Origin: a virus
Reading direction: 5' to 3' (one strand)
Virus record (IMG/VR): IMGVR_UViG_3300033146_001009
Coordinates: 1 to 39,651 of that record
DNA: 39,651 bases
The notes below the pieces were generated by a model. It was not told the DNA's origin. It saw only the letters and a list, made by a program, of their open reading frames with translations, and did not search any database. Of the stretch, positions 1-39,651 are shown piece by piece; the stretch's first letter is position 1, and every line of letters begins with the position of its first letter. The position numbers and the translations under genes are program-made.

Positions 1-2916
1 AACAAACGTTCCTTTGTTCCTATCCACATTCCCCTGAAACTGACGTACCGTGTCTTGTGTGCTTTGCTTGGCAGACGTGAAGCCCTCGCCTTCGGTCTTA
101 TAGATGCCACCTTTGGGGTGCTTTACTTTAATAGGCTCCTGCTTTTTATCATAAATGCCTTTGGCAGGAAGTTCGCTTTTTGCCTCGAAAGCATCTCTTT
201 TAAGTTCATTTGTTAGTTTTGCTTCGCCTGTTTTTTTTGATCGTGTCTGCTCTTTCAAAACTTTGTCAACTTCTGACAGCATTCCTGCTGTTCGTTTTGA
301 AATGCGTTTGCCCGTTTCTTTGTTTGTGAATACGGCGGTTTTTCCTGAAGAAGTAAGTTCAACAGTATAACCCTTCTTTTGAAGTTCGTTTATTTCTGCA
401 CGTTCTTGTGTTTCTGCCAGTGGTTCAGGCTTTTTTGCGTCCTGCTCTTTTACCTGCTTCAATCCTTCGGTTCGCTGTGCGTCTCTCTTGGCTTGTGCCG
501 CGTCTAATGCTTCTTGATTCGCCTCTTTCTCTATTATGGAAGGAGCAACGTTTTTATCAAAGTATTCCTGATCTTCAATGTTCTTTCTTAATATCTGTTC
601 TTGCAGTTTTTCATCAAGCTCTATTGCCCGTTTTTTCTCTATCGCTTTTTGTTTCTCTTCCGCTTCATATATCTTTGCGCCCTCTGCGCCGGCCTTGGCT
701 TCTTCTTTTTCTTGTGCCTTTTGTTCTGCGGCTTTTTCTTTCTCGATCTTGGCGGCTTTTTTTTCTTCCGCAAGCCAGCCTTTTTCTTCTGCTTCTCGAA
801 GTTTCTTCTGACGGGGAGTCAGTGGTGTTTTTTCCTTTTTGCTTTCCGCGTCTTTAAAGCCTGCTTTTTCCGCCTTCTTGATACCTTTGAACACGTCGCC
901 AATCTCTTTCGCTATTACAGGAAATTCTGCCTCGATGTCCTTTCTGTAATCTTCCAGAGTGATTTTTATGTCTACGTCCTTGTCTTCTGCACGAAGCTCT
1001 GCCAGCCGATCATTCACGATTTTCTCTACGTCTACGTTCTCTTTGATAACCGCACTCTTCGCCGCTTCGTACTCTTCCCCTTGAAACTCTTCGTCTTTTG
1101 AAACCTTGGTCTCATCAACAACCTTCTTAATGGCTTCTTCGTCTTTTAGAAACTTTACAGGGTCATCACCAACAATATCCTTGATGCGAGCTTTTTTGTC
1201 TGCTTCTTCTCTGGCTACTTCTGCGGCTTCTGTTCTGGATATTTGCTCTTCTGCTCGTAATGCCTGTTCATTTTTGAAGTACTTCTCTTGGTCAGGAAAA
1301 AACTTCTTCATCGTTTCGTCAAATCGCTCTTTAGGAGACATTCCAATAAACGCCTTGGCCTCTTCTTTCTTCATACCTCCTTTTTGCAGGTCTTTTATGA
1401 CTCTTCTATATTGCTCTGCGGTCAGATTCTCTGCTTGTGGTATCTTCCCAACAAAGTCATCGACCCTTTTAACTGCATCAGGAGACGTTTTGTATCTATT
1501 TGCAAGGATATCAGATGGTATTTTGAATTTTCCACCATTTCGTATCACGTTGGGATTCGTAATCATGGAAAAGACAAGGTCTGATCCTGCAATTCCTGCG
1601 GCTTCTTGGATAAAGTACGGAAGATAGTCTTCGCCATGCTGTTCTATTGAGTTATTCAATGCCTGCTTGTATTGACCGCCTAACTTAAAACTGAATGGTG
1701 TATCACTCGTTTTCGTTGCCGACCACAGGCTGTTGAGCACCAAATCAAGCGCCTTTGTCATAAACTTCGTATTCGCCATCTTTGACCATGCAGGCGTATT
1801 CATATAGCCGATAGAAGTTATAAGGCGTGTGAGTTTCTGTTCTGTTACATCAGAACCACCTTCAGTCTCGCTTATAACCGTACTTAGTCCTGCCATCTTT
1901 GTGCCTTGAATTAAGTTCTGAACAAATTTTGCTGATTTTATCTTGCCTGACTTAGCAAGTCCGTCTGCAATCTTTCCGAATTTATTTGCCGTTCCACCGT
2001 ATGTCATTCCTGACACGCCTCTTATCACAAGAAGATGCTCTATAACCTGCATAACCATTAAATCAGTCGCAAGAGCCATTCTGGTAGCCTTTGTTGAGAA
2101 GTCATCCCCGCCCCGCTCCTCTATAGCATCCTCTAAGGCTAGGGTTGTGGCTTCGTCCCAATCTTTTGTGGTGGACAATACAGGATGATCTATGATCTTC
2201 TGAAGACTCTTTGTAAACCCAGATGTTTCCGTCTTCTCTTCACCCATAATGGTTTTAGATATGTAGTCAGGAAACTCTCTTGCCGCCTGTATCGCTTGAA
2301 GTGTTCCGCGTATAGCCGCAAAAGGAAGGTCTATTGTCATAGCCCCGACCTTTTTGACGAACTCTGGTGCTACTCCCTGCATTTGATGTTTTGCAAAATC
2401 AGCTTCACGCCCTGTTCTTGCCGCTTCTAAATATGCGAGTCCTGTCTGTGCTTCGACATGTGCGTTCTTTTTACGCTGGTCGTATTCTGCTTTGGTAATT
2501 TCGCCTTTTGCAAATAGTTCTCGGCTGACCTTGTTGTCTGCACTTGTCCTTTTCAGAATTTCTTCACCAGATTTCTGAAAATCCATGTCCTGCTGGGCGG
2601 GCTTGAATTTATCGAAAGCAATCTCTCGCATTATGCCAATGCGCTCTTCACGCCCCATGTCCTGTTCTTCTGGCTGTGATGCAAGAACAGCCTGTCCCGC
2701 CGCGTTAATAGCATCGGTCATATCACCGCCTACTGGTGCAGGAGGAGTAGACAGTACTGTTTCACCCGCTATGTTAATGGCGTCTACTCGGCTTTGTTTT
2801 TCTTCAAGCACTTGTTGGGCGGCACCGTTAATATCGTCTTCTGTCAGTGCCGAACTATTTGGGGGACGTGCTAGAACCTGTTGCCCTGCACTGTTTATAT
2901 CTTCGAGAAAGCCCAT
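1..2916 (-). CDS. Large virion protein, 3' end outside window (at least 972 aa)
   Basis: An open frame of 972 codons runs from an ATG at 2916 to base 1 with no stop, so the gene continues beyond the left edge. A GAGGG ribosome site lies 7 bases before the ATG, and the start is 2 bases after the stop of the gene before it. The first 85 residues hold four imperfect copies of an IN-x-AGQ-x-VL motif. Residues 150-500 are mixed, with short hydrophobic stretches, and residues 500-900 are very rich in Lys, Glu and Ala and probably form long coiled coils. I do not recognise the family. Its size and place at the end of the structural operon suggest an internal virion or ejection protein, which is inference. 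Confidence 0.85.
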   Translation of the reverse strand, partial: MGFLEDINSAGQQVLARPPNSSALTEDDINGAAQQVLEEKQSRVDAINIAGETVLSTPPAPVGGDMTDAINAAGQAVLASQPEEQDMGREERIGIMREIAFDKFKPAQQDMDFQKSGEEILKRTSADNKVSRELFAKGEITKAEYDQRKKNAHVEAQTGLAYLEAARTGREADFAKHQMQGVAPEFVKKVGAMTIDLPFAAIRGTLQAIQAAREFPDYISKTIMGEEKTETSGFTKSLQKIIDHPVLSTTKDWDEATTLALEDAIEERGGDDFSTKATRMALATDLMVMQVIEHLLVIRGVSGMTYGGTANKFGKIADGLAKSGKIKSAKFVQNLIQGTKMAGLSTVISETEGGSDVTEQKLTRLITSIGYMNTPAWSKMANTKFMTKALDLVLNSLWSATKTSDTPFSFKLGGQYKQALNNSIEQHGEDYLPYFIQEAAGIAGSDLVFSMITNPNVIRNGGKFKIPSDILANRYKTSPDAVKRVDDFVGKIPQAENLTAEQYRRVIKDLQKGGMKKEEAKAFIGMSPKERFDETMKKFFPDQEKYFKNEQALRAEEQISRTEAAEVAREEADKKARIKDIVGDDPVKFLKDEEAIKKVVDETKVSKDEEFQGEEYEAAKSAVIKENVDVEKIVNDRLAELRAEDKDVDIKITLEDYRKDIEAEFPVIAKEIGDVFKGIKKAEKAGFKDAESKKEKTPLTPRQKKLREAEEKGWLAEEKKAAKIEKEKAAEQKAQEKEEAKAGAEGAKIYEAEEKQKAIEKKRAIELDEKLQEQILRKNIEDQEYFDKNVAPSIIEKEANQEALDAAQAKRDAQRTEGLKQVKEQDAKKPEPLAETQERAEINELQKKGYTVELTSSGKTAVFTNKETGKRISKRTAGMLSEVDKVLKEQTRSKKTGEAKLTNELKRDAFEAKSELPAKGIYDKKQEPIKVKHPKGGIYKTEGEGFTSAKQSTQDTVRQFQGNVDRNKGTFV

Positions 2917-2918
2917 AT

Positions 2919-4253
2919 CTATCCCTCTGCTTGAGTTTTGTCTAATTTCATTTTAATAAGAAGTTTCACAAATGCTCTTTTCTGCTCGGCGGTTTCCAAC
3001 AAACCTAGATTTTTTTCCATTGTTATCTGCTCGGAATGTGTCGCGTTTTTGAACACTTCTGTCCATGCCCCTTTTTCATCAGATTCAAGTTCTGCATCAA
3101 CAGCAACCATCGAAGAATACTTACCTTCGTATCCTTTCTCTTGCTTTTCAATAAGAGTTTGACGTTCTTTTTCCCGTCTAGCCGCCTTTGTTCCAATGGC
3201 ATTCCGTCTTTCTGCATACCTTTTGGCTTCATTCTCTTTGAGCGTCGCATCAGCAATCAGTTTTGCCGCGTCTTTGCTGGCTTGTGTTGCTGTTTCCGTT
3301 ACTTCAGCGTCTCTTTCTGCTTTGGCTTTTTCCGCCTCTTCCCTAAGTCTTGCCTCTTCTTGTTTGAGAGCTTTTGCGTCAGCGAGTTCCTGCGCCTTTG
3401 CATCCTTCGCCGCTTTCGCATCACTGCGCTTTTGAGTCATTTCAGCTACACGCTTCTGGTAGTCTGCCATTGCGGTGTCGGCTTTTTTCAGCTTTTCAGC
3501 CCGTTCTTTGCGTGTTCCCTGTGCTCCGAATTGAACTGCACCTTGTGCTAGTTCCTGATTACCACGTTCTAACGCTCCGTCAGGCGCACTAGGGTCACGG
3601 TACTTATCAAACACATTGCCTATACCCATGCTTCTGGCCGCGTCTATCGCGTCTTGTGACGGTTGTGCGCCTCTGCCTACTGCCAAACCTCGCAAGCGAT
3701 CCTCTTCCGTGAAATCGCCATTAAATCCAGAAGCACGTCCTACCCGTTGCAACTGCTCATTGTATGCCTGCGTTGCTTGACCTGCTTGGATTGGGGTTTG
3801 TTCTCGATATGGTTCCGCACCACCTGTCACCGTTACGTCACCAAATTTTGTGTTCCTTGTGACCCCACCATCAATGAGCATTCGTTTTTTTGATTGTGCG
3901 TATGTTTCTTCTGGATATGGGCTAGGCGCGGAAACAGGCGTAAACGTTTGCCCCCCGCCTTCAACAGGTTGCGTTGCACTTGCAAGTCTTATCTTGTTTT
4001 GTTGAAAGCGTTTCAAATTCTCTAAATCGTCAACATCTTCTGAACCCTCGGCTACGGTTGGCATTCTTTCCACAGAGGGAACTACGGCTTGTGTTTTGAC
4101 TGGTGCAGGAGTTTGTTTTATAGGTTGCTTCTGTCCTTTTCCCCACTGCGAGTCCTGATACCATTTAGCAATTTCTTCTTGTGTCATATCCTGCTTTTTA
4201 GGGAAAGGAAGTACCCGCGTCGCATTTACCACATTCCTAAATAAGTCACTCAT
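2919..4253 (-). CDS. Probable structural protein, Ala/Lys/Glu-rich coiled coil (444 aa)
   Basis: This 444-residue protein has a short N-terminal segment, a Pro/Gln-rich stretch (about residues 40-110), and a long Ala-Lys-Glu-Arg region (about 240-370) typical of an extended coiled coil. It ends in a small charged domain. No catalytic motif is visible. It lies between smaller tail-type proteins and the giant partial protein, and its low-complexity composition matches that neighbour. I infer a virion component, perhaps an ejection protein, but the family is not recognised. Confidence 0.75.
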   Translation of the reverse strand: MSDLFRNVVNATRVLPFPKKQDMTQEEIAKWYQDSQWGKGQKQPIKQTPAPVKTQAVVPSVERMPTVAEGSEDVDDLENLKRFQQNKIRLASATQPVEGGGQTFTPVSAPSPYPEETYAQSKKRMLIDGGVTRNTKFGDVTVTGGAEPYREQTPIQAGQATQAYNEQLQRVGRASGFNGDFTEEDRLRGLAVGRGAQPSQDAIDAARSMGIGNVFDKYRDPSAPDGALERGNQELAQGAVQFGAQGTRKERAEKLKKADTAMADYQKRVAEMTQKRSDAKAAKDAKAQELADAKALKQEEARLREEAEKAKAERDAEVTETATQASKDAAKLIADATLKENEAKRYAERRNAIGTKAARREKERQTLIEKQEKGYEGKYSSMVAVDAELESDEKGAWTEVFKNATHSEQITMEKNLGLLETAEQKRAFVKLLIKMKLDKTQAEG

Positions 4254-4305
4254 GTCATTCTCCTATTTTCCATTATATTACATAAAGCTCTGTGTCTCGT
4301 CAATA

Positions 4306-5058
4306 TTAAGCATGTAACCATCCACTTGTGTCAATCGGATAGTAGGTATAAGAAGGGGCATATCCAATATCTATCGCACAATGATACGCGCCTCTTTTCG
4401 TGTCCCATAAATTCCAGTTAATCATACTACTCGCAGAATATGTTCCGCATACAATGTTTCTACGATAATTGCGAAATCCGATAACCCCGTTTGCACAAAA
4501 GACGTCTCCTGATTCCATCAAGCCTCTAGCATTCAATTTTGTGCCATCTATTTCCATATAATCATCTGCTATGCCAGAGATCAGAATAGTTTCTCCGCTT
4601 AACGCTGGTGTATTTGGCCCCGCCCCACTCGTTGCGAGTCTTTCAGAATAACCACACCCAACAGGGTCAGTCCATTCGCCACTTGATTCAATAGCGTTTT
4701 CTGCAATCACTCCTCTTAAAAATGTTAAATACGGAATGAAACTATTTATAAAAAGAGCCATCCATGCTTGTAAGTTGTCTTCAATGGATATATATGCCAA
4801 TGGCTGTGTGGGATCACCCCAAGAGAGATTACACGTTTTTAATCCTGCTGAACTGTATATCTGTGTCTCTTCAGTACCAGTAAGGAGTCCATTCCAAAAC
4901 GAAGCAAGCTGTATGTCATCGCCACGCTTTACGGGGTATATTTTTGTGTCTAACACAGGAAGAAATATTGCTTCTCTCCGCTCGTTGATAGCATCAACAA
5001 TCTCGTTGATAACTGCGGCTTCTGTCCAGTTAGTTTCGTTTATAGAAAATTCAGCCAT
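4306..5058 (-). CDS. Hypothetical structural protein (250 aa)
   Basis: The start chosen is the ATG at 5058, which shares a base with the stop of the upstream gene (TAATG) and has a GAGGG ribosome site 8 bases before it. An in-frame start eight codons earlier would overlap more and lacks that signal. The protein begins MAEFSINETNWTEAAVINEI and has a helical N-terminal part with a Gly/Ser/Thr-rich, beta-prone C-terminal half. No family is recognised. Its place between fibre-like genes suggests a tail, fibre or receptor-contact role. Confidence 0.7.
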   Translation of the reverse strand: MAEFSINETNWTEAAVINEIVDAINERREAIFLPVLDTKIYPVKRGDDIQLASFWNGLLTGTEETQIYSSAGLKTCNLSWGDPTQPLAYISIEDNLQAWMALFINSFIPYLTFLRGVIAENAIESSGEWTDPVGCGYSERLATSGAGPNTPALSGETILISGIADDYMEIDGTKLNARGLMESGDVFCANGVIGFRNYRRNIVCGTYSASSMINWNLWDTKRGAYHCAIDIGYAPSYTYYPIDTSGWLHA

Positions 5059-5729
5059 TAGTGCGCCCTCAACCAATCCCACACTACTTCTCCGCTCTCA
5101 TTTCTATACATTGGCATATACTCATCTCCGCCATCAGGAATAAGCCCTCCAAATACATAGGCGTTGGATGTCTGAATTTCCTTTATCATTTCGGCTGTTC
5201 CATCCATATACATATAGGCTACAGGAATGACAAGAGACCCGCTACTGCTTGGTAGTGCTCCTGACGCCATTTGGTTCACTGTGTATGTTGGCTCGGGTAA
5301 TCCAGAGACAATTATCTCTATGTAAATATATTGGCCGCTTACAAATGCTACGGTGTAATCGCTTATGGCAGTAATAGTAGACAAAAAAGTGGTTGTAGCT
5401 CCCATGCTTTTAACGACGGTGACACTTCCGCCAGCAATTTTTACATTTGCTCCATCTCTGGTACAGGCAAACGAATGAGGTATAACATCATTTCCTTCGT
5501 CGGGTGCCATTCCCCACCCCGCCATTGCCCCCTCTTTAACAAGCACCTCTCCGTCACCACCTATGCTAGGCCCCCTGATTTCTGCTGGCACATTAGCGTT
5601 TATCTGTCCTACAACATCCTCATTAGTTGCCTTCTGATTTAGTTCGATCTCTAGCATTGCCAGTTGATCCTGCAATGCCTGTATCTGTCCGAGAATCAAA
5701 TTGGATTGCGATGCTTCAAATACTCCCAT
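5058..5729 (-). CDS. Probable tail fibre or baseplate-type protein (223 aa)
   Basis: Residues 1-45 form a predicted coiled coil (repeated Leu and Gln with heptad spacing), followed by a Gly-rich linker and a beta-rich C-terminal domain. This trimeric-fibre layout is common in phage tail proteins. The ATG overlaps the stop of the 1092-aa gene (TAATG), so the two are probably translated together. Cell attachment is a plausible role, but no receptor-binding motif is recognised. Confidence 0.7.
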   Translation of the reverse strand: MGVFEASQSNLILGQIQALQDQLAMLEIELNQKATNEDVVGQINANVPAEIRGPSIGGDGEVLVKEGAMAGWGMAPDEGNDVIPHSFACTRDGANVKIAGGSVTVVKSMGATTTFLSTITAISDYTVAFVSGQYIYIEIIVSGLPEPTYTVNQMASGALPSSSGSLVIPVAYMYMDGTAEMIKEIQTSNAYVFGGLIPDGGDEYMPMYRNESGEVVWDWLRAH

Positions 5730-8700
5730 TATGCCACCACCATTGATCTTTCTTTTCTGGTTGCCCTAAAGATTCCATTCCCAACTGAACTTACACCAGA
5801 ACCTTCATACCCGTCGCGTACAAAAGATGCCGCGCTATCACTGTCCATGAAGTAGCTAACAGTAACGGTATATTTCCATTTCATTTTAACCTTGTTCCAG
5901 TTGGTCATAAATGTCTTTAATGCGACTTTTGTCTTATTCGCCTTATCTTTATATTCCCAATCCTCCGCAACATAAGTGCTTCGATCATCGGTAAATGTTG
6001 GGCCATAGTAGGAAAAACTATAACCAGCATCTTCGGCTATCAACGTCACTGTTTTAATATAGTCGTATAGTCCAAATTTATTTATAGTCACGCCAGAGTA
6101 GACTTCTCCGTTTCTCGTAGCAACAGGCATGCTTTGCATGTTCCTATGAATAGATGTCTCCATCTTGGCTATCCCCGCAATTTTAGTAACAGTTGCGTCT
6201 GTCTCAACGGAAAGGATCGGAGTTGTTGTTGTCTTGCGAACATTGTATAACCCAAATTCATTTAGCTCGTGACTTCCTGATTCAACAGTGTTTCCTGTCG
6301 GAGCATCAATCGTCGGATCACTAGCGTTTCTCGTAACAGTTGTTTCCTGTGTTTCAAACGCATTGCCGCCTGCGGGATACTCATTATCCCCAACATCTGG
6401 TTTGGGGACGGTTTTGCTTACCGATTCATCAACTATGCCGTACTTATTTATATCAAACGATGATCTACCTGCCTCGTTTGAAGATATTCTTACACCAGTA
6501 GGTGCCGTTATATTTCTACTTCGATCCGTCGTGGTAGTCTGAAATGCGTTCTCTCCTGTCTTTATTTGTTGAACGTTTTTTGTCCTAGCTTCATCGGTAG
6601 ATTTCTCTGTCCTATAATTGCCTGCGTCAGTAGGGGTAGAACGATGAGTAACCACATACCCTTCACCAGCACTGGGAACTCCTAAATCCTCGCCTTGTGT
6701 ATGACTCTCTGTCTCTATAACAGAAAGAGGGGATGCCTGTCCGCCTCTTGCCTCTTGGTCAACAACTGTTTCGTCGAACAAATCATAATCGAATGTCCCA
6801 TCTGGATTGATTCTGTGATCCAATCTTACTATATGATCTTTTACTTGTGAAACAGCAGGCGTAGACGTTGCGTTATGCGCTCCTTCCCTGGTCGTAATTG
6901 AAGCCGCACTAGCCTTGATTGTTCTTGATGTGTTGTTCTGTAAGATTGATCTGATTGTGCGCTTCACCGTCTGCCATAATCCATTAGGCTTTGGAGTGCT
7001 TCGCGTTTCCATGATGCGCCTTGCGGTCGGAGCTTCTTCTGAAAGGATTTCCGTATTCCCTGTCCAACTTTCGTCAGTAATCTCCTCTCGTAAATCAATT
7101 TTGTGAAATCGCCCTTCGAGACTTGTTTCCAGCTCTGTCTCTTTAATTATCTCAAAAGTTCCGTCTTCATTCTGTCTGCGTGAAAGCGTTGTAGTTTCTC
7201 CCTGTAAAGGCGTATCTATTATGTCGGAACTTGTATTAGACAAAGAGCTTCGCGTCACCGTGTTGGCCTCGTTCTGTTTAACAACAACTGTTCCGTGATC
7301 TATCTCACTGCGTACTTCTGTGCTTTCAATCGTGTCGAAGGTGCTGTCTTCGTTCACTCTGAATGTCTTGCGCCTTGTTTCCCCATCTGCAACGTCTAAA
7401 ATGCCGCTTGCCTCCCTTGCGTTTTTGGTGATACTCTGCGTGGTTTCCGTATATGTTTGTTTTTCTACAACAATGTCAGTCGTCGAGTTTTTTTCCTTAC
7501 TGGTTCTGGTCGTTACAGAAACGTCTTTAGAACCATCAGCATTGTCACGCTCTGTTTTACGAAGAACCTGTCCGATAGTTGCTACGCCTAACTGGACTGG
7601 ATTTATACTGTTCTTGTATCGCCATTCATCCGTAGAAGCTAGTTCGGTATCGCCTACTTTGTCGCTTATTGCGGTCTGGACAGGCTTACTCATTCTGGTT
7701 TCCATGCGTGTGCGAAATGTTCCTTGTGGAGTAGGCTCATTAGAGGTAGTAACGACAACCCCTTTTTTGCCGCCCGTAGCTTCTACTACGTCTTCTGCTG
7801 ACGTTTTGCTTTCACGAAGAGTTGTATCAAAATACCCATCAGTAGAAGTGTGTCTTGCTACTTCCTGATTGGCAATCGTTGCGTCATTCTCGATGATGTC
7901 AAACGTACAGTCATCGTTGATACGTACGTTCTGGTTTTTTATGTGGTGCTGTTCTTTGGAAGGGGTTTCTACTGAACACGCACCTCTTGTGGTAATAGTC
8001 TGCGTAGTTTTTGCCTCGTTTATATCAGAGATATACTCTTGCTGTACTGCCGCCATGCGAGTTCTTTTGATTATCTGGTAGTTGTACTTGCCATTTCGTT
8101 GCTGGGATACACCTCGAAGCCTATATGTGATTCCTTGGCTTCCACTGGGGAGAGTTACGGGAATAGATGCGGCTCCAAAAACAAAAGTCGTGTGTTCTGC
8201 TATCTGACAAGTGCTTTCTGTAAGCACTCCGCTCACCGCGATCTCTATAACGGCACCAACTTCTACACGAATATCAACAAGCCCGTTGCCATAGCTGAAT
8301 GACGGTGTTACAGAGTCGCCCTCACTCTGATACAGGTCGCAAATACCTTGTGCAAGTTGCTTAGGAACTCCCGTATAGTAATAGGTAGTTGCTCCGTCAG
8401 GTAGTCCAAAACTGCTCCTACCTGATATGGCAAACGTAGAAATATTCCCGTAAAGTGCTTTGATTGTATACGTGCCGTCATCCTGTTTCTCGGACGTAGC
8501 ATCAATAAGATACCATGTTCCAGCAGGAAGCTCGGGAAGATCGTCTTTCGTTTCAGGCATTGAGTGAACAATGCTGTTTTCTGAAGCAGGATCAATATAT
8601 GGAAAAGAGAACGTGAGATAGCGTTCCTGCTCATCACCACCATAAAGCTCTATGTTTGTTCCAGCAGGGCGTATGCGATCAAAGAGTATTCTGGCAGAGT

Positions 8701-9007
8701 CCCAATTCAGTTCTGTGTAGTACCCTTTTTTGAGCGTCTGAACAACGCCTCTTGAACGATTATCATAACTGATCTTTTCTGTTCGCCACACCCCAGAGAA
8801 ATTTCTGAAATCAGTGACTATATCAGTGTAGACCAGTTGATTCGTTTTCAGCCATTCAATGGCTTCGTATGAAAGTGACTCTCCCACGCGATAGACCAGC
8901 GTCAGTTCGCCGTCATCATCAAAACCTGTAACATCGGAAGATGTGATTTTTGCGTGTCCAACTTTAAGCGTATCTACATCAAGACGTTCTTCAAATCTTC
9001 CGCTCAT
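5729..9007 (-). CDS. Long tail protein with about twelve 61-residue repeats (1092 aa)
   Basis: The start at 9007 has a strong AGGAG site 8 bases upstream; an in-frame start 25 codons earlier would run into the 118-aa gene. Residues 1-300 form a non-repeated head domain. From about 300 to 990 a motif like N-x-D-G-T-F-x-x-x-x-x-x-T recurs near residues 303, 362, 425, 488, 550, 611, 673, 732, 791, 853, 915 and 975, giving a period close to 61. Later copies read FGLY in place of DGTF. The C-terminal 100 residues are rich in aromatic residues. An extended beta-repeat tail component is likely; the family is not recognised. Confidence 0.85.
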   Translation of the reverse strand: MSGRFEERLDVDTLKVGHAKITSSDVTGFDDDGELTLVYRVGESLSYEAIEWLKTNQLVYTDIVTDFRNFSGVWRTEKISYDNRSRGVVQTLKKGYYTELNWDSARILFDRIRPAGTNIELYGGDEQERYLTFSFPYIDPASENSIVHSMPETKDDLPELPAGTWYLIDATSEKQDDGTYTIKALYGNISTFAISGRSSFGLPDGATTYYYTGVPKQLAQGICDLYQSEGDSVTPSFSYGNGLVDIRVEVGAVIEIAVSGVLTESTCQIAEHTTFVFGAASIPVTLPSGSQGITYRLRGVSQQRNGKYNYQIIKRTRMAAVQQEYISDINEAKTTQTITTRGACSVETPSKEQHHIKNQNVRINDDCTFDIIENDATIANQEVARHTSTDGYFDTTLRESKTSAEDVVEATGGKKGVVVTTSNEPTPQGTFRTRMETRMSKPVQTAISDKVGDTELASTDEWRYKNSINPVQLGVATIGQVLRKTERDNADGSKDVSVTTRTSKEKNSTTDIVVEKQTYTETTQSITKNAREASGILDVADGETRRKTFRVNEDSTFDTIESTEVRSEIDHGTVVVKQNEANTVTRSSLSNTSSDIIDTPLQGETTTLSRRQNEDGTFEIIKETELETSLEGRFHKIDLREEITDESWTGNTEILSEEAPTARRIMETRSTPKPNGLWQTVKRTIRSILQNNTSRTIKASAASITTREGAHNATSTPAVSQVKDHIVRLDHRINPDGTFDYDLFDETVVDQEARGGQASPLSVIETESHTQGEDLGVPSAGEGYVVTHRSTPTDAGNYRTEKSTDEARTKNVQQIKTGENAFQTTTTDRSRNITAPTGVRISSNEAGRSSFDINKYGIVDESVSKTVPKPDVGDNEYPAGGNAFETQETTVTRNASDPTIDAPTGNTVESGSHELNEFGLYNVRKTTTTPILSVETDATVTKIAGIAKMETSIHRNMQSMPVATRNGEVYSGVTINKFGLYDYIKTVTLIAEDAGYSFSYYGPTFTDDRSTYVAEDWEYKDKANKTKVALKTFMTNWNKVKMKWKYTVTVSYFMDSDSAASFVRDGYEGSGVSSVGNGIFRATRKERSMVVA

Positions 9008-9020
9008 GTGAGGCTCTCCT

Positions 9021-9377
9021 TTAGTCTTCGCTAAAATATGTTTCTGGCTCGTTGTCGTCCAGATACATACGTTGAGAGTCACCTAATGCCCTTGTGTAAT
9101 CAGCTTCGGGGTTGCCTTTTGGAATGGTGTTCCATTCTTGCATTTTTGTCATAAGAGCGATGATTCCGCGATAGACACAGTTGTAGTGCTTGTCAGCAAT
9201 ATCTATATCTTCGTCCATACTGGTAGGAACATCGAACTCAACAAAAGTGCGGCTCAACATGTCGTATTTCACCGACAGAAGAGCCGCAAAGAATGCTTCT
9301 TCAAAAGGGGTTGAATTGCCATATACTCCAAGCTCATCGGAAACTCTATCGTACAGTGATTGAGTGTTTATGCTCAT
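9021..9377 (-). CDS. Probable head-tail connector or small virion protein (118 aa)
   Basis: This is an acidic, mostly helical protein beginning MSINTQSLYDRVSDELGVYG, with a GGG-type ribosome site just before the ATG. It lies between the capsid gene and the long repeat protein, the usual place for adaptor or head-completion proteins. The length and helical nature fit such a role, but I see no diagnostic motif. Confidence 0.65.
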   Translation of the reverse strand: MSINTQSLYDRVSDELGVYGNSTPFEEAFFAALLSVKYDMLSRTFVEFDVPTSMDEDIDIADKHYNCVYRGIIALMTKMQEWNTIPKGNPEADYTRALGDSQRMYLDDNEPETYFSED

Positions 9378-9385
9378 GGCATCCC

Positions 9386-9520
9386 TTAGTCAATGTCAAG
9401 ACCAAAGGCTTCTTCGAGCTTCGTAATAACCTTGTCTAATTTACGGGCAAGGTATCCAATGGACTTTTTCAGGCTTTCATTTTCGCTTGTAGATTTTGCG
9501 GGTGCTTTTTTTTCTGTCAT
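9386..9520 (-). CDS. Small basic protein (44 aa)
   Basis: The ATG at 9520 has AGGAG 7 bases before it, which favours it over a longer in-frame start at 9595 that would cross the hairpin behind the capsid gene. The peptide starts MTEKKAPAKSTSENESLKK and is Lys-rich, then amphipathic and helical. Its function is unknown. Its fit between capsid and connector genes and its good ribosome site support it as real. Confidence 0.65.
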   Translation of the reverse strand: MTEKKAPAKSTSENESLKKSIGYLARKLDKVITKLEEAFGLDID

Positions 9521-9568
9521 TTTGTTTCTCCTGTGATGGGCTTCTTTTTCTTTATTTGTGTGAAAAGA

Positions 9569-9611
9569 TGCGGCGGGACAGGAAGAGAGTAACAAAAACC
9601 ATCCCGCCGCA
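9569..9611 (-). terminator. GC-rich hairpin after the capsid gene, terminator-like
   Basis: Perfect 10-bp arms TGCGGCGGGA (9569-9578) and TCCCGCCGCA (9602-9611) flank a 23-base loop. On the minus strand the stem comes 20 bases after the capsid stop and is followed by a short CTTTT run. The loop is long and the T run weak, so partial termination or an mRNA processing or stability site is as likely as full termination. It would let capsid mRNA exceed downstream tail mRNA. Confidence 0.6.
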
Positions 9612-9630
9612 CCTGCTTGTACCGAAAGGG

Positions 9631-10605
9631 CTACGAGATTTCGCCGCCTCTCCAGATTTTTCGTGGACTTCCGAGGCCAAGACCAAACGCAAAGCGTACA
9701 CGCTGTTGCGTGATGTCAGGATTGTCACCAACCCACGTTTTGAAGTCAGGGCGTTGACGCCAGTAGAACCTCAATTCGTTGGTTTCCGATTTGGTGTCGC
9801 CTAACAAGTAGTACAGGCACGAATCGGTCAGGTAGTCATAGACTTCGTACGGGAACGCCTTATGCAAGGTATTCACCGTGTTGTAGGCATTCAGAGGATT
9901 CTTATCAGAACCAAGAATTTCTTCAACGGTTTTTTCGTCGTCAGGGCGAATGATGAGCTTCTTGATGTACTGTGGGTACAACCGTCCGTTTTCATCCGTC
10001 ATTTGACGTGCATTCAACTGGGCAGTCCAGAGCGAAGTAGGAGTAATGGCAGAAGCCGCCTCCATATTGCTCCAAGTACCAGCTTCGGGATTGGCATTGG
10101 GACGCGCCGAATCAATAAGATACATGCCGTCATCAGCCAACACGGGTGCGCTTGCAGGATTGACACCACGATTGAACAAGTCAGCCAGTGCGTATTCAAT
10201 GGTCATGTGACCGTTGACAGCCATGTCTGACTGCATTCCACGCGCAACTCCTACGTCATCAATCTCTTCGAGCGTACGCTCAATTTTGATTCCTTGACGG
10301 TAGTTATACGTCCATACTTCAAACGAGAACCCGTCTGCACGAGTTACGAACGGAATATCATCAGCATCACGGTTCTGTCCAACGATACCACCAATAGTGC
10401 GATAAGTTTGGAATTTCGCGTGTTCCTGCTTAATACTTCCTTCAGACACATACCGCATGCCTTGACGCGGGGTGTCGAAGTCACGCTTGAACACCTTGTC
10501 AAGACCACGCGCTAGGGAGGCCTGGAAGAGTTCTTGCGTGTTAATATCTGAACCCGATTTCTGAATCGGTGTCTTGCCACTGGCAACTAAATTCATATCA
10601 GCCAT
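9631..10605 (-). CDS. Major capsid protein, HK97 fold (324 aa)
   Basis: Length, gene order (portal, scaffold, decoration, capsid) and sequence character point to the major head protein. It has an N-terminal arm, a basic segment (about 36-60), an E-loop-like stretch and a long central P-domain-like helical region. No protease gene or obvious cleavage site is seen, and a separate scaffold gene lies upstream. The family assignment rests mainly on context and overall pattern, so a profile search would be needed for proof. Confidence 0.8.
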   Translation of the reverse strand: MADMNLVASGKTPIQKSGSDINTQELFQASLARGLDKVFKRDFDTPRQGMRYVSEGSIKQEHAKFQTYRTIGGIVGQNRDADDIPFVTRADGFSFEVWTYNYRQGIKIERTLEEIDDVGVARGMQSDMAVNGHMTIEYALADLFNRGVNPASAPVLADDGMYLIDSARPNANPEAGTWSNMEAASAITPTSLWTAQLNARQMTDENGRLYPQYIKKLIIRPDDEKTVEEILGSDKNPLNAYNTVNTLHKAFPYEVYDYLTDSCLYYLLGDTKSETNELRFYWRQRPDFKTWVGDNPDITQQRVRFAFGLGLGSPRKIWRGGEIS

Positions 10606-10620
10606 AATTCATACTCCTAA

Positions 10621-11187
10621 TTAGAGAAACAGTGCTTGTTTCATGGTTGCACGAACGAACTTGCCTGTACCGTCAGTGCCTGCGACACCCGTATCTGCAA
10701 TCATCCATTTGGTTTCGGAATCTTTATCAGTTGCGACAAATAATCCTGTTGCTCCGCTCACGTCTACATCGAGTCCAACAACATTCGTTGCGCTCATGTA
10801 AGCACCGTATGCGGTTCCCTGTGCGACATTAGCCTGTGTCGGTGCGGTTGTACTTGAGGCCGCAACTTGAAGCTCAAGTACGGTATCAGAGGTAACTTCC
10901 TGCACTGCTACAAAGACGCTTTCGCCTTCTGCTGAACTGTCATGGTCGGTCAACGCAATAAAGCGTTTCGCACCAGTAGTATAGCCAGTGGTTGTCGCAA
11001 TGACAGAAGCGGCTGAACCACTTGTGCCAATACGCTTAATAAAACCATCTACCAGATAAAGCAGTTCGCCTTTTTTCCAATCTTCTGAAGCGGCAGTACC
11101 ATCACTATAAAACGCCTTGTATACGTCTTTCGTAACTGGCCCACCATGTTTTACGATTTTCACCGCAACTGTAGCTGTAGTAGCCAT
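10621..11187 (-). CDS. Probable capsid decoration or head-stabilising protein (188 aa)
   Basis: This protein is rich in Ala, Thr, Val and Gly and looks all-beta. It begins MATTATVAVKIVKHGGPV and lacks charged low-complexity segments. Small beta proteins directly upstream of the major capsid gene are typically head decoration proteins of the lambda gpD kind. The assignment comes from position and composition; no specific motif is visible. Confidence 0.6.
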   Translation of the reverse strand: MATTATVAVKIVKHGGPVTKDVYKAFYSDGTAASEDWKKGELLYLVDGFIKRIGTSGSAASVIATTTGYTTGAKRFIALTDHDSSAEGESVFVAVQEVTSDTVLELQVAASSTTAPTQANVAQGTAYGAYMSATNVVGLDVDVSGATGLFVATDKDSETKWMIADTGVAGTDGTGKFVRATMKQALFL

Positions 11188-11199
11188 AATTAACTCCTA

Positions 11200-11586
11200 T
11201 TAGTTGTCATCTGTTTTCCTGACAATCGGTACTTTAGCCTTTGCCTTCTGTGTCAGATGGCCTGAGACGTTAGCCCGATGCAGTTTGTCTTTAACAAGAT
11301 CGTAACTTCGGTTCTGCCGTCCGTGTCGCACTCCGTCATCCAGTTTCTTTTCACGTCTGATAAGAGGGTCTCCATTGTGGTGAACTACGTCACCATCAAC
11401 TACTACTTTCTCGTATCCGTTCGCTTCCAGTTCACTGTCTTTCACGTCATGCCTGTGGAACTTATAGGCGTATTCACCATCAAGTTTCGTATGCTTGTTT
11501 ATCAATGCTGTCCGTTCGTCCGTTGAGCTTAAAATAGACTCTACCGTTGGAGCGGGTTTTCTTTTCATTTTCGATGTTTCAGCCAT
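11200..11586 (-). CDS. Hypothetical protein between scaffold and decoration genes (128 aa)
   Basis: A charged, His- and Lys-rich protein with a basic C-terminus (about residues 75-128). Its ATG at 11586 shares a base with the scaffold stop codon (TAATG), so it is probably coupled to scaffold translation. It might be a head assembly accessory protein. No family is recognised. Confidence 0.65.
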   Translation of the reverse strand: MAETSKMKRKPAPTVESILSSTDERTALINKHTKLDGEYAYKFHRHDVKDSELEANGYEKVVVDGDVVHHNGDPLIRREKKLDDGVRHGRQNRSYDLVKDKLHRANVSGHLTQKAKAKVPIVRKTDDN

Positions 11587-12275
11587 TATTTTTTTCCTTC
11601 TTTTGCGAATCCGTTTGCTTCGTTATACCCATGCTTATCCAAGAAGGCATCTACAGCCTTATCAAACTTCGCCGAGTCGCTGTTAGGCAAGGCCACTCTC
11701 TGTCCAGAGACAGAAGGCATTGCCTGTATATACTGCGGCTTTGGAGAAGTTCGCTTGGCGATTATAGCAAGTGCTTTGTCATCTAGTCCTTCAAGCCCCT
11801 GTTCGGTCTTTAGTTCTGCGATTTCGTCTGCATATTGCTCAATCAGCGCATTTTGTTCCAAAACTTTTGGATCAAACCTGCTGTATTGTTCTTTCAACGC
11901 GGAATCCCGCATATCAAGTAATTCAACAAGCTCTTTTTTGAAGCTGTCGATTCCCGCTGAACTGTTTCTACGCACTTCTTGAAGTAACGCTTTCAGTTTT
12001 TCGGGATTGTCAACAAGATCAATCGCTTCTACATCTGATAACCACGGAGTTTCTTCTTTTGCAGGTTCAACCTGTTGATTGCTTGTCTGCATGAAGCCTT
12101 CCAATTTGCCCGTAACTTGATCTAACTGGCTTTTCAGGGCTTTGTTCTCCTGACTAAGTTTCGTTGACCAAGACTGAACCTCTTTGTATTGCTTCTCAAA
12201 GTCAGTCGTGTTTTCGATGGGTTCTTGATTCTGATTGTCTTCCGTTGCGGAAGATTCGTTATCAAAATTATCCAT
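11586..12275 (-). CDS. Probable capsid scaffolding protein (229 aa)
   Basis: The protein has an acidic Asn/Glu/Gln-rich N-terminus, a long predicted coiled coil (about 25-65 and 100-160) and a basic C-terminal tail ending KHGYNEANGFAKEGKK. This layout is typical of phage scaffold proteins, whose basic C-terminus binds the capsid shell from inside. Its place between portal and capsid genes agrees. Confidence 0.75.
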   Translation of the reverse strand: MDNFDNESSATEDNQNQEPIENTTDFEKQYKEVQSWSTKLSQENKALKSQLDQVTGKLEGFMQTSNQQVEPAKEETPWLSDVEAIDLVDNPEKLKALLQEVRRNSSAGIDSFKKELVELLDMRDSALKEQYSRFDPKVLEQNALIEQYADEIAELKTEQGLEGLDDKALAIIAKRTSPKPQYIQAMPSVSGQRVALPNSDSAKFDKAVDAFLDKHGYNEANGFAKEGKK

Positions 12276-12301
12276 ATCGTTATTCCTTTACTACACTATG
12301 T

Positions 12302-12511
12302 TTATGTTTCTGTCAACTGATCTTTTGCATTTATTATGCAACGGATCACCTCTTTGAATCCTTTTATCTTTCCACGCAGTTGTTCGTCATTATCCATGAC
12401 AAGCCTAGCTGTGTAAGAATCAATCATTTCGTTTAAGACTGGAAGCAGTCCGTCTTTGAACTCTGTGGTGTCATTTATCTGTGCAATCATTCGCATTTTT
12501 CGCTCTTCCAT
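12302..12511 (-). CDS. Small protein between portal and scaffold (69 aa)
   Basis: A helical, mixed-charge protein starting MEERKMRMIAQINDTTEF. The ATG lies in the portal stop codon (TAATG), indicating coupled translation. Small proteins occur here in several podovirus-like phages, but I cannot name the family. Confidence 0.65.
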   Translation of the reverse strand: MEERKMRMIAQINDTTEFKDGLLPVLNEMIDSYTARLVMDNDEQLRGKIKGFKEVIRCIINAKDQLTET

Positions 12512-14619
12512 TACGCCATTCCTCCCTGTTCAGGTGAAACTTCCTGCGCTCCTGCGTTCTGCTGTTCTGCCTGAAGAGTGGCTTGTGTAGCAGATTTCTC
12601 TTGGAGTTTGTGCTGTTGAATGTGCATCTTCATATCTTCAATGTTCGGGTTCTGATCTTCGATGCCAAAGTATTGTAGCAATGCCCCTTCGTGTTTCCTG
12701 ATATGAACCACGTCATTATCATCCGGATGAACTTCTGCCTGTTCACCGTTTTGGAGTATGGCAATGTTCTCAAATTCTGCCATGCGTCCTGCATCACCAT
12801 CTTGAGGCGTCTTGATATACTTATCCCCATTGAGTCCTGACTTAAAGAATACGTCCTTCATCAGTTCACCAATGTCAACTTCATGGCTTGCTGATTTGAG
12901 CAGTTGTGGAGACTGTGCAACCATACGGATCACGTCACGAATAACATTGGCAGAAGTAATGTCGTCTTTGTACTCATCCACAATGTTGATCTCAATATTA
13001 AATTCTCCCTTGAAGTCCGTTGGGTAAACATCAGGGATGAGGGGCATATCTGTAATCTGTTGGATGATTTGAGGGCTACCATACGTTTTCCAGAATGACA
13101 GATACTTGCGAGCCATAAACTCACACTTTTGGTCTATGACGTAACTGATCCATACAAGATTCGGCTGTTGTGTCTGTGAATTGATATAGCCTGCCTCTGT
13201 AGCCGTTGTTCTGGCTCCATAAGATTCGCCTAGCTGGTTTTTATCTGTTGACAAAGCCATACGCTGGTCTTGCTGGATATATTCAAGCAGTCCTATGGTG
13301 CTTTGGGTGTTGTCCCTGACCGTCATTTGTTCTACTGCGTTCATATCGTATACATGCCACAGCGCGTTTTTCTTAAATGTAAAATCCTTTACCATGTGCA
13401 TCCCGTCAAGCACTTTGAGGGGAGGTGTATTGACCAGAGCCATATTGTCTACTGCCATCTCTTTGAGAGTGCATTCAGTAGAGTAATTACTTCGTATCAC
13501 GTCAGCAGGTGCGACATGGTAGAGCAGGTCTGCATCATCTGGATACATATTGACCATTTCAATAGGTATTTCATCATCTGGGTCAGGATTGCGAATGAGG
13601 GTCATCATCTTGCCAGAAGAAATGTCGTTGCCTATCACAACTCCCAAGTACCACACTGGTACGGATTTCTTTTCATCCCAATTCTTTCCGTCAATCGGAA
13701 CACGGTGGTAAATGCCCCACTTAAGATAGATGTCAGATAGTGAGTTTTCATCCCACCCCAAATTAAGGTTCTCAAGCATGGATTTCTTAAAGTCTGCCCC
13801 AGTAGTGCCATCCCATATCTGATCTTCACCAAGTTCATCGTACATCTTCTGTGAATATAGGCCGTTGTTCACATCATTGAGAATGTCTGACTTATGGACG
13901 AGACTCAATACGACCACACTGGTCTGATCTTGCAGATTTCCAATATATGGATCGGCATATAACTGTGAAATATTGATATTTGTCTGCGTAGGATGAGCGG
14001 CTACAACCATTTCCTTTTCAGACACCTTTGTTCCTGTTTGAACAACCATTTCTGCGCCTGTTTCTGGTTCAACGACTGTCTCATAGGTGGGTTCTGCTAC
14101 CTGTACGGCCTTAACTTCAAATTTCCACTCGATCATAAGCGGGATATTGCCATATTTGCACAATGCAAACCAGAAATCTGTGGCTTTCTTCTTATATCTG
14201 TCATGTTTCATGGTATAGCGAGTCAAAGAGTTCTGCTGATTAGCTTCTGCTTCTCCTTCTTCCATTGAATTATGGACTCCAGCGGCATAAATAGACTCAT
14301 ACTTCCACGGAGCAGGACGTGATAACTCAACCGAGACGCCTGTTGACGCCATCTGATTGACCTGCCTATGGAACAAAGTAGAACCAAGATTTGCCCTGTT
14401 ATCGTCTGTGAGATTGGCTCCTTTTGACTTCTCTGACTCATTCAGTGTGCGATTTTGGGCGCACTTGTTCATGTAGTCAGCAACCTTCCATGTATCCTCA
14501 AACTGCTCTCGCATACTCTTATTCTGCTCGTATGCTGACTGTGCTATTTGCTGAAATTTCAAAGAGACATCTTCGTTTTCTGCAAGATTAGTGATGGTCA
14601 TGTTTTGTTTTGGTGCCAT
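12511..14619 (-). CDS. Portal protein (702 aa)
   Basis: The portal is a dodecameric ring at one head vertex that serves as the DNA channel and terminase docking site. The 702-residue length suits the large portals of P22-like and other podoviruses. The GARTTATEAG motif (about residue 450) and the helical Gln/Glu-rich C-terminus (about 650-702) are typical of portals. It sits between terminase and scaffold genes, as expected. The start follows the stop of the 108-aa gene by one base. Confidence 0.88.
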   Translation of the reverse strand: MAPKQNMTITNLAENEDVSLKFQQIAQSAYEQNKSMREQFEDTWKVADYMNKCAQNRTLNESEKSKGANLTDDNRANLGSTLFHRQVNQMASTGVSVELSRPAPWKYESIYAAGVHNSMEEGEAEANQQNSLTRYTMKHDRYKKKATDFWFALCKYGNIPLMIEWKFEVKAVQVAEPTYETVVEPETGAEMVVQTGTKVSEKEMVVAAHPTQTNINISQLYADPYIGNLQDQTSVVVLSLVHKSDILNDVNNGLYSQKMYDELGEDQIWDGTTGADFKKSMLENLNLGWDENSLSDIYLKWGIYHRVPIDGKNWDEKKSVPVWYLGVVIGNDISSGKMMTLIRNPDPDDEIPIEMVNMYPDDADLLYHVAPADVIRSNYSTECTLKEMAVDNMALVNTPPLKVLDGMHMVKDFTFKKNALWHVYDMNAVEQMTVRDNTQSTIGLLEYIQQDQRMALSTDKNQLGESYGARTTATEAGYINSQTQQPNLVWISYVIDQKCEFMARKYLSFWKTYGSPQIIQQITDMPLIPDVYPTDFKGEFNIEINIVDEYKDDITSANVIRDVIRMVAQSPQLLKSASHEVDIGELMKDVFFKSGLNGDKYIKTPQDGDAGRMAEFENIAILQNGEQAEVHPDDNDVVHIRKHEGALLQYFGIEDQNPNIEDMKMHIQQHKLQEKSATQATLQAEQQNAGAQEVSPEQGGMA

Positions 14620-14620
14620 T

Positions 14621-14947
14621 TTATACCTCGATTATGTAAGCCCTGTTTGCTTTGTCGTCCATAATTAACTTTTCCCGAATGAAGTATAATTTCTGATCCA
14701 TCGCCTCATCTGGTTTCCATTCTTTTAGATAATTCGACAATGCCGGACACACTAAAAAACTTCTTCCGTTACAGTTCTCCTTTCTTATATACCTACATTT
14801 CGGACCCACGTCAACTATTTCTGCATATTGAGTTGCGTCTACGGTTGCGTCAGGTTTGTAAATAAGCACACTTCCATCATCATCACGCACATGGTCATTG
14901 ATTGCCTGATTGACTAAAATCCAGTCTCCATTCGGGTCTACTTCCAT
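14621..14947 (-). CDS. Hypothetical protein, possibly GroES-like (108 aa)
   Basis: The protein begins MEVDPNGDWILVNQAINDH. It shows a faint GroES-type order: a WILV strand at the start, the strand-plus-turn AEIVDVGPKC at about residues 42-51, and closing strands REKLI and AYIIEV at the end. Phages such as T4 (gp31) encode co-chaperonins for capsid folding, and its place between terminase and portal would suit this. The match is by eye and weak. A generic small beta protein is the alternative. Confidence 0.55.
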   Translation of the reverse strand: MEVDPNGDWILVNQAINDHVRDDDGSVLIYKPDATVDATQYAEIVDVGPKCRYIRKENCNGRSFLVCPALSNYLKEWKPDEAMDQKLYFIREKLIMDDKANRAYIIEV

Positions 14948-14958
14948 TGTCTATCTCC

Positions 14959-16821
14959 TTAATACCCAGTATATGGGTCTACTGCTCTTTTGGCTACTGT
15001 TCCACGATAATCATCATCATCGTCATCAAATTCGTCTTTCTCCATACGTCCAAAGCCCTCCACAAACCGTGGTGGTATCATAATCATATACCTAAACGCA
15101 TCCATATCATGGTCATCTTTGGCTTCGGGTCGCTCTGCCAGATAGTCTCCTGACACCTTTGACTTGCGTGTAACTGCCTTGTTCACATAATGCTCTATGT
15201 GATTGATGAACTTTGCCTGATTTCTGAATACAAACACCCGTGGTCTTCCCATCTCGCCAGAATGCGGATTCTCTTTTGAGAAGTCAGGATTCAGCCACTC
15301 TTTCACAATAGGAACAGTGAGATAAGTATCATCAGTACATGCAGGATGTACGAGCAACCCGCTATTCTGGAACATTCTACCTAGAGTCATGGTTGAGTTT
15401 GGCGTTTTCGTCTTGATTGACCTGCCATCCATCACTGTTCTATAAAATTTTCTGCCAGAGAATATCTCTTTATACCGCTTGTAAACCTGACCTGTTCTGG
15501 GGTCAAAGCCTTTGTCTACGCATACCAGTTTGTTTCCTGATCGCTTGACCACTTCTTGGGCTATTTCAGATACAAGCGCATTTGGTTTCAGCCAAGTATC
15601 ATAGATGTAGAGGTCGCCTTCAGGATTGACTGCTCCCCATACACATGCTGTAGGCTGGACTCTTCCCCAATCTAATGCCCTGAAGCATGTCCACGTCTTG
15701 GGTATGTCGAATGGATCAACCAGGTGTATCTTGCGATCCCACTCATCGTATACAAGCCCTCCTGTTTCATGCCACCCACCAAACAAACGAGATTCCCCCT
15801 CTTTACGTGTTTTTCTATCACCACGTTCTTCTGGTTCCTGTATCCATTTCTTATAGGCAATGACTTTTTGCTTTTCAGGATAAATCCAGTCAGGGACTCC
15901 ATTGAGCATGGATTGCCGATAGAACTTGACGTTATGACCTTTCGTCACGAAGTTGTTATCAAGATCATGTATCCAAGTGCCTGCTCCTGTATCTGGTCTG
16001 CCTTCGACCTTATGAGGCGTCAGAGAGAATACATGTCTACCATTACGAGTACGAAGACGTTCATCAGCACCATCAAACTTTTGCTCTTCTCCCTGTTCAT
16101 CCCATAAAAATCTGTCTACTGCTTGGGATTCATAAGGTGTCTGACTCATTGAATAGTACATAAACCAGAGATTGAGTTCAGGAGTCATCACTCGTGGAAT
16201 GGTCTGGAAGTTTATCTTCTTGCGCCCTTTTCCCTCAATAACATAGTTACCTAAATATGGTAGCGGAGTCCAAAGGCGCACTACTTGAGGCCAGATAGTA
16301 GACTCTATATTTACTCTCTCATAAGATGCAATGGCTGTAACAAACCCGTCTTTCGGCGGTGCAAAGGGTCGCCATGTAATGCCATGCTCTGTGAATATCT
16401 TCCAAGTCGGGTCACATGGTACGATGTCTAGCAGAAGATCAATCCACCCAGCGGTAGTTTTTCCTGTGCGATTGCCAGCAAGCAAGCCTTTGATGTCATG
16501 CTCTGTGTCGTTGAGAAAACGGCGCATGTTCAGGCCGTTAGGACAATAGAACTGCAACGGGTTGGTATTTTGCTCTTCACGAAGATAGTCCACCATTTCT
16601 TGTTCTGCCGGATGTTCTTTGAGCCATTCTTTATCATACGAGACTATAGTGCGACCAAGGTAGAGGTTTTCCCGCCCGACTCTGTTCTTCACCTTTTCCA
16701 TGAGTTCAGAGTCTTCATGTGTTTTACCAAAATCACCAAGATAGTCGCTGTACTCTATTTCAAAGTACCCATCTTCTGTGTAGAACTTATATGTCCAGTC
16801 TACTGGCCCAGTCCAATTCAT
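14959..16821 (-). CDS. terL: Terminase large subunit (620 aa)
   Basis: This is the DNA-packaging motor and headful or site-specific nuclease. The N-terminal ATPase has a Walker A motif, AGNRTGKT (residues 115-122), and a Walker B-like segment DRFLWDEQ at about 230. The C-terminal RNase H-fold nuclease shows RALDWGRVQP (about 387), CVDKGFDPRT (about 430) and the late acidic motif DDHDMDAFRYM (about 583). A run of Asp near residues 600-606 precedes the end. The ATG overlaps the stop of the 39-aa gene (ATGA). Confidence 0.95.
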   Translation of the reverse strand: MNWTGPVDWTYKFYTEDGYFEIEYSDYLGDFGKTHEDSELMEKVKNRVGRENLYLGRTIVSYDKEWLKEHPAEQEMVDYLREEQNTNPLQFYCPNGLNMRRFLNDTEHDIKGLLAGNRTGKTTAGWIDLLLDIVPCDPTWKIFTEHGITWRPFAPPKDGFVTAIASYERVNIESTIWPQVVRLWTPLPYLGNYVIEGKGRKKINFQTIPRVMTPELNLWFMYYSMSQTPYESQAVDRFLWDEQGEEQKFDGADERLRTRNGRHVFSLTPHKVEGRPDTGAGTWIHDLDNNFVTKGHNVKFYRQSMLNGVPDWIYPEKQKVIAYKKWIQEPEERGDRKTRKEGESRLFGGWHETGGLVYDEWDRKIHLVDPFDIPKTWTCFRALDWGRVQPTACVWGAVNPEGDLYIYDTWLKPNALVSEIAQEVVKRSGNKLVCVDKGFDPRTGQVYKRYKEIFSGRKFYRTVMDGRSIKTKTPNSTMTLGRMFQNSGLLVHPACTDDTYLTVPIVKEWLNPDFSKENPHSGEMGRPRVFVFRNQAKFINHIEHYVNKAVTRKSKVSGDYLAERPEAKDDHDMDAFRYMIMIPPRFVEGFGRMEKDEFDDDDDDYRGTVAKRAVDPYTGY

Positions 16822-16937
16822 TTCTTCCTCGTTCCGCGTTCTTTGAATTTCTTATCAAGGTTGCTAGGCCATCTGCGCCGCCGTGCCGCAAAATTCGGAC
16901 TGCGATTGTCCTTGTCGCCTTTTCCGTTCTTACTCAT
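16818..16937 (-). CDS. Basic microprotein upstream of terL (39 aa)
   Basis: A short frame, MSKNGKGDKDNRS..., of 39 residues is about 40 percent Lys and Arg, with an RRRR stretch at residues 19-22. A GGAGG-like site lies before the ATG. The start overlaps the last 8 bases of the 211-aa gene and the TGA stop overlaps the terL ATG, so all three are linked by overlaps. Nucleic-acid binding is likely from charge alone; the function is unknown. Confidence 0.65.
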   Translation of the reverse strand: MSKNGKGDKDNRSPNFAARRRRWPSNLDKKFKERGTRKK

Positions 16938-17565
16938 GCCCTGCCTCCCATGCCGACTGTGCTATTCTCTTCTCTCGTTCTGCCATCAGTGGCAAAATGC
17001 TCTTTTCTCCGTACCCATCCCACCACTCATCAAAACACTCCACTTTACGACCTGCCCCCACCACCTGCCCGTCCAAGTCTTTCTTCGTAGGACGCACAAT
17101 ACCAAGATGCTTATTCAGCTCTTTGCGAAATACCCGAAGCGTCCAGCCATTATCTTCTGCTTGTTTTAGCCAGAACTTCTGCTCAGCAGGGTCTTTCAAT
17201 TTGGCTATGACCATGTGATGCTCAAATGACACATTAGGGTTGCGCGTGATCTTATCCACATTCCGACAGGCATAGACGATCATTTTAAGTCGGTTAAACG
17301 AGTACAGTGTCTCTGATACTGCCCTCTCATATTTGTGAGGAAAGTATTTCTCACCTGCAATGATCCAGTCTCCGATCCACCAAGGCATGTGCCTCACAAA
17401 CATATTTGTAACCAGACCAATTTCTTCACCCTTCATGCTCCATTCTTCGTACGTCACATCCGGATGAAAACGCATGGCACATCTTGTGAGTGCCACATGT
17501 TCAGATGTTTCAAGCATACGAAGCGACTTCTCTTCATCCTGTATGCTGGTTTCTACTTTTCTCAT
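16930..17565 (-). CDS. Conserved phage protein, WIGDW / HH / GWTLR pattern (211 aa)
   Basis: The protein holds WIGDWIIAGEKYF at about residues 63-75, then FEHHMVIAKL (about 115-124), and a segment ending NGWTLRVFRKEL (about 139-150). I recall this layout (W-x-GDW, S/F-x-HH-x-x-VA, GWS-x-x-x-LR) from small phage and bacterial proteins of unknown function, probably DNA-linked. The ATG has only a weak ribosome site, preceded by a 6-bp hairpin at 17579-17598. It stands between two terminase genes but does not look like a terminase. Confidence 0.65.
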   Translation of the reverse strand: MRKVETSIQDEEKSLRMLETSEHVALTRCAMRFHPDVTYEEWSMKGEEIGLVTNMFVRHMPWWIGDWIIAGEKYFPHKYERAVSETLYSFNRLKMIVYACRNVDKITRNPNVSFEHHMVIAKLKDPAEQKFWLKQAEDNGWTLRVFRKELNKHLGIVRPTKKDLDGQVVGAGRKVECFDEWWDGYGEKSILPLMAEREKRIAQSAWEAGHE

Positions 17566-17578
17566 TTAATATCGCCAA

Positions 17579-17598
17579 ACATGGACTATTTTCCATGT
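17579..17598 (-). promoter_or_regulatory. Hairpin just upstream of the 211-aa gene
   Basis: Arms ACATGG (17579-17584) and CCATGT (17593-17598) flank an 8-base AT-rich loop, 14 bases before the start codon of the minus-strand gene. It could affect translation start. The stem is only 6 bp, so chance is possible. Confidence 0.35.
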
Positions 17599-17626
17599 CT
17601 ACTTTCTCAATATCTGTAAACACTCG

Positions 17627-17640
17627 GTTTTACTAACAAA
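17627..17640 (-). repeat. Copy 1 of 14-bp direct repeat TTTGTTAGTAAAAC
   Basis: On the minus strand, TTTGTTAGTAAAAC also occurs at 18276-18289, where it spans the predicted start of late transcription. Around this copy, 20 of 24 bases match the late-promoter region (GATGTT here against TATGTT there). There is no good -35 box 17 bases further up, so this is at best a weak second promoter. Confidence 0.5.
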
Positions 17641-17677
17641 TAACAACATCCCTATATCGCTGATATTACATACATGG

Positions 17678-17795
17678 AAAGTTAGGGCAAACACCCTTTT
17701 CAGGGGGCAAACCCCGTGATTTCGAGCACTTTATTTTCAAAATATCAATATTCCTTAGTAAACTCGGTATACACATTCTCGCCAGCCCTAACTTT
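17678..17795. repeat. 11-bp inverted repeat in the terS / 211-aa gene spacer
   Basis: AAAGTTAGGGC (17678-17688) is repeated inverted as GCCCTAACTTT (17785-17795) 96 bases away. The 17566-17799 spacer also holds a GGGG-CAAA-CCCC mini-hairpin near 17705 and an ATATC-AGC-GATAT palindrome near 17655. These may form an RNA structure or be a packaging or recognition site beside the terminase genes. No gene is seen in this spacer. Confidence 0.4.
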
Positions 17796-17799
17796 AAAT

Positions 17800-18252
17800 T
17801 CACTCACCACCAAGTTTCTTCAGAGCATCATCCACCTTAGGCTTGGCTTTAGGCATCTCAACACTAAAACTATTCGCTATTTTCATGCACTTTTCTGCCA
17901 ACGAAACACGCTGTAATGGTGCCAGTTTCTTGATCTCATTCTCAGTAATACTACCTGCTATATAAGTAGCAATAGCCTCATAACTCCCAGCCATGAACAC
18001 CCTACGTGCCGCCATAGCGTCAACTAGCAACCCATCTCGATCATGCTGGCTTAGGTAACTATCTATCACTTCGTCACTTATGTCAAGCAATGCACAGATG
18101 CGCTCTCGACCCATACCTGTACTAAGCAACGTAAATACGATCTTTACATCAGCAGGCATATCACCCCCGCCTGCAACCCCCAGCATAGTGTCCAGTGGCA
18201 TAGTTACCAGCGGATCATTAACAAATTCTTCCATTTCTTCTGCGTCACTCAT
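17800..18252 (-). CDS. Probable terminase small subunit (150 aa)
   Basis: This is the first gene of the late block. I chose the ATG at 18252, 9 bases after a GAGAG site; a start 14 codons earlier would lie inside the predicted start of transcription. Residues 40-75 read like a helix-turn-helix (GMGRERICALLDISDEVIDS), followed by helices and a Lys-rich tail. Small terminase subunits recognise the packaging site with an N-terminal HTH and often open the late operon. A transcription regulator is the alternative. Confidence 0.6.
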   Translation of the reverse strand: MSDAEEMEEFVNDPLVTMPLDTMLGVAGGGDMPADVKIVFTLLSTGMGRERICALLDISDEVIDSYLSQHDRDGLLVDAMAARRVFMAGSYEAIATYIAGSITENEIKKLAPLQRVSLAEKCMKIANSFSVEMPKAKPKVDDALKKLGGE

Positions 18253-18275
18253 GTCGGTCTCTCTCAAAATGTCCA

Positions 18276-18289
18276 GTTTTACTAACAAA
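18276..18289 (-). repeat. Copy 2 of 14-bp direct repeat, at the late transcription start
   Basis: TTTGTTAGTAAAAC on the minus strand begins in the 7-base gap after the -10 box, so GTTAGTA falls at or just after the expected first transcribed base. The same spacing holds at the early promoter at 19754-19782. Confidence 0.5.
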
Positions 18290-18293
18290 AACA

Positions 18294-18322
18294 AACATAC
18301 ACCTACCCACGAGTATTGTCAA
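18294..18322 (-). promoter_or_regulatory. Late promoter, TTGACA-17-TATGTT
   Basis: On the minus strand a perfect -35 box TTGACA (18322-18317) is followed by 17 bases and TATGTT (18299-18294). It fires left into the probable terS gene 42 bases away and can drive the whole virion block. A 17-bp palindrome lies 11 bases upstream of the -35 box, a natural place for an activator or repressor. Confidence 0.75.
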
Positions 18323-18333
18323 CAATAATATGC

Positions 18334-18350
18334 TGTGACAATTTGTCACA
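18334..18350. promoter_or_regulatory. Operator-like palindrome TGTGACAA-T-TTGTCACA
   Basis: Two perfect 8-base arms surround a single central base. The site lies directly upstream of the late promoter's -35 box. Its size and symmetry are those of a binding site for a dimeric HTH protein. Which protein binds is unknown. Confidence 0.65.
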
Positions 18351-18354
18351 CCTC

Positions 18355-18680
18355 CCCACTGCGACATTCTGGCACTCCTCTTTCCGCGCACCCCCAACTC
18401 CCAATTTGACGGAATTCCCTAGGAAATACCACGCTTTCCGCGACGGAACACCAGTGAGCAAGGGGACTTATGGCGGGATGCTTCTCCCCGTAGCCCACCC
18501 CGCCCCCACGGGGGGATGCGCACCCCGCCGCCCTTCCGTGCGCACGATGTAATTACATTGTGCCTACTCGCTCGCGCACCAACTCGCGCAAGTGCTTGCA
18601 AGCGCGTGCTTTATGCGGTTGCGCCTTGCAACGGAAAGCGCAAGGGGTGGAGGGGGAGGAGTATTCGCCTGGTTTCGCGC
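18355..18680. other. GC-rich intergenic island with palindromes
   Basis: This stretch is far richer in G and C than the rest of the window and has no convincing gene. It holds CCCCGT...ACGGGG near 18486-18514, a 7-bp stem TGCGCAC (18517-18523) / GTGCGCA (18538-18544), GGCGGG...CCCGCC, and repeated GCGC and CTTGC words near 18560-18610. Its place between divergent operons and next to the terminase genes would suit a packaging (cos or pac) site, an origin or imported DNA. None can be proven from sequence. Confidence 0.5.
18542..18563. promoter_or_regulatory. 22-bp imperfect palindrome centred on ATGTAATTACAT
   Basis: The 12-bp core ATGTAATTACAT (18547-18558) is a perfect palindrome. After one mismatch pair it is extended by GCAC and GTGC. 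It sits at the AT-rich break inside the GC island and looks like a protein-binding site. Confidence 0.5.
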
Positions 18681-18716
18681 ATCGTTTTTCGCTGGTCGAA
18701 TTGTGTTTTTTTTGCG

Positions 18717-18732
18717 TTGTTACATGTAACAA
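18717..18732. promoter_or_regulatory. Operator O1, palindrome TTGTTACATGTAACAA
   Basis: A perfect 16-bp palindrome 44 bases upstream of the P1 -35 box. Together with the 5 bases after it, it matches 21 bases at 19911-19931 in inverted orientation. Two such exact copies in one regulatory zone suggest a shared DNA-binding regulator. Confidence 0.7.
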
Positions 18733-18775
18733 ATATCCTTGCACAAAAACAAATAACTTTACTTGTTATTTGCGC

Positions 18776-18804
18776 TTGACATATTACCATGATGCGTGTA
18801 CTCT
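18776..18804 (+). promoter_or_regulatory. Promoter P1, TTGACA-17-TACTCT
   Basis: A perfect -35 box with the ideal 17-base spacer is followed by a poor -10 box (TACTCT), which suggests dependence on an activator. A hairpin with 8-bp arms CAAATAAC/GTTATTTG overlaps the upstream flank. It would drive the 184-aa gene after a leader of about 130 bases. Confidence 0.55.
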
Positions 18805-18945
18805 ATATTTAATGCTTAAGTACGTTATATTTTATCTCTGCTACTCTATGTGCTATTGCATAGGGATTAACGGTGGAGCATTAAACAAAGGCTATAGTTA
18901 TTGCAACACGCAAGCTGTAGTCATAACCCTTGAAAGGGGATAAAA

Positions 18946-19500
18946 ATGAGTAAAAAAACAGAAGCAAACAAAGTGGCAAAAACATTCACGGTAACGGATG
19001 AATTCAAAAAAACCTTGTCTGCATTTGCAACGGCAACGGAAACACAAGAAAGAAAATCCCTTCCCATCCGTGAGGAAATAGTCTCATTCTGTGGTCCAGA
19101 AGTCGACTACAAGGCGTTGTCTTTTGACGAAAAAAGCAAACTGTTCAAAACACGCTTGGCAGTGATTAAGGCGGCTTGCGCTGATTCGCTTGGAAAACGA
19201 TGGACTGACAAGGTTTATGGTGCTTTTCGCGTTTCGGCTACACGTGCAAAAAAAGACCTTGGTATTATTAAGCCGCCAAAAGAGGATTTAATTCCTCTGC
19301 TAACCGACAATCAAACTGCTATGCTTAAAATGTATAACGAAATGACGTTGGAAGAAAAAACTGATTTTGCCGAAATGGCAAACCCTCTTCTCGAAAAAAT
19401 CAAAGCAACGGAAAGAAAGGTAACAAACAAAGAAGAACAGGAGCTTGTTAGTAATAATCGTGCAATGTTGGCCATTGCATTTTTTAACCTTGTCGCTTAA
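18946..19500 (+). CDS. First early-side gene, hypothetical (184 aa)
   Basis: The protein is Lys- and Ala-rich and mostly helical, beginning MSKKTEANKVAKTFTVTDEF. It stands alone as a single-gene unit with its own promoter P1 and a strong terminator behind it. The ribosome site AGGGG is part of a small CCCT-TGAA-AGGG hairpin, which could mask it. Operators lie on both sides, so a regulatory or DNA-binding role is possible. No family is recognised. Confidence 0.75.
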   Translation: MSKKTEANKVAKTFTVTDEFKKTLSAFATATETQERKSLPIREEIVSFCGPEVDYKALSFDEKSKLFKTRLAVIKAACADSLGKRWTDKVYGAFRVSATRAKKDLGIIKPPKEDLIPLLTDNQTAMLKMYNEMTLEEKTDFAEMANPLLEKIKATERKVTNKEEQELVSNNRAMLAIAFFNLVA

Positions 19501-19513
19501 CCTTTCAAGGTTG

Positions 19514-19547
19514 TACCCCGTGATTTATTTCACGGGGTATTTTTTTT
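19514..19547 (+). terminator. Intrinsic terminator after the 184-aa gene
   Basis: A perfect 10-bp stem TACCCCGTGA / TCACGGGGTA with a 6-base loop TTTATT is followed by eight T residues. It lies 14 bases after the stop codon. An additional AACCTT/AAGGTT inverted repeat directly precedes it. Confidence 0.92.
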
Positions 19548-19573
19548 GTCTATATGCTTTGAACGTATACCGT

Positions 19574-19585
19574 GAAACATGTTTC
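19574..19585. promoter_or_regulatory. Palindrome GAAACATGTTTC
   Basis: A perfect 12-bp palindrome between the terminator and promoter P2. It may be another protein-binding site. The rest of 19548-19753 is AT-rich with no gene that I can support. Confidence 0.35.
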
Positions 19586-19753
19586 CTTTGCTTATATGGT
19601 CTTTCCGCCTGTTTAGTGTGTACTCATATCATATTTCCCTTTTAACGCTTTATATGTCTTTGTTACGCATCTATGAACAAAGCACAAAGATGATGCACGG
19701 CACAAAGCGTATTTATTATCTTTGTTTGCTTGCTAAATTCCCTTGTCATACGC

Positions 19754-19782
19754 TTGACATGCTTCCTTATATGTGGTATACT
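19754..19782 (+). promoter_or_regulatory. Early promoter P2, TTGACA-17-TATACT
   Basis: A perfect -35 box, a 17-base spacer and a near-perfect -10 box make this the strongest promoter in the window. GTTAGTA follows seven bases after the -10 box, exactly as in the late promoter. It faces the whole early block. Confidence 0.85.
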
Positions 19783-19789
19783 ATTTTCA

Positions 19790-20391
19790 GTTAGTAGAGA
19801 AAGATTCTTTCCTTGCTACTTGTTCTTTCAAATTTAACCTATAACAGAGAAAGCGTACATGAGCGCATCTTTGAACACTGGGCGCAAGGTCAAAAGCGTA
19901 GCACGTTTGAGATATTTGTTACATGTAACAAAATCAAGGTGCAAGACATTGGATACTAAACAGCATAGCAACTTAAAGCACGATGCTTTACAGATTGCCG
20001 GAATTGTCACGAAAACAACTCCCTGAAAGATTGGATAGGTTGTGAGTAGTTGAATGTGTATTCTCTTATTTCCCTAGTAACACAAGACACTCTTAAAATG
20101 AGTTGATGTAAGCGATAGGGACGGCATGAACAAAATGCGTGAAACTTAAATCCACAACCTTAAATCAAAACTTAATGGAATGGCGAAGATCAAAAGTAAT
20201 CACACACAGAGTTTATGAACACGGATTAAACTTCGTGGTAGTACGTTAAAGACAATGTGAGAGCATGTGAAAACCACACTCTCACAAGATGAACACAAAA
20301 TCGAAACGCCTTTAATTAGGCGTCATTGCACCGTGGCGGGTGTGATCTTGAAGATGAAAGCCAGTGAAAAGCACAACAAAGGAGTACAAAG
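19790..20391 (+). ncRNA. Long untranslated leader, possible structured RNA
   Basis: About 600 bases follow P2 before the first good gene, with no supportable open frame. Hairpins can be seen: TAAAGC-acgat-GCTTTA near 19975, AGTTTA/TAAACT near 20210-20232, TGTGAGAG (20256-20263) with CTCTCACA (20279-20286), and ACGCCT-ttaatt-AGGCGT (20306-20323). The words ACTTAAA and CTTAAATC recur around 20140-20175. It could be a regulatory leader, an antitermination RNA, a separate noncoding RNA, or an origin. I do not recognise a known RNA family. Confidence 0.45.
19915..19932. promoter_or_regulatory. Operator O2, 18-bp palindrome around TTACATGTAA
   Basis: The perfect palindrome TTTGTTACATGTAACAAA lies about 125 bases downstream of the P2 start. 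It is the inverted partner of O1 and shares 21 bases with it. A bound protein here could block transcription or loop DNA to O1. Confidence 0.7.
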
Positions 20392-20874
20392 ATGAAATAC
20401 GTCGAAATAGTGTCAACAAGCAATAAATGTGTCACGATGCCCGTAATGAGGGCATCCGATAACCTCATTGCTGAGGTTAAGAAGATAATAACGTTTCAAA
20501 ACAAGGGTGTGCAAAAAGCATACCCTTATGAATTATCGCAAGTGATCGTAAGGTCATTCCCTGAAAGCAGGGAAACGATAATTATGCCGCCTGAATGTTC
20601 AGGCGGATGTCTCTGCTCGGCAGGGACCGAGTACGTATTTTACGACAAAGAAGGAAAAAGAATAGGGACCGGAGTTCCGGCACACTGGTCTAACGAATGT
20701 CACGGGTCCCCCCGTGACTGTTCAAAAAAAGAAGTAGTCCCCGTTGAGGGGACAGAATATGTCCTAAAAGAACAATGGGACACCATAAATGGTGGGCGTC
20801 AATGGGAGGAATTCGTCCAAGGCGACTATGTCGCCTACCGGAAAACAACTAACAAAGGGAGGAACGAAGATTGA
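20392..20874 (+). CDS. Early protein encoded by a hairpin-packed gene (160 aa)
   Basis: An AAAGGAG site precedes the ATG by 9 bases. The protein starts MKYVEIVSTSNKCVTMPVM and has a Cys-rich stretch (about residues 68-76, then C103 and C109). It repeats a GTEYV word near residues 78 and 120 and ends in a charged tail. I do not recognise it. The coding sequence holds eleven short inverted repeats from 20436 to 20836, a density I see in only one other gene (22343-22588). The gene might be both message and structured RNA, or the hairpins might have been inserted. Confidence 0.7.
   Translation: MKYVEIVSTSNKCVTMPVMRASDNLIAEVKKIITFQNKGVQKAYPYELSQVIVRSFPESRETIIMPPECSGGCLCSAGTEYVFYDKEGKRIGTGVPAHWSNECHGSPRDCSKKEVVPVEGTEYVLKEQWDTINGGRQWEEFVQGDYVAYRKTTNKGRNED
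20436..20836 (+). repeat. Array of eleven different short hairpins inside a gene
   Basis: Arm pairs: 20436-20442/20450-20456 (GATGCCC), 20460-20466/20473-20479 (TAACCTC), 20503-20512/20518-20527 (one G-U pair), 20557-20563/20568-20574 (TTCCCTG), 20587-20595/20598-20606 (CCGCCTGAA), 20616-20620/20627-20631, 20669-20673/20676-20680, 20699-20706/20711-20718 (GTCACGGG), 20737-20742/20748-20753 (GTCCCC), 20781-20786/20789-20794 (CACCAT), and 20820-20826/20830-20836 (AGGCGAC). Arm sequences differ from one another, so these are not copies of one repeat. Confidence 0.85.
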
Positions 20875-20931
20875 CCCAGTACTAGAAGTAATATTTCCAA
20901 ATCGTTAAAATTAAAACAAAAGGAATGTAAA

Positions 20932-21798
20932 ATGACACAAGAAAATACACTGAACAGTAATATCATGCTCATACGCTTGGAAATAGGTACGCCTTTTTCC
21001 ACAAAGACCAACAAGGTCGAGACGGCAAATCTTCTTGCGGAGAAAGGAGCGCAATCAGGAGCATTGAGCGTAAAAATGCCCACGTTCGCTTCGCCTATCG
21101 TTAAGGCGGCAAAGACCGCCTGTGGCCTCATCCAGAAAGAACACAAGTGCTACTGCTCAAAGTGGGATGACGCTGGGTTCTGGCTTATTAAAACCGATAG
21201 GTTCGACGCATACAAGGGAGCAATGGACAGGCGTATTGATGATGCGCAGTACGAAATCAACAAACTCGCTGACATGTGGGATATTGTCGTTGATGAAGAG
21301 CGGCAATTCAAAGGAGCATCGTACCGTGAGGACATGATGTGCAGTAGAGAGCAATTCAGTGAGGCTTTTCATGCCAGCTACAAAGTGCAGGCAATGCCAA
21401 ACATGGAGGGAATTGAGATAAATTCTTTCACTATGCGGGAATTGAAAAGCGCATTGCAGAAGCGGAATGAGGATAATCTCAAAGCAACCACAAACGCCTT
21501 GCATGATGAAATGGCTGAAATGCTCGGCAAAATGGTGAAAACGCTAGGAGACCCTGATAAGGTATTCAGAAACACGCTGGTTGAAAATATCAGAACCTTG
21601 TGTGAACAACGTACTGCGCGTGATATGATGGATTCGCCAGACTTGAAGGCGAAATTTGACAGCATTAAATTGATGGTCGATGGCTATAATGTCAACGACT
21701 TGAGAAAAAACAAACACCTGCGAAGTGAAGCAGGACGTGAAGCTGAAGAGCTTCTTGAACGCATGACAACCGCTGGAAGCGGAAGGAGAGTATTATGA
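20932..21798 (+). CDS. DUF3150-like protein (288 aa)
   Basis: The order of features resembles DUF3150-type proteins: a short strand LIRLEIGTPF at the start, a basic helical stretch, a W-x-x-x-GFWLI segment (about residue 80), a long coiled region (about 90-130), then a helix-rich C-terminal half with Lys/Glu coils. DUF3150 genes often sit beside AAA+ ATPases, which holds here. The assignment is by eye and tentative. It precedes the DUF1257 gene with an ATGA overlap. Confidence 0.5.
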   Translation: MTQENTLNSNIMLIRLEIGTPFSTKTNKVETANLLAEKGAQSGALSVKMPTFASPIVKAAKTACGLIQKEHKCYCSKWDDAGFWLIKTDRFDAYKGAMDRRIDDAQYEINKLADMWDIVVDEERQFKGASYREDMMCSREQFSEAFHASYKVQAMPNMEGIEINSFTMRELKSALQKRNEDNLKATTNALHDEMAEMLGKMVKTLGDPDKVFRNTLVENIRTLCEQRTARDMMDSPDLKAKFDSIKLMVDGYNVNDLRKNKHLRSEAGREAEELLERMTTAGSGRRVL

Positions 21799-22175
21799 GT
21801 CATCAAAGCGAACACGAAAGCAAAGACATGAGCGAATTAAAGCTCATGGAACGGGCAATTAAAGACCTTGGTGGTACGATTGTACAGGCATCAACATATC
21901 AAGGATATGGAAGAACAACGCCTCCATGCACACACAAAATAGAGTTCCCTGATTGTCGTTATGACATTGGACTAACGTGTGAGGGCAACACTATCACAAA
22001 AATGTCTACCGATTGGTGGGGCGGTGATGTGGAAAAGATAGTTGGCAAGAAGTATGCAAAACTGGAAAAGTTCTACGCTGTAAACAAACTTGAAGTTGGA
22101 GCAAGAAAAAACGGATTGCGTACACGACGCAAAATTGTAAACAACGAAATTCACCTATCAACAAGAGGATGGTAA
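21795..22175 (+). CDS. DUF1257 / Ycf35-like protein (126 aa)
   Basis: After a short N-terminal tail, residues 15-115 follow the Ycf35/DUF1257 pattern: a helix reading LMERAIKDLGGTIVQAS, the strand YDIGLTCEGN, a DWWGGDVEKI motif, then KYAKLEKFYAVNKL and the end strand EIHLSTRGW. The family is found in cyanobacteria, red-algal plastids and various phages, and its biochemical role is unclear. DUF2997 and a Ycf46-like ATPase follow, which strengthens the call. Two hairpins (21827-21848 and 21895-21909) lie in its first third. Confidence 0.75.
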   Translation: MSHQSEHESKDMSELKLMERAIKDLGGTIVQASTYQGYGRTTPPCTHKIEFPDCRYDIGLTCEGNTITKMSTDWWGGDVEKIVGKKYAKLEKFYAVNKLEVGARKNGLRTRRKIVNNEIHLSTRGW

Positions 22176-22176
22176 C

Positions 22177-22356
22177 ATGAAAGAAGTAAACATAATCATC
22201 AAAGATGGCGGGAAAATTGAAGTCGATGCTGTGGGATTCAAAGGGAAAGGATGCCTTGAAGCAACCAGCTTTATTGACAAACTCTTTGGAGTGCTGTCAC
22301 GGAAAAAGAAGGGCGACATGTACAAGAAGGAGGTGGTGAAGAATGTCCGTCATTAA
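22177..22356 (+). CDS. DUF2997-like small protein (59 aa)
   Basis: This short frame starts MKEVNIIIKDGGKIEVDAVG and continues FKGKGCLEATSFID. It matches the DUF2997 pattern: an amphipathic strand, a GxxxV strand, a GFxGxxCxxAT core, then a helix. DUF2997 genes are commonly next to DUF1257 genes, as here. It ends in a Lys-rich tail and overlaps the next gene by 14 bases. Confidence 0.75.
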   Translation: MKEVNIIIKDGGKIEVDAVGFKGKGCLEATSFIDKLFGVLSRKKKGDMYKKEVVKNVRH

Positions 22357-22588
22357 AATCTCTGACGGTGGGACGGTGAAAGCTCTCTATGACGAGAGCT
22401 TAACCGACTTTCTCACTATGTCACTTGGGGTAAATCCAAAAATCAACCGATGGTCAAACATCGAGTACAGCAATGAGCGCAATTGCTGGCAGGTAACGAT
22501 GGCAGAAACAGGCAAAGTGGTGCATGAAGCACCAACCCGTGAGGCATGTGTCACATGGGAGAAAAACAAATACAACAAAGGAGAGTAA
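22343..22588 (+). CDS. Hairpin-rich small gene (81 aa)
   Basis: A strong GGAGG site lies 10 bases before the ATG. The protein starts MSVIKISDGGTVKALYDESL and has a W-rich middle (RWSNIEYSNERNCWQVTMAE). Family unknown. The coding DNA holds at least six inverted repeats, including 8-bp arms 22380-22387/22394-22401 and 7-bp arms 22468-22474/22482-22488. That is a second case of the structure seen at 20392-20874. Confidence 0.7.
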   Translation: MSVIKISDGGTVKALYDESLTDFLTMSLGVNPKINRWSNIEYSNERNCWQVTMAETGKVVHEAPTREACVTWEKNKYNKGE

Positions 22589-22589
22589 A

Positions 22590-22763
22590 ATGATTCAGGA
22601 AATTCAAGACAATAACAAAATCGCACACGAAGTCGGAGAAGAGATAGCAAAACTACTTCACTGCATGGTTATCAGTGATAAATATCAGACCGCTTGGGGC
22701 GGGAAAACAGCTATGGGTCTTGCTCGTAGCATCGTGGAAGTAATCAACGGAAAGAAGGTATAA
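22590..22763 (+). CDS. Small conserved phage-type protein (57 aa)
   Basis: The start at 22590 follows GGAGAG; a longer in-frame start lies inside the gene before it. The protein has an acidic helix, then KYQTAWGGKTAMGLARSIVE near the C-terminus. That W-G-x-KT-x-x-G-L-x-R layout recurs in small phage proteins whose function I do not know. It sits one base before the ATPase gene. Confidence 0.65.
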   Translation: MIQEIQDNNKIAHEVGEEIAKLLHCMVISDKYQTAWGGKTAMGLARSIVEVINGKKV

Positions 22764-22764
22764 A

Positions 22765-24309
22765 ATGTTCACAAATAAAATCGAAAATTACTACAGATCG
22801 GGGCATCCTGCCTTGATGGTCGTGAGTCACGAAGAGAGAAACATCACACGGGACGTGTCGAGCGTTGCCGTGAAAGTGCAGACTGACACAGGGCGTAATA
22901 TTGCCTTCAGCTCGTGGTCGCTGGCTTCAGGGTTCAAGGGAGACTTGTTACAGCCTGACATGCAGGAACCAACAGAGATGTTGGAATTTCTCATGCAGGA
23001 GAAAACAGAGGATCACATTATCATGCTGGACGACTTCCACATGATTCTTGAAGATAGAAATCCCATGCTTATCAGGCTTCTTCGTGAAGCGATAGACATC
23101 TTCAAGACTCGTGGCGTGTGCCTGATTATGACGGGCTGTGCGTTTGAGTGTCCTCCTGAATTGCAGAAGATTATAATCCGTATTGATTACGATATGCCAG
23201 ACAGGGATGACATAGCGCAAATTGTCAACACACTCATGCAAAACAAAGCGAATGACGTGATAGCTCCTTCGTCAGAAGATATGGAGTCAATCATTGACGC
23301 CTGCCTTGGCATGACTTCGGAAGAAATTGAAAATGCTGTATGCCTTAGCATGACCAGCGAGCGTAAAGTATGTCCTGAACTTCTGGCAAGTGAGAAAGCC
23401 AATGCCATAAAATCCTGTGGCTTTCTGGAAGTCATTGAGGTAACAAAGACGCTGGACGACATCGGAGGCATGGAAGGTGCGAAAGAATGGGTGAAGAAGC
23501 GTAGTCGTGCCTTCTCGAAAGAAGCAAAAGAGTTTGGGCTTCCCTCTCCAAATGGCTGGCTGATTCTCGGGCCAACTGGTACGGGAAAGTCCCTTATGAG
23601 TGAGATCGTGTCAAGCGTTCTGAATGTCCCGTTGATTCGTTGGGACATAGGCTCATGCTTTGGTTCGCTCGTTGGTCAAAGTGAGCAGAACGTAGAGCAT
23701 GTGTTCTCTGTGCTGAAAGCATTCGGTCGCTGTGTAGTGTGGCTTGATGAAATCGAAAAGGCTCTCTCTGGCAGTGGTTCATCATCAAACACTGACGGCG
23801 GGACAAGTGCTAGGGTCTTCGGAAAAATCCTGACGTTCATGCAGGAGAATGATGGCATATTCTTTAGTGCGACAGCTAATGATGTTTCACAGCTTCCACC
23901 TGAATTGCTTCGTAAGGGTCGCTTCGATGAGATATTCTTCGTGGACTTGCCTAATGCGAAGGAGAGAAAACAAATATGGGATATTCATATCCGTAAACAT
24001 GTTAAGAATCACGGCGTAAAGTCTACCGCTAATCTGGTCAAGGCTTCTGACGGTATGACTGGGGCAGAGATTGAACAGGCTGTTATAGACAGCATGTTTA
24101 CAGCCTTTGACCGTGGCGACGTGGTAGACCAACTCACAATCATGCAGGCCATAGGTGAGAGCGTTCCTGTCAGTAGAACGATGGGTGACAAGATCAGCAA
24201 ACTTCGTGCATGGGCACAAGACCGTTGCCGTATGGCATCTGGTGTAACAGAAACAGAAACAGGAACAAAACTAACAAAAGGGAGTAACAATGCAAGAAAA
24301 GTCAGCTAA
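22765..24309 (+). CDS. Ycf46-like AAA+ ATPase (514 aa)
   Basis: The N-terminal 210 residues form a degenerate ATPase-like domain (HPALMVVSHEERNITRDV, then HIIMLDDFHMIL at 84-95). The C-terminal AAA+ domain has Walker A GPTGTGKS (269-276), Walker B VVWLDEIE (324-331) and the arginine-bearing GRFDEIFFVDLP (385-396), followed by a helical lid. This two-part layout is that of Ycf46 from cyanobacteria and plastids. With DUF1257 and DUF2997 nearby it forms a probable functional module, likely remodelling an unknown protein or complex. Confidence 0.85.
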   Translation: MFTNKIENYYRSGHPALMVVSHEERNITRDVSSVAVKVQTDTGRNIAFSSWSLASGFKGDLLQPDMQEPTEMLEFLMQEKTEDHIIMLDDFHMILEDRNPMLIRLLREAIDIFKTRGVCLIMTGCAFECPPELQKIIIRIDYDMPDRDDIAQIVNTLMQNKANDVIAPSSEDMESIIDACLGMTSEEIENAVCLSMTSERKVCPELLASEKANAIKSCGFLEVIEVTKTLDDIGGMEGAKEWVKKRSRAFSKEAKEFGLPSPNGWLILGPTGTGKSLMSEIVSSVLNVPLIRWDIGSCFGSLVGQSEQNVEHVFSVLKAFGRCVVWLDEIEKALSGSGSSSNTDGGTSARVFGKILTFMQENDGIFFSATANDVSQLPPELLRKGRFDEIFFVDLPNAKERKQIWDIHIRKHVKNHGVKSTANLVKASDGMTGAEIEQAVIDSMFTAFDRGDVVDQLTIMQAIGESVPVSRTMGDKISKLRAWAQDRCRMASGVTETETGTKLTKGSNNARKVS

Positions 24310-24505
24310 CATAGCGAAAATAAACAGCATCACATTCTCAAGACTCGTCAATACGGGTAACTATGAGAACGAAAGGTTTGAGGTGTGTATCTCACCAACT
24401 AATGATGAAATTACATCACGGGCATTGTTCAACGCGGCATATCTTGTGATAGATGCCGCTGTACGTGACCGCTTCGACAAAGGAACAGAAAGGAAGGTAC
24501 GATGA
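24290..24505 (+). CDS. Small phage protein with NTGNYE motif (71 aa)
   Basis: The gene starts 20 bases inside the ATPase gene, after an AGGGAG site. Residues 15-35 (FSRLVNTGNYENERFEVCIS) fit a common small phage protein pattern, VNLGNYES-x-x-x-E. A C-terminal helix follows. Function unknown. Confidence 0.7.
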   Translation: MQEKSANIAKINSITFSRLVNTGNYENERFEVCISPTNDEITSRALFNAAYLVIDAAVRDRFDKGTERKVR

Positions 24506-24612
24506 CAGTGATAATAATAACACTGGCAGTCGTGGTGGGGCTGTGCGTTGTCTTAGCTCCATCCTATACAGAACATGAGGCGTGTAAGCCTGAACAAAAA
24601 GAAGGAGAGTAG
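24502..24612 (+). CDS. Membrane micropeptide (36 aa)
   Basis: The ATG overlaps the TGA of the gene before it. Residues 2-20 are strongly hydrophobic (MTVIIITLAVVVGLCVVLAP) and form one membrane helix; the tail is polar. It may be an inner-membrane accessory peptide. The size makes it uncertain. Confidence 0.5.
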   Translation: MTVIIITLAVVVGLCVVLAPSYTEHEACKPEQKEGE

Positions 24613-24613
24613 T

Positions 24614-24802
24614 ATGACACAAGCAAAAGAAGAAGCAATCCGGTTTGTCAAAGACAACCAAACGCCTCATTGCAGGACATTACAAGAGGGCGCAAAGTAT
24701 CTGGTTGGAAAATTAACCCCGCCTGAACTGCCTGCACCGTCTGTGTGGTGGGAAGTTCTTAAAATATCAAGGAGAGTAAGAGGTGATGGAAATGTTAATT
24801 GA
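24614..24802 (+). CDS. Small hypothetical protein (62 aa)
   Basis: The ATG at 24614 follows GGAGAG by about 6 bases; an earlier in-frame start lies within the membrane peptide gene. It starts MTQAKEEAIRFVKDNQ and has a Pro-rich middle and a basic end. Family unknown. Confidence 0.55.
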   Translation: MTQAKEEAIRFVKDNQTPHCRTLQEGAKYLVGKLTPPELPAPSVWWEVLKISRRVRGDGNVN

Positions 24803-24968
24803 AGCGCATGAATTACTATATTGCGAAAAGAAAATAGCCGTTAATTTTTTCACAAAAAATACGCAAACATCATTTAAAATAACCATTAAAGATGCAAAAT
24901 ACCTTTCTGGACGAATCAATTATCTATTAAAAATAATAGAGAAACGCGAGGCGCAAGATGGCGGGTAA
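24786..24968 (+). CDS. Small hypothetical protein (60 aa)
   Basis: This overlaps the gene before by 17 bases. The text (MEMLIEAHELLYCEKKIAVN...) suggests an alpha-beta fold of about 60 residues with a basic C-terminus. The DNA is notably AT-rich compared with its neighbours. Function unknown. Confidence 0.5.
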   Translation: MEMLIEAHELLYCEKKIAVNFFTKNTQTSFKITIKDAKYLSGRINYLLKIIEKREAQDGG

Positions 24969-25119
24969 GCACCAACGCCTGCAAGCATCTAAGCGTGATC
25001 GGGCTAATCGACAGTTAGCTCGAACGCTGGGGGTGCATCCTAAAACGTGGCATAGCTCGCATTTCAAAGCGGGTGCCATGATGCAACACACAATACATCA
25101 CAAAAGGAAAATGATATGA
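24958..25119 (+). CDS. Small basic protein (53 aa)
   Basis: It begins MAGKHQRLQASKRDRANRQL and is rich in Arg, Lys and His, with a possible helix-turn-helix-like stretch (ARTLGVHPKTWHSS). It overlaps the gene before by 11 bases and the next by 4 (ATGA). Nucleic-acid binding is suggested by charge only. Confidence 0.55.
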   Translation: MAGKHQRLQASKRDRANRQLARTLGVHPKTWHSSHFKAGAMMQHTIHHKRKMI

Positions 25120-25394
25120 TATTAACAGAAAAAAGTCTAAGGAGTGCTGTTAAATCGCTAAAGCATGAAATATCCGAGCGACGAAAAACCGATAAAAGCA
25201 TGATCGGGACATCTTATGTAAGATTTTCTGGATACTTCGGGTTGGGCTGGGATCACCCAAACCGGGAGGTGTTTTACTCTGTCTGTGCAACAACTCTCGG
25301 AACCCGAAAAATAACGAACATTCATCTATGCAACACTCTCTCTTATCCGTCTGTGGCGGAAGCCATAGAATCAATAGGAATAGAAATTCATTAA
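25116..25394 (+). CDS. Hypothetical protein (92 aa)
   Basis: The first third is a basic helix (SLRSAVKSLKHEISERRK), the rest is strand-prone. The ATG overlaps the stop of the gene before. No family recognised. Confidence 0.6.
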   Translation: MILTEKSLRSAVKSLKHEISERRKTDKSMIGTSYVRFSGYFGLGWDHPNREVFYSVCATTLGTRKITNIHLCNTLSYPSVAEAIESIGIEIH

Positions 25395-25408
25395 CAAAGG
25401 AAAATGAT

Positions 25409-25639
25409 ATGACAGATATAGTATTTGAGGGAATTGACAGGTTCAATCGCCCTATATTCAAGGCAAAAGAACACCGTGACAGGTATGGAAGCACTGAAAA
25501 GTTATTCGATTACGGTGCGTCTGAAGATGAGGTTCTTGATGTAATAGACGAAAACGATCTTTGTTTCTTCGGAAGTTCATTCGGATGTGAACCTATGGGA
25601 ACGCCAGCCTACGAAATAAAAATAGTAAGGAGTGAATAA
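25409..25639 (+). CDS. Small acidic hypothetical protein (76 aa)
   Basis: The ATG at 25409 follows AAAGGAAAATGAT, a usable ribosome site. The protein starts MTDIVFEGIDRFNRPIFKAK and is acidic in its middle. Its C-terminal strand-rich end reads GTPAYEIKIV. Family unknown. Its stop overlaps the next start (TAATG). Confidence 0.6.
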   Translation: MTDIVFEGIDRFNRPIFKAKEHRDRYGSTEKLFDYGASEDEVLDVIDENDLCFFGSSFGCEPMGTPAYEIKIVRSE

Positions 25640-26004
25640 TGAATGACGAATGGCTGATTCCTATGCTGGAAAAGAGAAGCACTGATGGGATTCGTGTCCT
25701 GCTTGACCTGCTAGAAGCGGGTATCAAGAATGGGTGCGTCTCTGCCAATGATGTGAGGGAACGTGAGTACGATGAACCAAACATCATAGGAGGTGTTTTC
25801 AAATGTCTTCATAAGTTTGGATTCACTCACACAGACCAACGTGTAAAGACAACCAAAAAACGCAAACATGCAAGACGTGTGGATGTGTGGAAATTGGACA
25901 TGCACAACCTTGCCTTGTCTGGCAGGAATGCAATCACAAAAACATTACTTGAAAGGATGCAAAATGAACAATCAAAGCAAACGCAAACGTATCTCCCTTT
26001 GTAG
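25639..26004 (+). CDS. Possible winged-helix DNA-binding protein (121 aa)
   Basis: A helical N-terminal half is followed by a segment like a recognition helix and wing (GGVFKCLHKFGFTHTDQRVK, then Lys/Arg-rich KKRKHARRVDVWKL). This is typical of small winged-helix phage proteins. The role, perhaps regulation of early genes, is inference. The start is in the previous stop codon. Confidence 0.55.
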   Translation: MNDEWLIPMLEKRSTDGIRVLLDLLEAGIKNGCVSANDVREREYDEPNIIGGVFKCLHKFGFTHTDQRVKTTKKRKHARRVDVWKLDMHNLALSGRNAITKTLLERMQNEQSKQTQTYLPL

Positions 26005-26326
26005 GTACTTAGAAAACGAACAACTCGAAAAATACATGCAAGCAGTACGAGAGAGGTATACCTTTTGTCCTAAATGTGATGATGCTGGTATTCAGGAACT
26101 TCCGTGTGGTATTTGCAAGCAGACGGGGTGGCATCATGTAAATTATGAATCGCTTGGTAAATGCAGTCAGTGTCGAGGCAGTGGGTTTGTTGAAACTATC
26201 TGTCAATATTGCGGTGGGTACGGGTCGATCAAGGTAGAGGATTTTTATGATCTCGGTCTTGACTTGGTAGCCACAGTGAATGACAACGTGCATAATATGA
26301 ACGCAATATGGAGGGAAAAACAATGA
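25964..26326 (+). CDS. DnaJ-type zinc-finger protein (120 aa)
   Basis: I chose the ATG at 25964, after GAAAGGATGC. Four cysteine pairs of the DnaJ zinc-finger kind can be seen: CPKCDDAG, CGICKQTGW, CSQCRGSGF and CQYCGGYG at residues 34-90. There is no J domain. Such stand-alone zinc fingers often assist folding or bind nucleic acid. The gene overlaps the SF2 helicase gene (ATGA), suggesting joint work. Confidence 0.75.
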   Translation: MNNQSKRKRISLCRYLENEQLEKYMQAVRERYTFCPKCDDAGIQELPCGICKQTGWHHVNYESLGKCSQCRGSGFVETICQYCGGYGSIKVEDFYDLGLDLVATVNDNVHNMNAIWREKQ

Positions 26327-27951
26327 TTTTGCGCGATTACCAGAAGGCCGCCTGTAACGCGGTACATAAGGCGTGGTATCTGAACAGGCCACCAATGAAG
26401 AGGTGCTTATCTGTTCAAGCAACCGGCCTTGGAAAAACAGTGTCGGCCACAAAGATGCTGGAATATTATTCAGGAACAGGTGGGAGGTGCTTGTTCCTTG
26501 TTCACAGGGACAGACTACTCCAACAAACCGTTGAAAAACTAACTCAAAGCACAGGGCTTCATTGTGCTGTGGAGAAGCGGAAGGAAACGGCTATGGGTAG
26601 CATGTTTCCTATAACGGTAGGCAGTGTCCAAACCATGACGCAGAAGAGGCTTGAACGCTTTCCACATGACTACTACTCACATATCATCATAGATGAGGCT
26701 CACAGATCTTGTAGCCCATCATATACACGCATCCTTAACCACTTCAACACCGCAAAGGTCGTAGGCATCACAGCTACTGCATACAGGGGTGATAAGAAAT
26801 CCTTGGGTGAAGTCTATGATGGGGTAGCTGGAGAAGAGTACAACCTGAAATGGGCTGTTGAAAATGGATGGCTCGTGCCGATTGTTGCACAAACTATTCA
26901 GGTGGACATAGACACAAGCCATCTTAGAGGCACAGGGAAGGACTATACCCTTGATGATGTGGATGAGTGCATCATGCCTTACTTGCGTGACGTGGCTAGT
27001 GAGATCAAACGTGTGGCGTCTAACCGGAAGATCATCATCTTCTTGCCACTCATCAAGACATCGAAGGCCATGACGCAAGCAATGAATGATGTGGGAATGA
27101 CGTGCTGTCATGTTGATGGCAAGGATCAGTCGCTACTGCCTGCGTTTGAAGCTGGCGAATATCAGGTGTGCTGTAATTCCATGCTTCTCACGGAAGGCGT
27201 GGACATTCTCGACGTGGATTGTATCGTGGTGCTACGTCTAACAAAATCTACTGGGCTTTATACGCAAATGGTAGGGCGTGGTACGAGGCTTATCACGCAT
27301 GAGATTGGCAATCTTGGCACTCCATGTGAGAGGCGTCAGGCTATTGAGCAATCAAGCAAGCCGAACATGCTATTACTGGACTTTCTCATGCACGGATCAG
27401 ACAAAAATCTGTGTCATCCTGCCGTCTTGTATGCGGCTAATGATGAAGAGTCTGAACGCATGACCGAGAACGCGTCAGAAGGTGCGCCTAAAGAACTGGG
27501 TGACATGGAAAAAGAGGCGAAGGATGAACTACTTGACGAGCGTGAGGCGAAGTTAATTGCTACGCTCAAAGCACTATCAGGGAAGGAATCTCTGGGGTAT
27601 GATCCTGTAGTACAGTGTCTCTCTCTCTTCTCTGATTCTATCTCTGATTGGGAGCCTTCCTTTGATTGGGAGAAAGCGGAAATGTCAACAAAGCAGAAGG
27701 AGGTTCTTGAGAAACAAGGGTTCAAGTGTGAAACGTGGACAAAAGGCTTTGCGTCTCAAGTTTTGGATGCAATGAACACAAGGCGTGAGCAAGGTCTTGC
27801 CACACCTAAACAGGTTCGAGTGCTTATCAGACAGGGCATTGAAAACGCACAGAATATGACCTTCGATCAGGCAAGTGCCTGCTTGGATAGGTTGAGTAAA
27901 ACATGGAAGAAAGCAAAACAGTATCGTAACTACAAAAAAAGGAGTAAGTAA
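26323..27951 (+). CDS. SF2 DEAD/DEAH-box helicase (542 aa)
   Basis: An ATP-driven DNA translocase or helicase of the type III restriction/UvrB-like branch. Visible motifs are ATGLGKT (33-39), IIDEAHRS (122-129), GITATAYR (148-155) and, in the second RecA domain, QMVGRGTR. A C-terminal helical region ends with a PKQVRVLIRQG-x-x-x-A-x-x-M-T-x-x-QAS pattern known from phage helicases. I chose the ATG within the previous stop. It probably acts in phage replication or recombination. Confidence 0.9.
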   Translation: MILRDYQKAACNAVHKAWYLNRPPMKRCLSVQATGLGKTVSATKMLEYYSGTGGRCLFLVHRDRLLQQTVEKLTQSTGLHCAVEKRKETAMGSMFPITVGSVQTMTQKRLERFPHDYYSHIIIDEAHRSCSPSYTRILNHFNTAKVVGITATAYRGDKKSLGEVYDGVAGEEYNLKWAVENGWLVPIVAQTIQVDIDTSHLRGTGKDYTLDDVDECIMPYLRDVASEIKRVASNRKIIIFLPLIKTSKAMTQAMNDVGMTCCHVDGKDQSLLPAFEAGEYQVCCNSMLLTEGVDILDVDCIVVLRLTKSTGLYTQMVGRGTRLITHEIGNLGTPCERRQAIEQSSKPNMLLLDFLMHGSDKNLCHPAVLYAANDEESERMTENASEGAPKELGDMEKEAKDELLDEREAKLIATLKALSGKESLGYDPVVQCLSLFSDSISDWEPSFDWEKAEMSTKQKEVLEKQGFKCETWTKGFASQVLDAMNTRREQGLATPKQVRVLIRQGIENAQNMTFDQASACLDRLSKTWKKAKQYRNYKKRSK

Positions 27952-28127
27952 TGACAACAGAAAACGCACAAAAACGCGCCGCAATGTTTGAGGTGTATAT
28001 GTGGTATGAAACCCACAAAACAATATCAAAACTAAAGCGCATCCCTGCTATGATGAGCTGGGCAGGAGCAACTCACGAAGAAGTTATAGACTTCTTGAAA
28101 GGAATCAATTATGAAAAAGTCACATAA
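27951..28127 (+). CDS. Small hypothetical protein (58 aa)
   Basis: MTTENAQKRAAMFEVYMWYE and what follows form two helices. The start is in the helicase stop codon (TAATG), with GGAG 7 bases before it, and the stop overlaps the next gene by 17 bases. Function unknown. Confidence 0.6.
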   Translation: MTTENAQKRAAMFEVYMWYETHKTISKLKRIPAMMSWAGATHEEVIDFLKGINYEKVT

Positions 28128-28443
28128 TACAAACAGAGAACTGCCAGCAACACTACGCAAAAGAACACCTGAACAATGGGTGGAACTCCTTGAGCAAATC
28201 AAAGACAAAACGCTGAAAAATAAAGTGGGATGTCTTGTGTGGTGGGACTATTTCGCGCAAAGAACAACGAAAAATGCTGTGCCACATTTTGATGTGTACC
28301 GGAATGGATACGAGGCGGGGGTAAATAACCAACCAGATGACGATGATCTTATCAAGGCTCTTGATGTCATAGGATACAAGAACGCAAAAAAACGTGTAAT
28401 TAAAAATCAAGACAAACCTTCCTTGACATCACAACGTAGATAG
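28111..28443 (+). CDS. Hypothetical protein (110 aa)
   Basis: A Lys/Arg-rich protein with a helical start (TPEQWVELLEQIKDKTLKNK) and a central WWDYF patch. Its last codons contain the -35 box of the promoter at 28423. Family unknown. Confidence 0.6.
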   Translation: MKKSHNTNRELPATLRKRTPEQWVELLEQIKDKTLKNKVGCLVWWDYFAQRTTKNAVPHFDVYRNGYEAGVNNQPDDDDLIKALDVIGYKNAKKRVIKNQDKPSLTSQRR

Positions 28444-28451
28444 GGTATGCG
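28423..28451 (+). promoter_or_regulatory. Promoter TTGACA-17-TATGCG before the initiator gene
   Basis: A perfect -35 box, a 17-base spacer and a weak -10 box lie at the end of the 110-aa gene. Transcription from here would begin near 28458, at the start of a structured stretch and about 130 bases before the replication protein gene. Confidence 0.5.
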
Positions 28452-28454
28452 TAC

Positions 28455-28521
28455 AGGTGATGGCTTACTTTGGATTGATCCCCAAAGGACAGCCGCTACC
28501 CTAGCCCGGTTGCCATCGCCT
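28455..28521 (+). ncRNA. Structured leader: 10-bp closing stem with two inner hairpins
   Basis: AGGTGATGGC (28455-28464) pairs with GCCATCGCCT (28512-28521) over 10 bp with one G-U pair. Inside lie CTTTGG (28468-28473) with CCAAAG (28482-28487) and the small GCTA-ccc-TAGC hairpin (28495-28505), giving a three-way junction. A CCTAGC/GCTAGG pairing (28500-28505 with 28531-28536) is an alternative fold. It could be a riboswitch-like leader or an antisense-type regulator. No known RNA class is recognised. Confidence 0.5.
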
Positions 28522-28585
28522 TTCTTTACTCGCTAGGATTAAAACAGGCAGGGTTCTTTTTTCCGTGCCACATTTAGGAAAAATA

Positions 28586-29575
28586 ATGACAGATTCATCA
28601 TCCCTTCTACGGGAATTACACCAACGACCAGTTGCATACTATCCGTTGTATGCAGAAATCACAGGAAGTATACCAGCAGGAGTGCTACTTTCACAGCTCA
28701 TGTATTGGTTCTCGAAGAAAGACAAATTCTTTAAGACGGCATCTGATATACAAGATGAAACGTATCTTACCGAAAAACAGCTTCGAGGTGCAAAGACTAA
28801 GATTAAATCACTGGACTTTATCACTGTAACCATCGAGGGATTGCCTGCAAAAACATACTACGAAATAGACTGGAACGCATACGAAAAATCGGTACAGACT
28901 ACTTTGGACAAAAGGGCAGAACTAGAACCTACAAAAGGGCGGAACACTGATGTACAAAAGGGACAAGCTATTACTAAGAGTACTGCTAAGAATACTGCTA
29001 AGAAAAAAGAAACTGTTAAAGAAAAAATTTCTTCTTTAAAAGCAGATTCTTCTAGTGAGGGGGTTCCGCCGAAAGATGACATATTGAGTAAACATTCTGC
29101 GAATGGACTGGTCTTAGCAAAGTTCCTTCTGGAACGTGTTGCTGAAGCCAAAGGACGCAAGCTAACAAGCACACCAACTGCAAAGCCTATCGCTGACCTG
29201 CTCAAACAGGGCGTCACTCCTAAGCAGGTACAGGATGCAATCCTGTGGCTATGCAAGAAGTATGCTGAAGGTGCTTTATATATTCCAGAGGTTCAATCAG
29301 CCAGTGCCTTGAGAACAAAATGGGATCAGGTACAAACAGCAATTGCGAAGGACAACCCACCACCCAAACAGCAACAAGAACACGCCTACAAAATATATAA
29401 AGCACCACAGAAACTCCTTCCGTGGGCACAGAAGCTCTGGGATGAGTGCCGTGAAATACAGGTATGGCGTGAAGATGATCGTGAGTTCTGGGACAACGCA
29501 ATACACAAAGCAAGACGTTTACCGCAACTAAACAAACTCGTTACTAAACATGTTGCTCAACTGAAAGGGCTATGA
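28586..29575 (+). CDS. Phage replication initiator-like protein (329 aa)
   Basis: The ATG at 28586 follows AGGA by 6 bases; a GTG 21 bases earlier is less likely. The N-terminal 100 residues form a winged-helix region of a kind common in phage replication proteins (YYPLYAEITGSIPAGVLLSQ, then TYLTEKQLRGAKTKIKSLDF). A Lys/Thr-rich linker follows, then a helical C-terminal domain. Such proteins bind the origin or load the helicase. The last codons hold one copy of a 20-bp repeat. Confidence 0.75.
   Translation: MTDSSSLLRELHQRPVAYYPLYAEITGSIPAGVLLSQLMYWFSKKDKFFKTASDIQDETYLTEKQLRGAKTKIKSLDFITVTIEGLPAKTYYEIDWNAYEKSVQTTLDKRAELEPTKGRNTDVQKGQAITKSTAKNTAKKKETVKEKISSLKADSSSEGVPPKDDILSKHSANGLVLAKFLLERVAEAKGRKLTSTPTAKPIADLLKQGVTPKQVQDAILWLCKKYAEGALYIPEVQSASALRTKWDQVQTAIAKDNPPPKQQQEHAYKIYKAPQKLLPWAQKLWDECREIQVWREDDREFWDNAIHKARRLPQLNKLVTKHVAQLKGL
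29549..29568 (+). repeat. Direct repeat copy 1 (end of initiator gene)
   Basis: The exact 20-bp sequence CATGTTGCTCAACTGAAAGG recurs at 30199-30218, precisely 650 bases on. Both copies encode HVAQLKG at the C-terminus of a gene. Confidence 0.9.
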
Positions 29576-29576
29576 A

Positions 29577-29891
29577 ATGAAAATGGTGACAATACCTGAT
29601 AAGCGACAGGGACACGATGGACAAACGAGACAAAAGCCTCTGTATAAAGTGAAACATTTCTTGAGTTACGAAGTGAAGAAGCAGTATCGTATTGAATATC
29701 GGATGAGGGAACAGTACGCGGCAAGTAGACACAAATGCCTTGATTCGTCAGTTTGGCGGCGATGGAAAATCTGGGACAAATATAAAACAAGAGAGATTAG
29801 GGATCACGCATTAAGCGTTATTAGAAAAAAAGCACACCGTCAATCTGTCAATATATGGCAGTATCGAGCAGAAAAGAGAAGCAATGTTTGA
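29577..29891 (+). CDS. Basic hypothetical protein (104 aa)
   Basis: Very rich in Lys, Arg, Tyr and Gln (YEVKKQYRIEYRMREQYAAS), mostly helical. It probably binds nucleic acid. It lies within the segment flanked by the 20-bp direct repeat. No family recognised. Confidence 0.6.
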   Translation: MKMVTIPDKRQGHDGQTRQKPLYKVKHFLSYEVKKQYRIEYRMREQYAASRHKCLDSSVWRRWKIWDKYKTREIRDHALSVIRKKAHRQSVNIWQYRAEKRSNV

Positions 29892-30225
29892 TAACATGCT
29901 GGATGCAGATATGATTGGTGAGTCTCCTGTATATGTATTGCAAGATAAAGTAGTGAAGGCACGAAAAGCAAAACCTTGTTTTTTTTGCTCTGAGAAAATC
30001 ATAAAAGGAGAAAGCTATAGAAAGATCGTGGGCAAAGTGGACGGGGTTATTGAAACTCATGCCTATTGTGCGAAATGCTGTGGTTTCTACTGTTGCGCGG
30101 GTTGTAAATTCAATGCGGTAATAGACATAGAATATGAATGCGTCTTGGAAATGTCTCGATATAATAAAGAACGATGCAGGTTTTACGAAGACACGAAGCA
30201 TGTTGCTCAACTGAAAGGATTATAA
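29884..30225 (+). CDS. Zinc-binding small protein with borrowed C-terminus (113 aa)
   Basis: CFFCSEKIIKGESY and AYCAKCCGFYCCAGC (about residues 32-75) suggest one or two zinc sites. The final residues KHVAQLKGL are identical to the end of the initiator protein, because the DNA there is a direct repeat. This suggests its 3' end was replaced by recombination. Confidence 0.65.
   Translation: MFDNMLDADMIGESPVYVLQDKVVKARKAKPCFFCSEKIIKGESYRKIVGKVDGVIETHAYCAKCCGFYCCAGCKFNAVIDIEYECVLEMSRYNKERCRFYEDTKHVAQLKGL
30199..30218 (+). repeat. Direct repeat copy 2 (end of zinc-protein gene)
   Basis: Second exact copy of CATGTTGCTCAACTGAAAGG. Bases just outside differ slightly (GGCTATGAAATG against ATTATAAAATG). 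Confidence 0.9.
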
Positions 30226-30226
30226 A

Positions 30227-30529
30227 ATGACTGAACGATGTAAGAGGTGCGGAAAGTTTTTATGGAAAACTGATTTTAGTGGAAAACCGTTTCCTTGTGG
30301 ATGTATACGATTCAAAATAGAGGACGAATATGGAGAGGAATATATCAGGTATGCCTATTCCGTTCAAGAAGTGGCAGAAAGGTTTGCAGAAGACTCGGAT
30401 GACGAACACAACTTAATCGACAACACCAAAACAATACTCGTTGATGGAGTTCCGTACGAGCTTAGCGCAGAGGTTGCTGTTGACTATACGGCAACAAGGA
30501 TAAAAAAGGAAGCAAACGATGACACATAA
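30227..30529 (+). CDS. Small zinc-finger-like protein (100 aa)
   Basis: It starts MTERCKRCGKFLWKTDFSG with a second CGC pair about 20 residues on, which could bind one zinc. An acidic helical remainder follows. It overlaps the DnaB-like gene by 11 bases. Possibly a helicase partner; this is inference from position. Confidence 0.6.
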   Translation: MTERCKRCGKFLWKTDFSGKPFPCGCIRFKIEDEYGEEYIRYAYSVQEVAERFAEDSDDEHNLIDNTKTILVDGVPYELSAEVAVDYTATRIKKEANDDT

Positions 30530-31847
30530 AAGCGTAGAGGCAGAGTCTTCTCTCTTGCGGATACTCTTTACTTCACATGACTATGCTATTGAAGTATTGC
30601 AAGTCATGGAGGAGTCAGGCGTAACAAGTGATTCGTTCTCTCATCCACAAGCACAATCCATGCACCGTGGGTTATGCTGTATGCGTGACGAAGGAATCAG
30701 AATAGGAGTTGATACCTTCCTAGAGCATTCTCGTGGGAACAAAAAATTACAAGCGTACCTGAATAAATACATGTCAGGGACTCAACCAGTAGAATCTCAC
30801 AGATACTACATTGGCATAATTCGAGAGATGCACACGAAGCGCAGACTACATGATCTGTGTGCTGAAACGATGGCAAACCTAACCGACACAGAAAACAGCG
30901 AAGAGTTAGCAGGAGAGATGCACACAAAGCTGTGCGCCATGACAACGGTTGACCCTGTAGTCACTCCATGTATGGCGGCTGACAGTGTGTATAATCGCTG
31001 GGATGATGCTCGTAATGGCATTTCAATAGGCATACCAACGCCTTTCCAGTCATTCAATGCTCTCACAGGTGGACCACAAAAGGGGCTGTTATGCCTTCTT
31101 GCTGGCAGACAGGGTACAGGCAAGAGCATAATCATTGCTCAATGGCTCTATACGCTCGGTTCTGGGCTTTTAAGCTCTGAACCCATACCGTGTGTCGATT
31201 TCTGTTTTGAGGACGGCATAGAGCGCACGTTAGCCCGTGTTTCTGGTCATGCTGGTCAGTTCAATACTTATCACAGGGATATGGGCAATTCTTCTGACGA
31301 ACACATGCTCACAGCAAGGGATGCTTTGGATGAAGTGAAGCAGTATCCAATCATCTACGAGGAGAGACCGCGTACTGTCCAGCAGATACGAGCACAGCTC
31401 ACACGATTAAAGATGGATCACGGAATCAAGATAGCATTCATTGACGGATGGAAAGACCTGCTTGACGATCATCACAGATGGGATGCGAATAGGATAGACA
31501 AGTACAACTCACAGCACTTGCGGGATACGGCGAAATTGCTGGATATAGCAATTGTGCCTGTTCATCATCTTGTGAAGATGGAACAAGGGGCAACGATCAC
31601 GGCAGAGAACATTCGTGGTAGTGGCCTTATCACGGCTGACGCTCGTATGGCTATTGCTTTGCAGAGTGACAAGGAACAGAAAGTATTTCACTTCGATCTT
31701 ATCAAGACGAACTTCACGCCATTCGGTACGGTTGAGCTGACAAGGCACACTACGCCTTCTTCATTCGTTGAGGCTGGAGCACCGCCACCTGAACCAGAAG
31801 CAGAAGAAGAGGCTTGTCATCAAACACAGTTACCATTCGGAGAATAA
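30519..31847 (+). CDS. DnaB-like replicative helicase (442 aa)
   Basis: The N-terminal 150 residues match the helical DnaB domain. The RecA-fold core has Walker A GRQGTGKS (196-203), Walker B-like IAFIDGWKD (305-313), an HH motif (VPVHHL) and a GSGLITADAR segment. The Pro/Glu-rich tail ends LPFGE. It would unwind DNA at the phage fork and load with the initiator 1 kb upstream. Confidence 0.88.
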   Translation: MTHKSVEAESSLLRILFTSHDYAIEVLQVMEESGVTSDSFSHPQAQSMHRGLCCMRDEGIRIGVDTFLEHSRGNKKLQAYLNKYMSGTQPVESHRYYIGIIREMHTKRRLHDLCAETMANLTDTENSEELAGEMHTKLCAMTTVDPVVTPCMAADSVYNRWDDARNGISIGIPTPFQSFNALTGGPQKGLLCLLAGRQGTGKSIIIAQWLYTLGSGLLSSEPIPCVDFCFEDGIERTLARVSGHAGQFNTYHRDMGNSSDEHMLTARDALDEVKQYPIIYEERPRTVQQIRAQLTRLKMDHGIKIAFIDGWKDLLDDHHRWDANRIDKYNSQHLRDTAKLLDIAIVPVHHLVKMEQGATITAENIRGSGLITADARMAIALQSDKEQKVFHFDLIKTNFTPFGTVELTRHTTPSSFVEAGAPPPEPEAEEEACHQTQLPFGE

Positions 31848-31870
31848 CAACAGAACAAAGGAGATACGTA

Positions 31871-31972
31871 ATGTCATATAAATCAAATCCAAAAATAATG
31901 GAGGCTAAATGCCTACTAGCAACAAATGGAAAGGTTGCATACGATGCCATTATGAAAGAGATGGATAAATGA
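31871..31972 (+). CDS. Micropeptide (33 aa)
   Basis: MSYKSNPKIMEAKCLLATNG and so on, with an AAAGGAG site 9 bases before the ATG and an ATGA overlap with the next gene. Function unknown; good start signals favour a real gene. Confidence 0.5.
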   Translation: MSYKSNPKIMEAKCLLATNGKVAYDAIMKEMDK

Positions 31973-32376
31973 AAGACTATCCGCTAGACCTAACACCTGC
32001 TGGATGCATCATGGCACGAACAGGCATGATACATACCGAAGGATTCAGGCGGGGAAAGATGACCAGAAAGCAACATGACGACGTGCATTTTTTCTGGCTT
32101 GAAATGAACCAGACAACCCTATCCAAAGAGTTCATGGTTTACGAGAATTGCCTAGACCAGTCCATACGCATAGAACGATTCAATTACATCGTAAACAGGT
32201 TCAATGCGGTGATAAGAGAACTGGAAACACTCGAAGATATACGAAAGGAGTACATAGAGACATTAGAAGAAATAGAAGACGTAAACACAGACGAAGAAGC
32301 AGAATTAGTTAAAGCATATAATCACTTCATAAAAGAATATGGCAAAAGTTTTGCAAACGTTCTTGACAAGAAGTGA
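31969..32376 (+). CDS. Acidic helical hypothetical protein (135 aa)
   Basis: The C-terminal half (about 65-120) is a long acidic helix (ETLEDIRKEYIETLEEIEDV). No motif suggests an activity. The gene's 3' end contains the -35 box of the next promoter. Confidence 0.6.
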   Translation: MKDYPLDLTPAGCIMARTGMIHTEGFRRGKMTRKQHDDVHFFWLEMNQTTLSKEFMVYENCLDQSIRIERFNYIVNRFNAVIRELETLEDIRKEYIETLEEIEDVNTDEEAELVKAYNHFIKEYGKSFANVLDKK

Positions 32377-32391
32377 AGCATGGCGTATATT
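32363..32391 (+). promoter_or_regulatory. Promoter TTGACA-17-TATATT before the recombination genes
   Basis: A perfect -35 box, 17 bases, then TATATT (five of six consensus bases) lie just before the SSB-like gene. A GCGTA-tat-TACGC palindrome covers the -10 box. This is the second-best promoter in the early block. Confidence 0.75.
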
Positions 32392-32431
32392 ACGCATTAA
32401 ATAAACAAGTGCAAACAAAAGGGAGTATATC

Positions 32432-33123
32432 ATGGCAGAACTAAGATCAGTAGAAATTACAGAAGTAGGTAGTTTTACGGAAACACCCCACACTTACAAG
32501 AACTTGTCAACGACAGACGGCAAAGGGAGTTTTTCCTATCGCAGTCACACTGCATGGACAGTACCAAGCAGATCACATGGTAGCAGGTAGCTATATGGGT
32601 AAGTATTTCAAGCAAGAGAATGGAGAGTTCGGCATCAATATCTATGGCAGTGATAATCCTTCCATTGCCAAGCCGCAGGCTGAGGGACATGGTGGGCAGG
32701 CCAGTAGCGGTGGTGGACAAACCCGTTCTTACTCCAAGCCGCAAGCACAGGGTAATAACTCAACGCATGGGTGCCATTGAAGTGTTCACGTCTAAAGGAG
32801 AGGGTGACGTACTGAAGCTCACCGAAGAGTACGCCAAGGGCATCGTGGATATTGCCAAGCGTCTTGAAGGAGTTCAGGAAGTGTCTGTACCACAAGCTCA
32901 ACCTCAAGCTAAACCACAAGCTAATCCTGACGGTGCGTATGTCAAGAGTGTGCTTGAAGAGCTTGGCTTTATGGAACAGGTAAAAGAAGGACATGCCGAA
33001 ACACAGGTAATGTCTCTATGGGCCTCCTGCAAAGGTGATGAGAAAATGTTCAAAGATTCGCTGATTGATTCGTATGGCGAAGAAGTGAAGCCTCCTGCAT
33101 CTGACGAGATGCTACCGTTTTAA
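32432..33123 (+). pseudogene. SSB-like gene with two single-base frameshifts (would be 229 aa)
   Basis: From the ATG at 32432 (GGGAG site 8 bases before) the frame reads MAELRSVEITEVGSFTETPH and soon stops. Plausible protein continues one frame on (VFPIAVTLHGQYQADHMVAG, then a GNIYG-like core and a Gly/Ser/Gln linker). From about 32765 it continues in the third frame as MGAIEVFTSKGEGD, to the end. Removing one base near 32530-32534 (a run of five T) and one near 32755-32765 gives a single 230-codon frame ending DEMLPF, like the acidic SSB tail tip. It may be inactive, recoded, or a sequencing fault. Confidence 0.65.
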
Positions 33124-33207
33124 GGAGGTCGCAATGAAAAAGAAAAAAGAAGAACCGAATGGATGACAACTGGTGGGAACGCCTTAAATAAACACAGGAG
33201 AAACATC

Positions 33208-33528
33208 ATGCCAGAAGAAACAGTAGCAAAAAAAGAAGTGATTGAAGAAGTGATTGAAGAAAAAAGAAAGCGCAACTTGAATCATCTCGTATTGCTGATT
33301 GCAACAAAGGATCACGACACAGGAAGAACAGAGTATACGGAAATCGACCAGTCACAACACGACGCCTTGTATACGAAAGCAGACGCAAAAAAAGCAAGAG
33401 CAAATCTGTCTCCTGCCTACATTATGGCCATCACGGAAGAAAGGAAATTCAAAATTTTGGCTATGCGCCCCGTTATGTCGGAGAATATTATACTGCAAGA
33501 TCGCACAGTTCTTGAAGTTCAAAAATAA
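33208..33528 (+). CDS. Hypothetical protein (106 aa)
   Basis: The ATG at 33208 follows AGGAG by 8 bases. A Glu/Lys-rich N-terminal helix (EVIEEVIEEKRKR) leads to an alpha-beta domain (LNHLVLLIATKDHDTGRTEY). Between SSB-like and Rad50-like genes, so perhaps recombination-linked. Family unknown. Confidence 0.6.
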   Translation: MPEETVAKKEVIEEVIEEKRKRNLNHLVLLIATKDHDTGRTEYTEIDQSQHDALYTKADAKKARANLSPAYIMAITEERKFKILAMRPVMSENIILQDRTVLEVQK

Positions 33529-33558
33529 ACCTAACACAAAAGAAAGAAGAGAGTAATT

Positions 33559-34827
33559 ATGAACACAGGATTAGTAGAATTAACAGTTAGCAACTTCAAA
33601 AAAATATCAGCCGCACGTCTTGCAAAGGATGGTGCCGTAACACTCATAGGAGGTGACAACGGAGCAGGTAAGTCTTCCCTGCTTGACTCTATACGCCTTC
33701 TTTATGGTGGAAAGCGTATGGTTGACGGAACCCTATTGCGTGACGGAACCAGAGACGGTGAAATCGTAGGAATCGAAGCAGATGGGACGGTAACAAAACT
33801 CACTCTTGGCACTATGCGTAAAACTATTGAGCGCACCGACGGAAGCCGTAAGCAGACAACAGGAGTCCAAGGAACATGTGATGCTAAAGCTCACTTGCTT
33901 TCTTATGATCCTTCAGAGTTCTTTGCGAGGAGTTCAGAATATCAGACAGGAATCATCCTTGACCTGCACGGCGTATCATTCGCAGAAGTTGATGCCGAGT
34001 ACAAAAAGGTGTTCGATGAACGTACCGTGGTGAACCGTGAGGTGAAGCGTCTTGAAGGTGCGCTGGCTACGTTCGCGGAAACGAATGATATTCCTGAACA
34101 GCAACCAAAACTGCCTGAAGTTATGTCTGACCTGCTCAACAAGCAAGCAAACAACACAAGCAAGCAGAATGAAGGAAAGCATCATAACGATGCAATGTTA
34201 CGCTGTGACATGGACGTTGCTGACATAGACAAGCAGGTGCGGGAACTGGAAAAGAAAAAGAAGGACATCTTGGCAGAGCGAAACACCCATGCCATTGCGT
34301 ATGGTGAGCTTGACCTTGACAAACTGTACGAAGAGGGAGAGGAAATAATAACAGCCATTGCAAACAGCACACAGGAGAAAATGCTGTTTGATAACTTCCA
34401 GCGCTTCGAGCAGATGAAAGATGAACTTCACTCACAAGAATTTACTTCTGAACACATGTCTGGAACGCTTATTTCAATAAATAAGAATAAGCAGGACATG
34501 ATCGCTGGTATCAAATGGGCTATCAATGGGCTGGCTTATGACACAGACGCAAATATGATAACATGGAACGGACGCCCATTGGATGAGGTGTCCGATGGTG
34601 AAGGCATTGTCATAGGGGTTGCACTGTGTATGGCTCTTCAAGAAAGTAATGCTGACTGCCTGAAGGTGATGCTCTTGCAGAATGCGGCGATGCTCGATGG
34701 ATCAAACCGTGAGATCATTCGTAAGATGGCAGAGAAACACGGCTGGTGGATACTCATGGAATTACCGCACAAGGATGGCTGTGATGTAGTAGTAGTAGAC
34801 GGTACAACAGAAACACAAGGAGAGTAG
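33559..34827 (+). CDS. Rad50/SbcC-like ABC-type ATPase (422 aa)
   Basis: The N-terminus has the SMC/Rad50 start LTVSNFKKISAARL and Walker A GGDNGAGKS (31-39). A central coiled coil (about 150-300) separates it from a C-terminal half with the signature-like VSDGEGIVIGVALCMALQ. The usual Walker B Asp-Glu pair is replaced (VMLLQNAAMLD), as in some phage relatives. It probably partners the RecB-like nuclease that follows, in DNA end processing. Confidence 0.8.
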   Translation: MNTGLVELTVSNFKKISAARLAKDGAVTLIGGDNGAGKSSLLDSIRLLYGGKRMVDGTLLRDGTRDGEIVGIEADGTVTKLTLGTMRKTIERTDGSRKQTTGVQGTCDAKAHLLSYDPSEFFARSSEYQTGIILDLHGVSFAEVDAEYKKVFDERTVVNREVKRLEGALATFAETNDIPEQQPKLPEVMSDLLNKQANNTSKQNEGKHHNDAMLRCDMDVADIDKQVRELEKKKKDILAERNTHAIAYGELDLDKLYEEGEEIITAIANSTQEKMLFDNFQRFEQMKDELHSQEFTSEHMSGTLISINKNKQDMIAGIKWAINGLAYDTDANMITWNGRPLDEVSDGEGIVIGVALCMALQESNADCLKVMLLQNAAMLDGSNREIIRKMAEKHGWWILMELPHKDGCDVVVVDGTTETQGE

Positions 34828-34829
34828 TA

Positions 34830-35696
34830 ATGACGACATTCAAAGATTCAACCGGACAGATGCCAACACCATTGAAGAGGGCTATCGAAGCGGCCAGCAG
34901 TAGCCATGTAAGAACAGGAGACATAAGCGTAACAGAGTTGATTGACTCCCCGCTTCTCTTCTGGCTCAAGAAAAATAAGAGCGAAGAACTTGTGGTAGAA
35001 TACGCCACACGTATGTTTGCACTGTATGGTACGCTCATGGCGAAGTTGCTCGAAGAGTATGGCGGTGATCTTGCAGAGGTTCATTCGGTTCGAGAACATA
35101 ACGGAGTACGCATCTCTGGAACGTGTGACCTTGCTCTGGATAACGGGCGGCTGATTGACTACAAATTCAGCTCTGTGTTCGTAGCAAGTGACCCTAAGTC
35201 TGACATTGTGATGAAGTGGGAACAACAGGTAAATATATATCGCTGGCTCATGGTTGGAAGCGAAAACTGTAACCACATTGTTTCACAAATCAAAGAACTT
35301 GGTGTTGCCATTCCTCTGCGGGATTGGGGGCCACGTCATAAAGATAAGTTCCCTGCCGCCTTTTCATATATCTCTGTGAGGATGTGGAGCATGGAGGAGG
35401 TCGAAGCATTCATTACTGCAAGACTCAATCAGTTTGCAAGCGTTCTGTCAGACAACATCATGCCAAATATCTGTTCTGATAGCGAGCGGTGGAAACGTGA
35501 CTTTGCTGTTATGAAGCAGGGTGCCAAGAGGGCAACAAAAGCAGGCTTTACTACTCGATCAGAAGCGCAGGCATACATTGCACAGAATCTTGATCCACGC
35601 ATTTATGGAGTGCGTGATGCTCAACCGAAACGTTGCATTGACTACTGCGATTATGCCAAGTCGGGCTTATGCCCCTACGATGGAGACAGAGCATGA
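34830..35696 (+). CDS. RecB/Cas4-like PD-(D/E)XK exonuclease (288 aa)
   Basis: Core residues are visible: GTCD at 97-100 and IDYK at 109-112 with a Q-x-x-x-YRW motif after (EQQVNIYRW). The C-terminal CIDYC...GLC cluster (about 272-284) could hold part of an iron-sulphur site as in Cas4 and AddB. It is preceded by a GGAGAG ribosome site and follows the Rad50-like gene by two bases. Likely end resection during replication or recombination. Confidence 0.8.
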   Translation: MTTFKDSTGQMPTPLKRAIEAASSSHVRTGDISVTELIDSPLLFWLKKNKSEELVVEYATRMFALYGTLMAKLLEEYGGDLAEVHSVREHNGVRISGTCDLALDNGRLIDYKFSSVFVASDPKSDIVMKWEQQVNIYRWLMVGSENCNHIVSQIKELGVAIPLRDWGPRHKDKFPAAFSYISVRMWSMEEVEAFITARLNQFASVLSDNIMPNICSDSERWKRDFAVMKQGAKRATKAGFTTRSEAQAYIAQNLDPRIYGVRDAQPKRCIDYCDYAKSGLCPYDGDRA

Positions 35697-36049
35697 TCGA
35701 CCTGAACCTGAACGTCATAGCCTCTGCATGTTTCGAGCATATTTCATGTGGCAAAAACAAAAAGTACATTGGATTTGCTGATATTGAATACTATGCAGAC
35801 GACCATAAGGCGGCGTTCAGGGTGTTCAGCCCACCCAAGGTACACAAGAAGTTCATAGCGTTGCCAAAAGACCCTGACAACGCACCTTGGGTGGATGGAG
35901 ACTTGATTGAAAGAAAGAGCGGTCGCAAGGTTGGATACATCAAGACGTGGCAGGAAGGTTCTGGCATGAAAGACCCCATGTATTTTGGGGAAATTGAAAG
36001 ATTGTCCAACAAGGACAAGAAAAAATTGACAATAAGATTAACTGATTAA
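35693..36049 (+). CDS. Hypothetical protein (118 aa)
   Basis: The ATG overlaps the nuclease stop (ATGA). The text (MIDLNLNVIASACFEHISCG) suggests a compact alpha-beta domain, then basic residues at the end. Family unknown; context suggests DNA metabolism. Confidence 0.6.
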   Translation: MIDLNLNVIASACFEHISCGKNKKYIGFADIEYYADDHKAAFRVFSPPKVHKKFIALPKDPDNAPWVDGDLIERKSGRKVGYIKTWQEGSGMKDPMYFGEIERLSNKDKKKLTIRLTD

Positions 36050-36058
36050 GGAGTAACA

Positions 36059-36445
36059 ATGGCAGGAATAAGCCCAACACAAAGAACACTGAAGGCAATG
36101 AGAGAGCAAGGAAGACTATGTGGGATCGTTGAACGCTTCCAGCAATTCGGAGGCAAGTTTGGTATTCGACAAGACCTCTTCGGTTTTATTGACATCATCT
36201 GCATAGACCCTGAAGACGGGATCGTAGCAATACAAAGCTGTGGACAGGACTTCAGTGGTCATGTTCACAAACTCACAGAGGAGCGCAACGAAGCTGTGTA
36301 TGAGTGGTTGAAACATGCCCCTTGCGAGCTATGGGGCTGGCGCAAAGTGAAGCTGAAACGTGGCGGTAAGGCCATGAGGTGGAAGCCGCGTGTTGCTGAC
36401 TTGCTTATCGAGGATGACGACATCGTTGTAAGGGAACGAAAATGA
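36059..36445 (+). CDS. Restriction-fold (PD-(D/E)XK-like) phage nuclease (128 aa)
   Basis: The layout RFGGKFGIRQDLFGFIDIIC, then GIVAIQSCG, an H-x-x-KL and the end motif LWGWRKVKLKRGGKAMRWKP is one I recognise from a common phage family related to VRR-NUC and other PD-(D/E)XK proteins. The acidic residues (D in LFGFID) are kept, while the usual E-x-K is Q-S-C. Activity is therefore uncertain. Confidence 0.7.
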   Translation: MAGISPTQRTLKAMREQGRLCGIVERFQQFGGKFGIRQDLFGFIDIICIDPEDGIVAIQSCGQDFSGHVHKLTEERNEAVYEWLKHAPCELWGWRKVKLKRGGKAMRWKPRVADLLIEDDDIVVRERK

Positions 36446-36585
36446 AACAAAACCTAAAGTCACCAAGTATCGGCCTACTTGTTTTTATGGCTATTATGGT
36501 TACATTCTTTGTGCTGTTAGATTTTAATGTTTGGAAACTAAAACATCCAACAGCACCATTATGGACATATTTTATAGGAGACTAA
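36442..36585 (+). CDS. Single-helix membrane protein (47 aa)
   Basis: The ATG overlaps the previous stop (ATGA). Residues 10-27 (IGLLVFMAIMVTFFVLL) form one membrane helix. No lysis motif is clear; function unknown. Confidence 0.55.
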   Translation: MKQNLKSPSIGLLVFMAIMVTFFVLLDFNVWKLKHPTAPLWTYFIGD

Positions 36586-36587
36586 CA

Positions 36588-36803
36588 ATGAACGTACCGT
36601 GTGATTGTAAGTGGTGCAGGCATGAAGGAGAAGAGTCCTGCATCATGGCACCTGATGGAACGGATTGCCCTGTGGCATACATCGACCCGCTCTGGCCTAA
36701 AGCATCTTACAAAAAACTCAAAGGCAGAGCAAAGGATGATTACACGGAGCGTGTAGGACAAATACTAAATTCAATGAAGAAACAAAGGGAGCGATATAAA
36801 TGA
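36588..36803 (+). CDS. Small Cys-rich protein (71 aa)
   Basis: MNVPCDCKWCRHEGEESC has four close Cys and probably binds zinc. The rest is basic and helical. An ATAGGAG site lies before the ATG. Function unknown. Confidence 0.6.
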   Translation: MNVPCDCKWCRHEGEESCIMAPDGTDCPVAYIDPLWPKASYKKLKGRAKDDYTERVGQILNSMKKQRERYK

Positions 36804-36952
36804 CCAAAAATCTAATATACACGGTTTTTTTAGGACTACTAATTTTCTCTATAATGCGATTTTATACTAACAAAAGAGCAGAAGAAGAACATCCTCAATG
36901 GGTACATGATGAACTTGAAAAGATAGCAGAGTGGGGAAAGGAGAACCCATGA
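36800..36952 (+). CDS. Membrane-anchored small protein (50 aa)
   Basis: Residues 4-21 form a membrane helix (NLIYTVFLGLLIFSIMRF) followed by an acidic tail. ATGA overlaps exist at both ends. Possibly an inner-membrane accessory peptide. Confidence 0.55.
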   Translation: MTKNLIYTVFLGLLIFSIMRFYTNKRAEEEHPQWVHDELEKIAEWGKENP

Positions 36953-37335
36953 AACGTACACCCCTGAAGCGAACACCACTCAAACGGACACCGTTCAAAA
37001 GGAAACCATTGACGGCATCCAAAATAGCGCAACATAAAGACTGGATATATCAGGTAGACCAACACACAAAAGGACGGTGCGTGATGGACATGATAGGCTT
37101 ACATCACTGTGCAGGAGTTGGCGACAGGCGAATGATAGAACATCATCACATATTAACGAAGGGTGCATATCCGGCAGAAAAACACAACCCGTTGAATGGG
37201 ATATGTTGCTGTCCTAAAGCCCATGATACTTTCCACAAAGAAGGATTAGGGTTCGTGCTAAAAGTAATAACCAATGCAAAAATAACGCAGGTAGCGGAGT
37301 ATATCTGCAAAACAAAAGGAATAGATAATGTCTGA
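36949..37335 (+). CDS. HNH / NinG-like nuclease (128 aa)
   Basis: The start has three KRTPLK repeats, a basic N-terminus often seen in phage HNH proteins. Residues 44-100 carry the metal-binding and HNH core: C44, HHC near 52-54, HHH at 65-67, N80, CCC near 86-88, H92 and H96. The role is probably branch or nick cleavage during recombination or packaging. An internal Shine-Dalgarno in the gene before supports the start. Confidence 0.75.
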   Translation: MKRTPLKRTPLKRTPFKRKPLTASKIAQHKDWIYQVDQHTKGRCVMDMIGLHHCAGVGDRRMIEHHHILTKGAYPAEKHNPLNGICCCPKAHDTFHKEGLGFVLKVITNAKITQVAEYICKTKGIDNV

Positions 37336-37600
37336 ATCAATTAAAATCACAAAAGCAAAGAAAAAAGAGTACAAGCAAGTACGGTTAAAAACAAGAGTCG
37401 GTGAGTATGAAACGCTAAAAAGAGGTGAGTCAGTCTTTGTCGAGTGTGACCACGCAAACGATGTGGAGATGCACAAGAAACGTGCGCTTGTCTATTATCA
37501 TTCCGGCAGGCGCACAGACGGAAACAAACTCACGTCACAGCAAGTCATTCATGAAAAATCAGGAAAGACAGGACTTATAGTATCCTGTGTGAAGGCATGA
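37328..37600 (+). CDS. Basic hypothetical protein (90 aa)
   Basis: MSESIKITKAKKKEYKQVRL: Lys-rich N-terminus, then strand-rich. It overlaps the HNH gene by 8 bases and has AAGGAAT before the ATG. Family unknown. Confidence 0.6.
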   Translation: MSESIKITKAKKKEYKQVRLKTRVGEYETLKRGESVFVECDHANDVEMHKKRALVYYHSGRRTDGNKLTSQQVIHEKSGKTGLIVSCVKA

Positions 37601-37622
37601 GCGTACGCTGGATGCGGTGCTA

Positions 37623-37814
37623 ATGATTATAAGAATATACAACAAGTGCTCTGTTTGCGGAAACGAAAATATTTGCATTTTTCAAGATGAAAAATGCGAA
37701 ATAAGTAAAGCAGGCGGCGCACGAGCTTGCTGTTCACAATGCGGAAGGAACACGAAACCTGCCGTGTGGAATGAATACAATCCGGAACAAGCAGGTGTAG
37801 ATGTTAACAAATAA
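37623..37814 (+). CDS. Lar-like zinc-ribbon protein (63 aa)
   Basis: CSVCGNENICIF and CCSQCGRNTKPAVWNEYN form two Cys pairs about 30 residues apart, followed by a W-N segment. Lar-type restriction-alleviation proteins share this outline. No good ribosome site is seen before the ATG, so the exact start is unsure. A general zinc-ribbon role is the alternative. Confidence 0.5.
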   Translation: MIIRIYNKCSVCGNENICIFQDEKCEISKAGGARACCSQCGRNTKPAVWNEYNPEQAGVDVNK

Positions 37815-37826
37815 AAAGGATGAATT

Positions 37827-38066
37827 ATGACTAATTCAAATTGTTCGGCTTGCGGGTGCAGACCGCAAGTGTATATAAACTCTAGAAACAAAATGTTCAT
37901 GGTCAGTTGCTACGCCAACGACGCCACAGCCATTGAAGACGGGGATGCTTATGATTGGTGTCCTGAAGAAAGAGAGACAGGCTGGCATAAAGAAGAAAAA
38001 GATGCGTGGGACGAATGGGAAAGAATAAATCCCGCTAACCAGAAAAGCACGAGCCCCGCAAAGTAG
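37827..38066 (+). CDS. Second Lar-like small zinc protein (79 aa)
   Basis: MTNSNCSACGCRPQVYINSR followed by MVSCYAND and a W-rich end (AWDEWERINPA) gives the Lar outline again, though with fewer Cys. AAGGATG precedes the ATG. Its 3' end lies in an attC-like sequence. Tentative. Confidence 0.5.
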   Translation: MTNSNCSACGCRPQVYINSRNKMFMVSCYANDATAIEDGDAYDWCPEERETGWHKEEKDAWDEWERINPANQKSTSPAK

Positions 38067-38086
38067 CGTAGCGGTTTTGTTAGGCG
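38033..38086 (+). repeat. attC-like imperfect hairpin 1
   Basis: CGCTAACC (38033-38040) faces GTTAGGCG (38079-38086) with one extra base, and AAAA faces TTTT further in, with bulged bases. GTTAGGC fits the integron core GTTRRRY. The gene stop TAG at 38064-38066 is inside it. A related copy begins CTAACCAGAAAAGC at 38507-38520, with a worn 3' end. Confidence 0.35.
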
Positions 38087-38204
38087 CAATATGGATAACG
38101 CTCGTGTATATCCACTATGCGCTATATCGAATTGCAAAAGCGATAGAAGATAAGGAATCTAACAAAAAAAACTCACCGTCAGCGGGCGGGAGGAAGGGAA
38201 AAAC

Positions 38205-38549
38205 ATGAAAGAAGAACAGAAATTAAAAGAGAACCACGCGGCGTCCGATGTACGGTGCAGTGAGGTGTTAGGGGTAAGGCCCTTCAACGTTATTGTGTTT
38301 CGCGAATCATTGGTTCAGTCAATTTTTGCGGACATAACAACTTTGGGGATGTTGTGTTTTTGTATTTGGTTCAGCGAAGGATATAAATTTTGGAACTTTG
38401 TGTGTTTCGTGATGCTTATCTTTTTTGTTTTTGGCAAAGCGTTGTCGAAACGAGGGAAGATGTTCAGAACTAAGTCAGAGTTGTTGAAGTATGTCGAAGG
38501 GCTACCTAACCAGAAAAGCGTGAGCCTCAAAAATGAAGTGGCAACATAG
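38205..38549 (+). CDS. Membrane protein (114 aa)
   Basis: Two membrane helices are predicted at about residues 41-60 (FADITTLGMLCFCIWF) and 64-83 (FWNFVCFVMLIFFVFG), with charged ends. AGGAAGGG precedes the ATG. Function unknown; it could be an exclusion or lysis accessory protein, but nothing shows this. Confidence 0.6.
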   Translation: MKEEQKLKENHAASDVRCSEVLGVRPFNVIVFRESLVQSIFADITTLGMLCFCIWFSEGYKFWNFVCFVMLIFFVFGKALSKRGKMFRTKSELLKYVEGLPNQKSVSLKNEVAT

Positions 38550-38564
38550 TTTTTGTAGGATCGA

Positions 38565-38599
38565 CGCTGGCGTTGGGAATGCCCCGATCAACGCCAGCG
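38565..38599 (+). promoter_or_regulatory. 11-bp hairpin before the 96-aa gene
   Basis: CGCTGGCGTTG (38565-38575) pairs perfectly with CAACGCCAGCG (38589-38599). There is no T run, so it is more likely a processing or stability element than a terminator. GATCG/CGATC offers an alternative pairing. Confidence 0.6.
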
Positions 38600-38628
38600 C
38601 AATTAACAGGGGTGTGAGGAAAAGCAAA

Positions 38629-38919
38629 ATGAAAACATTACACAATTCAGACGTTTCCGGTGCCCGGAAAAATGTGAAAGATATCAAGGTGGTTGGCAAC
38701 GGCGACATGTTCAGATTGCTTTGCAAAGCATCAAGCGAAAACGAAGGTTGGATGAAGAGCACAAAAGCCATGGAGGTATCAGGTGGATGCGTTGTTCAAG
38801 TGACGACACAGCAAAGAAACGAAGATGGTTCTTATGCTGTTGCCGAAGCAATTACTTTTGTTCCGTGCGTCAAACTCGCAGACGATGTGGATGACGGACG
38901 AAAGTTGGTAGCAATATAA
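38629..38919 (+). CDS. Conserved phage-type hypothetical protein (96 aa)
   Basis: The ATG at 38629 follows GAGGA. The sequence GWMKSTKAMEVSGGCVVQVT, followed by an AEAITFVPCVKL end, fits small phage proteins of unknown function that I recall. A long in-frame extension upstream overlaps the hairpin and is unlikely. Confidence 0.65.
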   Translation: MKTLHNSDVSGARKNVKDIKVVGNGDMFRLLCKASSENEGWMKSTKAMEVSGGCVVQVTTQQRNEDGSYAVAEAITFVPCVKLADDVDDGRKLVAI

Positions 38920-38980
38920 AAGACAAGGGAGGGAGGGAGAGGTTACACCCCTTTTCCTCCCAACCAAAAAAAAAGAAAAT

Positions 38981-39172
38981 ATGTTATGGAAAAAAATAAG
39001 AGCAACAAAACCCCCACCGCCGTGTGGTGACGCGGAACATTATTACTGGGTAGATAGTGGTTGGCCTTGTCCGGTATGTGCGGCCAACAAATATAAGCGA
39101 AAGGCTATGGAAGATCGTGAAGATTTTGCAGAATTGATAGCAAGTAAGATTGCAGAAAAATTGTCTAGCTAA
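38981..39172 (+). CDS. Small zinc-knuckle protein (63 aa)
   Basis: CGDAEHYYWVDSGWPCPVC gives a C-x4-H ... C-x2-C site, then a charged helix (EDREDFAELIASKIAEKL). The ribosome site is poor (A-rich), so the start is less certain. A GGGAGG...CCTCCC inverted repeat precedes it. The TAA stop lies in the second attC-like element. Confidence 0.55.
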   Translation: MLWKKIRATKPPPPCGDAEHYYWVDSGWPCPVCAANKYKRKAMEDREDFAELIASKIAEKLSS

Positions 39173-39240
39173 CCAAAATAACTGAGTGTCGAAATGGAGC
39201 GGTAGCGGAATTTCGTACGCTCTAGCGGGGTGTTAGGAGC
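39168..39240 (+). repeat. attC-like imperfect hairpin 2
   Basis: GCTAAC (39168-39173) faces GTTAGGAGC (39232-39240) with a bulge; CGAAAT (39190-39195) pairs with ATTTCG (39210-39215). The upstream stop codon is in GCTAAC and the next gene's ribosome site follows GTTAGG, as in integron cassettes. The last core base is A, not the pyrimidine expected. Confidence 0.35.
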
Positions 39241-39252
39241 AGAGGTGAAAAA

Positions 39253-39606
39253 ATGATAAAGCGATTGTTTAATTTTGTAAAATCAGGAGCGGACAACGGA
39301 TTCTTGTGTAAAAAAACATGGAAGAAACTCCTTGGTGGTTTGCAATGCCCAAAATGCGGAATGACTTTGGATGAAAAAGGATTCCTCTCGGAAACTGGAA
39401 TTTTCACTTGTGGCATGGGACTGGTTTGTGAGTGCGGGTGTGACTTTAGCATACGGGCAAAAACACTTTTTGTTACGTGGGATATTACGCCTAACCAAAA
39501 AGAATCAGCGGAGGCGATACGACGTGCGCTGGATGTGGGTGTGCTAATGATAAACACAAAAGGAGAACGAATGAATGCTAAAGAAGTAAGGAGGATAGTA
39601 TGTTGA
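39253..39606 (+). CDS. Zinc-ribbon hypothetical protein (117 aa)
   Basis: CPKCGM (about residues 32-37) and CECGC (about 59-63) can bind zinc. The C-terminal third (PNQKESAEAIRRALDVGVLM) is a helix-strand unit. GAGGTG precedes the ATG by 6 bases. Function unknown. Confidence 0.6.
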   Translation: MIKRLFNFVKSGADNGFLCKKTWKKLLGGLQCPKCGMTLDEKGFLSETGIFTCGMGLVCECGCDFSIRAKTLFVTWDITPNQKESAEAIRRALDVGVLMINTKGERMNAKEVRRIVC

Positions 39607-39651
39607 AAATAGCAATTAAGTGTTTGCTCGCTGATTTGTTTTGGCGTGTGT
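39600..39651 (+). CDS. Start of the next gene, cut by the window end
   Basis: An AGGAGG site lies 6 bases before the ATG, which overlaps the end of the zinc-ribbon gene. The visible 17 codons (MLKIAIKCLLADLFWRV) are hydrophobic and could begin a membrane protein. Confidence 0.55.
   Translation, partial: MLKIAIKCLLADLFWRV

Follow-up and report, generated by a model that had tools for sequence, protein, structure and literature searches.

The window, that is, the whole stretch of DNA analysed here (IMG/VR record IMGVR_UViG_3300033146_001009, 39,651 nt), is by its genes a 39.65-kb stretch of a tailed-phage genome, where the minus strand bears the genes for terminase, portal and probable capsid proteins and the plus strand those for replication. 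Relatives of its terminase in IMG/VR are all distant (34-44% identity), and the five IMG/VR contigs that carry them share packaging and head genes with it and nothing else. One of these contigs holds a repeat-rich segment (L003:3424-4378) with overlapping same-strand ORFs that encode GPQLG/TQLG and AAARDAA-type repeats.

Our subject is a plus-strand ORF, which we call the ladder ORF after the series of hairpins within it (Table 1). It probably heads a rightward early transcript, being preceded by a terminator, a near-consensus promoter and about 600 nt of non-coding leader; the promoter is the probable start of the transcript that would carry the gene. The control region also contains a 21-nt sequence with the palindromic core TTGTTACATGTAACAA, present as two inverted copies (18717-18737 and 19911-19931) that resemble paired operators of a phage repressor.

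The ladder ORF is preceded by an SD sequence, its codon LLR is positive in frame +0 only (+0.087 per codon, vs 0.14-0.19 in the neighbouring genes), and the two other plus-strand frames contain 11-13 stops; it is therefore protein-coding, in agreement with the good start signals and protein-like text noted in the original prediction. No homologues of the 160-aa protein were found in PHROGs, in Pfam, in phages and plasmids (tblastn) or in pattern scans of IMG/VR and GTDB. The five contigs with a related terminase likewise yielded no homologue, and synteny with them revealed no relative of the gene. Structure prediction from the one sequence gave a mean pLDDT of 38, which was unusable, and hence no fold search was made. 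The part of the protein encoded by 20609-20836 contains the motif GTEYV twice and GDYV once, each encoded beside or within a hairpin. The protein also has a cysteine cluster (ECSGGCLC and NECHGSPRDC).

Table 1. Features of the control region, the ladder ORF and a downstream gene of the same block.
Feature	Position	Strand	Description
Intrinsic terminator	19513-19547	+	Strong; between gene 18946-19500 and the promoter
Promoter	19754-19782	+	Sigma-70-like, TTGACA-17-TATACT, 11/12 matches, extended -10
Three leader hairpins	20256-20346	+	20256-20286, 20306-20323 and 20325-20346; just upstream of the ladder ORF
Ladder ORF	20392-20874	+	160 aa, orphan, function unassigned; SD AGGAG at 20380; coding LLR positive in frame +0 only
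Hairpin 1	20436-20456	+	gatgccc-GTAATGA-gggcatc, perfect 7 bp
Hairpin 2	20460-20479	+	taacctca-TTGC-tgaggtta, perfect 8 bp
Hairpin 3	20503-20527	+	10 bp with one G-U, loop AAAAA
Helix around hairpins 4 and 5	20531-20583	+	8 bp, AATTATCG/CGATAATT; predicted three-way junction
Hairpin 4	20542-20557	+	6 bp with two G-U, loop GTAA
Hairpin 5	20557-20574	+	ttccctg-AAAG-cagggaa, perfect 7 bp
Hairpin 6	20587-20606	+	ccgcctgaa-TG-ttcaggcgg, perfect 9 bp (or 8 with 4-nt loop ATGT)
Hairpin 7	20609-20627	+	gtctctgc-TCG-gcagggac, 8 bp with one U-G
Hairpin 8	20669-20680	+	ccgg-AGTT-ccgg, short, 4 bp
Hairpin 9	20699-20718	+	gtcacggg-TCCC-cccgtgac, perfect 8 bp
Hairpin 10	20737-20753	+	gtcccc-GTTGA-ggggac, perfect 6 bp
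Hairpin 11	20781-20794	+	caccat-AA-atggtg, perfect 6 bp (or 5 with 4-nt loop)
Hairpin 12	20820-20836	+	aggcgac-TAT-gtcgcct, perfect 7 bp
Orphan ORF	22343-22588	+	81 aa, same gene block; second-strongest local synonymous-level structure, z -5.1 sense, -3.7 antisense

Hairpins of the ladder ORF

The original prediction described eleven inverted repeats filling the coding sequence from 20436 to 20836. We found them at these positions and count about twelve hairpins, eight of which are perfect Watson-Crick hairpins of 6-9 bp; the total of 12 includes those with G-U pairs or shorter stems. The six perfect stems of at least 7 bp and the 10-bp stem with one G-U pair that had been reported were both recovered. 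The 5' arm of hairpin 2 can alternatively pair with the 3' side of hairpin 1 (20445-20469). The reading frame is open across every hairpin, the arms are unrelated in sequence, and their codon phases are irregular. Hairpin-free gaps lie over both ribosome-binding sites, that of the ladder ORF (20347-20435) and the following one (approximately 20841-20960).

In a count of all repeated words, enrichment was confined to inverted repeats separated by no more than 40 nt (6-mers, 23 vs 4.9 +/- 2.7); direct repeats and distant inverted repeats were at expectation. The excess is held by spacers of 2-5 nt, with 7 perfect stems vs 0.8. Direct 5-7-mers showed no enrichment and the arms differ, so that the earlier view, which excluded CRISPR and a single repeated element, holds; a CRISPR array and a palindromic mobile element of the RPE/REP type were rejected on the same grounds. 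A shared GGGAC/GTCCC stem motif was suggestive by eye and was also discarded for want of any enrichment of repeated words.

With pairing limited to 40 nt, the two strands fold about equally strongly (z -6.1 sense, -6.7 antisense), and a slight lean towards the sense strand appears in unrestricted folds and at other span limits. G-U pairs make up 6.5% of pairs vs 12.7% in shuffles. The helices are uninterrupted, with a mean length of 5.0 vs 3.6-4.3 in the RNA phage MS2. In addition, the stem codons resemble those of other phage genes less than the linker codons do (LLR about -0.03 vs 0.16, a difference of about two standard errors).

Excess over shuffled sequences and other phages

We compared the ladder ORF with 300 synonymous shuffles that keep its protein and codons (z-scores across all analyses are based on 40-300 shuffles). 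The shuffles had on average 1.4 perfect stems of at least 6 bp and never more than 5, vs 8 in the ORF; for stems of at least 7 bp the numbers were 6 vs 0.46 expected. The original estimate of about 0.2 such stems by chance was thus too low by about half, and the excess that it pointed to stands. Comparison of folding energy with synonymous-codon shuffles had been proposed as a check, with an energy inside their range as grounds for refutation; the MFE of -171.8 lies below all 300 of them (-128.9 +/- 6.9, lowest -149.2; z -6.2). This excess is a GORS-like feature, and the ladder ORF is the extreme among the 61 coding segments of the window. These results support the view that the stem excess is neither chance nor imposed by the protein sequence.

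We also counted hairpins of at most -7 kcal/mol per 480-nt interval. The densest interval (20301-20780) contains 10, vs a maximum of 6 in 2008 blocks of other dsDNA phages, or 7 by sliding window, the latter in a low-complexity repeat gene. Among 1004 blocks of other DNA phages, the densest had 6 perfect stems, vs 8 in the ladder ORF. Most dsDNA phage genomes (97.6% of 4969) are more foldable than their shuffles (PMC11409064), and genes of phage N4 reach z -5.5, with a mean of -1.94 (90 segments of L019, N4 positions 1-50000). The shuffle z-score of the ladder ORF is accordingly less singular, and the unusual part, beyond folding energy, is the perfection and density of its stems. The folding excess of N4 is phage-wide, stronger on the sense strand (p 0.009) and above that of lambda, T7 and HMO-2011.

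Perfect stems are in milder excess over 18.2-22.75 kb and about 1.4-fold in excess in the remaining phage. No ladder is present in the leader between 19541 and 20161 (mean z -0.3). Four neighbouring early genes each have some excess structure, three of them more on the sense strand; gene 21795-22175 (z -3.7 sense, -1.6 antisense) has the asymmetry expected of RNA. The 81-aa orphan ORF downstream contains, for example, the hairpin aagctctc-TATGAC-gagagctt. A second cluster of perfect hairpins (28001-28750, 4 vs 0.5 expected) adjoins an O-like initiator gene and is possibly a replication origin.

Origin of the hairpins

The palindrome ladder is real and unusual, and two near-equal readings, copying errors and RNA function, compete as its cause. 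The reading that we tentatively place first, at somewhat less than even probability, is that short-range template switching wrote palindromes into an orphan early gene, so that its mRNA became a ladder of hairpins. Template switching has been reported to create and to perfect hairpins (PMC8794818): fold-back copying writes an arm as a reverse complement and mends mismatches between arms (PMC8794818, PMC7202029). In a setting that we would infer from this one sequence, namely a weakly constrained, fast-evolving orphan gene heading an early operon, fold-back copying during replication of the phage DNA would create short imperfect inverted repeats and perfect them, and selection would meanwhile hold the reading frame open. 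The resulting mRNA would carry about twelve small hairpins separated by A-rich linkers, with both ribosome-binding sites free. The ribosome can unwind such hairpins, and any uses of the ladder, such as mRNA stability or the pacing of elongation, would be secondary.

Several properties of the ladder ORF favour template switching. Only close inverted repeats are enriched, the stems are perfect with few G-U pairs, the strands are equal, the arms and phases differ, and the stem codons are less gene-like. The peak at spacers of 2-5 nt is expected because fold-back needs short spacers, and the regional excess over 18.2-22.75 kb and the 1.4-fold excess elsewhere are expected because a DNA-level process would give such a spread. 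Perfect Watson-Crick arms, strand symmetry and a short spacer are likewise features of template-switch hairpins. The ladder resembles template-switch RNA hairpins (PMC8794818) and products of quasipalindrome correction (PMC7202029, PMC8604942) in its perfect stems, short loops, differing sequences and strand symmetry; those cases come from ancestral reconstruction or reporter assays, whereas the ladder ORF is known from a single sequence.

Other observations speak against template switching. A neutral process would be expected to fill non-coding DNA first, yet the unconstrained leader is free of a ladder; hairpins are absent over both ribosome-binding sites; and about twelve hairpins that are nearly all perfect imply a very recent origin or ongoing upkeep. 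We hold our confidence at this level because of these three points, which fit selection for mRNA structure. The small sense lean in unrestricted folds and the strength of the MS2 complement (z -4.2 and -3.5) also count against it.

Selected mRNA structure is a near-equal rival and a serious possibility in its own right. The message would fold into small stable hairpins, strung together by single-stranded A-rich linkers and with the initiation sites open, and this might slow or space ribosomes, alter mRNA decay or offer a series of binding sites to an RNA-binding protein of host or phage. The folding excess over synonymous shuffles is on the scale of MS2, whose segments reach -6.8, and MS2 with its genome-scale ordered RNA structure is also comparable to the ladder ORF when pairing is local. 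The ladder begins and ends with the cistron, A accounts for 51% and C for 10% of the unpaired bases (48% and 15% in shuffles), loops of 3-5 nt suit RNA, and the structure of the four neighbouring genes agrees. However, the complementary strand is equally strong, and palindromes are also in excess in non-coding and neighbouring DNA. MS2 stems, unlike those here, are interrupted, and perfect stems are no commoner there than in background (1.2-1.5 of at least 6 bp per 480 nt, vs 8 in the ladder ORF); moreover, MS2 is an RNA phage structured on the genome scale, whereas the ladder is one gene of a DNA phage. A search of Rfam with the ladder gave no match at the gathering score. Strand symmetry, scarce G-U pairs and the scores that MS2 attains without perfect stems point to DNA-level palindromes over classic RNA selection; strand symmetry alone is not decisive, since the MS2 complement is strong too. 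The original suggestion that the message is also a structured RNA is weakened as to sole cause, the signal being strand-symmetric, G-U-poor, perfect-stemmed and region-wide (18.2-22.75 kb).

Translation-initiation control, also suggested originally, finds no support in the unpaired probability of the ribosome-binding site (0.651 vs 0.695 +/- 0.083 in shuffles). Sequestration of the start codon (approximately 20393-20404 with 20629-20644) appears in the MFE fold, but accessibility equals that of shuffles. A sponge of the CsrA/RsmA type was rejected, as GGA is absent from all 12 loops.

Template switching and selection are compatible, and the former could supply hairpins that the latter keeps. 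The ladder ORF is a natural case of a coding sequence reshaped almost wholly into perfect little palindromes with the gene still open, and a small, testable phage gene in which template-switch mutation and selection for mRNA folding, which are hard to tell apart, might be separated. A functional ladder would make this a new type of dual-use gene, and a ladder without function would show that a mutational process can strongly dictate both RNA shape and protein sequence.

The closest known case is that of the 'coding palindromes' of nematomorph mitochondrial genes, for which template switching has been suggested as one possible origin (PMC6649704). In both, many perfect and unrelated inverted repeats lie close together inside intact coding sequence, with differing arms and positions. 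The nematomorph arms are 15-142 bp long at a mean distance of 37 bp (PMC6649704), whereas the stems of the ladder measure 6-10 bp and its loops 2-7 nt, and the ladder is far denser; the longest perfect stem in it is 9 bp, below the 15 bp of the nematomorph type. Those palindromes also occur in conserved genes with homologues, and here the gene is an orphan of a dsDNA phage. The palindromic elements of Rickettsia also lie inside coding sequence (described in PMC6649704), but they are copies of one mobile element, whereas each ladder hairpin has its own sequence.

Another reading, which we consider unlikely, is that the coding sequence of an early dsDNA-phage gene serves in addition as a dedicated ladder of about twelve hairpins, unrelated in sequence and recognised by their shape. 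The ladder would offer an array to a host RNA-binding protein or nuclease specific for structure, or act as a device for spacing ribosomes. We know of no dual-use gene of this kind in DNA phages.

A function of the DNA itself appears improbable. Hairpins or cruciforms would form close to the divergent control region when the phage DNA is single-stranded or supercoiled. They would serve replication initiation, primosome assembly or recombination, and both the strand symmetry and the concentration of palindromes around the divergent promoters (18.2-22.75 kb) would be in keeping with this. However, the palindromes share no sequence or iteron, stems of 6-10 bp are short for cruciforms, and the replication genes and the other palindrome cluster (28.0-28.75 kb) lie elsewhere.

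That the ladder is a chance extreme of ordinary phage sequence is very improbable: the stretch was picked by a reader seeking oddities, and dsDNA phages such as N4 are generally foldable beyond shuffles, but its perfect stems outnumber those in the shuffles and phage blocks described above, and its energetic hairpins those in the phage blocks. An assembly artefact was rejected as well, since in our judgement 6-10 bp stems with differing arms match no known assembly or amplification artefact. Least probable of all is programmed translational bypassing or the ribosome-skipped small hairpin insertions of the original prediction, which would suit hairpins inside coding sequence with less gene-like codons, but the reading frame runs on across all the hairpins and contains no stop or frameshift that would have to be avoided, the arms are unrelated and the phase is irregular. 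Elsewhere in the window, ORF 9021-9377 on the minus strand reached z -5.6 against synonymous shuffles in unrestricted folding and was not among the strongest at the 40-nt limit.
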